Positions 1-64,000 of a stretch of 64,000 nucleotides of DNA are shown here, in pieces. The DNA comes from Caulobacter sp. GTDB lineage: Bacteria; Pseudomonadota; Alphaproteobacteria; Caulobacterales; Caulobacteraceae. The DNA lies in assembly GCA_016125585.1 (NCBI GenBank), contig WGLL01000011.1:310001-374000 (forward strand). Direction: 5' to 3'. The notes beneath the pieces are model-generated. The model was not told the origin of the DNA. It saw only the letters and a program-made list of their open reading frames with translations, and did no database searches. Both the position numbers and the translations under genes were made by a program. Every line of letters begins with the position of its first letter. The stretch's first letter is position 1.

Positions 1-969
1 GAAACCGAGGACAACCCCGGATCCGGCGAGCGCCGGCAGGCCGCCCAGCCGCATCAGTCGCAGCGAGAACGCCGCCGCCAGCACCGACATGGCCGAGAAC
101 AGGATCGGCGTCGCCAGCAGTTGTTGCAGACGCAGGCGGTAGGGCAGGGCCGAGAAGCCGGCTTTTTCCGTGCCGGCGATGGTGGCCGGCAGGCGCCAGA
201 AGGCGATGGCCTCGGGGGTGGTGAAGCGCTCGATCGCCGCCTGATCATCGAGGGTCGAGGGAATGGTCAGGCTGTCGGAGCGCACCGAGCCGGCGCCTGG
301 CGTCGCCTCGCGCACCCCGGTCAGGCTCCAGTAGCCGGGCATCAGCCGGGCCTCGTCGGCCTCGACCCGGCGGGAGAATTCGAGGCCGCCATCGTCGGCC
401 ACCCGGTAGATGAACATCGAGACGGTCTTCAGCCGCACTACCCCGTCGACCTCGTCATGGGCGCGGGCGCGAATGACCACCTGGGACTTGTCGTCGGTCT
501 GGCGCAGCCAGGTCTCCTTGGGCGCGGCGGTCAGATAGTCGTCCATCACCGCCGTGCGGGCCTGCTCGAAGCGGACGTTCATCCAGGCGGCGAGGGGGTT
601 GAGGGCGGCGACGGTGAGGGCGCCGACCACGAAGGCGGCGGCGGCGGCCGGCAGGATGAAGCGCCAGGCGGACACGCCCGCCGCGCGCATCGCGATCAGC
701 TCACTGCGGCGGTTGAGCCCCATGAAGGCGGCGAGGGTGCCGAACAGGAAGGCGAAGGGCAGCAGGGCCAGGATCGTCGACGGCGCCTTCAGCACCGTCA
801 GCCAAAGCAGGACGACAAAGCTGGCGTCGGCGCGGCCGCCGACATTGCGCGAGACATCGACGAAATCGATCAGCACGATCACGGCGGCGATGATCGCCAG
901 CGCCCCGCCCACCGAGGTCAGGGTGCGGTTGAGCACATAGCGTTCGAGGCGGCCGGGCAGGAACCTCAT
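1..969 (-). CDS. lptG: LPS export ABC transporter permease LptG (partial)
   Basis: Inner-membrane permease of the LptB2FG transporter, which lifts lipopolysaccharide out of the inner membrane and hands it to the LptC/LptA bridge. The reading frame is open for 323 codons to the window edge, so the last part (roughly 40 residues judged from family length) is missing. It shows an N-terminal hydrophobic segment after MRFLPGRLERYVL, further membrane segments, the family's NRRSELIAMRAAGVS-type cytoplasmic loop, a periplasmic domain and returning membrane helices. Its ATG overlaps the lptF stop in an ATGA, which indicates translational coupling. Identification follows from the YjgP/YjgQ pattern and the neighbour lptF. 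Confidence 0.93.
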   Translation of the reverse strand, partial: MRFLPGRLERYVLNRTLTSVGGALAIIAAVIVLIDFVDVSRNVGGRADASFVVLLWLTVLKAPSTILALLPFAFLFGTLAAFMGLNRRSELIAMRAAGVSAWRFILPAAAAAFVVGALTVAALNPLAAWMNVRFEQARTAVMDDYLTAAPKETWLRQTDDKSQVVIRARAHDEVDGVVRLKTVSMFIYRVADDGGLEFSRRVEADEARLMPGYWSLTGVREATPGAGSVRSDSLTIPSTLDDQAAIERFTTPEAIAFWRLPATIAGTEKAGFSALPYRLRLQQLLATPILFSAMSVLAAAFSLRLMRLGGLPALAGSGVVLGF

Positions 970-2117
970 ACCGAAGCCCCCACCGGCGGTCGCGGCATGC
1001 GCATGAAGGGCAGCCAGGCCTTCCAGCCGCTGCGCGATTCCACCGGACGGAAGATCTGGTCAAAGCCCCAGACCGCGGCGGCGATGGGGATCAGATACTG
1101 CATCACATTGAGCATGGCGCTGTCCTCGCAGGCGGCCTGGACAGCGAAGCCGATGATGCGGATCAGGGCCGCGGAGGCGCCGATCAGGGCAATGCGCCGG
1201 CCATAGCCGAGGCGGCTGAAGCCCGCCCCGACCACGGCCGCCAGGGCAAGGGCCATGAAGGCGATCGAATAGAGCGGAGAGGCCAGGCGGGAATGGCCCT
1301 CGGCCAACATGCGGTCCCGGTTCTTGCGCTCGTATTCCTGGGTCAGGTCCGGGAAGAACAGCTCGTGCAGATAGCGGTCCGACGCCTTGTAGCGGATGGT
1401 GTCGCGGGTGTTCAGATAGGGCTTCAGGTCGAGGGCGTATTCGTCGAAGGTCAGATAGTTGAGCACGCCCCGATCGGAAAATTCCTGGGTCGAGCCCTGG
1501 TGCATGACCAGCAGCGGCGAGTCCTGCTTGAACACCACCTGCCCGCGCTTGGCGGTGTAGGTTGTGGCGTGGCCGTCCGGGGTCATCTGGTGGATGAAAA
1601 GGTTGTGGATGGTGCCGTCCGGATCGACGGTCTGGCCGTAGACGGTCAGGCGCGGCGCCGGGTCGGTGAACTGGCCCTCGACCACCAGCATGGCGGCAAG
1701 GTCGGTCTTGGCCTGGAAGATCAGCTTGCGGTACTCGCGGTAGGCCGCCGGCTGAATCCAGAGATTGATGACAAGGCAGACCAGGGTGGCCAGCACCGAG
1801 AGCTTCACCGCTGGCGAGATGACCCGCCAGCGACTCATGCCGCCGGCGTAGCAGACCACCAGTTCCTGATCGCCCTGCAGCTTGTTGAGCGCCACCAGGG
1901 CGGCGACCAGAACCGCGATGGGAATGATCAGATTGGCCAGCTGCGGCATGGCCAGGATGATGATCTGCAGATAGATCCAGGCGCTCTGCCGCTGCTCGAT
2001 GATGATGTCGAGCTGGCCCAGGCTCTGGCTCAGCAGCCCCACGGCCGCCAGCGCCGCCGTCGCCAGCAGGGTGGGCCATAGAAGCTGGCGGAAAAGGTAG
2101 CGTTCGATCAGGCGCAT
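966..2117 (-). CDS. lptF: LPS export ABC transporter permease LptF
   Basis: Partner permease of LptG in the LptB2FG lipopolysaccharide exporter of the inner membrane. The 383-residue product has N-terminal membrane helices, a large periplasmic beta-jellyroll region in the middle and a C-terminal membrane block, as is usual for YjgP/YjgQ permeases. I start it at MRLIERYLFRQLL, eight codons inside the longest frame, because this matches the family start; the upstream extension is arginine-rich and has no support. It is transcribed away from pepA and leads directly into lptG. Both strand context and length are normal. Confidence 0.93.
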   Translation of the reverse strand: MRLIERYLFRQLLWPTLLATAALAAVGLLSQSLGQLDIIIEQRQSAWIYLQIIILAMPQLANLIIPIAVLVAALVALNKLQGDQELVVCYAGGMSRWRVISPAVKLSVLATLVCLVINLWIQPAAYREYRKLIFQAKTDLAAMLVVEGQFTDPAPRLTVYGQTVDPDGTIHNLFIHQMTPDGHATTYTAKRGQVVFKQDSPLLVMHQGSTQEFSDRGVLNYLTFDEYALDLKPYLNTRDTIRYKASDRYLHELFFPDLTQEYERKNRDRMLAEGHSRLASPLYSIAFMALALAAVVGAGFSRLGYGRRIALIGASAALIRIIGFAVQAACEDSAMLNVMQYLIPIAAAVWGFDQIFRPVESRSGWKAWLPFMRMPRPPVGASV

Positions 2118-2259
2118 GCGGACTTCGTGACGGGGCCGCACGACGGGCCGCCGGAGAGGCTGTTAGTAGGGCGGCGCGCGGTTTCGCACAACCGCTGCGC
2201 CTTCCCCCGCGTCCTGCATTGGACTATTCCGCCCGCAATGGCTTTTGCAGGAGTGTTCC

Positions 2260-3741
2260 ATGCGCATCGAATTTGTTCAGATTGACCGCGAGAACCCGCC
2301 CGGCGCCGGCGCGGTCGCGGCGGCCGTCTTCGAGGGGCCGACCCTGTCGGCCGGCGCTGGCGACCTCGACAAGGCTACTCACGGCGCCGTGGACCATGCG
2401 ACCCGGGCCGGCCGGTTCAACGGCGGCAAGGGCCAGAGCCAGGAACTGCTGGGCCCGCGCGGCCGGGAAAACATCCGCGTCGCCCTGATCGGCATGGGCG
2501 CCGCGGGCGACTGGAACGAGGAGGCGGCCGAGACCTTCGGCGCCCGGGCCTATGCTGCGCTGAAGACCTGCGGCTCGACCGCCCTGGCCCTGCTGATGCC
2601 CGAGGTCAGCGCCGAGGAGGCGGCCCGGGCGGCCTTCGGCGCGACCCTGGCCAGCTATCGCTTCGACCGCTACCGCACCACCGAGAAGCCGGACAAGAAG
2701 CCCTCGGTGCAGACCGTGGTCGTCTCCGTCGACGATCCGGCCGCCGCCAAGGCGGCCCACGCCGATCTGGCCTGCCTGGCCGAGGCCATCTTCTTCAGCC
2801 GCGACCTGGTTTCGGAACCGGCCAACATCCTGCATCCGGAAGAGTTCGCCCGCCGGGTCAAGGCGCTGGAGCCGATGGGTCTGGAAGTCGAGATTCTCGG
2901 CGAGGCCGAGATGAAGAAGCTCGGCATGGGCTCGCTGCTCGGCGTCGGCCAGGGCTCGCGCCGTGAAAGCCAGCTGGCGGTGATCCAGTGGAAGGGCGGC
3001 GGCGACGCCCAGCCCATCGCCTTTGTCGGCAAGGGCGTGACCTTCGACACCGGCGGCATCTCGATCAAGCCGGCCGACGGCATGGAAGACATGAAGTTCG
3101 ACATGGGCGGCGCCGGCGCCGTGGCCGGACTGATGCATGTCATCGCCGGCCGCAAGGCCAAGGCCAATGTCGTCGGCATCCTCGGCCTGGTCGAGAACAT
3201 GCCCGACGGCGACGCCCAGCGTCCGGGCGACGTTGTCACCAGCATGTCGGGCCAGACCATCGAGGTGATCAACACCGACGCGGAAGGCCGCCTCGTTCTG
3301 GCCGACGCGCTCTGGTACTGCCAGGATCGCTTCAAGCCGCAGTTCATGGTCGACCTGGCCACCCTGACCGGGGCGATCATCATCTCGCTGGGCAACGACT
3401 ATGGCGGTCTGTTCAGCAACAACGACGCCCTGGCGGAGAACCTGCTGGCCGCCTCCAAGGCCGAAAGCGAGCCCCTGTGGCGGCTGCCGCTGCCGCCGGC
3501 CTATGAAAAGCAGATCGAGAGCGCCATCGCCGATGTGAAGAACACCGGCGGGCGTCCCGCGGGGTCGATCACCGCGGCGCTGTTCCTGCAGCATTTCGTC
3601 AATGGCACGCCCTGGGCCCACCTGGACATCGCCGCGACCGCCTGGCGCAAGTCGGGGACCATCCCGACCAGCCCCGAAGGCGCCACCGGCTTTGGCGTCC
3701 GGTTGCTGAACCGGATGATTAAGGACCGCTACGAAAGCTGA
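2260..3741 (+). CDS. pepA: Leucyl aminopeptidase (M17)
   Basis: Cytosolic dizinc or dimanganese aminopeptidase that removes N-terminal residues from peptides; in some bacteria the PepA hexamer also binds DNA. The protein is 493 residues long. The M17 catalytic half is clear: GKGVTFDTGGISIKP, the KFDMGGAGAV stretch and the NTDAEGRLVLADAL signature carry the metal ligands and the catalytic arginine. The start is the ATG at MRIEFVQID, preceded by a GCAGGAG ribosome-binding site; an in-frame ATG five codons upstream lies before that site. It is divergent from lptF and followed by an inverted-repeat element and holC. Confidence 0.96.
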   Translation: MRIEFVQIDRENPPGAGAVAAAVFEGPTLSAGAGDLDKATHGAVDHATRAGRFNGGKGQSQELLGPRGRENIRVALIGMGAAGDWNEEAAETFGARAYAALKTCGSTALALLMPEVSAEEAARAAFGATLASYRFDRYRTTEKPDKKPSVQTVVVSVDDPAAAKAAHADLACLAEAIFFSRDLVSEPANILHPEEFARRVKALEPMGLEVEILGEAEMKKLGMGSLLGVGQGSRRESQLAVIQWKGGGDAQPIAFVGKGVTFDTGGISIKPADGMEDMKFDMGGAGAVAGLMHVIAGRKAKANVVGILGLVENMPDGDAQRPGDVVTSMSGQTIEVINTDAEGRLVLADALWYCQDRFKPQFMVDLATLTGAIIISLGNDYGGLFSNNDALAENLLAASKAESEPLWRLPLPPAYEKQIESAIADVKNTGGRPAGSITAALFLQHFVNGTPWAHLDIAATAWRKSGTIPTSPEGATGFGVRLLNRMIKDRYES

Positions 3742-3764
3742 CCCGGGCCGCGCCCCCATCCCCG

Positions 3765-3915
3765 CGACATCCCGGACGGTCGGATGGCCGGTCCGGGACC
3801 CGGCGGGGAGGGGCGCAATTTCGCGGTTGCGATGGCGGCGCCGGTCGCGCCAGATGAGGGGGATGGGTCCCGGCTTTCCCTCCAGCTTTCGCCGGGGTCC
3901 GGCCGGGATGACGGA
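3765..3915. repeat. BIME-like inverted-repeat element, copy 1
   Basis: An intergenic element bounded by CGACATCCCGG and CCGGGATGACGGA, with inner arms GGGACCCGG and TGGGTCCCGG. It is the most diverged of three copies in the window (the others begin at 26952 and 58103). Its right end runs into the GGAGG ribosome-binding site of holC. Each half can fold on itself, and the two halves are inverted relative to each other, as in paired REP/BIME elements. Confidence 0.75.
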
Positions 3916-3923
3916 GGTTGGGT

Positions 3924-4382
3924 TTGGCCACTGCCTGCGAGGTCTGGTTCTATCATCTGGAGCGCTCGTCGCTGGACGATGTGCTGCCCGAACTGCTGGA
4001 CAAGACCCTGCAGCGAAAGTGGCGGGCGCTGGTCAAGTGTGGCGCGCCGGAGCGGCTTGAGTCGCTCGACACCTGGCTGTGGACCTGCCGGGAGGACGGG
4101 TTCCTGCCGCATGGCCTGGCCAGCGAGCCGTTCGCCGATCATCAGCCGGTCCTGCTGACCACCGAGGACGACAACGCCAACGGCGCCCAGGTGCTGTTCC
4201 TTGTCGAAGGCGCGGCGCCGGGCGATCTTTCGCCCTATGAGCGGTGCATCGTGCTGTTCGACGGGCGCGACGAGGCGGCCCTGGCCGGCCCCCGGACCCT
4301 GTGGAAATCGGTCAAGGCCCGGAAGCTGCCGGCCTCCTACTGGCGGCAGGGCGAGCAAAGAGGTTGGGAGAAACAGGCATGA
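3924..4382 (+). CDS. holC: DNA polymerase III chi subunit
   Basis: Chi subunit of the DNA polymerase III holoenzyme, which links the clamp loader to single-stranded DNA-binding protein. The 152-residue product has the HolC hallmarks: an EVWFYHLE start, the LDxxLPxLLxKxLxRKWR helix, a DTWLWTC strand and the CIVLFDG strand near the C terminus. The start is a TTG six bases after GGAGG (3913-3917); another TTG at 3918 sits too close to that site. Part of the ribosome-binding site coincides with the end of the upstream repeat element. The stop overlaps the next gene in an ATGA. Confidence 0.92.
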   Translation: MATACEVWFYHLERSSLDDVLPELLDKTLQRKWRALVKCGAPERLESLDTWLWTCREDGFLPHGLASEPFADHQPVLLTTEDDNANGAQVLFLVEGAAPGDLSPYERCIVLFDGRDEAALAGPRTLWKSVKARKLPASYWRQGEQRGWEKQA

Positions 4383-4714
4383 GGCGAATGGGCGTGGCGA
4401 TGATGACGGTCGGGCTGTCGGGACTGTTCGCCTGCGCGCCGACGCCGCCTCCGGCCCCGCCGCCCGCGCCGGTCGTGTCGGCGAAGCCGCCGCCCCTGCC
4501 GATGCCGGCGAGGCCGCCGAAGGACCATTGCGGGGCCTGGGAACTGCAGCACCTTGTCGGGCGGCCGAAGACGGACATTCCCGTGCCCGTCGATCCGAGC
4601 AAGCGCCGGGTGGTCTGCAACACCTGCCCGGTGACCATGGACTATCGCCAGGACCGGCTGAACATCGTCTTCGACGCCAGGACCGGGATCGTCACGGAAG
4701 TGAAGTGCGGCTGA
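4379..4714 (+). CDS. I78-family peptidase inhibitor-like lipoprotein
   Basis: A 111-residue exported protein with a lipobox (LFAC, cysteine 19) followed by a proline-rich linker. The C-terminal half matches the Inhibitor_I78 pattern: CGA near residue 51, LVG near 59-61, VTMDYRQDRLNIVFD and a final KCG. In most family members the loop before VTMDYR reads like RVIRPG; here it is RVVCNTC, adding a CxxC pair (80, 83). I infer a periplasmic lipid-anchored inhibitor, but the altered loop lies near the reactive region of eglin/I78 folds, so inhibition is not certain. It is translationally coupled to holC upstream and overlaps the next gene by 10 bp. Confidence 0.75.
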   Translation: MRRMGVAMMTVGLSGLFACAPTPPPAPPPAPVVSAKPPPLPMPARPPKDHCGAWELQHLVGRPKTDIPVPVDPSKRRVVCNTCPVTMDYRQDRLNIVFDARTGIVTEVKCG

Positions 4715-5124
4715 TCGCGGCCCTGCTGGGGTTGGGGCTGGCGCTGACTGCCAGCGCAAGCCCGGCAGTGATGTCGGATAAGATCGATATGATCGTCATC
4801 GGAGATGGGACGCGGGGAGATCCTGCGCTCCTCTTGCCTGAGAACGGAGAAGTCCTGCTCGATCCGCCTCTGGTCTGGACCGCCAAGGTCAGCATCAGAT
4901 ACGTGCTGCGCGGCGGGCCTGGAGCCGGCGATCTTGAGGTCCGCTATGTTGATCGCTGGGGCTATCAACCGGGAACCATGGTCTACTTTCTGTCCCATCA
5001 CGAGGACGGAAGCTACTGGATTGTCTGCCGAGACGAATGGCTGGGCGGCGCCACCGGGTCTGCCAACGGCGATCCGGACCACGGAGTCGCCCTTCGCCGA
5101 AATTTGCGTCTCAAATCCTGCTGA
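4705..5124 (+). CDS. Secreted protein of unknown function
   Basis: A 139-residue protein beginning at a GTG within the end of the I78-type gene. The N terminus (MRLIAALLGLGLALTASASPA) is a clear Sec signal peptide with a probable cleavage after ASA or SPA. The mature part is rich in beta-strand-like segments (VSIRYVLRGG, LEVRYVDRWGYQPG, MVYFLSHHEDGSYWIVCRDEW) and has two cysteines, at CRDEW and at the C-terminal SC. I do not recognise the family. The overlap with the inhibitor-like gene suggests co-translation. Confidence 0.6.
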   Translation: MRLIAALLGLGLALTASASPAVMSDKIDMIVIGDGTRGDPALLLPENGEVLLDPPLVWTAKVSIRYVLRGGPGAGDLEVRYVDRWGYQPGTMVYFLSHHEDGSYWIVCRDEWLGGATGSANGDPDHGVALRRNLRLKSC

Positions 5125-5164
5125 TCCTGGCTGTTGACCGCTTCAAGGGCCCCGGACGGGGCGA

Positions 5165-7054
5165 TCAGGCGCTGACCGCCTCCAGCGCCTCGGCCGCGGC
5201 GATCCACACCGCCTCGGCCTCGTCGACCTGGCTCTGCACCCTGGCGCGTCGCTTGCCGAGATCGGCGGCGGCGGTGGGATCCCGGACATAGAGGTTGGGG
5301 TCGGCCAGCTTCTGGTCGATCTCGGCCAGGGTCCTGGTCACCCGGGCCAGGGTTTCCTCCGCCGCCGTCAGCTTGCGCTTCAGCGGACCGGCCACCGCCG
5401 CCGGATCGCGCCCGGCCGGGATCGGGGCCTTGCTGTTGACCTTCGGGGCCTCGGGCTCGCCCTTGACCTGGGTCGGGCTGCGGGCGGCGACGCGGGCGCG
5501 GTCGAGGACGAATTTGGCGTAGTCGTCCATGTCGCCGTCGAAGGACTTCACGCCTCCATCGGCCGCGAGCCACAGGCGGTCCGCCACCAGTTCCATCAGG
5601 GAGCGGTCGTGGGTGATCAGGATCACCGCGCCCTCGTAATCGTTCAGGGCGTCGAGCAGGGCCCGGCGGCTGTCGATGTCGAGGTGGTTGGTCGGCTCAT
5701 CGAGGATCAGCAGGTGCGGCGCGTCCATGGCCACCATGTTGAGCAGCAGGCGCGCCCGCTCGCCGCCGGAGAGGTTGCCCACGGTGGTTTCCGACTTGTC
5801 GTAGCTGATGCCCCACTGGGCCAGCTTCGAGCGGCGCTGGCTCTCGCCCTGTTCGGGCAGGGCGCGGCGGATGATGTCCATCGGGGTGTCGACCGGATCG
5901 AGGGCCTCGATCTGATGCTGGTGGAACCAGCCGACCTTGATGCGGCGGTCGCGGTGCAGATCGCCCGACTGGATCTCCAGCGCCCCCGCGATCATCTTGG
6001 CGAAGGTCGACTTGCCGGCCCCGTTGACGCCGAGCAGCCCGATGCGGTCGTCGATGTCCATCCGCAGGTTGAGGTTCCTGAGGATCGGCGGGCCGCCGTA
6101 GCCGACCGCGGCGTTGTCCAGCCGGATCAGGGGCGGGGCCAGGGGGCGCTTGGGCGAGGGGATGGTGAAGGGGGCGGTGCGCTCCTCCAGGGTCAGGGTC
6201 ACCGGCGGCAGCTTCTGCAGCATCTTCAGGCGTGACTGGGCCTGGGTGGCCTTGGAGGCCTTGGCGCGGAAACGGTCGACGAAGGCCTGCATATGGGCGC
6301 GCTTGGCTTCGATCTTGCCGCGCATGGCTTCGGCGAGGCGGGCCTTTTCGGCGCGCTGTTCTTCGAAGCTGTCGTAGCCGCCAGTGTAGAGGTCGAGCTT
6401 TCCCTCGCGAACATGCAGGATGTAACCGACGGAATTATTGAGCAATTCCCGGTCGTGACTGATGATCAGGGCGGTGTGCGGATACTTCTTGAGCCGTGAC
6501 TCCAGCCACAGGGCGCCCTCGAGGTCGAGGTAGTTGGTCGGCTCGTCGAGCAGCAGCAGGTCGGGTTCGGAGAAGAGGGCGGCCGCCAGGGCCACCCGCA
6601 TCCGCCAGCCGCCGGAGAACTCGGCCATCGGCCGGGCCAGATCCTCGTTGGAAAAGCCGAGGCCGGCGAGAATCTCCGACGCGCGGGCCGGGGCCGAGTC
6701 GGCGTCGATCTCGATCAGCCTGGCCCAGATGTCGCCCATCTCCTCCGGATCGGCGGTCTCCAGCCGCGTCATCAGGCTGTGGCGCTCCTCATCGGCCTCG
6801 AGCACCGTGTCCAGCAGGGAAACGGGGGTCGCGGGGTGTTCCTGGTCGACCGAGCCGATCCTCGCCGCCTTGGGAATCCTGATCTCGTCGTCGCCGGCGT
6901 GAAGTTCGCCGAGGATCAGCTTGAAAAGCGTGGACTTTCCGATCCCGTTGCGCCCCACGAGACCGACCTTGCCGCCCGTCGGAAGGGTGACGGTCGCCTT
7001 GTCGAAAAAGCGTCGTCCCCAGGCGTTGAAGGTAAGGTCGTTGATCTGAAGCAT
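5165..7054 (-). CDS. ABC-F family ATPase (YheS/Uup type)
   Basis: A 629-residue soluble protein with two ABC ATPase domains and no membrane segments, the ABC-F arrangement. Domain 1 has Walker A GRNGIGKST, signature FSGGWRMR and Walker B LLLLDEPTNYLD. Domain 2 has GVNGAGKST, LSGGERARL and LLILDEPTNHLD. Between them lies the charged linker that in this family reaches into the ribosomal E site. A C-terminal charged extension of about 100 residues looks like the Uup/YheS coiled-coil tail. Family knowledge points to a translation-associated factor; the exact member cannot be decided from sequence inspection. Confidence 0.92.
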   Translation of the reverse strand: MLQINDLTFNAWGRRFFDKATVTLPTGGKVGLVGRNGIGKSTLFKLILGELHAGDDEIRIPKAARIGSVDQEHPATPVSLLDTVLEADEERHSLMTRLETADPEEMGDIWARLIEIDADSAPARASEILAGLGFSNEDLARPMAEFSGGWRMRVALAAALFSEPDLLLLDEPTNYLDLEGALWLESRLKKYPHTALIISHDRELLNNSVGYILHVREGKLDLYTGGYDSFEEQRAEKARLAEAMRGKIEAKRAHMQAFVDRFRAKASKATQAQSRLKMLQKLPPVTLTLEERTAPFTIPSPKRPLAPPLIRLDNAAVGYGGPPILRNLNLRMDIDDRIGLLGVNGAGKSTFAKMIAGALEIQSGDLHRDRRIKVGWFHQHQIEALDPVDTPMDIIRRALPEQGESQRRSKLAQWGISYDKSETTVGNLSGGERARLLLNMVAMDAPHLLILDEPTNHLDIDSRRALLDALNDYEGAVILITHDRSLMELVADRLWLAADGGVKSFDGDMDDYAKFVLDRARVAARSPTQVKGEPEAPKVNSKAPIPAGRDPAAVAGPLKRKLTAAEETLARVTRTLAEIDQKLADPNLYVRDPTAAADLGKRRARVQSQVDEAEAVWIAAAEALEAVSA

Positions 7055-7071
7055 GATTACGCAAGCAAGTG

Positions 7072-7100
7072 TTGGCGGAAGGGAGGGTCGCCGCTATAAG
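7072..7100 (+). promoter_or_regulatory. Probable housekeeping promoter of ndk
   Basis: TTGGCG (7072-7077), a 17-base spacer and TATAAG (7095-7100) form a sigma70-type promoter about 50 bases before the ndk ATG. It overlaps the region just upstream of the divergent ABC-F gene. Confidence 0.6.
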
Positions 7101-7150
7101 CCCGCGACCTCCCAAATCCCACCTCTTTGTAGGGCTGAAGAAAACTAGTT

Positions 7151-7570
<420 letters not shown>

Positions 7571-7597
7571 GCCCAAGCAGGTTCCAGAGATGATGAA

Positions 7598-7635
7598 GGG
7601 TCGGCGGATCGCTCCGCCGGCCCTTTTTCTTTTTC
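7598..7635 (+). terminator. Intrinsic terminator of ndk
   Basis: An 11-bp stem (GGGTCGGCGGA with TCCGCCGGCCC, loop TCGC) is followed by CTTTTTCTTTTT-type thymine tracts, a textbook rho-independent terminator. Its tail touches the stop codon of the convergent antiporter gene. Confidence 0.9.
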
Positions 7636-8926
7636 AGTGGCCGCCGGACGGCTCGTCTCCGTTCGACGGCGACCAGCGCTTCATCGCGGGGCCGATGGTG
7701 CCGCCCTGGACCAGCACCGAGAACAGCACCACAACATAGGTGGCCGCGACCAGGATGTCCTTGGCCGGGCCGGCTGGCAGCGACAGGGCGAGGGCGATGG
7801 AGATGCCGCCCCGCAGGCCGCCCCAGCTCATCACCCGGAAGGCCAGCTGGAAGGGCAGCAGGTCGCGCCAGAACAGCAGCGGCACGCCGACCGAGAAGGC
7901 GCGGGCGAGGAAGACCAGCGGAATGGTCAGGGCGCCCAGCCACAGCAGCCCCAGCCGGTCGGCCAGGACAATGCCCTCCAGCCCGATCAGCAGGAACAGG
8001 ATGGCGTTGAGAATGTCGTCGATCAGGGCCCAGAACTTCAGCAGGTGATCGCGGGTGATCTCGCTCATCGCGTAGCTGACGCCGTGGTTGCCGATCAGCA
8101 GGCCGGCGACGGCCATGGCCACCGGGCCGCTGACATGGATGGCCGAAGCCAGGGCGTAGCCGCCCATCACCGTCGCCAGGGTGATCATCACCTCGACCGA
8201 ATATTCGTCGATGGCCTTCATGGCCCGGTAGGCGATCCAGCCGATCACCAGGCCCAGGGCCGCGCCGCCGACGGCCTCGACCAGGAACAGCTCGCCGGCG
8301 TGGACCAGGGAAAAGCCCTCGGCGCCGCCGGCCGAGACGGCCGCAGCCAGCAGGATGGAGAAGATGACCACCCCGACGCCATCGTTGAACAGGCTCTCGC
8401 CAACGATGGTCGCCTGCAGGGTCGGCGGCACATGGGCGGTCTTCATGACCCCCAGCACGGCGACCGGGTCGGTCGGGCTGATCAGGGCCCCGAACACGAA
8501 GCACCACATCAGCGGCAGATCCATGCCCAGCAGCCGGGTGATCCCCGCCAAGCCGAGGCCGACGATGACGGTCGAGACGACCACCCCGATGGTGCTCAGG
8601 AAACCGATCTGCAGACCGCCGCGCTTCATGTGGGCGATGTCGACATGCAGGGCGCCGGCGAACAGCAGGAAGGACAGCATGCCGTCCATCAGGGTGGCTT
8701 CGAAGTCGATGCCTTCCAGAAAGCGGGCGACAGTTTCGGAGATGCTGCTGCTGGGGATGGTCTTGTCGATGACGATGACAACCAGCGACGCGACCGCGCC
8801 CATCAGGGTCAGGGCCACGGTCTGGGGCAGTTTCAGGAAGCGGTGATTGACCCATCCGAGGATCGCCGCCAGCACCACCAGAATGGCGGCGGCGTAGAAC
8901 GGGGTCAGGACAAAGTGCTCGAACAT
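7634..8926 (-). CDS. CPA1-family Na+(K+)/H+ antiporter
   Basis: An inner-membrane cation/proton antiporter of about 12 hydrophobic segments, 430 residues. The CPA1 (NhaP/NHE) signature is clear: FGALISPTDPVAVLG contains the conserved TDP bend and ESLFNDGVGVV carries the ND pair that binds the cation. The cytoplasmic C terminus after the last helix is very short (ends near SGGH), so it lacks the regulatory tail of long CPA1 members. It converges on ndk, and their ends share the ndk terminator region. The ion preference cannot be inferred here. Confidence 0.92.
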   Translation of the reverse strand: MFEHFVLTPFYAAAILVVLAAILGWVNHRFLKLPQTVALTLMGAVASLVVIVIDKTIPSSSISETVARFLEGIDFEATLMDGMLSFLLFAGALHVDIAHMKRGGLQIGFLSTIGVVVSTVIVGLGLAGITRLLGMDLPLMWCFVFGALISPTDPVAVLGVMKTAHVPPTLQATIVGESLFNDGVGVVIFSILLAAAVSAGGAEGFSLVHAGELFLVEAVGGAALGLVIGWIAYRAMKAIDEYSVEVMITLATVMGGYALASAIHVSGPVAMAVAGLLIGNHGVSYAMSEITRDHLLKFWALIDDILNAILFLLIGLEGIVLADRLGLLWLGALTIPLVFLARAFSVGVPLLFWRDLLPFQLAFRVMSWGGLRGGISIALALSLPAGPAKDILVAATYVVVLFSVLVQGGTIGPAMKRWSPSNGDEPSGGH

Positions 8927-8964
8927 GGCGTCTCGTCAGAACTGGCGGGCGTCGATCGGAACGG

Positions 8965-8983
8965 GGGAGTTGCCGGAACTCCC
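8965..8983 (-). terminator. Hairpin downstream of purMN (weak terminator)
   Basis: GGGAGTT and AACTCCC form a 7-bp stem with a five-base loop in the gap after purN on the minus strand. No thymine run follows, so termination is only a possibility. Confidence 0.3.
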
Positions 8984-9057
8984 AGCTGCGCCCGAACCTG
9001 CCCGAACGACCGGGCGCTGTCGATCAAAGTCGGGACTTGCGGCGACGAATTCGCCGG

Positions 9058-9645
9058 TCAGTCGCCGGCGCGAACACGCTCCGAAAGGGCGCGAGGATAG
9101 AGGCGGTGCTCCTCGGCGAGCACCCGGGCGGCAAGGCTTTCCGGCGTATCCCCCGCAAGGATCGGGACCCGCGCCTGGGCCAGCACCGGCCCCTCGTCGA
9201 CCCCGGCGGTGACCAGATGCACTGAACAGCCGGCTTCGGCGTCCCCGGCCTCGATGGCGCGGCGGTGGGTGTCCAGGCCGGGATAAAGCGGCAGGAGGGA
9301 GGGGTGGATGTTGAGCATCCGGCCCGCCCAGGCCTCGACGAGGAACGGGGTCAGGAGGCGCATGTAGCCGGCCAGGGCGACATGGTCGCAGCCATGACGG
9401 CGCAGGGCGGCGTCCAGCGCCCGCTCGTGGGCCTCTCGGTCGGGGCCGAAGGGCTTGTGGTCGATGGCCAGGGCCGGGACCCCGAGAGCCTTTGCGCGGG
9501 CCAGACCGGCGGCGTCGGGCCGGTTGGAGATCACGCAGGCGACCTCATAGGGACAGTCTTTGGCCGTCGCGGCGGCGATCAGTGCCTCCATGTTGGAGCC
9601 GGCCCCGGAGATCAGGATGCCGACCCTGGCCCGGCCCGCGGTCAT
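9058..9645 (-). CDS. purN: Phosphoribosylglycinamide formyltransferase
   Basis: Third enzyme of purine biosynthesis, transferring a formyl group from 10-formyl-THF to GAR. The 195-residue protein has the substrate loop [13 protein letters not shown], the catalytic NIHPSLLP stretch and the [12 protein letters not shown] motif with the conserved aspartate. It overlaps the end of purM by four bases, so the two consecutive pathway enzymes are co-translated. Length and motifs are normal. Confidence 0.97.
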
Positions 9646-10664
9646 GCCCGGGCGAGTTCGCCGCAGATGAAGGCGTCCTCGCCGGCGTCGAGCAGCTGCA
9701 TCAGCACGTCCTGGGTCTGGTCCTTGCCGACGATCAGCAGCAGGCCGACGCCGCAGTTGAAGGTGCGGCGCAGTTCATGATCGTCGATGCCGCCCTCGCG
9801 CTGCAGCCAGTCGAACACCGGGGGCAGGGGCCAGGCGTTCCAGTCGAAGCGGGGGGCCAGGCCCTCGGCGATAGCGCGCGGCGGGTTTTCGATCATGCCG
9901 CCGCCGGTGATGTGGGCGACGCCCTTGACCCGGCCGGCCTTGAGCAGCGGATGGACGCTCTTCACATAGATGCGGGTCGGGGTCATCAGCGACTCCGCCA
10001 GGGTCCCCTCGCCGAACGGGGACTTCGCGTCCCAGGCCAGGCCCGAGCGTTCGACGACCTTGCGAACCAGGGAATAGCCGTTGGAATGCGGGCCGCTGGA
10101 AGCCAGGCCGATCAGGATGTCGCCCGGACGCTGATCGTCCAGCCGGGGCAGGACGCCATCGCGATTGACCGCGCCGACGGTGAAGCCGGCCAGGTCGTAG
10201 TCGCCCTCGCTATACATGCCCGGCATCTCGGCCGTCTCGCCGCCGACCAGGGCGCAGCCGGCCCGCTTGCAGCCCTCGGCGATGCCGGCGACGACGCTGG
10301 CGGCGGTCGCCACGTCCAGCTTGCCGGTGGCGTAGTAGTCGAGGAACAGCAGCGGCTCGGCGCCCTGGGCCAGCAGGTCGTTGACGCACATGGCTACCAG
10401 GTCGATGCCGACCTGGCCGTGCAGGCCCGTCTCGATGGCGATCTTCAGCTTGGTGCCAACCCCGTCGGTGGTGCTGACCAGCAGCGGGTCGTCATAGCCC
10501 GCCGCCTTGAGGTCGAAGAGGGCGCCGAAGCCGCCCAGCCCGCCGGTCACCCCAGGTCTGGCGGTGGCCCTGGCCAGGGGCTTGATCGCCTCGACAAGGG
10601 CGTTTCCCGCGTCGATATCGACGCCGGCCTGAGCATAGGTGAGGCCGTTGGGACGGTCGGTCAT
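9642..10664 (-). CDS. purM: Phosphoribosylformylglycinamidine cyclo-ligase
   Basis: AIR synthetase, which closes the imidazole ring in purine synthesis with ATP. The 340-residue sequence shows [12 protein letters not shown] at the start, the [12 protein letters not shown] motif, the [12 protein letters not shown] loop and [11 protein letters not shown] near the C-terminal domain, all typical of PurM. It is the first gene of a purM-purN unit and is divergent from rnd, with about 90 bases between the starts. Confidence 0.97.
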
Positions 10665-10756
10665 GGCGGATTCCGGGTCACGAAGGGGCGAGAATTGCAG
10701 GTTTGGCGCGTCTGAAGGCTTGCAGACTCGCCCGCAGGCGGGGCTATAGCTACCCG

Positions 10757-11938
10757 ATGACGCCTATTTCAACCACCGCCGAACTGGCGGCGTTCTGCAA
10801 TCAGCTCAAAGGCCAGCCTTTCGTCGCCGTGGACACCGAGTTCATGCGCGAGACGACCTACTGGCCCAAGCTGTGTCTGATCCAGGCCGCGGCCCCCAAC
10901 GGCGCGGAAGCCTGCATCGACCCGCTGGCCGACGACATGGACCTTACCCCCTTCCTGGAGGTGTTGCGCGACACCTCGATCCAGAAGGTGTTCCATGCGG
11001 CCCGGCAGGACGTGGAGATCTTCAATAACCTGGGCGCCATGCCCCGGCCGCTGTTCGATACCCAGATCGCCGGCATGGCGGCCGGATTCGGCGAGCAGAT
11101 CGCCTATGACGCCCTGGTGCGCCAGATGCTGAAGATCGAGCTCGACAAGTCGAGCCGCTTTACCGACTGGTCGCGGCGGCCGCTGGCCGACAGCCAGCTG
11201 ACCTACGCCCTGGCCGACGTCACCCATCTGGCCCGGCTCTATCCGGTGCTGCGCGGCAGCCTGGAGAAGGCGGGGCGGCTGGCCTGGGTCGAGGAGGAGA
11301 TGGAGGCGCTGGTCGATCCGGCCCTCTACGACGTCAATCCGGAGAACGCCTGGAAGCGCCTTCGGCCGCGCAAGCACGCGGCGCGGTATCTGGCGGTTTT
11401 CAAGGCCGTGGCGGCCTGGCGCGAACGCACCGCCCAGACCCGTGACCAGCCGAGGGGACGCATCCTCAAGGACGACGCCATCGACGAACTGGCCGCCCAG
11501 GCCCCGACCGACGCGGCGGCGATGGACCGGCTGCGCGGGGTGCCCAAGGGCTTCTCGGGGTCGAAATTCGGACCCGATCTGCTGGACGCCATCCGCGAGG
11601 CGCTGAAGGATCCGGAAGGCTACGCCCCGGTGATCGAGCGCGAACGGTCTTCGCACAATCCGGCGGCCGGCGCGGTCGTTGAACTGCTCAAGGTGCTGCT
11701 GAAGGCCCGGGCCGAGGACGCCGGCGTGGCCTCCAAGCTGATCGCCACCGTGTCGGATCTGGAAAAGATCGCCAATGACGATCGCGCCGACGTCGGCGCC
11801 CTGAGCGGCTGGCGCAAGGAGGCTTTCGGGGATGACGCCCTGAAGCTGAAGCGCGGCGAGCTGGCTCTGGTTCTGGATGGCACCCGGGTGCGGGTGGTCG
11901 AGGTCAGGCGCGCCCCGAAGGCGGCGGCGGCGGAGTAG
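10757..11938 (+). CDS. rnd: Ribonuclease D
   Basis: 3'-5' exoribonuclease of the DEDDy family involved in tRNA 3' processing. The 393-residue product contains the Exo motifs [21 protein letters not shown] and [11 protein letters not shown], followed by a helical HRDC-type region (near [17 protein letters not shown]). The ATG at [10 protein letters not shown] is chosen because the longer frame upstream is arginine-rich and non-conserved in character. It is followed by a convergent toxin-antitoxin pair. Confidence 0.94.
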
Positions 11939-11946
11939 GCCGCGCC

Positions 11947-12222
11947 TCAGCGTTCCTCCAGGGCGTGGAAGATACGGGCGATCTGCACGGTGTCTTCAAG
12001 CACCTCGTATCGGATGACATAACCTCGCTTGCCAAAGGGCGCGCGAAGTTGCCGGACGCCCGAGCCGACGTTGTAACCGCGTTCCGGAAACTGATCGAGC
12101 GAGCGAATTGTCTTTCGGATCGTCGTGATCGCTCTGGTCGCCGCCGAGGGGTTCTTGTCCGCCAACCAGATCCTGAGCCTCGCGAGGTCGGCCAAGGCGT
12201 CCGGCGAGAGGACAATTCTCAA
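11947..12222 (-). CDS. ParE/RelE-family toxin
   Basis: A 91-residue protein matching the ParE pattern: an N-terminal strand and helix (MRIVLSPDALADLARLRIWL), NPSAATRAI, the LDQFPERGY loop, and closing strands YVIRYEVLEDTVQIARIFH. ParE proteins poison DNA gyrase and RelE proteins cleave mRNA on the ribosome; the sequence alone does not separate the two with certainty, but LxxFPxxG favours ParE. Its ATG overlaps the stop of the upstream antitoxin gene (ATGA). Confidence 0.85.
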   Translation of the reverse strand: MRIVLSPDALADLARLRIWLADKNPSAATRAITTIRKTIRSLDQFPERGYNVGSGVRQLRAPFGKRGYVIRYEVLEDTVQIARIFHALEER

Positions 12223-12521
12223 AGTTTGCGAACTTTGGGCGTTGGCAGTTCCTCGCCCGTTGCCCAGGATTTCATCCAGGCCTCGACCTCTTCCCAGGGC
12301 GCGCCCATCCGGGTTTTCTGAAGGTCGTCCAGAATGGCGCGATCGATGGCCGGGTCTGGATCGACAGGAGCGCCGGCGGTTTCGTCGGGAAAATCCAGCC
12401 AGCCATCGGCCACCATCCGGGCCACGACATCTTCAGGCTCGATGCCGGCCGCGTCCGCGGCGTCGCGCAAACGTCGAAACGTCTCCGGATCAACCTTCAG
12501 GGTCGTCTCGCCGTCTGCCAT
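12219..12521 (-). CDS. Antitoxin of the ParE-type module
   Basis: A 100-residue acidic protein immediately before the toxin and coupled to it. The N-terminal part (TTLKVDPETFRRLRDAADAAGIEPEDVVARMV) resembles a ribbon-helix-helix DNA-binding domain; the C-terminal part, with many acidic and tryptophan-containing turns, would wrap the toxin. Such antitoxins normally repress their own promoter, which would lie just upstream of 12521. Family is assigned mainly from context and the RHH-like start. Confidence 0.75.
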   Translation of the reverse strand: MADGETTLKVDPETFRRLRDAADAAGIEPEDVVARMVADGWLDFPDETAGAPVDPDPAIDRAILDDLQKTRMGAPWEEVEAWMKSWATGEELPTPKVRKL

Positions 12522-12619
12522 GGCGCCAGACTAAGCCAATCGGCTCTCCTCGCAAAGCTTGCCAATGGCCCCTGAAAGATGATTCACAGTCCCCCCAAGC
12601 AACCGCCCCAGAGCGCTCC

Positions 12620-13462
12620 ATGTCCAAGCCCCGCACCACCGCCATCATCTATGATTTCGACGGCACCCTGGCCCGGGGCAACATGCAGGAGACCAGCTTC
12701 ATCCCTGCCCTGGGCATGACGCCCAAGGAATTCTGGAACGACACCGTCCGGCCGCAGACCATCAAGTCCGACGGCGACGACATCCTGATGTACATGCAGC
12801 TGATGCTGCAGACCGCCCGCAAGGCCGGACTGACCGTCACCCGCGAGATGCTGCAGGAGCATGGGCGGGGGGTGCTGCTGTTCGACGGCCTGCGCGACAT
12901 GAGCTGGTTCGACCGGATCAACGCCTTCGGAGCCCGATACGGGCTGAACATCCAGCACTACATCCTCTCGTCCGGTCTGCAAGAGATGGTCGAGGGTTGC
13001 CCGATCTATCCGGCCTTCGAGCACGTCTTCGCCAGCCACTATGTCTACAACGAGCAGGGCGAGGCCGAATGGCCGGCGGTGGGGATCAACTACACCACCA
13101 AGACCCAGTACCTGTTCCGCATCAACAAGGGCGTGCACAACAACTGGGAGCACGAGAAGATCAACCGCTTCATGCCCGACGACGAGCGCCCGGTGCCGTT
13201 CGAGCGGATGATCTTCGTCGGCGATGGCGACACCGATGTGCCGACCATGAAGATGATGCACACCAAGGGCGGCCATTCGATCGCGGTCTACGACCCGCGC
13301 ACCGAGCCCAACGACCAGACCAAGCTTCACCGGCTGATCGCCGAGGACCGGGTCAATTTCGTCGCCGCCGCCAACTACACCGATGGCAGCGCCCTGGACC
13401 TGATCGTCAAGGGCATCCTGGGTCGCATCGCCATCCATGAAGGGACGATGCCGGCGGACTGA
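12620..13462 (+). CDS. HAD-family phosphatase
   Basis: A 280-residue cytosolic hydrolase with HAD motif I at the start (IIYDFDGTLARG, nucleophile and acid/base aspartates) and motif IV near the end (FVGDGDTDVPTMKMM). The long insertion between them includes a cap with SWFDRINAFGARYG and YILSSGLQEMVEG (motif II serine). It resembles the phosphoserine phosphatase-like branch, but the substrate is unknown. The start follows a GAGCGCTCC leader; longer in-frame upstream sequence overlaps the antitoxin gene on the other strand and is not supported. Confidence 0.85.
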   Translation: MSKPRTTAIIYDFDGTLARGNMQETSFIPALGMTPKEFWNDTVRPQTIKSDGDDILMYMQLMLQTARKAGLTVTREMLQEHGRGVLLFDGLRDMSWFDRINAFGARYGLNIQHYILSSGLQEMVEGCPIYPAFEHVFASHYVYNEQGEAEWPAVGINYTTKTQYLFRINKGVHNNWEHEKINRFMPDDERPVPFERMIFVGDGDTDVPTMKMMHTKGGHSIAVYDPRTEPNDQTKLHRLIAEDRVNFVAAANYTDGSALDLIVKGILGRIAIHEGTMPAD

Positions 13463-13471
13463 CGGCCGGCC

Positions 13472-14971
13472 TCAGTCGGAGCGGATCTCAGCCCTAGCGT
13501 CGAGGTGGCCGGCGACGGTGGCCGCCCGCCGGCCGGTCTGTTCGCCCAGCAGAAGGTCGGCGCGCTCGTGGTCGGTGGTCAGCAGCAGCCGGCCGCTCTT
13601 CAGCGACAGGCGGGTGTGGGTCAGCAGGGCGGAGTCCCTCCCGGTCAGGTCGCAGCCGAGGCGGATGGCCGACCCCAGGGCCCGGGCGCGGCGGCGTCCG
13701 GCGTCGTTCAGTAGGCGATTGATGGTGCCCGATTCCGGCGTCTTCGATGAACTTGTGTGGCGGGCGAAGGCGGCGAGGGCGAGGAAGGCCCGCTCGGCAT
13801 GGCTCTGGCCGGCGACCGGCGCCCGCAGGACCTGTTCGAAGACCAGATCGGCGCGATGATCTGGGTGCAGGCGCGTGCCGAGGTCCGCCAGGCGGCAGGC
13901 CGCGGCCCGGATCAGGGGGTCGCGATCCCCGAAGATGGGCGCCAGACCGTCGAACACCGGCGACAGCCACGCTTCCAGCGTCGGGCCGAGCGTGGTGTCG
14001 GAGCTGGTCCGGGCGGCTAGGGCGGCGAAGCCCTCGACCAGCGGATCAAGCCGGCGCGCGTCCTCGTCCATGGCCTCGAACAGAAGGCCCTCGCGAACCC
14101 CGTAGGCCGACAGGCACACCTTCTCGACGCTCAGAGACAGGATCAGGCGCTCCATGACCACGGCGGCGTGCGGCAGAGTCTCGGCCCGCTTCTTCGAGAC
14201 GCCGTCGACGGCCTCCAGCGACCGGCGGGACTGGCTGGCGACAAAGCGGCAGGCGTCGAGCGCCTCGCTTCGGGTCATCTCATACTGATGCACCACCCGC
14301 AGCGGATAGTCGGACATGTGCATGTGGATGAGGGCGAGGTTGCGCCAAGCCCCGCCGACGGCATGGAAGATCTCACAGCTCAGCGCCGGAGCTTCGGCCA
14401 GGCGGGCGTCGACCTCCCGGCGGCGAAGGTCGGGATTGTCATAGGGAAAGGGGCCGAACTCGAAGGGGCCGAGGGGCAGGGTGACGCCGGCGGCCGCGGC
14501 GTCGGCGGTGATCGGGGTCAGCTCCAGGCTGGCGCCTCCGAGATCGCCGACTACGCCCTCCTGCGCCGGGGCGCCGGCCAGGACGCCCAGGGCGGCGTAG
14601 CGGGCTTCTTCCTGGCCGCTCAGGACGCGCAGCTTCAGTCCGGTCTCGGCCTGGACCCGCCCGGCGAAGGCGGGGCCGTCCTCGGCCTCGCGGATCGCGG
14701 CGGTGGCGGCGGTGAAGATATGCTCCGGCGGCAGGCGGTCGATCACCATCCTGAACCGCTTGAGCGCCGACAGGGCGCTGACCGCCCCTTCCTCGGACAG
14801 CTTTCCGGTCTTCTTCAGGTCGCGGCCGAGGCCCGCCAGCACCTTTTCGTTGAAGACCGTCCACAGCGAGCGGCCCTCGACCCGGTAAAGCACCAGGCGC
14901 ACGGAGTTCGAGCCGACATCCACCACCGCCGCGTCGTGGCCTGCGCCACGGGCCGGCGGGCTAGCGGTCAT
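13472..14971 (-). CDS. ppx: Exopolyphosphatase / Ppx-GppA family
   Basis: Ppx/GppA phosphatase that releases phosphate from polyphosphate or converts pppGpp to ppGpp. The 499-residue product has the actin-like ATPase-fold motifs [13 protein letters not shown], the EEARYAALG loop and the second phosphate motif [12 protein letters not shown]. The length suits the alphaproteobacterial Ppx type with a C-terminal helical domain. It starts within the last codons of ppk (11-bp overlap), so synthesis and breakdown of polyphosphate are co-expressed. Start chosen at MTASPPARG. Confidence 0.9.
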
Positions 14972-17159
14972 GGTCAAGGTCCAGAACCCTCGGCAGGTCG
15001 CGCACATTGTGGCCCCGGCCCGACAGACTGGGGTTGGTCATGAAGTAGTCGTGGGCCGAGAAGGCGCCGCGCCGGTTCCAGGCCGGGTCGCGGCTGTAGC
15101 CGCCGCGGGAATTCAGCACCCAGCTCTGGGCCTCGTCGTTGAGATTGGCGACCATGATCTGGCCGAGGATCTGTTCATGGACGGTGGGATTATCCACCGG
15201 CGTCAAGGCCTCAACCCGGCGGTCGAGGTTGCGCGGCATCCAGTCGGCCGAGGAGATGAAGAGCTTCGCCGCCTTGCTGGGCAAGGGCTCGCCATTGGCG
15301 AAGGCGACGATGCGGGCGTGTTCGAGAAACCGCCCGACGATGCTTTTCACCCGGATGTTTTCCGACAGGCCGGGAATTCCGGGCTTGAGGCAGCAGATGC
15401 CCCGGATGACCAGATCGATCGGCACCCCGGCCTGACTGGCGATGTAGAGGGCGTCAATGATCTCGGGATCGACGACGGCGTTCATCTTGGCCCAGATGCC
15501 GGACGGCTTGCCGGCGCGGGCGTTGTCGGCCTCGGCCCTGATCATCGCCAGCAGGTCGGTCTTCATGGTGTCGGGCGAAAAGCTGAGCTTTTCCAGCCGC
15601 TCGGGCCGGGCGTAGCCGGTGATGTAGTTGAACAGCCGGGCGCTGTCGCGGCCCAGGGCCGGATCGGTCGTGAACAGGCTGAGGTCGGTGTAGATCTTGG
15701 CGGTGACCGGGTGATAGTTGCCGGTGCCGAAGTGGCAGTAGGTGCGCAGGGTGTCGCCCTCGCGGCGCACCACCAGGCTGAGCTTGGCGTGGGTCTTGTA
15801 CTCCACAAAGCCGAACACGACGTGGACCCCGACCTTTTCCAGGTCCTTGGCCCAGCGCAGGTTGTTCTCCTCGTCGAACCGGGCCTTGATCTCGACCAGG
15901 GCGGTGACGTTCTTGCCGTTCTCGGCCGCCTCGATCAGGGCGGCGATGATCGGGCTGTCCTGGCTGGTGCGGTAAAGGGTCTGCTTGATGGCCAGCACCT
16001 GCGGATCGCGGGCCGCCTGGCGCAGGAACTGGACCACCACATCGAAGCTCTCGAAGGGGTGGTGGACCAGGATGTCCTTCTCGCGGATCGCCGCGAAACA
16101 GTCGCCGGCGTGGTCGCGGATCCGCTCGGGGAAGCGGGCGGTAAAGGGCGGGAATTTCAGGTCCGGGCGATCCTTGGGGATCAGCTGCGACATCGCCGAG
16201 AGGCCAAGCTTGCCATCGATGAAGACCACGTCGTCCTGCGCGGCGCCCAGGCCATCGAGGATGAAGTCACGAAGGTCCCGGGGCATGCTGGTCTGGACCT
16301 TGACCCGCACCACCTCGCCCAGCCGGCGCCGCTTGAGCTGGGTCTCGAACTCCCGGACCAGATCCTCGGCCTCTTCCTCGATTTCGATATCGCTGTCGCG
16401 GATCACCCGGAAGAGGCCGCGGCCGTCCACCTCGTAGCCGGGGAACAGCTGGTCGAGGCAGAGGATGATCAGGCTTTCCAGGGCGATGAAGCGCCGCTCC
16501 TTGCGACGGGCGGGGCTCGGCAGCTCCCAGAACCGCTTGACCTGCTGCGGCACAGGCACGAGGGCGAACAGCGGCTTGCCGTCGCCGGCGCGGCGCAGCT
16601 TCAGACCCAGGCAGAAGCCGAGGTTGGGAATGAAGGGGAAGGGGTGGGCCGGATCGATGGCCAGGGGCGTGAGGACCGGGAACAGCCGGGTCTGGAAGAT
16701 TTCCTCCGCCGCCGGCCGGTCGACGGCCATCACGTCCCGCGCCTCCAGAAGCCGCAGCCCCTCGTTGGCCATCTGGCCGCGCAGGGTGCGCCAGATCTGC
16801 TGCTGGTCGGCCATCAGCTCGGCCGCAGAGGCGTTGACCTTTTCAAGCTGCTCGGCCGGGGTCAGGCCATCGAGGCTGACCTTGCGGACGCCCTGGCGGA
16901 CCTGTCCCTTCAGGCCGGCGACCCGAACCATGTAGAATTCATCGAGGTTGTTGGCCGAGATCGACAGGAAGCGCAGCCGCTCCAGCAGCGGATGACGCGG
17001 ATTTTCGGCCTCCTCCAGGACCCGGCGATTGAAGGCTAGCCAGGAGATTTCCCGGTTGAAGAAGCGATCCGGGGAGGTCAGCAGGGCCTGGTCCACCGAC
17101 AGCCCGGTCAGGGGCGCCGGAGTGTCGAACGAAGCGCTGGCGGTCGCGGGCTTGGGCAT
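14961..17159 (-). CDS. ppk1: Polyphosphate kinase 1
   Basis: Membrane-associated enzyme that polymerises the gamma phosphate of ATP into polyphosphate. The 732-residue protein shows the N-terminal PPK domain ([33 protein letters not shown]) and the phospholipase D-like catalytic domains with [34 protein letters not shown] (autophosphorylated histidine) and [10 protein letters not shown]. It sits between hda and ppx on the same strand, a likely operon. Length is standard. Confidence 0.97.
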
Positions 17160-17236
17160 TGGTCCTCGATCAGGATGAGCGGAGACCTTTGGCCCATGCC
17201 TGCAACAGTTTCAACGCAACCATAGCCCCTGGCGGG

Positions 17237-17920
17237 TTAAACCGCGACAAACGCCTCATCGTCGAAGAGGTCGCTGGTTTCTTCCAGCAGTTCCCGGGCC
17301 AGGGCGCGGTTGATCGCCCGGCCTCTCGCGGCGGCGGCCTCGTCCATGCGCGAGACGAGGATTCGGGCGGCGGCGACAGACCGCTCCATCCGGGCCTGCA
17401 GATAGGGATAGAGATCGGGTTCGGGCTTGATGTGGCGGGCCTTGAACAGGGCCTCCAGCACGGCCCGCAACTGGGCGTCGTCGGGCGGCGCGATCTCGGC
17501 GACCGTCAGGGCGTTCAGGCGCGAGCGAAGATCGGGCAGGGCGGTCGGCCAGGTCAGGGGACGCTCGCGGGCGGTGAGCAGCACCGCGCGGCCGGCCAGG
17601 GCCTGGTTCAACAGGTGAAACAGCACCTCGTCCTGGCCCAGCATGTCAGCATCCTCGACCAGGACCGGGCCGGAGCCCTCCAGGGTCGCCGGGCGGCCCG
17701 GAAAGATCAGGGCGGCGCCGTTGGCGTCGGACCAGGCGTGGGCCAGATGGCTCTTGCCGCTGCCGGCCGGACCGACCAGGGCCAGGGCTCCGCGACCCAG
17801 GGCGGCCCAGTCGTCCAGCGCCATCACCGCAGAGCGGTTGGCGTCGGACAGCACGAAGGCGTCGCGGGTCCAGACGGTCGCGGGCTCGAAAGGCAGCCGG
17901 AATTGGGCGGGAATGGTCAC
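17237..17920 (-). CDS. hdaA: DnaA-related regulatory inactivation protein Hda
   Basis: Short AAA+ protein related to DnaA. With the sliding clamp it stimulates ATP hydrolysis by DnaA and so prevents re-initiation of replication. The 227-residue protein starts with a clamp-binding-like QFRLPFEP motif, then Walker A VGPAGSGKSHLAHAW, Walker B-like GPVLVEDAD, and an arginine-rich sensor region (LPDLRSRLNAL). It has no DnaA domain IV. Located directly upstream of ppk-ppx, with a 77-base gap. Confidence 0.9.
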   Translation of the reverse strand: MTIPAQFRLPFEPATVWTRDAFVLSDANRSAVMALDDWAALGRGALALVGPAGSGKSHLAHAWSDANGAALIFPGRPATLEGSGPVLVEDADMLGQDEVLFHLLNQALAGRAVLLTARERPLTWPTALPDLRSRLNALTVAEIAPPDDAQLRAVLEALFKARHIKPEPDLYPYLQARMERSVAAARILVSRMDEAAAARGRAINRALARELLEETSDLFDDEAFVAV

Positions 17921-18009
17921 GCGCCGGTTCTAGCAGGGCGGGGGTTGCGGGTCGACGCGGGCCCGGGCCGGAGGCGGGGATAGCCGGGGCAGGGCTGTGG
18001 ACAACACCG

Positions 18010-18738
18010 TCAGACGGCCGCTGGCTTGCGGCCCCAGACGGCCGTGGCGCAACCGAAGAAGAAACGCTGGTAGCCGACCTCGAGCCCCTCGGCGCGAAGA
18101 TCTTCCGCAAAGCCGGAGGCGTCGCCGAAATTGGTGCTGTAGGTTCCGATCATGGCGAAGTCCCGCGCGCCCCGCAGGAAGAGTCTCTCGATCGCCGGCA
18201 GAACGACCAGCAGATGCAGGCGATAGAGCGGCCGCAACCACCAGCCCCTCGGATCGGACGCCTCGATCATCGAGAACACGCCGCCTGGCTTCAGCACCCG
18301 TGCGGTCAGGGTCGCCAGCCTTTGATGCTGTTCGGCGTTGAAGGTCTTGAGACCGAAGGTGGAGACCACGAAATCGGCGCTCTCCGGGGCCAGGTCGCTG
18401 GCCAGCAGGTCATCCTCGATGAACGCGATCCTGTGGGCGCGCATGGCGTGCAGCCGTTCCAGGGCCCGCTTGTGCATCCCCGAAGAGATGTCGACGGCGG
18501 TGATCGAGGCGGTATCAGGCAGGCGCTTCAGCAGGTGCGGCCAGACCTCGCCTGTGCCGGCCATGAAGTCGTAGCCGCTCGGGGCGGCCACGGCGGGCGG
18601 GGGCATCAGCTCCACGCACTGGCGGCGCCAGCGCTCGGTGAAACCCATCGAGCAGATGTAGCTGAAGGCGATATAGCGATCGGAACATCGGTCGAAGACA
18701 GCCTTGACGAACCGGGGGTCATAGAGGTCTTCGGACAT
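18010..18738 (-). CDS. Class I SAM-dependent methyltransferase (UbiE-like)
   Basis: A 242-residue methyltransferase. Motif I reads YDFMAGTGEVWPHL, followed by ITAVDISSGMHKRALER (acidic end of strand 2) and VVSTFGLKTFN (motif post-I/II region). It resembles the UbiE/COQ5 family but lacks obvious identity to the quinone-specific signature, so the substrate is unknown. A hydrophobic stretch around residues 180-200 (YRLHLLVVLPAIERLFL) suggests membrane association. The start is the ATG at MSEDLYDPRF; longer in-frame sequence would overlap the divergent gene at 18784. Confidence 0.78.
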   Translation of the reverse strand: MSEDLYDPRFVKAVFDRCSDRYIAFSYICSMGFTERWRRQCVELMPPPAVAAPSGYDFMAGTGEVWPHLLKRLPDTASITAVDISSGMHKRALERLHAMRAHRIAFIEDDLLASDLAPESADFVVSTFGLKTFNAEQHQRLATLTARVLKPGGVFSMIEASDPRGWWLRPLYRLHLLVVLPAIERLFLRGARDFAMIGTYSTNFGDASGFAEDLRAEGLEVGYQRFFFGCATAVWGRKPAAV

Positions 18739-18783
18739 GGTGTGAGATGATCGGGCTTCGCCCGCCGGCGCAACGGGGGAAAT

Positions 18784-19113
18784 ATGGCCAAGGGGTTTCT
18801 GCGCAGCTTCGCCAGGGTGGCGACCATGGGCGAGGCTCTGGACGTCGCCCGCGACCTTCTGGCCGCGCTCGATGGCGCCGCAACGGTGATGAGTCTGCTG
18901 GTCGAGCCCTACTACAAGGAGGACGGCTGGATCGAGGTGACGCCGAGGTTCAGCGATTTCGACATCGAAGCGGTCAAGGCGCGGCTGGCGGCTGATTGGG
19001 TCGAGGGCGGCGAGGGCTGGATCTGGAACCCCGAGGCCCACTGGAACCAGGGGGAGGGGGCTTCCTTCGCCGTTCCGAAGATCGTCTGGGCGCTGGTCGA
19101 AACCATCGACTAA
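18784..19113 (+). CDS. Small protein of unknown function
   Basis: A 109-residue, mildly acidic soluble protein starting MAKGFLRSFARVATMGEALDVARDLL. It has a helical N-terminal part and a tryptophan-rich C-terminal half (WVEGGEGWIWNPEAHWNQGEGASF). No signal peptide or membrane segment is seen and I do not recognise the family. It is divergent from the methyltransferase with 45 bases between starts, and precedes aspS by about 80 bases. Confidence 0.55.
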   Translation: MAKGFLRSFARVATMGEALDVARDLLAALDGAATVMSLLVEPYYKEDGWIEVTPRFSDFDIEAVKARLAADWVEGGEGWIWNPEAHWNQGEGASFAVPKIVWALVETID

Positions 19114-19193
19114 GGCGCCGTTTGCCTTGACTTTCCGGGGCCTCCATGCGCCCTTCCGCGCCTCTCGAAATTCCGACTCCAAAGCCCAGATTC

Positions 19194-20972
19194 ATGCACG
19201 CCTATCGCACCCATACCTGCGGCGCCCTGCGCGCCACCGACACCGGCGCCACGGCGCGTCTGTCCGGCTGGATTCATCGCAAGCGCGACCACGGCGGGCT
19301 GATGTTCATCGACCTGCGCGACCACTACGGGCTGACCCAGCTGGTGCTGCACCCCGGCACCCCGGGCTTCCAGATCGTCGAGCGCCTGCGGGCGGAAAGC
19401 GTTATTCGCGTCGACGGGCAGGTGGTCGCCCGGTCGCCTGAGACGGTGAACCCGGGCCTGCCCACCGGCGAGGTCGAGGTGCAGGTGACTTCGGTCGAGG
19501 TGCTGTCGGAAGCGGCGGAACTGCCGCTGCCGGTGTTTGGCGAGCCCGACTATCCCGAGGAAATCCGCCTCAAGCACCGTTATCTCGACCTGCGCCGCGA
19601 GACCCTGCACAGGAACATCGTCCTGCGCTCGAAGGTCATCGACAGCATCCGCAAGCGGATGGTCGGCCAGGGCTTCCTCGAGTACCAGACGCCGATCCTC
19701 ACCGCCTCGTCGCCGGAAGGCGCGCGCGACTTCCTGGTGCCCTCGCGCCTGCACCCCGGCAAGTTCTACGCCCTGCCGCAGGCGCCGCAGCAGTTCAAGC
19801 AGCTGCTGATGGTCTCGGGCTTTGACCGCTACTTCCAGATCGCGCCCTGTTTCCGCGATGAGGACCTGCGCGCCGACCGGTCGCTGGAATTCTACCAGCT
19901 CGACGTCGAGATGAGCTTCGTGACCCAGGAAGACGTCTTCGCCGCCATCGAGCCGGTGATGCACGGCGTGTTCGAGGAGTTCGCCGACGGCAAGTCGGTG
20001 ACGCCCTATCCCTTCCCGCGCATCGCCTATCGCGACGCCATCGCGTGGTATGGTTCCGACAAGCCCGACACCCGCAACCCCATCAAGATGCAGGACGTCT
20101 CCGAAGGGTTCCGGGGCGGCGGCTTCGGCCTGTTCGCCCGCATCCTCGAAGACGGCAAGAACGCTGTCTGGGCCGTGCCGGCGCCGGGCGGCGGCAGCCG
20201 CGCCTTCTGCGACCGGATGAACAGCTGGGCGCAGGGCGAGGGCCAGCCGGGGCTGGGCTATGTGTTCTGGAGCGCCGACCAGGGCGGCTGGGGCGGTCCG
20301 ATCGCCAAGAACCTGGGCGCCGAGGCGACCCAGGCCCTGATGAGCGGCCTGGGCCTGGGCGAGGGCGACGCGGCCTTCTTCGTCGCCGGAGATCCCAAGG
20401 TCTTCTACAAGTTCGCCGGCCTGGCCCGCACGCGGGTGGGAACCGAACTGAAGCTGATCGACGAGGGCCGGTTCGAGTTCTGCTGGATCGTCGACTTCCC
20501 GATGTTCGAATGGTCCGAGGAAGAGAAGAAGGTCGACTTCAGCCACAACCCCTTCTCGATGCCGCAGGGCGAGCTGGAGGCGCTGGAGACCAAGGACCCG
20601 CTCGACATCCTGGCCTACCAGTACGACATCGTCTGCAACGGCTATGAGCTGTGCTCGGGGGCGATCCGGAACCACAAGCCGGAGATCATGCTCAAGGCCT
20701 TCGAGGTCGCCGGCTACGGGGCCGAGGTGGTCGAGGAGCAGTTCGGCGGCATGCTGAACGCCTTCCGCTACGGCGCGCCGCCGCACGGGGGTCTGGCGCC
20801 GGGCATCGACCGCATCGTCATGCTGCTTGCCGGCGAGCAGGCGATCCGGGAGGTCATCGCCTTCCCGCTGAACCAGCAGGGCCAGGATCTGCTGATGAGC
20901 GCGCCCTCAGAAGTTGACGACAGGCAATTGAAAGACCTGCATATTCGGCTCGCGCCGCCGATCAAGATCTGA
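19194..20972 (+). CDS. aspS: Aspartyl-tRNA synthetase
   Basis: Class II aminoacyl-tRNA synthetase that charges tRNA-Asp (and, where GatCAB is present, possibly tRNA-Asn). The 592-residue length is bacterial-type. It has an OB-fold anticodon-binding domain ([24 protein letters not shown]), motif 2 ([18 protein letters not shown]), the long bacterial GAD insertion and motif 3 ([14 protein letters not shown]). The start is placed at [13 protein letters not shown]; the in-frame ATG 16 codons upstream would add a non-conserved peptide. Confidence 0.97.
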
Positions 20973-21051
20973 CGCCTCGTCCGACGACAGGCCGGGCGGC
21001 GCGCGTCCGGCCAGTCGGATCACCGAGTCGCGGGGCCTGATCGGGTCCGGC

Positions 21052-21897
21052 CTAGTGCGGAGGCTTGGGCGGCGCCGGCGGCTTGGGCGGAGCGGGCGAC
21101 CGGATCATCAACACCCGCCGTCCCTTGCAGATGCGGGGCGCCAGTCCGGAGGGCAGGCGGGTCTTGCTGTCGGAACAGGCCGAATTGACCTGCTGCTGCG
21201 ACAGGTTGCGGGCGCCGGACAGATCGGCGCCGGCGAGGGACGCCCCATCAAGGTCGGCGCCCCGGAAGTCGGCGCGCGAGAATTCCGACTGCATCATCTG
21301 GGCGTGGGTCAGGTCGGCGTTCTGAAAGTCCGCGTCGGAAAACTGGCTATAGATCAGCGCCGCCCCGATCAGCTCGGCGCCGCGAAAGTCGGTGCGATCG
21401 GCCGAAACCCTGGCAAGGATGGCGTGAGGCAGGTCGGCGCCGCGGAACTTGGCGCGGTCCAGTTTGGCGCGGGTGAAGTCGGCGCCGGGGAGGTCGGCGC
21501 CGTTCAGGCTGGCGCGGCTGAAGTTGGCGGAGATGAACACCGATCCGGCGCCCTCGACGCCGTCCAGCTGGGCGCCGGAGAAGTCGGCCTCGGTGAAATC
21601 GCTGCCCATCAGCTCGGCGCCGCGAAGATCGGCGTCCGACAGCCTGGCGCCGCGAAAGCTGGAGCGAACGAAGGAGGCGCCGCGCAGGTCGGCGCGGCTG
21701 AGAGACGCTCCGCTGAAGTCGGCGCTGAGGAAGCGGGCGTTGATCATCTTCTTGCCCGCCAGGTCACAGCCGCGGCAGGCGCCGCCGAAGGACACCTGCC
21801 GGGGGATGTCCCGTTCGTCGCCGATCATCTTGGCCTCGGCAGTTCCGGCAATGGCCAGCAGCGCCAGGGTCGAGAGGGTGAGTGCGAGGTTCTTCAT
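21052..21897 (-). CDS. Secreted pentapeptide-repeat protein
   Basis: A 281-residue exported protein: Sec signal peptide (to about TAEAK), an N-terminal CRGCDL motif, then about 30 pentapeptide units of the A(D/N)LxX type (e.g. SRADLRGASF, LSDADLRGAEL) that should fold as a right-handed quadrilateral beta-helix. After the repeats come the module LSQQQVNSACSD.TRLPSGL and a proline-rich tail ending PPKPPH. Its neighbour upstream on the same strand has the same architecture. Function unknown; periplasmic location inferred from the signal. Confidence 0.85.
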   Translation of the reverse strand: MKNLALTLSTLALLAIAGTAEAKMIGDERDIPRQVSFGGACRGCDLAGKKMINARFLSADFSGASLSRADLRGASFVRSSFRGARLSDADLRGAELMGSDFTEADFSGAQLDGVEGAGSVFISANFSRASLNGADLPGADFTRAKLDRAKFRGADLPHAILARVSADRTDFRGAELIGAALIYSQFSDADFQNADLTHAQMMQSEFSRADFRGADLDGASLAGADLSGARNLSQQQVNSACSDSKTRLPSGLAPRICKGRRVLMIRSPAPPKPPAPPKPPH

Positions 21898-21983
21898 TGA
21901 TCCCCGTGTGGCCCAGCCCCTTGGGAGACGCCACTTAATTATCAGTAAGAATTGAACTTTTGGCTGATCTACTCAGGCCGGAA

Positions 21984-22469
21984 TCAGCATTGAGGAATGC
22001 GCAGACCCGCCGGCAGACGCGTCGACAGATCGCCGCAGGCGTGATTGAGCTGGGCCTGGGTCAGGCCGACCGCGCGATCCATTTCGACGCCCGAGAAGAC
22101 GGTCCCGTTGAGCTTCGCCCCCCGGAAGTTGGCGCCCTGCAGATAGCTGCCGACGAAGTTGGCGTTGCTGAGGTCGGCGCCGGCGAAGCTGGCCCCGCCG
22201 AACACGGCGGCCGAGGCGTCGGCGTCGCGCAGATCGGCGCCGGAAAAGTTGGTCCGATTCATGACTGCCGCGGTCAGGGTCGCCTGCCGGAGCCGCGAGC
22301 GGCTGAGATTCAGACCGCGTCGTTCCAGCCCCGTCAGGTCAGCCTGGAAGAGGTTGCAGCCGGGACAACTGGCGCCGCCACGAACACGGGCGATCTGGCC
22401 GGCGTTCTGGGCCAGGGCGGGGCCTGCCAGGACGGCGATGCCGAGGGAAAGAGCGATCAGGCGTTTCAT
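21984..22469 (-). CDS. Secreted pentapeptide-repeat protein (shorter paralogue)
   Basis: A 161-residue exported protein with a signal peptide (MKRLIALSLGIAVLAGPALAQ), an N-terminal CPGCNL motif, about 14 pentapeptide units (SGADLRDAD, AGADLSNANF, GANFRGAKLN) and a C-terminal LTQAQLNHACGDLSTRLPAGL...C module. The flanking cysteine-containing modules match the 281-residue protein 86 bp downstream, so the pair probably arose by duplication with change in repeat number. The start is MKRLIAL, six codons inside the longest frame. Function unknown. Confidence 0.85.
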   Translation of the reverse strand: MKRLIALSLGIAVLAGPALAQNAGQIARVRGGASCPGCNLFQADLTGLERRGLNLSRSRLRQATLTAAVMNRTNFSGADLRDADASAAVFGGASFAGADLSNANFVGSYLQGANFRGAKLNGTVFSGVEMDRAVGLTQAQLNHACGDLSTRLPAGLRIPQC

Positions 22470-22535
22470 GACGCTACAGCCTTGCACGACGGGGGTCTTT
22501 ATCCCGTTAACGCTGCAAGCGGCGGGCCAGGAGGA

Positions 22536-25100
22536 TCAGGGCATGGCGCCCTGGTCGACGACGCCGCCGCAGGTTTCGCAAACGCCGGCGTAGACCGACT
22601 GGTCGCCGCAGGAGGGGCAGACGCTGGCCGCCCTTGGGTGGTCGATGGCGATATCGGCCGAGCGCTTGCCGAAGGGCAGGAAGACCAGATTGTCCGGCGC
22701 CGCGCCGCGGGAGAAGCCCTTGGAGATGAAGCGGCTGGCCGGTTGCGGCTCGGCCTCGAATGCCTCGCCCGGCGCCTGGGGCGCGCCGTCGGCCTTGCCG
22801 CGACCCAGACCATCGGCATTGAGCGTCTCGGCGCCGCCGCCGGCCAGGTCGTTGCGGCCCAGATAGCTGATGCCCAGTTCGCGGAAGACGTAGTCGAGGA
22901 TGGAGGTGGCCGAGCGGATGGTGTCGTTGCCGGTCACAGGGCCGGCCGGCTCGAACCGGGTAAAGACGAAGGCGTCGACGAATTCCTCAAGCGGCACGCC
23001 GTATTGCAGGCCGATGGAGATGGCGATGGCGAAGTTGTTCATCACACTGCGGAAGGCGGCGCCCTCCTTGTGCATGTCGATGAAGATCTCGCCCAGTTCG
23101 CCGTCGTCGTATTCGCCGGTGTGCAGGTAGACCTTGTGACCGCCGACGGCTGCCTTCTGGATGTAGCCCTTGCGGCGGTCGGGCAGTTTGCGGCGGGTTC
23201 GGTCGCGCTCGACCACCCGTTCGATGATCCGCTCCTGAACCGGCGGCTCCGTCGTGCGGGCGGGTTCGGAAGCGGGTTCTTCGGCCAGGTTGAGACTGAA
23301 GTCCCGCGGCGGCGCGACGCGGTCCAGCCGCAGGGTGCGAACCCCCGCCGCCAGGGCCTGAGCCTGCAGCAGCACCGCTTCCGACGGCAGGGCGGCGAAA
23401 GTCATCGCCAGGGGCAGGTCAGCCGGACCGCCACAGACATCCTCGATGGCGGCGTGCATTGCCAGCCTGGCCGACAGGGGCTGTTCCGGATCAAGGATCG
23501 CCCGCAATCCGGCCGAAATGTCGCTGACCCGATCGAGCCTGTCATCGCCGAGAATGTGACGCTCGGCCTCGGCCACCTGGGCGGCGGAGAAGCCGGCGAG
23601 GGCCAGGGTGTCGAAGTCCGGCTCGGCCAGTTGTTCGGCCGAGGCGCCGAGCACGTCGCGCAGGAATCCGTCGCCGATAACCAGGGGACTGAAGGCGTCG
23701 GGAAGGCGGCTGACCAGCGGCAGGACGGACTGGGCCGCCTCCAGCTCCAGCACCGTGAAGCCCAGGGCCGACAGGCTGGCCGTGTTGATGTGCGGCGCCT
23801 CATCGAAGTCGCGATGGCCGGTCAGGGCCAGGCGCAGGACGTCGGGGTCCTCGCCCAGCTGGCGACAGGCTTCCAGGGCTGGGGCGGCGATGACCCGGAT
23901 GATCTCGCCATCACCCGTCTCCGCCAGCGTGCCCGGACCCTGCCATGGACCGGCGCCCAGGCCGGCCCCGCCAAGCCGCAAGGACAGTTCGGCATGCTCG
24001 ATGGGCGCGACATCGGCCAGATTGCCGGCGGCGGTGACCGCCCGGCTCCACAGGTCGGCGGCGACGGCGCGGGCCTCCTCGCTGTCGTAGGCAAGCCCCC
24101 GGGCGACCAGCAGGCCGGCGGTATTGGCCAGGGCGAGGGTCGCCGGCCCGTCCGGTCCAGCCTCAAGCCGCAGGGCGGTGGCGGTGAGGCGAGCGGCTGC
24201 CTCGATGCCGGCGGTGTCGATGCTCCCGTCGGTCAGATAGGTCATCAGGTCGATGGCGGCGACCGGGCCGGTCGGGCGGGAAGCGAGGGCGGCGGCGTCC
24301 GCGGCGGTCAGGGCCAGGGTCGCGGAGCCCGTGCGCCATCCGAGGGCGGCCAGTTCCCGCTCGCGGCCGGAAGGGCCGTCCTCGGGGAGGAGAATGATGC
24401 AGGCGGGGCGCGCGCTGGTCTCCGGCGGCGGCAGGGTGTCGGACAGGCCGCAGAGGCCGGCGCCGATGGCGTTGCGGATCGCCGCGTCGCTGGCCCCGGC
24501 GGCGCGGGCGGCGCGGGCCATGCGAGCCAGGGCGGGATTGGCGGAAGGATCGCCGCAGGCGGCGGCATCGCCCTCGCATCGACGGACGGCGTCGCTGACC
24601 GCCGCCAACCGTTCGCCGAGGGTTCGCATTGCCGGGCCGGCAAGATCGTGGGCCGAAACCTCCGCGGCAAAGGCCTGGAGACGGGCCGAGGCGCCCGGAG
24701 CCGCAAGATCGATGATGGGCAGGGGCGCGGGGCGGGTCGGCGCCGCGAAGGCGATCACCCCATGGCTGAGCAGGCTGTAGAGTTCGTCGCGGAAGGCGCC
24801 GGCGTCCCCGGGGCGGGCGAACAGGCCGCTGGTCCAGCCGCGCTGCGCCAGATCCTGCGCCTTCCGGGCCGGGCCACCGCCCAGGAGACCGGTGGGGCTG
24901 AAGGGCTGCCGCAGGACATTGGGCAGGTCCTTGACGGCCTCCGGCTCGGCCAGCCTGTCGGCCCAGTCGAGCCAGGCCTGCACCCTGGCGTCGGACCAGG
25001 CGCACGGGGCCAGGACTCCCCGCAGGGCGTCCGCGCCCTCGAGGGTGCGGAGCTCAACCTCCGGCCCGGCGCCCTTGGCCCTTCGCCGTTCAAAACGCAT
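22536..25100 (-). CDS. Class II ribonucleotide reductase-like protein (TSCPD domain), probably not an RNR
   Basis: An 854-residue protein. Residues about 637-755 are a full TSCPD domain closely resembling the C-terminal part of alphaproteobacterial NrdJ ([60 protein letters not shown]), and the tail has CPSC...CETC like the NrdJ redox tail. The first 600 residues look like an eroded reductase barrel: weak echoes near [16 protein letters not shown] (503-518) and [11 protein letters not shown] (548-558). No NPCGE-type active site, substrate-binding GTG loop or paired catalytic cysteines are present. I infer an RNR-derived protein with lost catalysis. It is followed on the same strand by two pentapeptide-repeat genes. 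Confidence 0.75.
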
Positions 25101-25278
25101 GCGAGACTTCGCTCCAACCCAACGGGGGCAGGGTAGGGGGTGGGGCCGCCTCGATCAATAGATGATGGGGGTCGCGGGCCTTCCATCCACAAGATGTGGT
25201 GGCCAGGCCAAAATACGTCCGACGCTTTCCCTTTGGCGCTCGCCCCTCTATTGTCCCGGCGCATAAACCCCTTAGCGG

Positions 25279-25692
25279 ATGACGGATTCTCGCGTGCTCA
25301 AAGCGATCTTCACCTGGTGGAACGGCGTCACTCTTGGCCAGCGCATGCACATCGCGCGCCGGGGCGTGAAGGTGGGCCAGGACGACTATGGCAACACCTA
25401 CTATGAGGCGCGCGACGACAAGGACAGCTATGACGTCGGCCGCAAGCGGCGCTGGGTGATCTACAGCGGCTATGCCGAAGCTTCCAAGGTGCCGCCCGAA
25501 TGGCACGGCTGGCTGCGCTATACCTTTGACGAACCGCCGACGATTGCGCCGCTGCTGCGCCGGTCGTGGGAGAAGGATCATCTGCCCAATCTGACCGGGA
25601 CCGTGCACGCCTGGCGGCCCAAGGGCTCGATCGCCGGCGCCGGCCAGCGGGACGCTGCGACCGGAGACTATCTGCCCTGGACTCCGGAATAG
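25279..25692 (+). CDS. NADH:ubiquinone oxidoreductase subunit NDUFA12
   Basis: Supernumerary complex I subunit found in alphaproteobacteria and mitochondria. The 137-residue protein has the family pattern: FTWWNGVTLG, VGQDDYGNTYYE, KRRWVIYSG, PPEWHGWLRY and a C-terminal YLPWTPE. The ATG at MTDSRVLKAIF is used, but a GTG five codons in (VLKAIFTWW) would give the commoner N terminus. It is followed four bases later by the DUF2155 gene. Confidence 0.92.
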   Translation: MTDSRVLKAIFTWWNGVTLGQRMHIARRGVKVGQDDYGNTYYEARDDKDSYDVGRKRRWVIYSGYAEASKVPPEWHGWLRYTFDEPPTIAPLLRRSWEKDHLPNLTGTVHAWRPKGSIAGAGQRDAATGDYLPWTPE

Positions 25693-25696
25693 TCCG

Positions 25697-26311
25697 ATGA
25701 GGAGCGTCGCCGTTCGCAGTCTGGCGATCTGTCTGCTGGCGAGCGCCGGCATGGCCAGCGCCCAACCCGCGCCGGCGCCCCAGCCAGTCCGACCGGCTCC
25801 GACCCCGGCCGCGCCGCCGACGCCGCCCCCCGCGCCCGCGGCGGAAGAACCGCCGCCGGCGACCGTCGCGCCGCCGGCGCCCGTTCTGGGTCCGCCGCCG
25901 AAGGTGGATATCCAGCCGATTCCGGAAAAGCCCTCGCCCAAGGCCAAGACGGCCGAGGAAAAAAAGCCGGTCGAACCGGTCAAGCGCGTGCGCGGCGGCG
26001 TCGCCATCGTTCAGGCGCTGGACAAGGTGACGGCCGAGACCCTGCGCTTCGAGGTGCCGGTGGGCGGCTCTGTTCGCTACAAGTCGCTGGTGTTCACCGT
26101 TCGCGCCTGCGAGAGCGCGGCGCCGGATGAGACCGCGCCGGAATCGGCGGCCTATGTGCTGGTCGACTCCTCACCCAAGCCGCAGCCCGGTCGCCCGGCC
26201 CCGCCGACGCGGCAGGTGTTCCGGGGTTGGATGTTCGCCTCGTCGCCGGGCCTGAACCCGTTGCAACATCCAGTCTATGACGCCTGGCTGATCGCCTGCA
26301 AGGCGGGCTGA
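25697..26311 (+). CDS. DUF2155 domain protein, secreted
   Basis: A 204-residue exported protein: signal peptide (ends near MASAQ), a 60-residue proline/alanine-rich linker, then the DUF2155 domain with [32 protein letters not shown] and [26 protein letters not shown]2155 is an alphaproteobacterial periplasmic family without a defined role that commonly sits beside NDUFA12 and aat. Its last 37 bases overlap the 3' end of aat on the other strand. Confidence 0.88.
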
Positions 26312-26946
26312 CCACCGCCGCCAAACCGCCGAAAGTCGCCTTCGACCTCCAGCGCGAGCGCCAGCCTGCGATGGTATTCGGCGCGGGGAATCTCGACGAC
26401 GCCGAACTGGGTCAGATGCTCGGTGACGAACTGGCAGTCGAGCAGGCGATAGCCGCCGACCTTCAGCCGGGCGACCAGGTGGACCAGGGCCACCTTGCTG
26501 GCGTCGCGGGCCCTGGAGAACATGCTCTCGCCGAAGAAGGCGCCGCCCAAAGACACGCCGTAGAGCCCTCCGACCAGCCGATCCTGTCGCCAGCATTCGA
26601 CGCTGTGCGCCTGGCCCCGGGCGTGGAGCCGGCCGTACATCGACTCGATGGCCGGGTTGATCCAGGTGTCCTCGCGGTCCGGCGCGGCCTCGGCGCAGAC
26701 GCTGACGACCTGGTCGAAGGCGGTGTCGATCCGAACCTCATAGACGTCGGTGCGGACGGTGCGCGCCAGACGACGGGGAATATGCAGGCCGTCGAGCGGC
26801 AACACCCCGCGACGGGGCGGGTCGATCAGGAAGACGCCCTCATCCTCCCGGCTGTCCGCCATGGGAAAGACGCCCCGCCGGTAGCAGGCGATCAGGTCGT
26901 CGAGGGTGAAGACGTCGTCCAGGTCAGCGGCTCCGGCAGTGTCCAC
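26275..26946 (-). CDS. aat: Leucyl/phenylalanyl-tRNA--protein transferase
   Basis: Adds leucine or phenylalanine to N-terminal Arg/Lys of proteins, marking them for ClpAP through the N-end rule. The 223-residue product shows [60 protein letters not shown] and [19 protein letters not shown], all hallmark segments. Convergent with the DUF2155 gene, overlapping it by 37 bp. A BIME-like repeat separates it from accC upstream. Confidence 0.96.
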
Positions 26947-26951
26947 ACAGG

Positions 26952-27087
26952 TCCGTCATCCCGGCCTCGGGCCCGAAGGGCCGGAGCGCCGGGACCCAGC
27001 GCGACCGCACGCCATTGAGCGACCGAATCCTCGCGCCACGCCCGCCTGGGTCCCGGATCGGCTCCGTGAGCCGTCCGGGATGACGGA
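26952..27087. repeat. BIME-like inverted-repeat element, copy 2
   Basis: Perfect 13-bp terminal inverted repeats, TCCGTCATCCCGG and CCGGGATGACGGA, enclose inner arms CCGGGACCCAG and CTGGGTCCCGG and a roughly 40-base centre. It fills nearly the whole accC-aat gap. It is the best-preserved of three copies. Confidence 0.88.
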
Positions 27088-27098
27088 CGGGAGGGGTT

Positions 27099-28442
27099 CT
27101 ACCCCTGCGCCTTGATCCAGCGTTCCAGCCAGTGGATGTCATAGTCGCCGGCGCGGATGTCGTCGTTCTGCAGCAGGTCCTGAAACAGCGGGATGGTCGT
27201 CTCGATGCCGCTGACTACCATCTCGCCGAGGCAGCGCTGGGTGCGGGCGATGCATTCGGCGCGGTCGCGGCCATGGACGATCAGCTTGCCCACCAGGGAG
27301 TCGTAATAGGGCGGGATCGAATAGCCGGCGTAGAGGCCGCTATCGAGGCGCACGCCCAGGCCGCCCGGCGCGTGGAAGTCGGTGACCTTCCCCGGCGAGG
27401 GGGTGAAGGTGCGCGGGTTCTCGGCGTTGATGCGGCATTCGATGGCGTGACCCTCGAAGACGACGTCCTCCTGGGTGAAGCTGAGCGGCAGGCCGGCGGC
27501 GATGCGGATCTGTTCGCGGACGAGATCGATGCCGGTAATGGCCTCGGTGACCGGATGCTCGACCTGCAGGCGGGTGTTCATCTCGATGAAGAAGAACTCG
27601 TCGTTCTCCCACAGAAACTCGATAGTGCCGACGCCCAGGTAGCCGATGGCGCGGATGGCCTCGACCACGACCTCGCCGATCTTCTTGCGGCCTTCGGGGC
27701 TGAGGGCCGGGGAGGGGGCCTCTTCCAGCACCTTCTGGTGGCGGCGCTGAAGCGAGCAGTCGCGTTCGCCGAGATGGACAACGTTGCCGTGGCTGTCGGC
27801 GATGACCTGCAGCTCGATATGGCGGGGCTTCTGGAGGTAGCGCTCCATATAGACGGCGTCGTCGCCGAAGGCCGCGCGGGCCTCAGAGCGGGCGGTGGAG
27901 ACCGCTTCCAGCAGGTCTTCGGCGGTCTGGGCGACCTTCATGCCGCGTCCGCCGCCGCCGGCGGCGGCCTTGATCAGCACCGGGAAGCCGATGTCGGCGG
28001 CGGCGGCGATGGCCTCTTCCTCGGTGGTCAGGGCGCCGTCGGAGCCGGGCACCACGGGAATGCCGGCGTCCTTGACCGCCTGCTTGGCGGTGATCTTGTC
28101 GCCCATCATCCGGATGTGTTCCGGCTTGGGTCCGATGAAGGTGTAGCCGTGGGCGCCCACGATCTCGGCGAAGCGGGCGTTTTCCGACAGGAAGCCATAG
28201 CCGGGATGGATGGCCTGGGCCCCGGTGATCTCCGCCGCGGCGATGATCGAGGGGATGTTCAGATAGCTCTTGGCGGCGCTGGCCGGACCGATGCAGACGC
28301 TCTCGTCGGCGAGGCGGGCCCACATGCCGCTGGCGTCGGCTTCCGAATGGACCGCCACGGTGGCGATACCCATTTCCTTGCAGGCGCGGTGAATCCGAAG
28401 GGCGATTTCGCCGCGGTTGGCGATGAGGATCTTGTCAAACAC
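27099..28442 (-). CDS. accC: Acetyl-CoA carboxylase, biotin carboxylase subunit
   Basis: ATP-grasp enzyme that carboxylates the biotin on AccB, the first half-reaction of fatty acid synthesis. At 447 residues it is of normal length, with [16 protein letters not shown], the glycine-rich ATP loop [25 protein letters not shown] (catalytic arginine and glutamate) and the C-terminal domain ending LERWIKAQG. It follows accB after five bases; aroQ-accB-accC form one transcription unit. Confidence 0.98.
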
Positions 28443-28447
28443 GGGCG

Positions 28448-28957
28448 CTACTCGATGACGACGAGAGCTTCGCCGAACTCGACCGGCTGGGCGTCGCCCA
28501 CCAGGATTTCCGTGATCACCCCGGCGCGCGGCGCGGGGATGGGGTTCATCGTCTTCATCGCTTCGACGATCAGCAGGGTCTGGCCCTCGCCGACCTTGTC
28601 CCCGACCTTGACGAAGGGCGGATTGCCGGGCTGGGCCTGCAGGTAGACGGTGCCAACCATGGGCGACTTGACCTCGTCGCCCTTGCGGGCGGCCGGCGCC
28701 GCGGGAGCAGCCGGTTCAGGCGCGGCGGCGGCCGGGGCGGGAGCGGGCGCCGCGGCCGGGGCGGCGGCGGCCGGGGCGACAAAGGTTTGCGGCGAGGCGG
28801 AGACGGTCACCTCGCGGGCGACGCGGATGCGCAGGTCGCCACGCTCGACCTCGATCTCGGTCAGGCCGGTGCTTTTCAGGATGTCAGCGAGCTTGCGGAC
28901 GGTCCGGGTGTCGATGGCCGCGTTATCGGCCGACTCGTCAGCGGAGGAATTGGACAT
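28448..28957 (-). CDS. accB: Acetyl-CoA carboxylase biotin carboxyl carrier protein
   Basis: Carrier subunit of acetyl-CoA carboxylase. The 169-residue product has a conserved N-terminal helix ([32 protein letters not shown] region), an alanine/proline-rich linker and a C-terminal biotinyl domain with [10 protein letters not shown] and the biotinylated lysine in [10 protein letters not shown]. The family consensus AMKM is AMKT here. I use MSNSSADES as start; a lysine/asparagine-rich extension to 28984 is possible but has no better ribosome-binding site. Confidence 0.95.
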
Positions 28958-28984
28958 GAAGGAAGCCTTGTTCTTGTTCTTCAA

Positions 28985-29434
28985 CTACGACCGGATCGCG
29001 CCGGCCAGGCCGGCTGCGGCCTCGACCGCCAGTTCGTAACTCGTCCCGCCGAAGCCGGACACGACGCCCGTCGCGGCGAGCGAAACGTAGGTTGTCTTGC
29101 GGAACGCCTCGCGGGCCGCCGGGTTCGACAGATGGCACTCGATCACTGGAATAGCGAGAGTCTTGAGGGCGTCCAGCAGGGCCACGGAAGTGTGACCATA
29201 GCCGGCCGGGTTGATGACCAGGGCGCTGGCGGCCTCGCGCGCCTCCTGGACCCAGTCGATCAGCTGGCCCTCGTGGTTGGACTGGCGGCAGTCGACGGCC
29301 ATGCCGAACAGGGCCGCGCGCGCGGCGCAGCGGGCGTCGATATCGGCCAGGGTCTCCCGGCCGTAGATGTCAGGTTCGCGGACGCCCAACAGATTGAGGT
29401 TGGGCCCGCTCAAAACAAAGATCGGTTTCGGCAT
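28985..29434 (-). CDS. aroQ: 3-dehydroquinate dehydratase, type II
   Basis: Dodecameric type II dehydroquinase of the shikimate pathway. The 149-residue protein contains [19 protein letters not shown] with the catalytic tyrosine, [44 protein letters not shown] with the catalytic histidine, and [12 protein letters not shown]. The ATG at [10 protein letters not shown] is the family start. It is placed directly before accB, the usual alphaproteobacterial arrangement. Confidence 0.96.
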
Positions 29435-29507
29435 TCGGCCCCGCCGTCGAGTCAGAGGGCCTTGTATCGCCGCTGGGCCGGGGTCACAAGGCTGGTGGCT
29501 CCAACGG

Positions 29508-29825
29508 GTGGAGCGGGAAGTGTTCGAGGCGGTGTTGGAACGAAGGGCCCTGACCATTGTCGAGCGTGTCCGGCTGGGTCTGCGCTGGTACGGGCTGGTG
29601 GTCTGCGTGCTGTTGATCGTCGTTGCGGTCGCGGCCTGGGCCGCCAATCTGCGGGCGACATGGTCGGACGGCGACCTGACCGGCAAGCTGTGGCTGAGCC
29701 TGGTCACCCTGGGCGTCATCGCCGCCTTCGTCTGGTTCTTCCGGGTGATCGAGGCCTCGCGCCGCCAGCTGCTGGCCCGCACGGTGATCAGGGAGGATGG
29801 CGATGCAGATCCAGCTGAACGGTGA
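29508..29825 (+). CDS. Small two-helix membrane protein
   Basis: A 105-residue product read from a GTG ([21 protein letters not shown]). Two hydrophobic segments are evident, [19 protein letters not shown] and [18 protein letters not shown], with a basic, soluble tail. Its end overlaps the thiS start by about 23 bases, suggesting co-translation. No family recognised and the start is uncertain. It is supported by codon-like composition, membrane topology and coupling to thiS. Confidence 0.5.
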
Positions 29826-30003
29826 GTCGCGCGTCCTGGAGGGCGTCGACACCATCGCCGGGCTGATCGCCCATCTGGGCCTGGACGGTCGCAAGGTGGC
29901 GGTGGAGCGCAATCTCGAGATCGTGCCCAAGTCGACCTATGCCGAGGCGCCGGTGATGGACGGCGACCGGATCGAGATTGTCACCTTCATCGGCGGGGGT
30001 TGA
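29803..30003 (+). CDS. thiS: Sulfur carrier protein ThiS
   Basis: Ubiquitin-like carrier that delivers sulfur as a C-terminal thiocarboxylate for thiazole formation in thiamine synthesis. The 66-residue product starts [10 protein letters not shown] and ends with the diagnostic GlyGly (FIGGG). The ATG at 29803 is preferred: GGGAGG lies six bases before it, while the ATG at 29797 directly abuts that site. It is followed by thiG after 39 bases. Confidence 0.95.
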
Positions 30004-30042
30004 GCCTCCCATCGGCGGCGCGGCTGGTGTAATCCCGTCTGC

Positions 30043-30819
30043 ATGAGCACAAACGACACCTGGACCGTCGCCGGCCGCACCTTCTCCTCCCGACTGATCG
30101 TCGGCACCGGCAAATACAAGGACTACCAGACCAACGCCGACGCGGCCCGGGCCGCCGGCGCCGAGATCGTCACCGTGGCCGTGCGCCGGGTGAACCTGAC
30201 CGATCCGTCGCAGCCTCTGCTGATGGATTTCGTCAAACCCGATGAGTTCACCTATCTGCCCAACACCGCCGGCTGCTTCACCGGCGAGGAGGCGGTGCGC
30301 ACCCTGCGGCTGGCCCGCGAGGCCGGCGGCTGGTCGCTGGTCAAGCTGGAGGTGCTGAGCGACCCCAAGACCCTTTATCCGGACATGGAAGAGACCCTGC
30401 GAGCCCTCAAGCTGCTGGTCGCCGAAGGCTTTGACGTGATGGTCTACTGCACCGACGACCTGGTCTACTGCCGCAAGCTGGAGGAAGCCGGCGCCGCCGC
30501 CATCATGCCGCTGGGCGCCCCGATCGGCTCGGGCCTCGGCATCCAGAACAAGGTCAACCTGCGCCTCATCGTCGAGCAGACCACCGTTCCGGTGCTGGTG
30601 GACGCCGGGGTCGGCACCGCCTCCGACGCCACCGTGGGCATGGAACTGGGTTGCGACGGCATCCTGATGAATACCGCCATCGCCGAGGCCAAGGACCCCA
30701 TCCTGATGGCCAGCGCCATGAAGCATGCGGTGATCGCCGGCCGCGAAGCCTATCTGGCCGGCCGCATGCCGCGGCGGCTGTACGCAGATCCGTCCTCGCC
30801 GCTGGCGGGCCTGATCTGA
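30043..30819 (+). CDS. thiG: Thiazole synthase
   Basis: Forms the thiazole phosphate ring from DXP, ThiS thiocarboxylate and dehydroglycine. The 258-residue TIM-barrel has [56 protein letters not shown] and the phosphate-binding [14 protein letters not shown], all typical. thiS-thiG stand without thiF, thiE or thiO next to them. No TPP riboswitch was seen before the unit. Confidence 0.96.
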
Positions 30820-30875
30820 TTGCCGCCCCGTCCCCTGAGGTCTAACCTTGGTCGTTGGTATCGGGGGGCTGATTG

Positions 30876-32495
30876 ATGCGCGCTGTGTGGTTGCTGGGCT
30901 CTGTCCTGTCGCTGGTGTCAATGACGGCTCCGGTGGCCGAGCCCTTCGTCGCAACGGCCATCTCTCCGGTCTGCAGTCCCGGCGCGGCGGACCCGTCGGC
31001 GACGATTTCCGCCGTCATGCTCCCGGGTTTCGGCACCGGCGGCATGATTGTCGCCACCGTCAATCCCGAGGCTCAACGCTGGTTCGACTATGGTCTGCAA
31101 TCGACCTGGGCCTTTGCTCACGCCCAGGGACGCGATGGCTTCAAGGAGGCGGCGCGCCTGGATCCCGACTGCGCGATGTGCGCCTGGGGCGAGGCCCTGG
31201 CCGCCGGTCCGACGATCAACTTCGGCATCTCGCCCAAGGAACGGGCCGAAGCGCTCGTCCTGGCCCGGCGGGCGGTGGCCCTGTCGGCCGGATCGCCGGA
31301 CCGGGACCGGCAACTGATCTACGCCATGGTCAGGCGTTATAGCCGGGGCGACAAGGCCTACGCCAAGGCCATGGCCGCCCTCGCCAAGGCCTGGCCCGAT
31401 GACGATTCGGTTCAAATTCTCGCCGCCGACGCCTGGATGATCGCCGACCAGCCGAAGGCGGCCATCCCGCTTCTGGAGACCGTTCTGGCCCGCAATCCGA
31501 CCAGCACCGGAGCCATCCACTTCTACATCCACGCCAGCGAATGGATCGGCAAACCGGGCCTTGCGGAGCAGTACGCCAACACTCTTCAGGACCTGGCGCC
31601 GGGCGCCAGCCATCTGATTCATATGCCCTCGCATACCTATTACCAGATCGGCCGCTACCGCGACGCCGCCCGGGCCAATCTGGATGCGATCAAGGTCGAT
31701 CAGGCGGCGATGACCCGGCCCGGCGCGCCGGAGGTCGCGTGGAAAATTCCCTACTACGGCCACAACGTCGCCTTTGCGATGGGCGGCGCCCTGATGTCCG
31801 GGGAGACCGCCGCCGGGCTCGGCATCGCGCAGCAGTACAGCGCCATTCCGGTCGAGACCCTGAAACAGGGCGGTGCCTATGCCCAGCGCGGCGCCGGCTC
31901 GGCCTGGATCGCCTACGGCCGGTTCGCCGATGTTGACAAGGTTTTGGCCATGGAGGCCCCTGACAAGGGTCTGCCTTACGTCCGCGCCCTCTGGCGCTAC
32001 GGTCGCGGCGAAGCCTTAGCCCGGCAGGGCGACGCGGCCGGGGTCAGGGCAGAGGCGGCGAAGATGCGTGACCCGTCGGAAGTCGGCGCGATCAAGGATC
32101 GCAACATGATCGCCCTGGTCGACATCGCCTATCTGACGCTGATCGGCCGCGCGGCCATGCTGGACAAGGACTACGCCGCCGCCGCAGACGCCTATGGCAA
32201 GGCCGCCGCGAAACAGGAACGGATCTTCGCTGACTACCGCGATCCTCCGGCCTGGTGGTGCCCCGCCCGCCGCAGCCTCGCTGCCGCCCTGTTGGCTCAG
32301 GGTAAGGCTCAGGAAGCCCTGGCCGAGACCAGGACTGTGCTCAAGGTCTGGCCCCGCGACCCGATGACCCTGCTGGTGGCGTCACGCGCCAGCAGCAAAC
32401 TGGGGGACCAGGCGACGGCCGCCGCCGATCTGAAAGAGGCCCGCGCCGGTTGGGGCTTCGGCGAGGTGGCGACCACGCCGCTGGCGCTGATCTAA
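30876..32495 (+). CDS. Exported tetratricopeptide-repeat protein
   Basis: A 539-residue protein with an N-terminal hydrophobic signal (MRAVWLLGSVLSLVSMTAPVA) and a region of TPR helices. The segment RWFDYGLQSTWAFAHAQGRDGFKEAARLDPDCAMCAWGEALAAGP is characteristic of a widespread TPR family, and IHFYIHASEW and WWCPARRSLAAALLAQGK occur further on. Such proteins act as scaffolds; no enzymatic motif is visible. The ATG is preceded by GGGGGG; a TTG one codon upstream is the alternative. Its stop overlaps that of the convergent DsbA-like gene. Confidence 0.75.
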   Translation: MRAVWLLGSVLSLVSMTAPVAEPFVATAISPVCSPGAADPSATISAVMLPGFGTGGMIVATVNPEAQRWFDYGLQSTWAFAHAQGRDGFKEAARLDPDCAMCAWGEALAAGPTINFGISPKERAEALVLARRAVALSAGSPDRDRQLIYAMVRRYSRGDKAYAKAMAALAKAWPDDDSVQILAADAWMIADQPKAAIPLLETVLARNPTSTGAIHFYIHASEWIGKPGLAEQYANTLQDLAPGASHLIHMPSHTYYQIGRYRDAARANLDAIKVDQAAMTRPGAPEVAWKIPYYGHNVAFAMGGALMSGETAAGLGIAQQYSAIPVETLKQGGAYAQRGAGSAWIAYGRFADVDKVLAMEAPDKGLPYVRALWRYGRGEALARQGDAAGVRAEAAKMRDPSEVGAIKDRNMIALVDIAYLTLIGRAAMLDKDYAAAADAYGKAAAKQERIFADYRDPPAWWCPARRSLAAALLAQGKAQEALAETRTVLKVWPRDPMTLLVASRASSKLGDQATAAADLKEARAGWGFGEVATTPLALI

Positions 32496-33274
32496 CGCCC
32501 GCTATTCGCCGCCTTGATCGCCGCCTTCAGGGCCTCGGGATCCGCGCCGGGCACCACCGTGTCGCCGATGATGAAAGCCGGGGTGCCGTTCAGCCCCAAG
32601 GTCTTGGCCAGGTTGCGCACGTCGGCGATGTACTGGCGCTGCTTGTCGCTGGCCTCCAGCGCCCGGACCGAGGCCGGCGAGATGCCGTTGCGGGTCAGAA
32701 GATCGTCGACCATGGCGTCGGTGAGGGGCTTGCGCGACATCATCTCCTGATGGCTGTCGAGGAAGAGGCCCTTTTCGCTCAGGGCGCGGGCGGCGGCGGC
32801 GGCGTATTCCGAGGTCGGGCCGAAGTTGCCGAGGGTGTAGTCCTTGAACACGAAGCGGACATCGGGGTTCTCACGAACCAGGGTCATGACCTCCGGCGAG
32901 ATCAGTTTGCAGTAGCCGCAGTTGTAGTCATAGAACTCCACCACCGTGATCTTGCCCTTGGGATTGGCGACGAAATCGCGGCGGTCCCGCTCCAGCTGCG
33001 TGCGGTATTTCGGGATCTTCTTGCGGCCTTCCTCGGCGACCCGCTGTTCCTCGGCCTGCTGCTGCTCCTGCAGCGCCTGGGACATCTCCACCAGCAATTG
33101 CGGGTTCTGCAGCAGATAGGCGCGGACCTTGTCGCCGAAGGCCTTGTCGACCGGGACCTTGCTGGCCTCCTCCGTGGGGGTCGCCGCAGGGGCGGCGGGC
33201 TTGTCGGTCTTGTCGCAGGCGGCCAGGCCAAGCGCGGCGGCCGTAACGCAGGCAAGCAGGGTCGGAAGGCGCAT
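32492..33274 (-). CDS. DsbA-family thiol:disulfide oxidoreductase lipoprotein
   Basis: A 260-residue periplasmic redox protein anchored by lipid (lipobox LAAC, cysteine 20). After a disordered linker and a helical region rich in glutamine and glutamate comes a thioredoxin fold with the active site DYNCGYC (119-122) and the cis-proline loop NGTPAFIIGD. The CxYC type and the N-terminal helical extension match the Com1/DsbA-like family (including ScsC-like oligomerising proteins). Whether it oxidises or isomerises disulfides cannot be read from sequence. Confidence 0.85.
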   Translation of the reverse strand: MRLPTLLACVTAAALGLAACDKTDKPAAPAATPTEEASKVPVDKAFGDKVRAYLLQNPQLLVEMSQALQEQQQAEEQRVAEEGRKKIPKYRTQLERDRRDFVANPKGKITVVEFYDYNCGYCKLISPEVMTLVRENPDVRFVFKDYTLGNFGPTSEYAAAAARALSEKGLFLDSHQEMMSRKPLTDAMVDDLLTRNGISPASVRALEASDKQRQYIADVRNLAKTLGLNGTPAFIIGDTVVPGADPEALKAAIKAANSGR

Positions 33275-33307
33275 GAAACTCTCTGTCATTCGTGAAGCCG
33301 CGCGTCG

Positions 33308-34714
33308 CTACTGACGCGATGAAGGCGTGTCCCTGGCGAGGTCCTTGAGGTCCTCGTTGCTGGGGTTGGCGGTCAGGACGATATCGGTGGCCCGGCGCCA
33401 GCTGACGCTGTCCTTGTCGAGCAGTTCCCGAGCGCGCATGGCGAAGACCCGCGCCTCGTTGAGACCGCCAAGGCCATAGTAGTATTCGGCGGTCGCCAGC
33501 CGGGCCAGGCCCTCGTCGCCGCGGGCGTCATAGGCCTGGGCCAGAAGCCGCCAGGCGTCCGGGATGTCCTCGTCCAGCAGGGCGCGCTTGAGTTCATCGA
33601 TGCCCTCGTCGCGCTTGGCCGGATCGCCCAGATTGATCAGGGTCTGGCCAAGGTTGATCCGCAGCAGGGGGGCGTTGGGCTTGAGCTCAACCGACCGGCG
33701 CTGGGGATATTCGGCCTCCTTGGTACGGGCGAACTCGAACAGCATCTGGCCCTTGAGCTCCCACAGATAGGGGTTTTCCGGCTGTTCCTTGAGCAGGTCG
33801 TCGACCAGGGTGACGGCGCGATTGACGTCCTTCAGGCGGTAGTAGGAGATCGCCCGCGCATACCGCGCGTGGAAGCTCTTGTCGGTCTCCGGATACTTGA
33901 CCAGGGCGGCCTGCGGCGTGGTGAAGCCGATGATCTTGGCCTTCATGATCTCGTGCCGCTCGATCTCCTCGGGCGTGTCGACCACGTCATAGTGCTTCTG
34001 CTTTTCGACCCGGCTGCGCAGCAGTTCGATGCGCTCGGACGACAGCGGGTGGCTGCGGAAATAGGGGAAGCGACGAGCCTCCTGGAAGACTTCCTGGTAG
34101 CGGAATTTGTCGAAGAACTCGACCAGGCCCCGGCCCGACTGGCCGGACGCCTCAAGGAAGCCGACGGCGGCCTGGTCGGCCCGGCCTTCCTGTTCGCGGC
34201 TGTAGCCCAGGGCGCCGAGGGTGCCGAAATAGCCGGAATTGCCGATCAGGACGGCGCCGGCGTCGGGGGCGCCGGCCAGCATGGCCAGGACCCCGAGGCC
34301 CATGGTCAGCAGCATCGGGCGCAGGCCGGCGTTCTGCATGTCGCCCGAGCGCAGGGGGTGGGCGCCGGCGAGGTGTCCGGTCTCATGGGCCATGACGCCC
34401 TTGAGCTGGTTGGGGGTCTCGGTCTCCATGATCAGACCGGTGTTGAAGCCCAGCATCAGGCCCTGGGTCGCGAAGGCGTTGAGGGTCTTGTCGCCGACCA
34501 GGAGGATACGGACATCCTTCGGCGTCAGCCCGGCCGCGATCAGCAGGGGGTCAGCCTCCTGATGCATGATTTCCTCGATCTCGGTGTCGCGCAGCAGCGA
34601 AACCTGATCTTCGGCGAAGGCGGGCAGGGCGGCGGCGTAGACGACGCTGAACGCCGAAAGGGCCGCGATCACGGTGCGGACGGGCCGCCATGAGGAGAAG
34701 GTGCGGGCGCTCAT
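33308..34714 (-). CDS. M48-family metalloprotease with TPR domain (BepA-like)
   Basis: A periplasmic zinc protease of 468 residues. It has a signal peptide (cleavage near AFAED), the zinc motif HETGH at about 110-114, the third ligand in REQEGRAD near 176, and a C-terminal TPR region (about 280-450). This domain order is that of BepA/YfgC, which degrades stalled LptD/BAM substrates and helps outer-membrane protein assembly. The same role is likely, as other envelope genes surround it. It follows rne on the same strand after a hairpin. Confidence 0.88.
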   Translation of the reverse strand: MSARTFSSWRPVRTVIAALSAFSVVYAAALPAFAEDQVSLLRDTEIEEIMHQEADPLLIAAGLTPKDVRILLVGDKTLNAFATQGLMLGFNTGLIMETETPNQLKGVMAHETGHLAGAHPLRSGDMQNAGLRPMLLTMGLGVLAMLAGAPDAGAVLIGNSGYFGTLGALGYSREQEGRADQAAVGFLEASGQSGRGLVEFFDKFRYQEVFQEARRFPYFRSHPLSSERIELLRSRVEKQKHYDVVDTPEEIERHEIMKAKIIGFTTPQAALVKYPETDKSFHARYARAISYYRLKDVNRAVTLVDDLLKEQPENPYLWELKGQMLFEFARTKEAEYPQRRSVELKPNAPLLRINLGQTLINLGDPAKRDEGIDELKRALLDEDIPDAWRLLAQAYDARGDEGLARLATAEYYYGLGGLNEARVFAMRARELLDKDSVSWRRATDIVLTANPSNEDLKDLARDTPSSRQ

Positions 34715-34812
34715 TCGAACAATCTACTCCGATTGCGCCCCCGCGCGGAACTCTACATCCGGCGCGCGATCCGGCGAAGCGGAATTGCCGCCGCCCGGAT
34801 CGTCGCCGTGAC

Positions 34813-34841
34813 CCCGCCCGGCGTCGTCGACGCCGGGCGGG
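34813..34841 (-). terminator. Strong hairpin downstream of rne
   Basis: CCCGCCCGGCGTC and GACGCCGGGCGGG form a perfect 13-bp stem with a three-base loop just after the rne stop. There is no thymine run, so it may protect the 3' end rather than terminate by itself. Confidence 0.5.
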
Positions 34842-34848
34842 CCCAGGA

Positions 34849-37746
34849 CTATTTGCGCCACCAGCCGCGCTTGGGCTTGGCCGGAGGAGCGGTGATTTCG
34901 GCCGGATCGGGCTCGGCCGGCACGACCGGCGCAGGCGCCGGAGCCGGTTCGGGCTCCGCCTGGGCCTGGGGAGCCGGTTCCGGAGCCGCCTCAACCTGAG
35001 GCGCCTCCACCTGTGCCGAATCAGCCTGCGCCGGGGCGGGCGCTTCCGGTTCGGCCGGGGCCGGGATCGCGTCGGCGGCCGGTTGCTCGGCGACGACCTC
35101 GGCTTCCGCATCGGCCTTCTTGCCGCGGCCGCGGGCGCGGCGGGGCTTCTTCACCGGTTCGGGCTCGGGCGTCAGTTCCACCCAGACCTCGTCCGGCGCC
35201 GCGGTGGCGGGAAGCTCGGCGGGAATCTCGGGCGCGATCACGACGGGCGGTTCAGCGGAGCCGGCGACGGCCGGCGCGGCGTCGGTCGCCTCGTTCGTGG
35301 ACTCGACGGGCTCCCGGCGGCCGCGACCGCCACGGGCGCGCCGACTGCGGCCGCCGCGCTCCTCGCGGTCCGGGCGTTCCCCGCGTTCGGGGCGGGGCGC
35401 CCGGTCAGGACCTTCGTCGCTCTCGACCAGTTGCGGCCGGACGGCGTGATCCAGGTTGCCCGGCGTGGCCAGCATGCCGCCGCCTTCCAGGGTGGCGGGA
35501 TCGTGCCACTGGAACGGATCATCGCCGAAGGGCACCCGGGGACGGGCCCAGGCGAAGCCGTCGCGAGGACGATCTTCCTCACGGCTGCGGCGCCCGCCGC
35601 GACGGCCGCGACGACGGCGACGGCCGTCCTTGTCGAGGTCGTCATCGCCGTCCGCTTCGAAGGCTTCGCCGTCGCCCGAGGCCGGACCGGCGGTCGCCGG
35701 CGCCTCATCGGCGTCATCGCGTCGACCGCCCCGACGGCGGCGACGACGGCCGTTGCGGCCTTCGCTGTCGCCGCGAGCGTCTCCGCGTCCCTCATCGCGA
35801 GGCGAACGGTCGGACGCGGCGCTGGATTCGGCCTCGTCCTCTTCGTCGTCGATGATTTCCTCATCGTCCTCGTCCTCTTCGGGCGGAACGAAGTCATCAT
35901 CCTCGACCAGAACCTGGCCGGGCAGGGCGAGGGCGGCGGTGTCCAGCGGGTGCAGGCTGTGCTCGCCGGTGGCGGTGCGTTCCAGCTCATGATCGGCATG
36001 GGCCAGGGCGTCGTCGATCTGGATGGTGACGTAGAGCTGATGCACCTGATGAATGCGGGCCAGATGGCTGCGCTTTTCGTTGAGGATGTAGAGGCCGACC
36101 GCGGCCGGGACCTTCAGCGTCAGCTCGCCGCCGCCACGCAGCGCTTCCATCTCCACGGCGCGCAGGGCCGAGAGGGCCGAGGATTCGACCGAACGGACCC
36201 GGCCGACGCCTTCACAATGGGGGCAGACATGGGTGGTGCCTTCCAGCACGCCGGTGCGGCGGCGCTGGCGGCTGATTTCCATCAGGCCGAAGGAGGAGAT
36301 GCGGCCCATCTGCACCCGGGCGCGATCGTCCTTGAGGTTGTCCTTGAGCACCTTCTCGACGGCGCGATTGTTCTTCGACTCATCCATGTCGATGAAGTCG
36401 ATGACGATCAGCCCGGCCAGATCCCGCAGGCGCAGCTGGCGGCAGGTCTCTTCGGCCGCCTCGAGGTTGGTCTTCAGCGCGGTCGCCTCGATGTTGCGCT
36501 CGCGGGTGGCCTTGCCTGAGTTGACGTCGACGGCGACCAGGGCCTCGGTCTGGTTGATGACCAGATAGCCGCCGGATTTCAGCGGCACGACCGGGGAATA
36601 GATCTGCGACAGCTGGCTCTCGATACGGTGGGCCACGAACAGCGGGGTCGGATCGCGATAGGCCACAACCTTCTTGGCCTGGGCCGGCATGATCATCCGC
36701 ATGAAGTCGCGGGCTTCCTTGTAGCCGGCCTCGCCCTCGACCTGGACGCTGTCGATGTCCTTGTCGAACAGGTCGCGGATGGCCCGTTTGACGAGGTCCT
36801 CTTCCTCGTAGATCAGGGCCGGCGCCACGGAATTGAGGGTCGTCTCGCGGATGTTTTCCCACAGCCGCATCAGATATTCGTAGTCGCGCTTGATCTCGGC
36901 CTTGGTGCGCTTGGCGCCGGCGGTGCGGACGATCAGTCCCAGGCCCTTGGGCACGTCCAGGCTCTGGACAACGGTCTTCAGACGCTTGCGGTCGGTGGCC
37001 GAGACGATCTTGCGCGAGATGCCGCCGCCCCGGTCGGTGTTGGGCATCAAGACGCCGTAGCGTCCCGCCAGGGAGAGGTAGGTGGTCAGGGCCGCGCCCT
37101 TGTTGCCGCGCTCTTCCTTGACGACCTGGACCAGCATGATCTGCCGGCGGCGGATGACGTCCTGGATCTTGTATTTGCGCATGAGGCGGCGACGGCGGCG
37201 CTCGACCTCTTCCTCCATGTCGTCATCGTCGTCGGTGCCGCGCGGGCGGCCGCCGCGATCCTCAGAGCCATGATCGGCGTCGTCATGCGACTCGCCGTCT
37301 TCGTCAGCGGTCTCACCGCTGTCGGTGTCTGCCTCGCCGGCCGAATCGTCATCCTCGAGCACCGCATCGGCGTCCTCGCGGGCGGCCGGCTTGGCGCGGC
37401 CCCGGCCACGGCCGCGATCGCCACCGCGTCCGCGCTTGGGCGGCGCGGGCTCATCGTCCTCCTCGGCGACCTCGCGCATCAGCGCCTCGCGGTCGGCGAG
37501 CGGAATCTGGAAATAGTCGGGGTGGATTTCGTTGAAGGCCAGGAAACCGTGCCGGTTGCCGCCATACTCGATAAAGGCGGCCTGCAGGCTGGGTTCGACC
37601 CGGGTCACCTTGGCGAGATAGATGTTCCCGCGAAGCTGTTTGCGATTGAGGCTTTCAAAGTCGAATTCTTCAATCCGGTTGCCGTCCAGGACGACGACAC
37701 GCGTTTCTTCGGCGTGTGCGGCGTCGATGAGCATTTTTTTCGTCAT
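34849..37746 (-). CDS. rne: Ribonuclease E
   Basis: Endoribonuclease that starts mRNA decay and matures rRNA and tRNA, and scaffolds the degradosome. The 965-residue product has an S1 domain interrupted by a roughly 90-residue charged insertion (about 95-185), a 5' sensor region, the DNase I-like catalytic core with VAVDVNSG (D407) and VIDFIDMDE (about D450), and the zinc-link HVCPHC (508-511). From about 610 on, the sequence is disordered with alternating acidic and basic blocks, as in Caulobacter RNase E that forms condensates. The extreme C terminus KRGWWRK carries the GWW motif that binds PNPase in Caulobacter. A long untranslated leader lies upstream. Confidence 0.97.
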   Translation of the reverse strand: MTKKMLIDAAHAEETRVVVLDGNRIEEFDFESLNRKQLRGNIYLAKVTRVEPSLQAAFIEYGGNRHGFLAFNEIHPDYFQIPLADREALMREVAEEDDEPAPPKRGRGGDRGRGRGRAKPAAREDADAVLEDDDSAGEADTDSGETADEDGESHDDADHGSEDRGGRPRGTDDDDDMEEEVERRRRRLMRKYKIQDVIRRRQIMLVQVVKEERGNKGAALTTYLSLAGRYGVLMPNTDRGGGISRKIVSATDRKRLKTVVQSLDVPKGLGLIVRTAGAKRTKAEIKRDYEYLMRLWENIRETTLNSVAPALIYEEEDLVKRAIRDLFDKDIDSVQVEGEAGYKEARDFMRMIMPAQAKKVVAYRDPTPLFVAHRIESQLSQIYSPVVPLKSGGYLVINQTEALVAVDVNSGKATRERNIEATALKTNLEAAEETCRQLRLRDLAGLIVIDFIDMDESKNNRAVEKVLKDNLKDDRARVQMGRISSFGLMEISRQRRRTGVLEGTTHVCPHCEGVGRVRSVESSALSALRAVEMEALRGGGELTLKVPAAVGLYILNEKRSHLARIHQVHQLYVTIQIDDALAHADHELERTATGEHSLHPLDTAALALPGQVLVEDDDFVPPEEDEDDEEIIDDEEDEAESSAASDRSPRDEGRGDARGDSEGRNGRRRRRRGGRRDDADEAPATAGPASGDGEAFEADGDDDLDKDGRRRRRGRRGGRRSREEDRPRDGFAWARPRVPFGDDPFQWHDPATLEGGGMLATPGNLDHAVRPQLVESDEGPDRAPRPERGERPDREERGGRSRRARGGRGRREPVESTNEATDAAPAVAGSAEPPVVIAPEIPAELPATAAPDEVWVELTPEPEPVKKPRRARGRGKKADAEAEVVAEQPAADAIPAPAEPEAPAPAQADSAQVEAPQVEAAPEPAPQAQAEPEPAPAPAPVVPAEPDPAEITAPPAKPKRGWWRK

Positions 37747-38214
37747 CGATGTTCTCTCTCCGGCAAAGGGCGCGCTCTTGGCGCTGCCGCCGGTCTGTTG
37801 TTACGGCGCGCAGCACGTCGCGAAGCCCGTCGCTCTCGGAAGCGGCGGGGCCTGGCATTTGCGTGATCGGGGCGTGCGCGCGGCCCATGAAGGTCTCTGT
37901 TGTTCCCGTATGCGCCGGTGCGGCGCTGGGGGCGGAAGTGTTTTTGCGTCCTTCCGCAAGGTGCGAGGCCGGACGCCAGCCAGTGGTTCTGCACGGAGCG
38001 GACCCGTCAGATGCGGGGCGCGGCGCGCGGCGCGACTATAGGCGGACCGATGGGGGGAAGGGAAGGGCGCAGGTTGTGACCGGGGGACAACCCCGTCGCA
38101 TGGGCCCGATGTCCAGAAAATATCCATTTTCCTAACCCGGCTTAACCCCTTCTCCACCTCCGCCCTTGCATATGCGGTTCTGATCGTCGGATGGGCGTGT
38201 AATTGAGGCGAAGA
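37747..38214. other. Divergent rne-amiC intergenic region with long rne leader
   Basis: 468 bases without a credible gene; the short frames here are compositional. On the minus strand a TATAGT-like -10 around 38038 would give an rne leader of nearly 300 bases, although no convincing -35 is seen. Nearer amiC is TAACCCGGCTTAACC (around 38133-38147), which resembles a CtrA-type pair of TTAA half-sites but with six rather than seven bases between them. The amiC ribosome-binding site TTGAGGCG is at 38203-38210. Confidence 0.5.
37932..37957 (-). promoter_or_regulatory. Stem-loop in the rne leader
   Basis: GCGGAAG and CTTCCGC form a 7-bp stem with a 12-base loop, GACGCAAAAACA as read in the transcript direction. 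It lies about 190 bases before the rne start. Leader stem-loops mediate RNase E autoregulation in enterobacteria; the same role here is only a suggestion. Confidence 0.35.
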
Positions 38215-39450
38215 ATGCGCGGGCGTGGTGGCGTAGGGACGGGCAGGCGGTGGACGGCGGCGATGATCGCCGGCGGTCTGATCGTGGCCGCCCTTGGCGT
38301 CGGCGCCTTCGCTCAGGCGTCGAACGCCCTGGTCGGCGTGCTCAAGGTTCGGCTGGGCGGCGATTCGGCGGAAACCCGTCTGGTCGTCGATCTCGACCGC
38401 TCCGTCACCGGAAAGATGATCAATGACGGCTCGACCGGTCGCGAGGTCGTCGTCGCCTTTCCGAAAGTCGCCATGAGCGGCGACATGAAGGGCGCCGGAC
38501 AGGGCGTCGTCCGCCGCTGGACCATGACTCCCAAGGGCGGTTCGGCCCGACTCACCATCGAGCTTTCCCGCAACGCCCAGGTTTCGCGCCGCTTCCTGCT
38601 GCCGCCGGGCGACGGCGTTGATCACTATCGCTATGTCATCGACCTGAAGGCCGTCGGCGGCGGTCGGGATGATCCCCGTGATACCCGCGGGCTTGGCCCG
38701 GCGCAGTCCGCGCCGGTCGAGGTCGCCTCGCGCCGCGAGCCGACGATCCCGATCAAGGCCTCCCGCCGCAGCGGCCGCAAGGTCATCGTCATCGACGCCG
38801 GCCATGGCGGGCACGATCCCGGCGCCCTGGGCCGCAATGCCCATGAGAAGGACGTCACCCTCTCGGCCGCCCTGGCCCTGAAGAAGCGGCTGGAGAAGAC
38901 CGGGCGCTATACGGTCATCCTGACCCGCGACAGCGACGTCTATGTGCCGCTGGAAGGGCGTGTGCGCATTGCCCGCCGGGCTGACGCAGACCTGTTCATC
39001 TCTCTGCACGCCGACGCCGGTCCTGAGTCCACCAGCGGCGCCAGCGTCTACACCCTGTCGGAAAAGGGCGAGGGCCGGGTTGGCAAGGTCCTGAACAAGG
39101 ACGACTGGCTGATGAACGCGTCGGTCAACGGCGGGGATCGCGGCGTCGGCCAGATTCTGCTCGACCTTTCGCAGCGCGCGACCAAGAACCGATCCGCCGC
39201 TTTCGCCGAACTGCTGGTTGATGAGATTTCCGATGTCACGCCGATGCTGCGTCGCAGCCACCGTGACGCCAATCTGATGGTCCTCCTGGCCCCGGACGTG
39301 CCGGCGGTGCTGCTGGAAATGGGCTTCATCACCAGCCCCAGCGACGAATCGCTGCTGACCTCCCCGGCCAGTCAGGCGCGGTTGGCCGACCGGATCGGCG
39401 ACGCGATCGATCGCTGGTTCTCCCGTGACCTTCGGGTGGCTTCACGATAG
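38215..39450 (+). CDS. amiC: N-acetylmuramoyl-L-alanine amidase AmiC
   Basis: Periplasmic zinc amidase that splits septal peptidoglycan during cell separation. The 411-residue product has a signal/anchor segment (MIAGGLIVAALGVGAFAQA), an AMIN domain (about 40-150) and an Amidase_3 domain with VIDAGHGGHDPGA (zinc histidine), NAHEKDVTLSAAL, the LFISLHADA histidine and LLEMGFITSPSDE (catalytic glutamate). The ATG follows a GAGG site at proper spacing; an earlier in-frame TTG overlaps that site. It is followed by mrcA, another wall enzyme. Confidence 0.94.
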   Translation: MRGRGGVGTGRRWTAAMIAGGLIVAALGVGAFAQASNALVGVLKVRLGGDSAETRLVVDLDRSVTGKMINDGSTGREVVVAFPKVAMSGDMKGAGQGVVRRWTMTPKGGSARLTIELSRNAQVSRRFLLPPGDGVDHYRYVIDLKAVGGGRDDPRDTRGLGPAQSAPVEVASRREPTIPIKASRRSGRKVIVIDAGHGGHDPGALGRNAHEKDVTLSAALALKKRLEKTGRYTVILTRDSDVYVPLEGRVRIARRADADLFISLHADAGPESTSGASVYTLSEKGEGRVGKVLNKDDWLMNASVNGGDRGVGQILLDLSQRATKNRSAAFAELLVDEISDVTPMLRRSHRDANLMVLLAPDVPAVLLEMGFITSPSDESLLTSPASQARLADRIGDAIDRWFSRDLRVASR

Positions 39451-39541
39451 CGGCCCAGCCTCTCCGGCGAACACCGGTGAAGCGTGATCTGTGACCCCTC
39501 CGTCATTGGCGCCCGGCCTCAGGCGCGCTAGAGGGATTCCC

Positions 39542-41971
39542 ATGTCGGAAAAGCGTGCAGGCGGCGTCTGGCCGGTCTTCAATCCGCCCGAGCGGTGGGT
39601 GGCGGTATTGGGTATCGCCGTGCTCAGCCTCATTGCCGTGGCGGGCTTCGCGATCGCCATCTATGCGGCTGTCCTGTTCCACGACATGCCCGACGCGGGC
39701 GATCTGGTGGACTATCGCCCGCCAACGGCCACGCGGGTTTATGGCTGGGACGGCACCCTGATTGGCGAGTTCAGCCGTGAGCGTCGCATCTTCGTCCCCT
39801 ACGACCAGATGCCGCCGCGCCTGGTGCAGGCCTTCATGGCCGCCGAGGACCGCAACTTCTTCCATCACAGCGGCGTCGATGTTCAGGGCCTGGGCCGGGC
39901 CATGCTGCGCAATGTGGTCAATGTGGTGCGTGGGCGACGCTTGGAGGGCGGCTCGACTATCACCCAGCAGGTCGCCAAGAACGTACTGCTGACCAGCGAC
40001 GCGACGCTGGGCCGCAAGCTGAAGGAAGCCATTCTCGCCCGCCGTCTGGAACAGACCCTGACCAAGGATCACATCCTTGAGCTCTATCTGAACGAGATCT
40101 GGCTGGGCTATCGCAGCTACGGCGTCGCCGCGGCGGCCTACAACTATTTCGGCAAGTCCCTGGACAACCTCAGCCTGGCGGAAATGGCTTATCTGGCCTC
40201 ACTGCCCAAGGGGCCGGACAACTATCATCCGATCCGCCAGAAGGCGAACGCCATCGGCCGCCGCAACTGGGTCCTGAGCCAGATGGCCGAACTGGGCTGG
40301 GTCAGCCGGGCCGAGGCCGAGGCGGCGATGAAGGAGGACCTGATCGTCCAGTCCGCCCCCTCGCGCGCCAAGTACAAGGACGCTGACTATTTCGTCGAGG
40401 AGGTCCGTCGGCGGGGTCTGGGGACGATGGGCGAGCGCCTCACCGAAGGCGGCTACTACATGCGCACCACCCTGGACTCCAACCTGCAGACGGCGGCGCG
40501 GGTCGCCCTGATGAACGGGCTGGAGAACTATGACCGTCGCCACGGCTGGCGTGGCGCCTGGGGTCATACCGACATGGCCGCGGGCTGGGAAAAGGCCGCC
40601 CTGAAGCAATCGCCGCCGTCGGAGCGCCGGGGCTGGCGCGCCGCAGTGGTGCAGTCGGTCGAGGGCGGGGTTCGCGTGCAGCCGGCCAAGGACTTTGCCG
40701 CGGGGCCGCTGGCGTCCGAGGACGTGGCCTGGGCGCGCGGCGGCAAGGGGCTGAACGTCGGCGACCTGATCTTCGTCGAGCCGGATGACAAGAAGCCTGG
40801 CGAATACCGGCTCAAGCAGGTGCCGCAGGTCAATGGCGCGCTTGTCGCCATCGAGCCCAACTCGGGCCGGGTGCTGGCGATGGTCGGCGGCTACAGCTAT
40901 TCGCTGTCCAACTTCAACCGGGCGACCCAGGCGATGCGCCAGCCCGGCTCGGCCATCAAGCCGTTCGTCTATGCGGCGGCGCTGGAGGGCGACTACACCC
41001 CGGCCAGCATGGTCACCGACGCCCAGATCACCCTCAAGGGGGCGGTCAATGGCGAGGACTGGACGCCGGAAAACTACAACAAGAAATACTACGGTTCGAT
41101 GCCCCTGCGGCGCGGCCTTGAGCTGTCGCGCAACGCCATGACCGTGCGCCTGGCGCAGGGCGTGGGCATGCGCAAGGTCTCCGATCTGGCGATCAAGATG
41201 GGCGTGACCAACAATATGGCGCCGGTTCTGGCCATGGCCCTGGGGGCCGGCGAGACCACGCCGCTGAAGATCACCGGCGCCTACGCCGCCTTCGCCAATG
41301 GCGGACGCCGGGTGGAGCCGCACATGATCGAGCTGGTCGAGGATCGCGAGGGCAAGGTTCTGTTCCGGGCGGACAAGCGTGACTGCCCGCGCTGCAATGC
41401 CGGCTTCAACGGCGACGAAAGTCCCAGGATTCCGCCGGGCGGACAGCAGGTGATCGATCCGGTCACGGCCTATCAGATCACCTCGATGCTGGAAGGGGTG
41501 GTCCAGCGCGGCACCGCGACCCAGGCCCGGGTGCTGGGCCGGCCTGTCGCCGGCAAGACCGGCACCACCAACGAATACCGCAGCGCCTGGTTCGTCGGCT
41601 ACACGCCTCAGATCGTCGTCGGGGTGTTCGTCGGCTTCGACGACAACCGCTCGCTCGGCCACGGCGAGGTCGGCGGGGTGGCGTCTCTGCCGATCTTCAT
41701 CGACTTCATGCAGTCGGCCCTGAAGGACGTGCCGCCCACCGAGTTCAAGGCCCCCAAGGAGGCCAGGTTCGCCATGGTCGGTGGTATCCGCGAGGCCTTC
41801 AGGCCGGGCACCGAGCCGCGAGGTCCGGTCGGACCGCCGCCGGGACCCAAGCCGCCGGGCCCCATTCCCTACGACGACGCCTTCCGCCTGCCGGTCGCGC
41901 CGCCGCCGGAACAGAAGGCTCCGCCCAAGCCGAAGGCCAAGGCCCCCGACGATCTGAGCGGATTGTATTGA
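39542..41971 (+). CDS. mrcA: Penicillin-binding protein 1A family
   Basis: Bifunctional class A PBP that polymerises and cross-links peptidoglycan. The 809-residue protein has one N-terminal membrane anchor (about residues 17-45), a GT51 glycosyltransferase domain with AAEDRNFFHHSGVD and GGSTITQQVAKN, a PCB_OB-like insert, and a transpeptidase with the active-site RQPGSAIKPF, SRN (in LELSRNAMT) and KTGTT. It ends in a proline-rich tail, PPKPKAKAPDD. Start at MSEKRAG, 17 codons inside the longest frame. Located between amiC and prfB. Confidence 0.96.
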   Translation: MSEKRAGGVWPVFNPPERWVAVLGIAVLSLIAVAGFAIAIYAAVLFHDMPDAGDLVDYRPPTATRVYGWDGTLIGEFSRERRIFVPYDQMPPRLVQAFMAAEDRNFFHHSGVDVQGLGRAMLRNVVNVVRGRRLEGGSTITQQVAKNVLLTSDATLGRKLKEAILARRLEQTLTKDHILELYLNEIWLGYRSYGVAAAAYNYFGKSLDNLSLAEMAYLASLPKGPDNYHPIRQKANAIGRRNWVLSQMAELGWVSRAEAEAAMKEDLIVQSAPSRAKYKDADYFVEEVRRRGLGTMGERLTEGGYYMRTTLDSNLQTAARVALMNGLENYDRRHGWRGAWGHTDMAAGWEKAALKQSPPSERRGWRAAVVQSVEGGVRVQPAKDFAAGPLASEDVAWARGGKGLNVGDLIFVEPDDKKPGEYRLKQVPQVNGALVAIEPNSGRVLAMVGGYSYSLSNFNRATQAMRQPGSAIKPFVYAAALEGDYTPASMVTDAQITLKGAVNGEDWTPENYNKKYYGSMPLRRGLELSRNAMTVRLAQGVGMRKVSDLAIKMGVTNNMAPVLAMALGAGETTPLKITGAYAAFANGGRRVEPHMIELVEDREGKVLFRADKRDCPRCNAGFNGDESPRIPPGGQQVIDPVTAYQITSMLEGVVQRGTATQARVLGRPVAGKTGTTNEYRSAWFVGYTPQIVVGVFVGFDDNRSLGHGEVGGVASLPIFIDFMQSALKDVPPTEFKAPKEARFAMVGGIREAFRPGTEPRGPVGPPPGPKPPGPIPYDDAFRLPVAPPPEQKAPPKPKAKAPDDLSGLY

Positions 41972-42042
41972 ACCGGCCGGCCCTGTAAGCCCGCCCTCCA
42001 CGCCGCCGTCGGCGGCGTCGCCCAAGTTGCTGGAGTAGTTGC

Positions 42043-43165
42043 ATGAGACCGGATGTCGAGGCCGCCAAGGCCGACATCGAGCAGGCGATCAGCCTGCTCA
42101 GGAGGCGTCTTTGACTGGGATCCTGCCCTAAGACGCCTGGACGAGCTGGACGCCCGTTCCGAAGACCCCACGCTCTGGGACAAGCCCAGCGAGGCCCAGG
42201 CCCTGATGCGCGAGCGCCAGCAGCTGGCCGGCAAGATCGAGGCCGTGCGCGGTCTCGAGCGCGATCTGGCCGACGCGGTCGACTATGCCGAGCTGGCCGA
42301 CATGGAAGAGGACGAGGGCGCGCTGGAAGAGGCGCGCGCCCAGTTGAAGGCTCTGCGCGAGCGCTCGGAGCGGGCGCAGCTCGAGGCGCTGCTGTCGGGC
42401 GAGGCAGACGGCAACGACGCCTTCATCGAAATCAACTCGGGCGCCGGGGGCACCGAATCCTGCGACTGGGCCAACATGCTGCTGCGCATGTACAGCCGCT
42501 GGGCCGCGGCCCATGGCTACAAGGTCGATCTGGTCGAGGAGACCTCGGGCGAAAGCGTCGGCATCAAGTCGGCGACGCTGCAGATCACCGGACCCAACGC
42601 CTACGGCTGGCTGAAGACCGAGGCCGGGGTGCACCGGCTGGTGCGCATCAGTCCCTATGACGCCGCCGCCAAGCGGCACACCAGTTTCGCCTCGGCCTGG
42701 GTGTTTCCGGTGGTCGACGACACCATCGAGATCGACATCAACACGGCCGATGTCCGCACCGACACCTACCGCGCCAGCGGCGCCGGCGGTCAGCACATCA
42801 ACAAGACCGACTCGGCGGTTCGCCTGACCCACATCCCGACCAACACGGTCGTGGCCTGCCAGTCAGGCCGCAGCCAGCACCAGAACCGGGACGAGGCCTG
42901 GAAGATGCTTCGGGCCAAGCTCTACGAACTGGAACTGCAGAAGCGCGAAGCCGCCGCCCAGGCGCTGGAAGACCAGAAGACCGACATCGGCTGGGGCCAC
43001 CAGATCCGCTCCTACGTCCTGCAGCCCTACCAGATGGTCAAGGACCTGCGGACCGGCGTCGAGACCAGCGACACCGACGGGGTGCTGAACGGCGATCTCG
43101 ACCAGTTCATGGCCGCCTCCCTGGCCCAGCGGGTCGGGGCGACGCGGGACGCGACCGAGGCGTAG
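42043..43165 (+). CDS. prfB: Peptide chain release factor 2 (programmed +1 frameshift)
   Basis: RF2 releases peptides at UGA and UAA. Translation starts at 42043, reads 23 codons to CTT (42109-42111), then shifts +1 past an in-frame TGA to continue at GAC (42113), giving 373 residues, a normal RF2. The C-terminal part has the stop-codon recognition tripeptide as SPY in [16 protein letters not shown] (E. coli has SPF) and the catalytic [10 protein letters not shown]. The shift occurs only when RF2 is scarce, so the gene regulates itself. Reading the long frame alone would give a false N terminus. Confidence 0.96.
42100..42115 (+). promoter_or_regulatory. prfB programmed +1 frameshift site
   Basis: AGGAGGCGTCTTTGAC: an internal Shine-Dalgarno-like AGGAGG three bases before CTT, followed by the in-frame TGA and C. 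This is the canonical arrangement known from E. coli prfB. Confidence 0.95.
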
Positions 43166-43198
43166 CGACCCTCGGCGGCGAACCGCCTGACGCCAGCG

Positions 43199-43594
43199 CT
43201 ACGGCCGCTTGCGGACGATGGCGTCCAGGCTCCAGCGTCCGCCGCCGGCGAAGGCCAGGTAGAAGAAGATGAAGCAGAACAGCAGAGCCGGCTCACCGCC
43301 GTTGAGGGCGGGATAGAAGCTCTTGCTGGCATGGGCCAGGAAGTAGGCCACGGCCATCATGCCCGACAGCAGGAAGGCGACGGGCCGGGTGAACAGTCCC
43401 AGCGCCAGCAGGCCGCCGCCGACGATCTCCAGCCAGCCGGCGACCAGCAGCATGGTCGGCAGAGGGTCGGGAGCACCGGGCTGGGCGACCGGGAAGTGGA
43501 AGATCTTCATCAGGCCGTGAGCCAGGAAGGCCAGGGCGGCGACGACGCGCAGGATGCTGAGCACCTTGCCCGAATGGGGCTCCAGTCTGTCCAT
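43199..43594 (-). CDS. DoxX-family membrane protein
   Basis: A 131-residue inner-membrane protein with four hydrophobic segments. The pattern ILRVVAALAFLAHGLMKIF, WLEIVGGGLLALGLFTRPVAFLLSG and the C-terminal FCFIFFYLAFAGGGRWSLDA fits the DoxX/SURF4-like family. Members are linked to thiol-redox stress or terminal oxidases in some bacteria, but the role of this branch is unknown. It lies 17 bases after the acyl ligase gene on the same strand. Confidence 0.88.
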   Translation of the reverse strand: MDRLEPHSGKVLSILRVVAALAFLAHGLMKIFHFPVAQPGAPDPLPTMLLVAGWLEIVGGGLLALGLFTRPVAFLLSGMMAVAYFLAHASKSFYPALNGGEPALLFCFIFFYLAFAGGGRWSLDAIVRKRP

Positions 43595-43611
43595 GATCTG
43601 TCCTTCCGGGC

Positions 43612-45165
43612 CTAGGCGGCCCTGGGTTGAGTGTCCGCCAGTCGCTGAATGGCGACATAGTCGGTCTTGCCGGTGCCGAGGACCGGCACTTCGGAAACCT
43701 TGAGGATCTTGCGCGGCACAGCCAGCTCCGGGGCGCCGATCGACTGGGCGTGGCTCAGCAGCATGGAGACATCCGCGTCCGCGCGATCGGTGACCAGCAG
43801 CAGCCGTTCGCCCTTCTTCGGATCCGGCATGGAAATGACAGCGTGCCGGCCGTCGGGCCAGACCGCGACGGCCAGATCCTCGGCGGCTGTCAGGGAGACC
43901 ATCTCGCCGCCGATCTTGGCGAAGCGCTTCACCCGGCCCTTGATGGTGATCCACAGGTCATCGGTCATGGTGACCACGTCGCCGGTATCGTGCCAGCCGT
44001 CTTCCGGCGGATCGACGCCGCCGTCCTCGCGCAGATAGCCGGCCATGATGTTGGGCCCGCGCAGCAACAGCCTGCCGCCTTCGGGGATGCCCTCGACCGG
44101 CTCGATCCGGTAGTCCATCCCGGGGAGCAGACCGCCGACGGTGCCCCGGCGATTGTCGTCCGGCTTGTTGACCGCGACCACCGGGGCCGCCTCGGTCGCG
44201 CCATAGCCCTCCAGCACCGGCACCCCGCCAAAGCGGTCGGCGATCAGGTTGTGGGTTTCGTCCCGCACCTTCTCGGCCCCGCAGACAATGAACTTCAGAC
44301 CCGACAGTTCGCCGGGATCGGCGGAGCGGGCGTACTGGTTCACGAAGGTGTCCGTCGCCAGCAGGATCGAGGCCTTGCAGTCCTTGATCAGCGGCGGAAT
44401 CTGCTTGGTGTGCAGCGGCGAGGGGTACTGGAAGGCCTTCATGCCGGTCAGGATCGGCAGGATGACCCCGCCCGTCAGGCCGAAGCAGTGGAAGGTCGGC
44501 AGCGGGTTGAACATCACCCAGTCGGGATCCAGGTCAATGTGCGCGGCCACCTGCATGGCGTTGGCGATCAGGTTGGCCTGGGTCAGCACCACGCCGCGCG
44601 GCGCGCCGAAGCTGCCGGAGGTAAACAGGATGACGCCGGGGTCGGACGGCTTGCTTTTGGCCGCAAAAAGTTTGGGCGACAGGGCCGCGGCCGCGGCGAA
44701 CAGCTTGTCGGAAAGACCCAGCTTGGCCCGCACATCTTCGAGATAGATCACCTTGGCGTTGGTCTCGAGGGCGTCGACCAGATCGTGCAGCTTGCCCTGT
44801 TCGATGAAGGCGTGGGCGGTCAGCACGGTCTTGACGCCGGCCAGTTTGCAGGCCGCCCGCAGATTGCGCAGGCCGGAGGTGAAGTTCAGCATCGTCGGCA
44901 CCCGCCCGAAGGCGTGCAGGCCGAAGAAGGTCACCACCACGCCGGCGCTGGAGGGCAGCAACAGGCCGACATTCTCGCCCGGCTCGGTGATCTGGGCGAT
45001 CTTGCGACCCAGGGCGAAACTGGCCCGGATCAGGTCGGTGTAGCTGAGCGGTTGCCGATTCTGATCTTCCAGAATGGACTTCTTGGCGCCGTGGCGGGTT
45101 CGGGCGACGAGCAGCGCGTCAAACAATGAGCGCTCGGCGTCCCGCGCATCATAGGCACGCGGCAT
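43612..45165 (-). CDS. AMP-dependent acyl ligase, similar to the Aas C-terminal domain
   Basis: A 517-residue ANL-superfamily ligase. The adenylate loop reads LFTSGSFGAPRGVVLTQ (consensus TSGSxGxPKG), followed by PLPTFHCFGLTGGVILPIL, VLEGYGATEAAPVV, PGMDYRIEPVEGIPEGGRLLLRGPNIM and GRVKRFAKIGGEMVSL; the catalytic lysine is in LGTGKTDYVA. These segments closely match the acyl-ACP synthetase half of E. coli Aas, but the N-terminal PlsC-like acyltransferase domain is absent. I infer activation of fatty acids for ACP or CoA. Probably co-transcribed with the DoxX gene. Confidence 0.85.
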   Translation of the reverse strand: MPRAYDARDAERSLFDALLVARTRHGAKKSILEDQNRQPLSYTDLIRASFALGRKIAQITEPGENVGLLLPSSAGVVVTFFGLHAFGRVPTMLNFTSGLRNLRAACKLAGVKTVLTAHAFIEQGKLHDLVDALETNAKVIYLEDVRAKLGLSDKLFAAAAALSPKLFAAKSKPSDPGVILFTSGSFGAPRGVVLTQANLIANAMQVAAHIDLDPDWVMFNPLPTFHCFGLTGGVILPILTGMKAFQYPSPLHTKQIPPLIKDCKASILLATDTFVNQYARSADPGELSGLKFIVCGAEKVRDETHNLIADRFGGVPVLEGYGATEAAPVVAVNKPDDNRRGTVGGLLPGMDYRIEPVEGIPEGGRLLLRGPNIMAGYLREDGGVDPPEDGWHDTGDVVTMTDDLWITIKGRVKRFAKIGGEMVSLTAAEDLAVAVWPDGRHAVISMPDPKKGERLLLVTDRADADVSMLLSHAQSIGAPELAVPRKILKVSEVPVLGTGKTDYVAIQRLADTQPRAA

Positions 45166-45246
45166 ATGGGTCAGACTCCCGAATGTTTCCCAGCGGTCTC
45201 GTTGGGAGACGACCGTATAGAGCCGCTCACGGATTGAAAAGGTCCG

Positions 45247-46266
45247 TTACCTGCCGTGATCAGGGAGAGGATTTGCAGCCGGCTCGCCGGAGGCCGCGTG
45301 CCGGCGCACGAATTTGTCGATCATGGCCAGCCAGGCGCCGCGCGGACCATCGGCCTCAAGCTGGCTGTAGGGGCCGACCGCGCCCGGCGGCCCGGGGCCG
45401 ATCTCGCAGGCGACCGCCTGTCGGCAGGCGGCGTTGAGGGGCTCGGCGGCGCTGATCAGCAGAACGGGGGCGGTAATCCCGGGCAGGGCGGTTTCGGCCT
45501 GTGCGCGCGCCTCGTTCATGGCCAGCCGCCGGCCGACGCTGGGGGCGCCCATGCGCAGGTCGGGGTTGGCCTGGGCCCAGGCCTGCTGGACGGTGTTGCG
45601 GAACCGGTCGCGACCCGGCGCGCCGGTGCGATAGGGATGGGCCTGACTCCAGCCGGGATCACCGGGCTGCCTGAACCCCTTGAGCCCCAGGCGACCCATT
45701 GCCTCTCCAACAGGCGACAACGACGCCAGGGCGGATGGCGCGGAGGCCACGACGCCGCCAGGGCGGGCGAGGTCGCGACCTGCGAGCAGGGCGATAAGAG
45801 CCCCGTCCTGGCTGCCCAGCAAGAAGACCGGCTTTCCGTCCTCGGGGATCACCACGCGCAGCATGGCCCTGACGGCCAACAGGTCGGGGGCGGTTCCAGG
45901 GATGTGGCCGTTGTCCCGCCTCACGCCAAATCGCCCGGACCCGCCCTGACCGGCGCCCTCCAGGACCCAGACGGTGTAGCCGCGGCGGTTGAAGTCGCTG
46001 ACGGTTTCGAACCACGCCTCGGCGCTTTCGCCATAGCCTGGCAGGATCAGAAGATGGGCGTCGACTCCGGTCGGCGGCGAGGCGACGCCGTAGCGTTGCG
46101 CCGGAAAGTCTCCCGCCTGAACCAGGCCCCAGGCCCAGCCTTCCGGTGGAAAGAAACGCGGCGAAAGCGAAGGCGGCGGGCGACTGTCGGTGAACGGCGC
46201 CGAGCCGCCATCGGGACCACAGGCCGCCAGCAACAGACAGAACAGAAGGGCGAAGCCGCGGACCAT
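45247..46266 (-). CDS. Alpha/beta hydrolase-like lipoprotein with altered nucleophile elbow
   Basis: A 339-residue lipoprotein (lipobox LAAC, cysteine 16) with the fold marks of lysophospholipase/monoglyceride-lipase-type alpha/beta hydrolases: LLILPGYGESAEAWFETVSDFNRRGYTVWVLEGAGQGGSG, and a late APVLLISAAEP strand. At the nucleophile elbow, where GxSxG is expected, the sequence is LLGSQDGAL (GSQDG, about 151-155). Either serine 152 acts in an atypical elbow or the enzyme is inactive. The start at MVRGFALL gives a proper signal; the longer frame does not. Confidence 0.7.
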   Translation of the reverse strand: MVRGFALLFCLLLAACGPDGGSAPFTDSRPPPSLSPRFFPPEGWAWGLVQAGDFPAQRYGVASPPTGVDAHLLILPGYGESAEAWFETVSDFNRRGYTVWVLEGAGQGGSGRFGVRRDNGHIPGTAPDLLAVRAMLRVVIPEDGKPVFLLGSQDGALIALLAGRDLARPGGVVASAPSALASLSPVGEAMGRLGLKGFRQPGDPGWSQAHPYRTGAPGRDRFRNTVQQAWAQANPDLRMGAPSVGRRLAMNEARAQAETALPGITAPVLLISAAEPLNAACRQAVACEIGPGPPGAVGPYSQLEADGPRGAWLAMIDKFVRRHAASGEPAANPLPDHGR

Positions 46267-46403
46267 TGGCGGCGAGTCTGTCCACCCTCCGTCGCCCGCC
46301 GCAAGTGTGATCCCGCCACAGGCGGTCAAAAGATCGCCTCCTGCGGGTCGCGGCCCCCCTGCAACGCCTTGATCCGGCGAGCCGGAAGGACGATCTAGGG
46401 GCC

Positions 46404-47360
46404 ATGGTCACCGTGATCGACACCCTCAAGGTCCGCCCCCGCCATCCGGAGAAGCAGGCCCGTCCCGACAGCCCGCTCTTGCGCAAGCCCGAGTGGCTGC
46501 GTGTGCGCGCGCCCGGCAGCGCCGGCTACAACGAAACCCGGGACATCGTCCGCCAGCATGGCCTGACCACGGTGTGCGAGGAGGCGGCCTGTCCCAACAT
46601 CGGTGAATGCTGGACCCAGAAGCACGCCACCATGATGATCATGGACGAGATCTGCACCCGCGCCTGCGCCTTCTGCAATGTCGCCACCGGCCGGCCCGAT
46701 CCACTGGACCCGACCGAACCGACCCGGGTGGCCGAGGCCGTCGCGACGATGGGCCTGAAGCATGTCGTCATCACCTCGGTCGACCGCGATGATCTGCCGG
46801 ACGGCGGAGCGCAACACTTCGCGGATGTGGTTCTGGCCATTCGCGCGGCGGCGCCGGCGACCACCATCGAGATCCTGACCCCCGACTTCCTGCGCAAGGG
46901 CGGCGCGGAGGCGGTGGTGATCGACGCGGCGCCCGACGTCTTCAACCACAATCTCGAGACCGTCCCGCGCCTCTATCTGAGCATCCGGCCGGGCGCGCGC
47001 TACTACAATTCCCTGCGCCTCCTGGAGCGGGTCAAGGAGCGCGACCCGGCCCGCTTCACCAAGTCAGGCCTGATGGTCGGTCTTGGCGAGAGCAAGGAAG
47101 AGGTCATGCAGGTGATGGACGACATGCGCGCCGCCGGCGTCGATTTCCTGACCATCGGCCAGTATCTGCAGCCGACCCGCAAGCATGCGCCGATCGACCG
47201 GTTCGTTACGCCCGACGAATTCGCCGCCTATGAACAGATCGCCCGCTCCAAGGGCTTCCTGATGGTTTCCTCCAGCCCCCTGACCCGCTCGTCCCATCAC
47301 GCGGGCGAGGATTTTGAACGGCTGAAGGCCGCGCGGCTGGCCCGCGAGACGGCGGCCTAG
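46404..47360 (+). CDS. lipA: Lipoyl synthase
   Basis: Radical-SAM enzyme that inserts two sulfurs into octanoyl groups on lipoyl domains of PDH and OGDH. The 318-residue product has both iron-sulfur clusters: [12 protein letters not shown] (auxiliary cluster) and CTRACAFC (radical-SAM CxxxCxxC), plus the C-terminal RSSHHAGE with the conserved serine. It is followed four bases later by a COQ10/RatA-like gene. Confidence 0.98.
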
Positions 47361-47364
47361 GCGG

Positions 47365-47838
47365 TTGCGTCACGCGCTGACGCGGATTCTGCCCTATGCG
47401 CCGGAGCTCCTGTTCGAGCTGGTCGGCGACGTTGAGCGCTATCCGCAGTTCGTGCCCTGGGTCACCGGCATGCGGGTGTGGAACCGCCGCGAGCTCGAGC
47501 CGGACGTCAGCCAGCTGGACGCCGAAGCCTCCGTCGCCTTCTCCTTTCTGCGGGAGAAGTTCGCCACCCGGGTTCGCCGGGACGCGGGCCGCCGGACCAT
47601 TGCTGTTGATCTGCTCTACGGGCCGTTTCGCAGGCTAAGCAATCGCTGGCGGTTCGAACCGCATCCGGAGGGGTGCGAGGTCAGTTTCGAGATCGATTTC
47701 GAGTTCAAGGCCCCTTTCCTCGATCGCATCCTGGCAGCCAACTTCGAACCGGCCGTGGCCAGGCTGATGACCTGCTTTGAGGATCGCGCGGCGGCTCTGA
47801 GCAAGGCCGGCCCCTCGCCCCAGGCGGGGAGGAGCTGA
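47365..47838 (+). CDS. RatA/COQ10-like START-domain protein
   Basis: A 157-residue protein with the polyketide-cyclase/START-like pattern of COQ10 and RatA: LLFELVGDVERYPQFVPWVTGMRV, FSFLREKFATRVRRD, and LANFEPAVARLMTCFEDRA. COQ10 proteins bind ubiquinone and aid electron transport; RatA in E. coli was described as a ribosome-association toxin. The former seems more likely here. Translation begins at TTG immediately after lipA, indicating coupling. Confidence 0.85.
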   Translation: MRHALTRILPYAPELLFELVGDVERYPQFVPWVTGMRVWNRRELEPDVSQLDAEASVAFSFLREKFATRVRRDAGRRTIAVDLLYGPFRRLSNRWRFEPHPEGCEVSFEIDFEFKAPFLDRILAANFEPAVARLMTCFEDRAAALSKAGPSPQAGRS

Positions 47839-47844
47839 GCCCGG

Positions 47845-48393
47845 CTACTGCCGGCCGTCGCCGGGACGGCTGCCCGGCAGGCCTTCGCTGTCATCACGCG
47901 GCAGCAGACCGCCGCCCTGGCCGACGTTGCCCAGAAGCTGTTCGAGAATGGTGATCTCGCGACCGCGAGTCGGGGTTTCCCGCCCGTTGAAGGCGATGAC
48001 CTTGCCGTCCTCGAGGGTGTAGGTGTTGACCGAGGCGACCTGCTGGCTGGCCGGATCGAAGGCGACGGCGACGACGTCGCGCTTGGCCACGCGCGGCTTG
48101 TAGAAGGCCACGCGGTCGGTGACCTGGGTCATGTAGAACCACAGGTTGGAATCGATGGTGGTGCCGGACTTCATCTCCTCGCCGGGCTGGGCGTTCTCGC
48201 TCCGGGTCAGGGAGGTCGCCGAGGGCGAGCCCAGCTTGGACAGGACGGTGGACTTGGTGTCCTCGCCGACCTTCACGTCGGCGGGGTTGTTCTCGACAAC
48301 CTGGAAGCCGGAATAGGTGGTCATGGGGGTGCAGGCCCCCGTCGCCAGAATGGCCGAGCCTGCGAGCAGCGCGAGTGCGGACTTGCGGAACAT
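47845..48393 (-). CDS. bamE: Outer-membrane assembly lipoprotein BamE (SmpA/OmlA)
   Basis: Small lipoprotein of the BAM complex. The 182-residue product has a signal peptide with lipobox ATGAC, then the SmpA/OmlA domain: VKVGEDTKSTVLSKLGSPSA, LWFYMTQVTDRVAFYKPRVAKRDVVAVAFD and a VNTYTLEDG strand. A glycine-rich C-terminal tail follows. It is convergent with the lipA unit and divergent from the bc1 chaperone gene, as in many alphaproteobacteria. Confidence 0.92.
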   Translation of the reverse strand: MFRKSALALLAGSAILATGACTPMTTYSGFQVVENNPADVKVGEDTKSTVLSKLGSPSATSLTRSENAQPGEEMKSGTTIDSNLWFYMTQVTDRVAFYKPRVAKRDVVAVAFDPASQQVASVNTYTLEDGKVIAFNGRETPTRGREITILEQLLGNVGQGGGLLPRDDSEGLPGSRPGDGRQ

Positions 48394-48597
48394 GTCGTCT
48401 CCGGGGGCCGTTTCTGGCAGGCGAGGTTAGCGCACCGCCGCCAGACGCGATCCAAATTCTGTTGTTCGAACCCGCCCGTCCGCGCCGGATGCCTTCATTC
48501 GGCCCGGACAGGCTCGTGTGACCTTTGACCTATCGCCCGCAGGGGCTTAGTTCAATGCCTCGCTTTAGCGGTAGGCCGGGGCGAAATCGAGGCGGAT

Positions 48598-49125
48598 ATG
48601 TTCTTCAAGCGGCTGATGAAGCCAAGGCCGGCGCAGATTGCGGCGGAAAGCCTGTATTCCGGGGCCGTCGCCCAGGCCAGGACGCCGGCGCTCTACACGA
48701 CTATGGCGGTTCCGGACACGCGCGAAGGCCGGTTCGAACTCTACAGCCTGCACATCATCCTGTTGATGGACCGGCTCCGCGGGCAGGGGCCTCAGGCCGA
48801 GGAAACCTCCCAGGCGCTGGTGGATCGATTCACCCGCGGCCTGGATGACGCCTTCCGCGAACTGGGTGTCGGCGATCTGTCTGTGGCCAAGCGGATCAAG
48901 AAACTGGCCGAGGCCTTCCTGGGCCGCGCCCGCGCCGTCGACCAGGCCTTCGAGGGGCTTCCGGATCGCCGGTCCATGGTGGCATTGCTGGCCCGTACGC
49001 TGTTCGACGGCGACGATGCGCGGTCGAGCGCCATGGCCGACTATCTGGTGCGGGCCCGGGAATCGCTGGCCGGCCAGCCGCTGGATATCCTGCTTGATGG
49101 AGACGCCCGGTGGCCGACCCTGTGA
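48598..49125 (+). CDS. Ubiquinol-cytochrome c chaperone family protein (CBP3-like)
   Basis: A 175-residue helical protein of the UQCC/CBP3 family, needed in mitochondria for assembly of cytochrome b into the bc1 complex. Diagnostic segments are ALYTTMAVPDTREGRFELYSLHIILLMDRL and FRELGVGDLSVAKRIKKLAEAFLGRARA. The downstream DUF177 gene begins inside its last codons. Divergent from bamE with about 200 bases between; nothing further is seen there. Confidence 0.9.
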   Translation: MFFKRLMKPRPAQIAAESLYSGAVAQARTPALYTTMAVPDTREGRFELYSLHIILLMDRLRGQGPQAEETSQALVDRFTRGLDDAFRELGVGDLSVAKRIKKLAEAFLGRARAVDQAFEGLPDRRSMVALLARTLFDGDDARSSAMADYLVRARESLAGQPLDILLDGDARWPTL

Positions 49126-49655
49126 ACGGCGGGCCCCTCTGGTCCCATACCGTGACCCTGGCCGAGATCGGCCGGACCGCCCCGACTTTGACCCTGTCGG
49201 CCGACGGCGCCACCCGGGTGACGATCGCCCGCGAACTGGGTCTCGTCCGCCTTGATTCCCTGACCGCCACGGTCCGCACCCGCCCCTGGCTGGACGGGGC
49301 GGAAATCGACGGCGAACTGAAGGCCAGGGTCACCCAGATCTGCAGCGCCACCGGCGACCCCTTCGAGCAAACCCTTGAGAGCGCCTTCACGGTCCGCGCG
49401 GTGCCGGAGGGCAGCGACGCGGCCCCGCAAAGCGACAGCCTGGAAGTCGATATCGATCCGGAAGGCGAGGATCCGCCAGACGTTCTTGAAGGCGACAAGA
49501 TCGATGTCGCCGCCTATGTCGTCGAGCATCTGGCGCTCGAGATCGAGCCCTTTCCGCGGAAGCCGAGTGCGGTCTACGACCCGCCGGCCGAGGAGACCAT
49601 CGATTCGCCCTTCGCGGTGCTGCACCAGTTCCGCAAGGGTCAGGCGGAAGACTGA
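49110..49655 (+). CDS. YceD/DUF177 family protein
   Basis: A 181-residue acidic protein of the DUF177 family, which in bacteria is commonly linked to 23S rRNA or large ribosomal subunit accumulation and sits by rpmF/plsX. Visible marks are TVRTRPWLDGAEIDGELKARVTQICS, the ICSATGDPF motif, VDIDPEGEDPPDVLEGD, IDVAAYVVEHLALEIEPFPR and the C-terminal SPFAVLHQFR. It begins at GTG with a 16-bp overlap on the chaperone gene. rpmF is not present between it and plsX. Confidence 0.9.
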   Translation: MADPVNGGPLWSHTVTLAEIGRTAPTLTLSADGATRVTIARELGLVRLDSLTATVRTRPWLDGAEIDGELKARVTQICSATGDPFEQTLESAFTVRAVPEGSDAAPQSDSLEVDIDPEGEDPPDVLEGDKIDVAAYVVEHLALEIEPFPRKPSAVYDPPAEETIDSPFAVLHQFRKGQAED

Positions 49656-49811
49656 CCGTCCGGATTGAACCATGAGCCAAGGCTTGCATCCGCCCGGGTC
49701 GGCGCTATCGTCCGGCCGCTTCACATTCCGTCCCTCCGGGGCCGGGCCCACAGGATTTGAGCGTCTTGTCCAGTCCGCTCTGGCGGCGTCTCCGGGAGCT
49801 TCAGGCTCGTT

Positions 49812-50882
49812 TTGTCAGACTCATTGATCCTCTCCGTCGACGCCATGGGCGGCGATCACGGCCCGGCCGTGGTGATCCCGGCGCTTGGCTTCGCGGCCGG
49901 CAGGCTGGCGGGGCAGGGGGTGCGCTTCATTGTCCACGGCGACCAGGCCCGGATCGACCCTGAGCTGGCCAAGGTCCCGGCCCTCAAGGGTCTGGCCGAG
50001 GTGCGTCACACCGACAAGTTCATCTCCATGGACGAAAAGCCGGCGCAGGCGATGCGGCGCGGCAAGGGCTCGAGCCTGTGGAACGCTGTCGAGTGCGTCA
50101 AATCCGGAGAGGCCGCCGCAGCGGTCTCGGCCGGCAACACCGGCGCGATGATGGCTATTTCGATGTTGATCCTGCGGCTGGCCGCCGAGGTCGATCGCCC
50201 GGCCCTGACCGCCAGCTGGCCGACCAGCCGCGGCGTGACCACGGTGCTGGACGTCGGGGCGAATGTCTCCAGCGACGCCGAACAGCTGGTCGAGTTCGCC
50301 ATCATGGGGGCGGCCTTCCACCACGCCATCCACGGCAAGGACCGGCCGGTGGTCGGGCTGCTCAACGTCGGGTCCGAGGAGCAGAAGGGCCATGAGGAGG
50401 TGCGCGAGGCGCACGCCATCCTTCGCGGCACCGCCTTCGAATTCGACTACCACGGTTTCGTCGAGGGCGACGATATCCCCAAGGGCACGGTCGATGTGGT
50501 GGTCACCGACGGCTTCACCGGCAACGTTCTGCTGAAGACCGCGGAGGGCGTCGCCCGCTTCTTCGGATCGGAGATGCGCAGCGCCTTCACCGCTGGCCCG
50601 CTGGCCATGGCCGGCGCCCTGCTGGCGTCCCGGGCGCTTGGCCGGATGCGGCTGCGGATGGACCCCGGAGCGGTCAACGGCGCCCCGCTGCTGGGTCTCA
50701 ACGGCGTGGTGGTCAAGAGCCATGGCAGCGCGGACGCCAAAAGTTTCGCCTCGGCGGTCAAGGTGGCGGCCGATCTGGCGCGCAGCGACTTCGCCGCCGA
50801 GATCGATCGCAATGTCAAACGTCTCTCGGCCGCCTTGGCCGAGTCAGCCCAGTCCGGCCCACCGGTGGAGTCGTCCCAGTGA
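49812..50882 (+). CDS. plsX: Phosphate acyltransferase PlsX
   Basis: Makes acyl-phosphate from acyl-ACP for the first step of phospholipid synthesis (with PlsY). The 356-residue product has LILSVDAMGGDHGPAVVIP, AVSAGNTGAMMAISMLIL, GLLNVGSEEQKGHE and DVVVTDGFTGNVLLKTAEG. Start is TTG, the only in-frame option giving the family N terminus. Its stop overlaps fabH in GTGA. The 156 bases before it hold no gene. Confidence 0.96.
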   Translation: MSDSLILSVDAMGGDHGPAVVIPALGFAAGRLAGQGVRFIVHGDQARIDPELAKVPALKGLAEVRHTDKFISMDEKPAQAMRRGKGSSLWNAVECVKSGEAAAAVSAGNTGAMMAISMLILRLAAEVDRPALTASWPTSRGVTTVLDVGANVSSDAEQLVEFAIMGAAFHHAIHGKDRPVVGLLNVGSEEQKGHEEVREAHAILRGTAFEFDYHGFVEGDDIPKGTVDVVVTDGFTGNVLLKTAEGVARFFGSEMRSAFTAGPLAMAGALLASRALGRMRLRMDPGAVNGAPLLGLNGVVVKSHGSADAKSFASAVKVAADLARSDFAAEIDRNVKRLSAALAESAQSGPPVESSQ

Positions 50883-51859
50883 GTGAGTTGTTGCGTAGCG
50901 CGATCACCGGCGTCGGGGCCTATCTGCCGCCTGACGTGGTGACCAATGAAGCCCTGTCGAAGATCGTCGACACCAGCGACGAATGGATCGCCGAGCGCAC
51001 CGGTATTCGCCGCCGCCACCGCGCGGCCGACGATCAGGCCGTTTCCGATCTTGCGGTCGAGGCGGCGAAGAAGGCCCTCGAGGCCGCCGGCAAGACGGCG
51101 GCCGACATCGACCTGATCGTGGTCGCCACCACCACCCCCGATCTGACCTTTCCGGCGACCGCGGCGATCGTCCAGCGCAAGCTGGGCTGCCCGGTCGGCA
51201 TTGCCTTTGACGTTCAGGCCGTCTGCTCCGGCTTCGTCTACGCCCTGACCGTCGCCGACGGCTTTGTCGCCAGAGGGCACAGCCAATGCGCCCTGGTGAT
51301 CGGCGCCGAGGCCATGACCCGACTGATGGACTGGACCGATCGCGGCACCTGCGTGCTGTTTGGCGACGGCGCCGGCGCGGTGGTCGTCGAGCCGGTTTCA
51401 GGAACGGGCGCCAACACCGACCGGGGCCTTATCAGCTTCGCCCTGCGTTGCGACGGGACCAAGCAGGACCTGCTCTATGTCGACGGCGGCCCATCGACGA
51501 CGGGCACGGTCGGCAAGCTGCGGATGGCCGGCAACCAGGTATTCAAGCACGCGGTCAAGAACATCTCCGAGGCCATCGAGGCGGCGCTGGAGAAGGCCGA
51601 TCTGACCATCGCCGATGTCGACTGGTTCATTCCTCATCAGGCCAACCAGCGGATTCTTCACGGGGTCGCCCACCGGCTGGGTCTCGATGAGAACAAGGTG
51701 GTGCAGACGGTGGCCGAACACGCCAACACGTCCGCCGCCTCAATTCCCCTGGCCTTCGCCGCCGCCGTCGACGACGGCCGGATCAAACCCGGCGACCTGC
51801 TGCTGATGGAAGCCATGGGCGGCGGCCTGACCTGGGGCGCCTGCCTGGTCCGGCTGTAG
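50879..51859 (+). CDS. fabH: 3-oxoacyl-ACP synthase III
   Basis: Condenses acetyl-CoA with malonyl-ACP to start fatty-acid chains. The 326-residue enzyme has the Cys-His-Asn triad: FDVQAVCSGFVYAL (cysteine), WFIPHQANQRIL (histidine) and VAEHANTSAASI (asparagine), plus TGIRRRH and GDGAGAVVVE. It begins at GTG overlapping the plsX stop, so phospholipid and fatty-acid initiation are co-translated. Confidence 0.98.
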   Translation: MSELLRSAITGVGAYLPPDVVTNEALSKIVDTSDEWIAERTGIRRRHRAADDQAVSDLAVEAAKKALEAAGKTAADIDLIVVATTTPDLTFPATAAIVQRKLGCPVGIAFDVQAVCSGFVYALTVADGFVARGHSQCALVIGAEAMTRLMDWTDRGTCVLFGDGAGAVVVEPVSGTGANTDRGLISFALRCDGTKQDLLYVDGGPSTTGTVGKLRMAGNQVFKHAVKNISEAIEAALEKADLTIADVDWFIPHQANQRILHGVAHRLGLDENKVVQTVAEHANTSAASIPLAFAAAVDDGRIKPGDLLLMEAMGGGLTWGACLVRL

Positions 51860-51990
51860 GTGCTGGGGCAAGGACGGCGCCTCGAATCGGTCCGCTATTG
51901 AGCGCCCGACTACGATAAGGGCCGGAACCCTTTGACCTGACGCACTATTCGGGCCATGGATAGGCCGTTGAATTGGTTGGGAGGGGTCCC

Positions 51991-52293
51991 ATGAAGGGCG
52001 CGACTCTGACGCGAGCGGAACTGTGTGAGGCCGTCCACGAGGAAGTGGGCCTGACGCGGCAGGACTGTTCGGGACTGGTGGAGCGCACGCTCGACCTGAT
52101 GGCCGAGGCGCTTGAGCGCGACGAGCAGGTCAAGCTGTCGGGCTTTGGCGTGTTTCAGGTTCGCGCCAAGCGGGCCCGCATGGGTCGTAACCCCAAGACG
52201 GGCGAGCCGGCGGAAATCGAACCGCGCCGGGTCATCGGCTTCCGCGCCAGCCAGGTCATGAAAGCGCGAATCGACCGCGCCCTCGAAGGATAG
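51991..52293 (+). CDS. ihfA: Integration host factor alpha subunit
   Basis: DNA-bending protein that acts as a heterodimer with IhfB in transcription, replication and recombination. The 100-residue product has the HU/IHF fold: TLTRAELCEAVHEEVGLTRQ, VKLSGFGVFQVRAKRARMGRNPKTGEPAEIEPRRVIGFRAS with the intercalating proline arm. The ATG at MKGATLTRAE follows GGGAGGGG; an upstream in-frame GTG/ATG alternative would precede that site. A MerR gene follows 11 bases later. Confidence 0.96.
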   Translation: MKGATLTRAELCEAVHEEVGLTRQDCSGLVERTLDLMAEALERDEQVKLSGFGVFQVRAKRARMGRNPKTGEPAEIEPRRVIGFRASQVMKARIDRALEG

Positions 52294-52304
52294 GGACGCG
52301 GGGC

Positions 52305-52721
52305 GTGGCCAAGGGCCCCAACGCCTTCCGAACGATTTCCGAGGCCGCTGACGAGCTCGGCGCGCCCCAGCATGTCCTGCGGTTCTGGGAAACCAAGTTC
52401 ACCTTCATCAGCCCGATGAAGCGGGCCGGCGGCCGGCGATTCTATCGTCCCCAGGACATCGAGATCCTGCGGGCGGTCCGCACCCTGTTGCACGACGAAG
52501 GCTACACCATCAAGGGCGTGCAGAAGCTGCACAAGGACGGGGGCCTCAAGAGGCTTATGGCCATCGCCAGCGGCGAGGAGACCCCGGGTCCGCCACCGGC
52601 AGAGGCAGGCTCCGGTCAGGAGCGCGACCTGAGCGACGAGGCGCGGGGCCGGCTGACCGAAACCCTGAACGATCTTGAGGCCATCAAGGTCCGTCTGGAC
52701 GGGCTGCTGAAGCGGCCCTGA
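52305..52721 (+). CDS. MerR-family transcriptional regulator
   Basis: A 138-residue regulator with an N-terminal MerR helix-turn-helix: FRTISEAADELGAPQHVLRFWETKF, RRFYRPQDIEILRAVRTLLHDEGYTIKGVQK. The C-terminal half (a short linker and a helix ending LDGLLKRP) lacks metal-binding cysteines. It starts at GTG next to ihfA, a linkage conserved in alphaproteobacteria. The ligand and targets are unknown. Confidence 0.92.
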   Translation: MAKGPNAFRTISEAADELGAPQHVLRFWETKFTFISPMKRAGGRRFYRPQDIEILRAVRTLLHDEGYTIKGVQKLHKDGGLKRLMAIASGEETPGPPPAEAGSGQERDLSDEARGRLTETLNDLEAIKVRLDGLLKRP

Positions 52722-52762
52722 CCGGGGTTTTCAGCGATGTTCGGGAGAAGCGAGAAAGACCG

Positions 52763-52791
52763 TTGCCCCGGCGAGGCCTCATCCCTATAAG
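52763..52791 (+). promoter_or_regulatory. Promoter of tRNA-Pro
   Basis: TTGCCC (52763-52768), 17-base spacer, TATAAG (52786-52791); the tRNA starts 18 bases after the -10. The spacing and a following GC-rich GGGCGC discriminator suit a stable-RNA promoter. Confidence 0.65.
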
Positions 52792-52808
52792 GGCGCTCCT
52801 TCCTATGT

Positions 52809-52885
<77 letters not shown>

Positions 52886-52906
52886 TTCTCCTCCCGAACG
52901 AGGGCC

Positions 52907-53104
52907 TCACGGGGTCCTGTTCATCCAGGAGAGCAGGGGGAAGAGCGGCAGCCCCCAGGCCGTTCCAGCGATCGCGAAATAGATCATCTCGATGAGGAAA
53001 CTCTTCGGCAGCAGGCCGTGCAGGCTGACGGCCGCCATGGCGTAGAGCGCCAGGAAGATCAGGATGGCGATGGTTCCAACCGCCTTCTTCAGTCTCGGAT
53101 TCAT
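52907..53104 (-). CDS. DUF2842 family membrane protein
   Basis: A 65-residue membrane protein with two hydrophobic segments, TIAILIFLALYAMAAVSL and IYFAIAGTAWGLPLFPLLSWM. The RLKKAVGT start and the AGTAWxLPxxPLLxWM end match the alphaproteobacterial DUF2842 family, often near ctaA. Function unknown. Confidence 0.8.
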   Translation of the reverse strand: MNPRLKKAVGTIAILIFLALYAMAAVSLHGLLPKSFLIEMIYFAIAGTAWGLPLFPLLSWMNRTP

Positions 53105-53189
53105 GACAACTCCCGCCGCCAGTCTCTGGCGACGGGAGGTTTAGGACGTTCGGCGCGTCTTCTCCAGCGCCCGCATTTCCTCGTCGGGC

Positions 53190-53441
53190 CTATCGGCGTC
53201 TGAACAGGCCGAGCACGAACAGCAGGATCACCGCGCCCAGGACCGCGGCGCCGAGACTGGCGATCCAGCCGCCGTAGGCAATGTGCATGAGATCAACGAT
53301 GATGAACTTGCCGATGATGGCGCCAAGGATGCCGACGACAAGATTTGTCAGGAGGCCGTGGTCGCGCCTCATGATCTTTTCGGCGATCCAGCCGGCGAAG
53401 ATGCCGACGATCAGGACGCCTATCCAGTTGAGACCTTGCAT
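53190..53441 (-). CDS. GlsB/YeaQ/YmgE family stress-response membrane protein
   Basis: An 83-residue protein with three hydrophobic segments and the family glycine pattern: IGVLIVGIFAGWIAEKIMRRDHGLLTNLVVGILGAIIGKF, then AVLGAVILLFVLGLFRRR. Members are linked to envelope or transglycosylase-associated stress responses. The ATG lies after GGAGGAAATAG on the coding strand, a good ribosome-binding site. Confidence 0.88.
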   Translation of the reverse strand: MQGLNWIGVLIVGIFAGWIAEKIMRRDHGLLTNLVVGILGAIIGKFIIVDLMHIAYGGWIASLGAAVLGAVILLFVLGLFRRR

Positions 53442-53518
53442 AGTCTATTTCCTCCAGCCTTTTGTCCTGGCGGTAATTCCCCAGTTGCGATGAAGGTTCC
53501 TCCGCCGGAGAGCCCGGG

Positions 53519-53797
53519 TCAACGCCGACGGAGCAGGGCCTCAAGTCCGGTCATCGCCAGCGCCGAAAGGGCGATGACGACCAGCAGCGGCCAGAATTCA
53601 GTGAGCGGCCAGCCGAGGAGCGACGCCAGCCAGGGCGCCAGCAATCCGCCGGCCAGGGCCGCGGCCATGCCGGTGAAGACCGAACGCCTGCGGCCGGTCA
53701 CCAGGGCCGCCGCGGCGCCGCAGATGAAACAGAGCAGGACAAGGCCGAACAGGCCGGGCAGGGGCATGGCGGCCTCGGGTTGCGGGTGAGGCATCAT
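53519..53797 (-). CDS. Small membrane protein of unknown function
   Basis: A 92-residue protein with about three hydrophobic segments ([59 protein letters not shown]) and a basic C terminus. I do not recognise the family. The start could instead be MPLPGLFGL, ten codons in, which would remove a polar leader. It is divergent from ctaA by 65 bases. Confidence 0.5.
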
Positions 53798-53862
53798 GCC
53801 TCGACTTCATTGCCGCGTCACCCGCTGGACCCGCCGGGCGCGGAGGCGTAGGAGGCCTGACG

Positions 53863-54894
53863 ATGACTTCCTTCCTGCGTTCCGACCGCTCCCGCCCGGT
53901 CGCTGTGTGGCTGCTTGTCGTAGCGGCCTTCATCTTCGCCATGGTCGTGGTCGGCGGCGCAACCCGACTGACCGGATCCGGGCTGTCCATCACCGAGTGG
54001 AAGCCGGTGACCGGCGCGCTGCCGCCCATGGGCGACGCCGCCTGGCACGGCGAGTTCGCCAAGTATCAAGACATTCCCCAGTACAAGCTGCTCAATCGCG
54101 GCATGACCCTGGCCGAGTTCAAGGCCATCTACTGGTGGGAATGGAGCCACAGGCTGCTCGGCCGGACTGTGGGCCTGGTGTTCGCGATTCCCTTTGTTGT
54201 CTTTCTGATCCGCCGTCAGATCCCGCGACGACTGATCTGGCGTTGTGTCGGCCTGCTGGGGCTGGGCGGGCTGCAGGGGCTGGTCGGCTGGTGGATGGTG
54301 GCCAGCGGTCTGTCCGACCGGGTGTCCGTCGCGCCCGAGCGGCTGGCGACCCATCTGGGCCTGGCCCTGGCGCTGTTTGTCGCAACGGTCTGGACCGCGC
54401 TCGACGCCTGGGCCGGGCAACCGAGGCACGAGACGGTTTCCCGCTGGCGCCCGGCCGCGCTGGTGTTCCTGGCGGCGGTGTTTGTGCAGTGCCTGCTTGG
54501 CGCCCTGGTCGCCGGGACACACGCCGGCTTCGTCTACAATGACTGGCCGCTGATGAACGGGGCCCTGATCCCGAGCGACTACGCCGGCGCGGGTTTCTGG
54601 CAGACCCTCGCCCATAATCAGGCCTCGGTTCAGTTTCACCACCGGCTGGGGGCCTATCTGATCGCGATCGGGGCAGTGGTTGTCGCCGTGCTCGCCGCGC
54701 GCGACCGGCTGTTGGCGCCGTCCGCCAGGCTCGCCGCCTACGGGCTTGGGGGCGTGGTGGCGTTGCAGGTGATCCTGGGGATCAGCGCGCTGATGGCGGT
54801 GGTGCCGCTATGGCTCGGCATTCTGCATCAGGCAGGCGCGGTCGTGTTGCTGGCCGCCGCGACCGTCTTCGCCTGGCGGGTCCGCCGGCCCTGA
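53863..54894 (+). CDS. ctaA: Heme A synthase (COX15/CtaA type 2)
   Basis: Oxidises the C8 methyl of heme O to make heme A for cytochrome aa3 oxidase. The 343-residue protein has eight hydrophobic segments and the family marks [59 protein letters not shown] and QFHHRLGAY, with the four conserved heme-ligand histidines. It is a single gene between small membrane proteins and rplM. Confidence 0.96.
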
Positions 54895-54973
54895 CGCCGA
54901 GCGGTCGGGGAGTGGCGATTTGGCGACGCCCGGGGCTCCGTGGCGGCCAATCGATGGATCGGACGGCGAAATA

Positions 54974-54996
54974 GTGCGGGTATTATATTACCGCAC
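54974..54996. promoter_or_regulatory. AT-rich near-palindrome upstream of rplM
   Basis: GTGCGG and CCGCAC flank an 11-base A/T-rich centre (GTATTATATTA). It is embedded in about 60 bases that are far richer in A/T than the rest of the window, followed by AAATAAAACACTGTAAAAAC. It looks like an operator or structural site; no matching factor is known to me. Confidence 0.4.
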
Positions 54997-55051
54997 AAAT
55001 AAAACACTGTAAAAACAACTGATTAGGGTCGATTTGCCACTTCATGTCTGG

Positions 55052-55080
55052 TTGACAGGCCGCGGTCCGCCACGTATTAG
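55052..55080 (+). promoter_or_regulatory. Promoter of rplM-rpsI
   Basis: A consensus TTGACA (55052-55057), 17-base spacer and TATTAG (55075-55080) lie 58 bases before the rplM start. This is the strongest housekeeping promoter seen in the window, as expected for ribosomal proteins. Confidence 0.75.
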
Positions 55081-55137
55081 CCCGCCCTCACGTCGGGGAC
55101 CGCTTGTTCCCGCCTGCAACGGAACTTTGAACCCATG

Positions 55138-55608
55138 ATGAAGACCACGGCTTCGCTGAAGCCCGCCGAGGTCGAGAAGAAGTGGATCGTGATCGATGCC
55201 GAGAACGCCGTCGTTGGCCGTCTCGCCTCGTTCATCGCCATGCGTCTTCGCGGCAAACACCGTCCTGACTACACCCCGCACGTCGACTGCGGCGACTATG
55301 TCGTCGTGCTCAACGCCGACAAGGTGAAGCTGACGGGCCGCAAGCTCGACCAGAAGATCTACTACCGCCACACCGGCCACCCGGGCGGTATCAAGCAGAT
55401 CACCGCCGGCGCCCAGCTGAACGGCCGCTTCCCCGAGCGCGTGCTCGAGAAGGCCGTCGAGCGCATGCTGCCCAAGGAAAGCCCCCTGGCCCGCGCCCAG
55501 ATGACCCACCTGCGTATCTACAATGGCGGCGAACACCCGCACGAAGCGCAGAACCCCGAAACCATCGCGTTCGCTGATCTGAACGCCAAGAACGTGCGGA
55601 GCGCCTGA
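55138..55608 (+). CDS. rplM: 50S ribosomal protein L13
   Basis: Early-assembling large-subunit protein. The 156-residue product has [51 protein letters not shown] and the C-terminal HPHEAQNPE. An ATG three bases upstream is also possible; the second is chosen to match the MKTTASLKP family start. Its stop overlaps the rpsI ATG (TGATG), the usual L13-S9 coupling. Confidence 0.97.
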
Positions 55609-56072
55609 TGGCCGAAGGTCTCGAAGCCCTGCAAGCCCTGTCCTCGTCGCCTGAAGCGGCCCCGGCGGAGCCCAAGATCGACAAGTTCGGCCGCGCCTAT
55701 GCGACCGGCAAGCGCAAGAACGCCATCGCCCGCGTGTGGATCAAGCCCGGCAAGGGCACGATCACCATCAACGGCCGCGACCAGGAAGTCTATTTCGCGC
55801 GCCCCGTGCTGCGGATGATGATCGCCCAGCCGCTGGAAGTCTGCGACCGCCTCGGTCAGTTCGACATCATCGCCACCGTCGAGGGCTCCGGCCTGAGCGG
55901 TCAGGCCGGCGCGGTGCGTCACGGCCTGTCGAAGGCGCTGACCTACTATGAGCCGGGCCTGCGCGCGGCCCTGAAGCCGCACGGCTTCCTGACCCGCGAC
56001 AGCCGCGTCGTCGAGCGCAAGAAGTACGGCAAGGCCAAGGCCCGCCGCAGCTTCCAGTTCTCGAAGCGCTAA
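55608..56072 (+). CDS. rpsI: 30S ribosomal protein S9
   Basis: Small-subunit head protein whose C-terminal tail reaches the P-site tRNA. The 154-residue product has [71 protein letters not shown] with the conserved SKR end. A short N-terminal extension (before [12 protein letters not shown]) is common in this group. It is followed by an intrinsic terminator. Confidence 0.98.
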
Positions 56073-56096
56073 AGCGCGACGTCAACACGTTGCGAA

Positions 56097-56132
56097 AGGG
56101 CGCTTCGGGCAACCGGGGCGCCCTTTTTCTTT
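56097..56132 (+). terminator. Intrinsic terminator of rplM-rpsI
   Basis: AGGGCGC and GCGCCCT form a 7-bp stem, with an inner CCGG that can extend pairing, followed by TTTTTCTTTG. It sits 24 bases after the rpsI stop. Confidence 0.88.
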
Positions 56133-56151
56133 GTCCGGATCAGGAGGGGTC

Positions 56152-57090
56152 ATGTCTGTTCCCAAGATATTCATCGACGGCGAGGCCGGGACCACCGGCC
56201 TGCAGATCCGCGAGCGGCTGGAAGGCCGGCGCGACATCCAGGTGGTGTCGATCGATCCGGACCGCCGCAAGGACGCCGAGGCGCGTTCGGAGTTGCTCAA
56301 CAGCGCCGACCTGGTGATCCTCTGCCTGCCCGACGACGCCGCTCGCGAAGCGGTCGCCCTGATCACCAACCCCGATGTCAAGGTGATCGACGCCTCGACG
56401 GCGCACCGGACGGCCCAGGGCTGGATCTACGGCTTTGCCGAACTGGCCGAGGGGCAGCGGGCGGCGATCGCCGGGGCCAGCCGGGTGAGCAATCCGGGAT
56501 GCTATCCCACCGGGGCCATCGCCCTGGTGCGGCCGCTGATCGATTCCGGCCTGCTGTCCCCCGACTATCCGGTCAGCGTCAACGCCGTCAGCGGCTACAC
56601 CGGCGGCGGCAAGGCGATGCTCGCCGAGTTCGAGGGGGAGGGCGCCGACGCCTTCCGCATCTACGGCCTTGGCCTGGACCACAAGCACCTGCCGGAGATG
56701 CAGACCTTCGCCCGCCTGTCGCGGCGTCCGCTGTTCGCGCCGGCGGTGGGCCGCTACGCCCAGGGCATGATCGTCGAGGTTCCGCTGTTTCTCGATCACC
56801 TGCCGGGCGAGCCCAAGCTGGCTGACCTGCACGGGGTGATCTCGCGGGCCTATGCCGGAGAGATCTTTGTCAGCGTCGCCAGCCTGGAAGAGGCTGCGGC
56901 CCTGAAAGGGCTGCAGCCGGAGGCGCTGAACGGCACCAACCAGATGCGGCTGTATGTGTTCGGGTCGGACGCCGGGCGGCAGGCCCGGCTGGTGGCCCTG
57001 CTGGACAATCTCGGCAAGGGGGCGTCGGGCGCGGCGGTGCAGAACATGAACCTGATGCTGGGCCTGCCCGAGGCCGCCGGCCTGACATGA
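56152..57090 (+). CDS. argC: N-acetyl-gamma-glutamyl-phosphate reductase, type 2
   Basis: Third step of arginine biosynthesis. The 312-residue protein is of the short ArgC type 2 class: KIFIDGEAGTTGLQIRERL, VSNPGCYPTGAIALVRPL with the catalytic cysteine, SGYTGGGKAM, and HKHLPEMQTF. The ATG follows AGGAGGGG at good spacing and precedes the conserved N terminus. The last codons overlap the following GNAT gene (ATGA). Confidence 0.96.
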   Translation: MSVPKIFIDGEAGTTGLQIRERLEGRRDIQVVSIDPDRRKDAEARSELLNSADLVILCLPDDAAREAVALITNPDVKVIDASTAHRTAQGWIYGFAELAEGQRAAIAGASRVSNPGCYPTGAIALVRPLIDSGLLSPDYPVSVNAVSGYTGGGKAMLAEFEGEGADAFRIYGLGLDHKHLPEMQTFARLSRRPLFAPAVGRYAQGMIVEVPLFLDHLPGEPKLADLHGVISRAYAGEIFVSVASLEEAAALKGLQPEALNGTNQMRLYVFGSDAGRQARLVALLDNLGKGASGAAVQNMNLMLGLPEAAGLT

Positions 57091-57530
57091 GCGGAAGACC
57101 GGCCCGTCCCGAAGACGCGCCGGCCATCGCGGCGCTGCACCGGCTGAGCCTGTTCACGGCCATGCCGGGACTGGCCGACATCCATACGCCCGAAGAGGAC
57201 CTCGCCTATTTCCGGGACGTCCTCTTGCCCGCCCAGACCGTGCGGGTGATCGACGGCGAGACCGGTCTGATCGCCTACGCCGCCTGGGCCGAAGGCTGGC
57301 TCAACCATCTGTATGTCCACCCCGACCACCCGGGCGAAGGGCACGGGTCGCGGCTGCTGGCGCTGGCGATGGCCGAGGCGGGGGCCTTGCAGCTGTGGGC
57401 CTTCCAGCGCAACGCCCGGGCCCGCGCCTTCTACGAGGCGCGGGGTTTCACCGTTGTTCGGCTGACGGACGGCTCCGGCAACGAGGAGCAGGAGCCCGAC
57501 GTGCTCTACGCCTGGAGCCGCCAGGACTGA
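57087..57530 (+). CDS. GNAT family N-acetyltransferase
   Basis: A 147-residue acetyltransferase with the GNAT core: RPEDAPAIAALHR at the N terminus, the acetyl-CoA loop HLYVHPDHPGEGHGSRLLALAM and LQLWAFQRNARARAFYEARGFTVVR. It is translationally coupled to argC. The substrate is unknown. Confidence 0.88.
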   Translation: MSGRPARPEDAPAIAALHRLSLFTAMPGLADIHTPEEDLAYFRDVLLPAQTVRVIDGETGLIAYAAWAEGWLNHLYVHPDHPGEGHGSRLLALAMAEAGALQLWAFQRNARARAFYEARGFTVVRLTDGSGNEEQEPDVLYAWSRQD

Positions 57531-57571
57531 AATCTCACGAAGGCCTCACCGGCTCGTGCGCGGCGGTGACT

Positions 57572-57600
57572 TTGCAAGCGGCCGCGGCGGCCCATATTGC
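57572..57600 (+). promoter_or_regulatory. Possible promoter of msrB (leaderless)
   Basis: TTGCAA, a 17-base spacer and TATTGC (57595-57600) lie so that transcription would begin at or near the msrB ATG (57606). That would produce a leaderless mRNA. The match is good in spacing but untested. Confidence 0.4.
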
Positions 57601-57605
57601 CAGTC

Positions 57606-58091
57606 ATGATCAATCGCCGCTTCTTTCTCCTCTCCGCCGCGGCTCTCGGCGCCTGCAGCCAGACCGAGCCCGTGCAGGCCGCCGAGAGCGACTTCGCCAA
57701 TTCGTCCTGGCGCAAGCTGACCGACGCCCAGTGGCGCCAGCGGCTGTCGCCGCAGGCCTATCGAACCCTGCGGCACGAGGACACCGAGCGGCCCGGCACC
57801 AGTCCGCTCGAGCATGAACACCGCCGGGGGACCTTCGTCTGCGCCGGCTGTGAGCTGCCGCTGTTCAAGAGCGAGTGGAAGTTCGAGTCCGGCACCGGCT
57901 GGCCCAGCTTCTTCCGGGTCCATGAGAAGAACATCGCCCGCAAGCGCGACCTGCTGATGGTGATCCCCCGCACCGAATACCACTGCGCCCGCTGCCTCGG
58001 TCACCAGGGCCATGTGTTCCCGGACGGCCCCGCGCCCACCGGCCTGCGCTGGTGCAACAACGGCGTGGCGCTGAAGTTCATCCCGGGCTGA
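57606..58091 (+). CDS. msrB: Exported peptide-methionine (R)-S-oxide reductase
   Basis: Repairs methionine R-sulfoxide. The 161-residue protein has a twin-arginine, lipobox-like N terminus (INRRFFLLSAAALGAC), then the MsrB domain with zinc ligands FVCAGC and YHCARC, the SGTGWPSF segment and the catalytic cysteine in RWCNNGVALKF. The resolving cysteine often found in SGCGWPSF is a threonine here. I infer a periplasmic lipoprotein exported by Tat. The ATG at MINRRFF is preferred to an upstream TTG. Confidence 0.92.
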   Translation: MINRRFFLLSAAALGACSQTEPVQAAESDFANSSWRKLTDAQWRQRLSPQAYRTLRHEDTERPGTSPLEHEHRRGTFVCAGCELPLFKSEWKFESGTGWPSFFRVHEKNIARKRDLLMVIPRTEYHCARCLGHQGHVFPDGPAPTGLRWCNNGVALKFIPG

Positions 58092-58102
58092 CTATCCTTT
58101 CC

Positions 58103-58230
58103 CGTCATCCCGGCCGGAGCGCAAGGCGCGGAGAGCCGGGACCCAGGGCGGGCGTGAGTGGAGATGTATCAACCGTTGTTGGCCGCGCCCCTGGGTCCCG
58201 GATAGCCCCTGCGGGGCTTCCGGGATGACG
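58103..58230. repeat. BIME-like inverted-repeat element, copy 3
   Basis: CGTCATCCCGG and CCGGGATGACG bound the element; inner arms are CCGGGACCCAGG and CCTGGGTCCCGG. It lies between the convergent msrB and NTF2-like genes and shares both terminal and inner arms with the copies at 3765 and 26952. Confidence 0.88.
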
Positions 58231-58246
58231 GACGAGTTGTTCGGCG

Positions 58247-58870
58247 TCAGGGCTGGTTCAGCCAGCGCTGCTCGGCGTCCAGCATGGCAGCGACGAGGTC
58301 GGGGCGGTCGATGCCCGCCAGGTCCGCGCGGGGCGTCTTGCCGCCTTCCTCGAGCAGATAGGAGAGGAATCGCAGGCTGGGCCGGTAGCCGGCCAACCGC
58401 TGCGGATCGAGGGGCGGAACCTGGCCCGGGATGCGCGGCGCGATGAGGTCCTCGAAATAGACCGCCCCCAGGCGCAGGATGCGCCACAATCCGTCATCCC
58501 GCCGTTCGACGCGAGCGTGAAGCCGGGCGTGGCTGGTGACCATCACCTCGACCCCGCCGATGGTCCCGCCCAGCAGGATGGCGCAGCCGGTCTCGGCAAG
58601 GGCGCGGTCGCCGTTGAGCGTCACGAGCGAAGGGGCCATCTGGTGCAGATGGCGCAGGCCGGCGGCGAAGGCGCGCTCGGAGGCCGCCACGAAGTCCGGT
58701 CCGGAGGTCTCGATCCAGGAGATGCTGACGACGGAGTCGGGATGATAGCAGGCGGCCATCCGCGCCCACTGGCCCTGGTCGCGCGCAGCCCGCTCGGTCT
58801 GGATAACCTCGGCGACGGCCAGCTTGTCGGATTGGGACACGGGTGAGACCTTGCGTTGGCCTGCGAGCAT
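58247..58870 (-). CDS. SnoaL/NTF2-like domain protein
   Basis: A 207-residue soluble protein with an NTF2-like fold pattern: DKLAVAEVIQTERAARDQGQWARMAACYHPDSVVSISW, then ALAETGCAILLGG and GLWRILRLGAVYFEDLIAPRIP. The family includes SnoaL-like cyclases and small hydrolytic or binding proteins; this one cannot be assigned a substrate. A GTG ten codons in (VSQSDKLAV) is an alternative start. It is divergent from the methyltransferase at 58899. Confidence 0.7.
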   Translation of the reverse strand: MLAGQRKVSPVSQSDKLAVAEVIQTERAARDQGQWARMAACYHPDSVVSISWIETSGPDFVAASERAFAAGLRHLHQMAPSLVTLNGDRALAETGCAILLGGTIGGVEVMVTSHARLHARVERRDDGLWRILRLGAVYFEDLIAPRIPGQVPPLDPQRLAGYRPSLRFLSYLLEEGGKTPRADLAGIDRPDLVAAMLDAEQRWLNQP

Positions 58871-58898
58871 AGCTGCGATTCTTCGAGCCCCGTTGAAA

Positions 58899-59510
58899 AT
58901 GCACGACAGCCCCGAGACGTCGGACGCCAGGACCCTGGCCTTTTATGACCGGGAGGCGGCGGCATACGCGGGGCGGCGGCTGCCGAAGCGGAGCGTCCGT
59001 CTGGAGCGGTTCGTCGGTGAGATGCCGTCTGGCGCCGCTGTCATGGATCTGGGTTGCGGCGGTGGGCAGGATTCCGAGGTGATGCTGCAGGCCGGCCTGC
59101 GCGTTGCGGCGATCGATGGATCGCCCGGCCTGGCGAGAGAGGCCGAAAGGCGGCTGGGGCGACCGGTGCAGGTGCTGCGGTTCGAGGATCTGGACGCGGT
59201 GGACAGTTACGACGGCGTGTGGGCCAACGCCTCGCTGCTGCATGTCGCCATCGAGGCGCTTCCCGACGTTCTCGCCAGAGTCTGGCGGTCGCTCCGGCCC
59301 GGCGGCCTGCTGTTCGCCAGCTTCAAGGCCGGGGACGCACCCGGACGAGACGCCATTGGCCGCTATTTCAACTTCACCAACAGAGAGGAGCTGGAGGCGT
59401 TGTTTCGCCAGGCGGCGGCATGGTCGGAGCTGACCATCGATGAGGGGCCCGGCGGCGGGTATGACGGCGTCCAGCGCACTTGGTTGATGACCTGGGCCCG
59501 CCGTCGATGA
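58899..59510 (+). CDS. Class I SAM-dependent methyltransferase
   Basis: A 203-residue methyltransferase: motif I AVMDLGCGGGQDSEVM, AAIDGSPGLAREAE (acidic residue after strand 2), YDGVWANASLLHV and LRPGGLLFASFKAG. The N-terminal ARTLAFYDREAAAYA is typical of small-molecule methyltransferases. The ATG at MHDSPETSD leaves room for the divergent gene; a longer frame would overlap it. Its stop overlaps an ATG belonging to the displaced start of the next gene. Confidence 0.86.
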   Translation: MHDSPETSDARTLAFYDREAAAYAGRRLPKRSVRLERFVGEMPSGAAVMDLGCGGGQDSEVMLQAGLRVAAIDGSPGLAREAERRLGRPVQVLRFEDLDAVDSYDGVWANASLLHVAIEALPDVLARVWRSLRPGGLLFASFKAGDAPGRDAIGRYFNFTNREELEALFRQAAAWSELTIDEGPGGGYDGVQRTWLMTWARRR

Positions 59511-59568
59511 CCCCGCCACGGATTATGGTCACCGCCTTCGCAGAGGCCGCCACGGAGGCGACGGGGTG
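59507..59568 (+). other. Displaced N-terminal coding segment of the ComB-like gene
   Basis: The ATG overlapping the methyltransferase stop (ATGA) opens MTPPRIMVTAFAEAATEATG, which resembles the N terminus of 2-phosphosulfolactate phosphatases. The next codons are out of frame with VAVIIDVFRAF. One extra G in the ACGGGGTGG run at 59561-59569 would join the two frames. Confidence 0.65.
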
Positions 59569-60189
59569 GCGGTTATCATCGACGTCTTCCGGGCCTTCAC
59601 GACAGCCGCTGTCGCCCTGTCCAACGGCGCCGAACGGATCGTCATGGTCGGTGACCTGGACGAAGCCCTGGCGCTGAGGGAGTCCGGTCTGGGCCGCTAC
59701 TGTATGGGAGAGCGGCGCGGGGTGCGGCCAGACCGCTTCGATTTCGGAAATTCGCCGGCCGAGATCGCCGGCCGACGGTTTGATGGCGAGACCCTGATCC
59801 AGACCACCTCCAACGGCACCCGCGGTATCCTTGCGGCCTCGCGAGCGGCGCGGGTCTATGCCGGGGCGCTGGTCACGGCGGAAGCCACCGTCAGAGCCGT
59901 TCGCAGCGGGGCAGCCGCCGAAGTCGCGCTTGTCGCGATGGGGGAGAAGGACTGGGTGCGGACCGAGGAAGACGACCTCTGCGCCCTGTATCTTCGGGCC
60001 CGGCTCCTGGGGCGTTCACCCGACCGGGAGGCGTTGCGCCGGCTGGTGGAGACGATGAGCAGCCGTTCGGATACGGCGACCCTGAGCCGGGAGGACATGG
60101 ACGCCTGCCTCGCCATTGACGCCTTCGGCTTCGCCGTCCGTGTGCGAACCGTGGGCGGCTTGCAGATCGCGACGGCCGAGCGCGCCTGA
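59566..60189 (+). CDS. comB: 2-phosphosulfolactate phosphatase-like protein (ComB family), start frameshifted
   Basis: A 207-residue product from a GTG: VAVIIDVFRAFTTAAVAL is the ComB family start after its short N-terminal strand, followed by CMGERRGVRPDRFDFGNSPAEI, LIQTTSNGTRGI and DWVRTEEDDLCA. ComB makes sulfolactate in coenzyme M synthesis; bacterial members occur without that pathway and are of unclear use. About 20 residues normally at the N terminus are present upstream in another frame (59507-59565). Either this is a real or sequencing one-base deletion, or the GTG is used. Confidence 0.75.
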   Translation: MAVIIDVFRAFTTAAVALSNGAERIVMVGDLDEALALRESGLGRYCMGERRGVRPDRFDFGNSPAEIAGRRFDGETLIQTTSNGTRGILAASRAARVYAGALVTAEATVRAVRSGAAAEVALVAMGEKDWVRTEEDDLCALYLRARLLGRSPDREALRRLVETMSSRSDTATLSREDMDACLAIDAFGFAVRVRTVGGLQIATAERA

Positions 60190-60195
60190 CGCCAA

Positions 60196-60227
60196 AAGAA
60201 AAGGCCCGGTGGAAAACCACCGGGCCT
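60196..60227 (-). terminator. Intrinsic terminator of the bactofilin unit
   Basis: AGGCCCGGTGG and CCACCGGGCCT form a perfect 11-bp stem with an AAAA loop. On the minus strand it is followed by TTTTCTTTT, giving a good terminator for bacA; it could also act for the convergent ComB-like gene. Confidence 0.88.
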
Positions 60228-60250
60228 GATCTTCTGAAGGGCTGTGTCGA

Positions 60251-60760
60251 TCAGCCCTGCGGCTTGGGCATATCCAGGCCGGAGGGCGCCGGGGCCGTCG
60301 GCGCGCCGTTGTTGGCGACCGGGGTCGCCGCCGGGGCGGCGGCGGGGCGCTGGAACTTCAGGCTGCGGCCCTGGAAGAAGGCGCCGGTTTCCATGGCCAG
60401 CTGCTCATGGGTGATGTCGCCGTCGATGTAGGAGGTGCCGTAGAGGCGGACCTGCTTGGCGGTCACCGAGCCGACGATGCGGCCGCGCACTTCGGTGGCC
60501 TCGGCGTAGACGCTGCCCTCGATGTGGCCGGTCTCGCCGACGGTCAGGCGGCCGACGCGGACGTCCCCCCGGACGACCCCGTCGATCTGCAGTTCGCCGT
60601 CGCCGGTGACCCCGCCCTCGATGGTGATGCCGCTGGAGATCAGCGAGGCGACCTTCGGCTTGGGCCGGGTCGCGTCCGTCGCCGCGGCGGGCGTCGGTTC
60701 AGGGTTGGCCACCGGCTTTGCGGCGGGTGGAGCAGATTTGTTAGCGGGCTTGCTGAACAT
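60251..60760 (-). CDS. bacA: Bactofilin BacA
   Basis: Cytoskeletal beta-helix protein that polymerises at the membrane and places wall enzymes; in Caulobacter BacA recruits PbpC to the stalk. The 169-residue product starts MFSKPANK, as the Caulobacter protein does. A proline/alanine linker is followed by the bactofilin core (ISSGITIEGGVTGDGELQIDGVVRGDVRV through SYIDGDITHEQLAMETGAFFQG) and a disordered tail. The ATG at 60760 is preferred over a GTG two codons earlier. It overlaps the M23 gene by 20 bp. Confidence 0.93.
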   Translation of the reverse strand: MFSKPANKSAPPAAKPVANPEPTPAAATDATRPKPKVASLISSGITIEGGVTGDGELQIDGVVRGDVRVGRLTVGETGHIEGSVYAEATEVRGRIVGSVTAKQVRLYGTSYIDGDITHEQLAMETGAFFQGRSLKFQRPAAAPAATPVANNGAPTAPAPSGLDMPKPQG

Positions 60761-61892
60761 ATTCACCGGCTTTCAGATAACGGTTGGGATTCTGAGGCCG
60801 TCCCCCGACCCAGATTTCGTAGTGCAGATGTGGCCCGGTCGAACGTCCGGTGGAGCCCATGGCCCCGATCCGTTGTCCGACCCCGACGCGCTGTCCCACC
60901 CTTACGGCGATGCCCTGCAGGTGAGCGTAGCGGGTCTTGAAGCCGCCCCCATGGTCTATTTCAATCGTATTGCCATAGCCTGAACGAACGCCGGTAAACG
61001 AAACCACGCCCGGCGCGGTCGCATAAATCGGCGTGAAGAACCCGCCCGGGAAGTCCAGGCCGGAATGGAAGGCCGGCCGGCGGGTGAACGGATCCAGCCG
61101 AACGCCATAGCTGCTCGAGACCGCCGCCGCGCCGGTGGGGCGGTAGAAGGGCAGGGTCTTGGCGGCGCTGGTCAGGCCGCGCATGTCGTTCATGTCGTTC
61201 GAGGCGGCCTGGATGCGGCGGGCGAAATCCTCGTCGACGTCGAGCACCACGGCCAGGGCGCGCGGATCGCGGGCCTCGATCAGCGGACCGCCGAGCGAGC
61301 CGCCGCGCGCGACATAGCTTTCCGGGCTGAGACCGGCGAGGCGGAAGGCCGCCCGCAGGCGCTCCGCCCGGGTCTTGGCGAAACTGTCGGCGGCCTCGAT
61401 CAGCCGCTCCTGATCCATCCGGGTATATTGCACCCGCTCGATCGGGTTCTTGGCCAGCAACCGCGGCTTGGCGGGGGCGAGCGCCTCGGCGGCGCCGGGC
61501 ACGCCCTTGAATTCCTGGAGCAACTGGGCGAGCGCCGCGTGGCGCTTCTCGACGGACGCGGCCATTTCGCCGAAGGAGCCGTTGGTGGCGTTGAGCTGCG
61601 CCATGGCGCTGTTCAGACGGGCCTGACGGTCCGCATTGACCCGCTCGTAGTAGGCCTTCTGGCGGACCAGTTCCTGGTCCGAGGCGCCGGCCGACAGCGC
61701 GTTAACCAGCATCGCCGCGGTGCTGATCCCCATCCACAGGGAGAGAAGGGCGACCAGGCCGGCGCCGGCGATCTGCTTGCTGGTCGAAAGGACGTATCCG
61801 CGCATCTCGCCGCCGGAGCGAACATAGAGATGCCGTTCAGGAAAGAGCTCTTCCAGAGCCCTACGTACTCGTCGCAAGCGTTTTGACGCCAT
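60741..61892 (-). CDS. M23 family peptidase, bactofilin-linked (LmdC-like)
   Basis: A 383-residue membrane protein: short basic cytoplasmic N terminus, one transmembrane segment (IAGAGLVALLSLWMGISTAAML), a coiled-coil region, then a C-terminal LytM/M23 domain. The zinc motif is HSGLDFPGG and the second is GPHLHYEIW (HxH), so the catalytic residues look intact. The gene order M23 peptidase-bactofilin matches the LmdC-BacA pair described in stalked budding bacteria. The product probably cleaves peptidoglycan at sites set by the bactofilin. Confidence 0.88.
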   Translation of the reverse strand: MASKRLRRVRRALEELFPERHLYVRSGGEMRGYVLSTSKQIAGAGLVALLSLWMGISTAAMLVNALSAGASDQELVRQKAYYERVNADRQARLNSAMAQLNATNGSFGEMAASVEKRHAALAQLLQEFKGVPGAAEALAPAKPRLLAKNPIERVQYTRMDQERLIEAADSFAKTRAERLRAAFRLAGLSPESYVARGGSLGGPLIEARDPRALAVVLDVDEDFARRIQAASNDMNDMRGLTSAAKTLPFYRPTGAAAVSSSYGVRLDPFTRRPAFHSGLDFPGGFFTPIYATAPGVVSFTGVRSGYGNTIEIDHGGGFKTRYAHLQGIAVRVGQRVGVGQRIGAMGSTGRSTGPHLHYEIWVGGRPQNPNRYLKAGEYVQQAR

Positions 61893-62163
61893 AGCCCCCG
61901 AGACCCGGATTTCTGTCCGGGGCCGATATGCAACGATGTGAAAGGAGGGTGCAAGTGCCTTCGCGTCACGCGGGTGAATCCGGCGCGCAAGAAGGCCTTG
62001 TCGCTCAACGGTTAACCAAGGTGCAGAGATTGCGCCAGAGTCTTGGGCCGAAATGGCCAGTTCCTGACTTTATTGGCCGGGGCCCGCGATTTCTTTGCAA
62101 CAGTTACTGAAGGGTCAGCGGCGGGAGGGGAGCCGGGGCGGATTGACGCACCCCGCGCGCCCG

Positions 62164-62631
62164 TCAGAGCGCCTGGACCGCCGCCAGCACCTGTTCGACA
62201 TGGCCGGGAACCTTGACCTTGCGCCAGATCTGACGAATGACGCCGCCGCCATCGATCAGCCAGGTCGAACGATCGATGCCCATATATTCGCGGCCATACA
62301 GCTTCTTTTCGACCCAGGCGCCGTAGCGCTCGATCACATCGTCGTCGGCGTCGGAACCGAGGGTGAGGTCGAGATCATACTTGGCCTTGAAGCGGGCGTG
62401 CCGGGCGACGCTGTCCTTCGACACCCCGACGACGACGGCGCCGGCCGCGGCGAAGTCCGCCGCCGCGGCGCTGAAGCCCTGGGCCTCTTTCGTGCAGCCC
62501 GGCGTATCGTCCTTGGGATAGAAATAGAGCACCACGGTCTTGCCCTTGAGCGCGGCCAGGCTGACCCGGCCGTCGTCGGTGGGAAGATCGAAGTCAGGGG
62601 CGGCGTCGCCCACGTTCAGCTCGATGGTCAT
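62164..62631 (-). CDS. bcp: Thioredoxin-dependent peroxiredoxin (Bcp/PrxQ)
   Basis: Reduces hydroperoxides. The 155-residue protein has VVLYFYPKDDTPGCTKEAQGF with the peroxidatic cysteine, GVSKDSVARHARFKAKYDLD and TWLIDGGGVIRQIWRKV. The second cysteine found five residues on in many Bcp proteins is absent (glutamine), so resolution must use another thiol. It lies 19 bases after tyrS on the same strand; the 271 bases to the M23 gene contain no gene. Confidence 0.95.
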   Translation of the reverse strand: MTIELNVGDAAPDFDLPTDDGRVSLAALKGKTVVLYFYPKDDTPGCTKEAQGFSAAAADFAAAGAVVVGVSKDSVARHARFKAKYDLDLTLGSDADDDVIERYGAWVEKKLYGREYMGIDRSTWLIDGGGVIRQIWRKVKVPGHVEQVLAAVQAL

Positions 62632-62650
62632 GGCTCTTTTTCCCTGGTGA

Positions 62651-63910
62651 TCAGACCGGCTTGATCAGCACGATCTTCTTCTTGCCCTGAGACAGCTTGA
62701 TCACCCCATCGACCACGTCCGCCGGGGTGATGAGTTTCATACCGTCCATTTCCTGCCGGTCGTTGACCCTGAGCCCGCCCCCCTGGGCCAGGCGGCGGGC
62801 CTCGCCACGGGAGGTAGAGAGGCCGGCGTCGACGGCAAGGGCGGCCAGCATGATGCCCTCCGCCAGATCGGCTGAGGCGATCTCGACGGTCGGCAGGTCG
62901 TCGCTGAGCGCGCCCTGTTCGAAGGCCTTGGTGGCGGCCTCCCGAGCGGCGTGAGCGGCCGCCTCGCCATGCAGCATCCTGGTGGCCTCGTCGGCCAGCA
63001 CCTTCTTGGCGTCGTTGATGCCGGCCCCGGGCAGTCTTTCCAGCCGCTCGATCTCGTCCAGCGGCAGGTCGGTGAACAGCCGCAGGAACTTGCCGACGTC
63101 GGCGTCCTCGGTGTTCCGCCAGAACTGCCAGTAGTCGTAGGGGCTGCGCAGGTCGGCGTTCAGCCACACCGCCCCGGCCGCCGTCTTGCCCATCTTGGCG
63201 CCAGAGGCGGTGGAGAGCAGGGGGGTGGTCAGGCCGAAGGCCGGCTTCTGATCTACGCGGCGGATCAGTTCGACCCCGTTGAGGATGTTGCCCCACTGGT
63301 CCGAGCCGCCCATCTGCAGGGTGCAGCCGTAGCGGCGATTGAGCTCCAGGAAGTCGGTCGCCTGCATCAGCATGTAGTTGAATTCGAGGAAGGTCAGCGG
63401 CTGCTCGCGATCCAGCCGCAGCTTCACCGAGTCGAAGGCGAGCATGCGATTGACGGTGAAGTGGACGCCGTATTCCCGCAGGAAGTCGATGTAGCCGAGC
63501 TTGCTCAGCCACTCGTCATTGTCGACCATGATGGCGTCGGTCGGGCCGTCGCCGAAGGTGAGGAATTTGGCGAACACCTGCTGGATGCTGGCGATGTTGG
63601 CCTGGATGTCCTCATGGGTCAGCAGCTTGCGCGACTCGTCCTTGCCCGAGGGGTCGCCGACCTTGGTGGTGCCGCCGCCCATCAGGACGATGGGCTTGTG
63701 GCCGGCCTGCTGCAGCCGGCGCAGCAGCATGATCTGGATCAGGCTGCCGACGTGCAGGCTGGCGGCGGTGGCGTCAAAGCCGATGTAGCCGGTGACAATC
63801 CCCGCGCTGGCGGCGGCGTCCAGTTCGGCCGGATGGGTGATCTGGTGGATGAAGCCGCGGTCCCGCATGGTCTGCAGGAAGGCGGACTTGAACTGGGGCG
63901 TCTCGGTCAT
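62651..63910 (-). CDS. tyrS: Tyrosyl-tRNA synthetase
   Basis: Class I synthetase charging tRNA-Tyr. The 419-residue product has the HIGH-like [49 protein letters not shown] and a KMSKS variant, SGAKMGKT, followed by a C-terminal S4-like domain ([17 protein letters not shown]). Start placed at [11 protein letters not shown], sixteen codons inside the longest frame, where conservation begins. The remaining bases to the window end hold no gene. Confidence 0.96.
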
Positions 63911-64000
63911 GGCGCCCGGCTCTATCATGGCGGGCCGGGTCTGCAAGGTGGTTGGCATCGGAAGGGCTCCATTTGGCGTGGGGCCGGCGACGCTGTCAGT

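Follow-up and report, generated by a model that had tools for sequence, protein, structure and literature searches.

The window analysed here, a stretch of 64,000 nucleotides from a Caulobacter genome, holds a gene that encodes a pseudoenzyme of the ribonucleotide reductase (RNR) family: the protein has an RNR fold by prediction, has none of the catalytic residues and is under purifying selection. The preservation of a gene whose active site is lost suggests that one of its small domains, TSCPD, does a second job. The pseudo-reductase is likely to have been kept for a non-catalytic function of its TSCPD and zinc-ribbon module within NrdR-controlled dNTP metabolism. The initial annotation had arrived at a neofunctionalised pseudo-reductase, a view now supported by a predicted barrel over residues 5-598, the absence of catalytic residues, purifying selection and conservation throughout the order. 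The features concerned are as follows.

22536..25100, minus strand: pseudo-nrdJ, encoding a catalytically dead 854-aa class II RNR ortholog (orthology from homology and synteny)
23301..25100, minus strand: decayed RNR barrel, residues 1-600, folded by prediction (profile alignment, predicted structure)
22833..23195, minus strand: TSCPD (IscU-like) domain, residues 636-756, highly conserved (Pfam, alignments)
22683..22736, minus strand: conserved segment, residues 789-806, at the junction of TSCPD and zinc ribbon (the ISKGF segment, found in live NrdJ too)
22557..22628, minus strand: zinc ribbon, residues 825-848, with CxxC (828, 831) and CxxC (841, 844) and no redox-pair cysteines
25187..25202, minus strand: candidate NrdR-type box 1, CCACCACATCTTGTGG (called from sequence only)
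25155..25170, minus strand: candidate NrdR-type box 2, CCCCATCATCTATTGA, with a 16-bp spacer to box 1 (called likewise)
21984..22487, minus strand: pentapeptide-repeat protein, downstream neighbour
21052..21897, minus strand: second pentapeptide-repeat protein, downstream neighbour
25279..25692, plus strand: NDUFA12, divergent neighbour and synteny anchor, followed by DUF2155, aat and accC

The nrdJ locus and the reductases of the genome

The open reading frame at 22536-25100 on the minus strand stands as first called, at 854 aa, and its start codon is backed by an alignment in which MRFERR matches MRIERR of a live NrdJ (L045). Also sound was the likeness to NrdJ that had been seen at the C-terminus, where TSCPD is the sole Pfam match above cut-off (38.7 bits, residues 652-742); the NCBIfam NrdJ equivalog NF005736 matches the protein with an E-value of 7.5e-103, scoring 345 bits where the cut-off is 1737. 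In what follows, genes that have the motif NxCxE are termed live-type and those from which it is absent dead-type. The block accC-aat-DUF2155-NDUFA12 adjoins most dead-type genes whose flank extends that far and is also found beside many live nrdJ genes of Alphaproteobacteria (e.g., L093, L103, L113, L131, L135 and L143), with the other live nrdJ genes having none of the four inside the flank examined. This shared synteny argues for orthology with live nrdJ, and on these grounds of locus and homology the window gene is an nrdJ ortholog at the ancestral nrdJ locus. Pentapeptide-repeat genes lie 3' of many nrdJ genes of both forms in Caulobacterales, and since they follow live nrdJ in related families as well, the linkage may predate the loss of catalysis; the two in the window are adjacent to and co-oriented with pseudo-nrdJ and have signal-peptide-like starts. 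No cobalamin riboswitch was found in the window, where an Rfam scan at the gathering threshold gave tRNA only.

The suggestion made at the outset was that the protein might regulate the real NrdJ or partner with it through its TSCPD domain. The conservation of that domain to the level of live NrdJ would fit such a role, but the genome contradicts it: the only TSCPD match in this Caulobacter is pseudo-nrdJ itself, the only PF02867 barrel is that of class I NrdA (which contains NLCSE and ends in a CxxC), and the PF02867 search found no class II barrel. No complete nrdJ is therefore present alongside the window gene, itself the nrdJ ortholog, and the reductase genes are those of class I NrdA and NrdB only, with NrdR encoded as well. 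The 35 of 150 genomes that have a full-length NrdJ are, by match counts among the matches listed, also without a second TSCPD gene. A partnership with live NrdJ, rejected for this genome by the TSCPD and PF02867 searches, is thus the least credible of the readings considered.

Almost equally remote is a split enzyme, in which the protein would serve as an NrdJb-like C-terminal subunit for a catalytic chain encoded elsewhere. Across the order, NrdA-type barrels were found in 61 of 61 genomes (this one and 60 others) and PF00268 (NrdB) was matched in all 61, weakly in G044, while 11 of the 61 have a compact class II RNR in addition (G003, G025-G029, G033, G036, G037, G043 and G053), which could in principle supply such a chain. 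Yet a split class II RNR has its catalytic NrdJa in the same genome, and PF02867 finds NrdA only in this one; the compact RNRs read elsewhere (L062-L069, eight of the eleven) have NPCGE in 8/8 and a multi-Cys tail of their own in 7/8 open frames; and the redox pair that would deliver electrons is gone from the window protein, with NrdA having its own terminal CxxC. For this genome, which has no class II barrel, the split enzyme was rejected.

A lost active site, a predicted barrel and a conserved TSCPD domain

Compared with the live NrdJ L037, the window protein is missing eight stretches of at least 12 residues, the largest of which correspond to L037 residues 136-255 and 564-643. The former holds the cysteine of HACFIQS, the first active-site cysteine, along with KYGSGSGSNF, and a further gap at L037 436-454 removes the NPC of NPCSE. 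Among 55 aligned genes, NxCxE is found in none of the 47 dead-type genes, that of the window included, and as NPCSE in all eight live-type genes. The column of the first active-site cysteine is gapped or without cysteine in 47/47 dead-type genes, an isolated cysteine at or near the second active-site column occurs in L040, L054 and L055 only, and no APTGTIGL (phosphate) loop is left among the 47. The initial annotation was therefore right that an NPCGE-type motif, the active-site cysteines and the substrate loop are absent (no NxCxE, no HACF cysteine, no APTGT), but it erred in calling the CPSC...CETC tail an intact redox tail. Live NrdJ has six tail cysteines, whereas dead-type genes keep four, the apparent zinc ligands, and have lost both cysteines of the redox pair. 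These roles are assigned to the window family from the account of the S. nassauensis NrdJd tail in PMC5704485, which proposes that Cys-920, -923, -936 and -939 bind zinc and that Cys-933 and -945 form the redox pair.

The two losses go together. In the gene records uncut by record ends (145 of 153), 82 have no NxCxE and a four-Cys tail, 62 have NxCxE and a six-Cys tail, and the one remaining, L096, is a short (broken) frame whose tail has six cysteines; once identical genes are merged, the three counts become 80, 62 and 1. NxCxE and the redox pair are thus absent or present together: radical chemistry and electron delivery have been lost jointly, and the structural zinc site has been kept. Radical cysteine, paired active-site cysteines and redox pair, the hallmarks of a class II RNR as an enzyme, are all missing from the window protein.

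Residues 1-600, in which only eroded echoes of the barrel had been seen, proved to be truly homologous to it, far above chance. A phmmer search of the PDB matched class II RNR (7b9p/7b9q), with the best stretch placing residues 409-551 onto 717-859, preceded by weaker collinear stretches, and a profile of the window protein and 27 dead-type relatives aligned with one of 26 live NrdJs over 730 columns, at an E-value of about 5e-164. When both alignments (28 dead-type and 26 live) were trimmed near the end of the barrel, which cuts off the TSCPD region, the profiles for residues 1-600 still aligned collinearly over 479 columns with an E-value of 2.4e-63, whereas six controls (five column-shuffled, one reversed) gave 0.32 or more.

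The AlphaFold2 model of the 854-aa protein has a mean pLDDT of 77.4 and a pTM of 0.67, with pLDDT above 90 in most ten-residue blocks of residues 70-600 and poor values in the C-terminal module. Its top PDB match in Foldseek is the R. sphaeroides class II RNR 7b9p (E 5.2e-20, with TM only 0.46/0.44); T. maritima NrdJ and class I large subunits come next. VIA-align superimposed residues 5-598 on T. maritima NrdJ (1xjn_C) with a Z of 20.1 over 379 residues at 3.8 A, and the model on human R1 (2wgh_A) with a Z of 22.0 over 355 residues at 3.8 A. Since both programs match the predicted fold to RNRs, a fold unrelated to RNR barrels, which would have told against the annotation, was not what the prediction gave, and by prediction the RNR barrel is retained in residues 1-600. 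Sequence homology and the predicted barrel together place the protein in the RNR fold superfamily, in the sense of homology and not of activity. The C-terminal module gave far less by structure: for the TSCPD domain the best Foldseek E-value was 0.16, with a weak match at the level of IscU/SufU at about 1, and VIA-align gave a weak Z of at most 6, with IscU/SufU rows at 3.3-5.0 tied with other folds (lipoate ligases, PUR-alpha and NADH peroxidase being near-equal in Z). A PDB profile search with the module returned weak ribosomal zinc-ribbon matches only, at E-values of at least 0.16.

Conservation of the gene over Caulobacterales was surveyed with NF005736 in 150 genomes of the order, each at least 90% complete. 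Among the matches listed, a full-length live-type gene was found in 35 of the 150 (29 above the cut-off and six at 1622-1728 bits), the dead form, scored as a TSCPD-bearing match of 194-407 bits, in 106, and seemingly neither form, by best E-values, in nine; NxCxE was absent from every sequence read within the 106, which was part of them. Among named loci, those of Caulobacter, Phenylobacterium, Brevundimonas, Maricaulis, Marinicauda and Hyphomonadaceae have the dead form; Robiginitomaculum has the live one (L090, with a second one, L096, being the short frame), as do other orders. The nine genomes that seemingly have neither imply that the dead form is dispensable somewhere. All six genomes of one genus (f4/g10: G051, G055, G059, G132, G142 and G151) are seemingly in this state among the matches listed, and comparisons could use them as a natural knockout. 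On an rpoB tree of 30 genomes of the order and 23 outgroup rows the dead state requires two changes, while in the TSCPD gene tree a single dead clade is unrejected (p-AU 0.647); on these trees the dead form has one origin or two, and the same outcome may have arisen twice. A search for the gene in phages gave partial matches in five records. In one of these, an uncultured 485-kb phage (L240, LR745208.1), a 980-aa class II RNR frame of live type has six tail cysteines and terminates in GCS.

Selection has acted differently on barrel and TSCPD. In TSCPD, dead-type sequences are on average 84% identical to live Caulobacterales sequences and 79% to other live ones, compared with 81-84% between live sequences, whereas in the barrel the corresponding values are 24% and 23%, compared with 59-66%. 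Across 18 dead-type pairs, dN/dS is 0.03-0.46 in parts of the barrel and 0-0.10 in TSCPD, the low ends being rough because some dS values are high; two live pairs gave 0.14-0.19 and 0.01-0.03, respectively. Pairs that include the window gene have some of the highest barrel values, 0.36-0.45, which against the 0.14-0.19 of live genes indicates that the barrel is relaxed, and identity and dN/dS together indicate that TSCPD was not relaxed after the loss of catalysis. Pseudo-nrdJ is thus under purifying selection, and the invariant positions of the dead-type alignments are almost all in TSCPD and the tail, with two in the barrel in an alignment of 36 sequences and four in one of 28.

These values bear on two further readings. 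The first, that the gene is a non-functional, decaying nrdJ relic caught before deletion, could draw on the lost active site and a barrel about 24% identical to live NrdJ, on the raised barrel dN/dS of the window pairs, on the nine of 150 genomes seemingly with neither form among the matches listed and on a few short frames (344 aa in G116 and 574 aa in G125). A relic is nevertheless very improbable, as most rows have long open frames, dN/dS stays below 0.5 even for the barrel and is 0-0.10 for TSCPD, which already speaks against it, the four zinc cysteines are present in 82/82 uncut dead-type records, the predicted fold is of high confidence, and an operator sequence is found at 44 of 51 loci (see below). 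The second reading, an active but unrecognised reductase or another enzyme that uses different barrel residues, has in its favour the predicted barrel fold and the purifying selection on it; it too is improbable, if somewhat less so, given that radical cysteine, phosphate loop and redox pair are all missing and that the invariant positions avoid the barrel almost entirely.

NrdR-type boxes and a proposed function

Upstream of pseudo-nrdJ lie two boxes, CCACCACATCTTGTGG (25187-25202) and CCCCATCATCTATTGA (25155-25170), which are 32 bp apart from start to start. According to the description of NrdR sites in PMC12051234, the common site consists of two boxes 15-16 bp apart, and in E. coli tight binding of NrdR requires both. 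The NrdR consensus used here was derived in part from sites in these loci. With the box pattern, CCACCACATCTTGTGG is the only zero-mismatch place in the genome, which is partly by construction, the pattern having been written with this box in view; with up to two mismatches it has 14 places genome-wide and a reversed control pattern has 204, so two-mismatch places mean nothing. The spacing is more telling. At 51 loci grouped by us with Caulobacteraceae (some titled Caulobacterales only, and two, L017 and L074, being one gene), a box pair at 31/32 bp was found in 44, compared with 12 at 34/35, between 0 and 2 at each of nine further spacings and none in shuffles, all these being counts of related and hence non-independent loci. 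In 32 alignable loci (22 after removal of rows at least 80% alike) the boxes hold 1.6-1.7 bits per column, a value raised by the choice of rows on box score, and the spacer and flanks 0.2-0.5. An operator sequence of NrdR type, as far as sequence can tell, is thus kept upstream in Caulobacteraceae, and two upstream boxes with 15-16 bp spacing in a genome that encodes NrdR would make pseudo-nrdJ a putative member of the NrdR regulon.

Similar pairs precede other reductase genes. Live nrdJ has a box pair at 31/32 upstream in 24 of 58 cases, compared with 0-5 at other spacings. Upstream of the genome's nrdA, a pair at 32 scores 1.62, as does the best pair at 34. Across this nrdA and those of 18 relatives the position of the best 31/32 pair is roughly constant (19/19), with scores of 1.42-1.62; at a cut-off of 1.55, pairs at 31/32 pass in 8/19, pairs at 34/35 in 5/19 and pairs at nine further spacings in none. 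No clear box pair was found upstream of nrdB, and a search for a LexA box (GTTC-N7-GTTC) in the pooled upstream regions of dead- and live-type genes, 131 in all, found none.

Since the boxes in the window lie between divergent genes, the candidate operator could also act on NDUFA12. This leaves room for a pseudo-reductase whose function is unrelated to the metabolism of dNTPs and whose upstream boxes either belong to NDUFA12 or are a remnant, a reading for which it also counts that no box pair at 31/32 was found in the 18 dead-type loci beyond the Caulobacteraceae group. However, a like pair precedes 24 of 58 live nrdJ genes, several of them with no NDUFA12 in reach, and such a function is considered unlikely, though it is the strongest of the competing explanations.

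The preferred reading, a pseudo-reductase kept for its C-terminal module in dNTP metabolism, would run as follows. A vertically inherited nrdJ became a pseudoenzyme where class I NrdAB could carry nucleotide reduction, although the order of these events is inferred. The TSCPD and zinc-ribbon module would have a function independent of reduction that was already present in live NrdJ, and the barrel would now be a scaffold for it. Pseudo-NrdJ would come into play as the supply of dNTPs is tuned, most probably through binding to a conserved partner or ligand, and in Caulobacteraceae NrdR would match its dose to dNTP status. Least certain of all is what it binds: the candidates are NrdAB and other components of dNTP metabolism and replication, and NrdAB itself is put forward only tentatively, with some doubt. 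Slightly better placed, and quite conceivable, is the broader idea that an ancient second function of the class II RNR TSCPD domain and zinc ribbon, such as adjusting NrdAB, outlived the enzyme. If so, most Caulobacterales let the reductase die and kept the module at the conservation of a live enzyme, with Caulobacteraceae keeping it under NrdR control.

Nature would thereby have separated the TSCPD (IscU-like) domain from catalysis, so that its role, for which the section on long class II C-termini in PMC9669993 gives none reported as of 2022, could be tested in C. crescentus. In that species CCNA_01966 is listed as NrdJ, for nucleotide reduction, in a legend to a B12 figure (PMC6538847) and named vitamin B12-dependent RNR in a table row (PMC5869019). 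Judged from relatives rather than from its own sequence, CCNA_01966 is probably dead-type: NxCxE is absent from every Caulobacter-genus gene read, and a MAG deposited as C. vibrioides (L079) encodes an 884-aa protein with TSCPD as its sole Pfam match. The named C. vibrioides control genome has a TSCPD match and falls below the NrdJ cut-off, as did all control genomes, and neither it nor any other control genome matched PF08471, which two live NrdJs match (9.8e-23 and 1e-44). The table of PMC5869019 also shows 11.3-fold enrichment of a 50-base stretch of CCNA_01966 with GsrN, a stress sRNA, under the flags (-, I, A). A search of open-licence papers on TSCPD, RNR pseudoenzymes and Caulobacter NrdJ gave no title or abstract start reporting a dead NrdJ. 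The label "vitamin B12-dependent ribonucleotide reductase" in Caulobacterales, very probably that of CCNA_01966 included, may denote a protein unable to reduce nucleotides, which matters for metabolic models of B12 and dNTPs.

Comparison with known systems

The window protein resembles alphaproteobacterial NrdJ (NF005736/PRK07562; R. sphaeroides 7b9p/7b9q) in locus, collinear sequence and predicted barrel, as well as in TSCPD, ISKGF segment and zinc ribbon, but it is without the radical-cysteine motif, first active-site cysteine, phosphate loop and redox pair of that enzyme and is roughly 330-420 residues shorter than the live NrdJ genes read. With the C-terminal domain of S. nassauensis NrdJd, as described in PMC5704485, it shares four zinc cysteines in the same arrangement, whereas the electron-delivering redox pair (Cys-933 and Cys-945 there) is missing from the window family. 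The pairing of an IscU-like domain with a zinc finger is that described for long class II C-termini in PMC9669993; unlike in those RNRs, the domain pair of the window family has been kept in the absence of a live reductase. Among inactive homologs of RNR that have a role in binding, the closest precedent is cytomegalovirus UL45/M45, a catalytically inactive homolog of the RNR large subunit to which the text of PMC5469499 ascribes protein-binding roles. UL45 and M45 are, by that account, viral R1 homologs that act on host signalling, whereas the gene in the window is a bacterial chromosomal ortholog of nrdJ.
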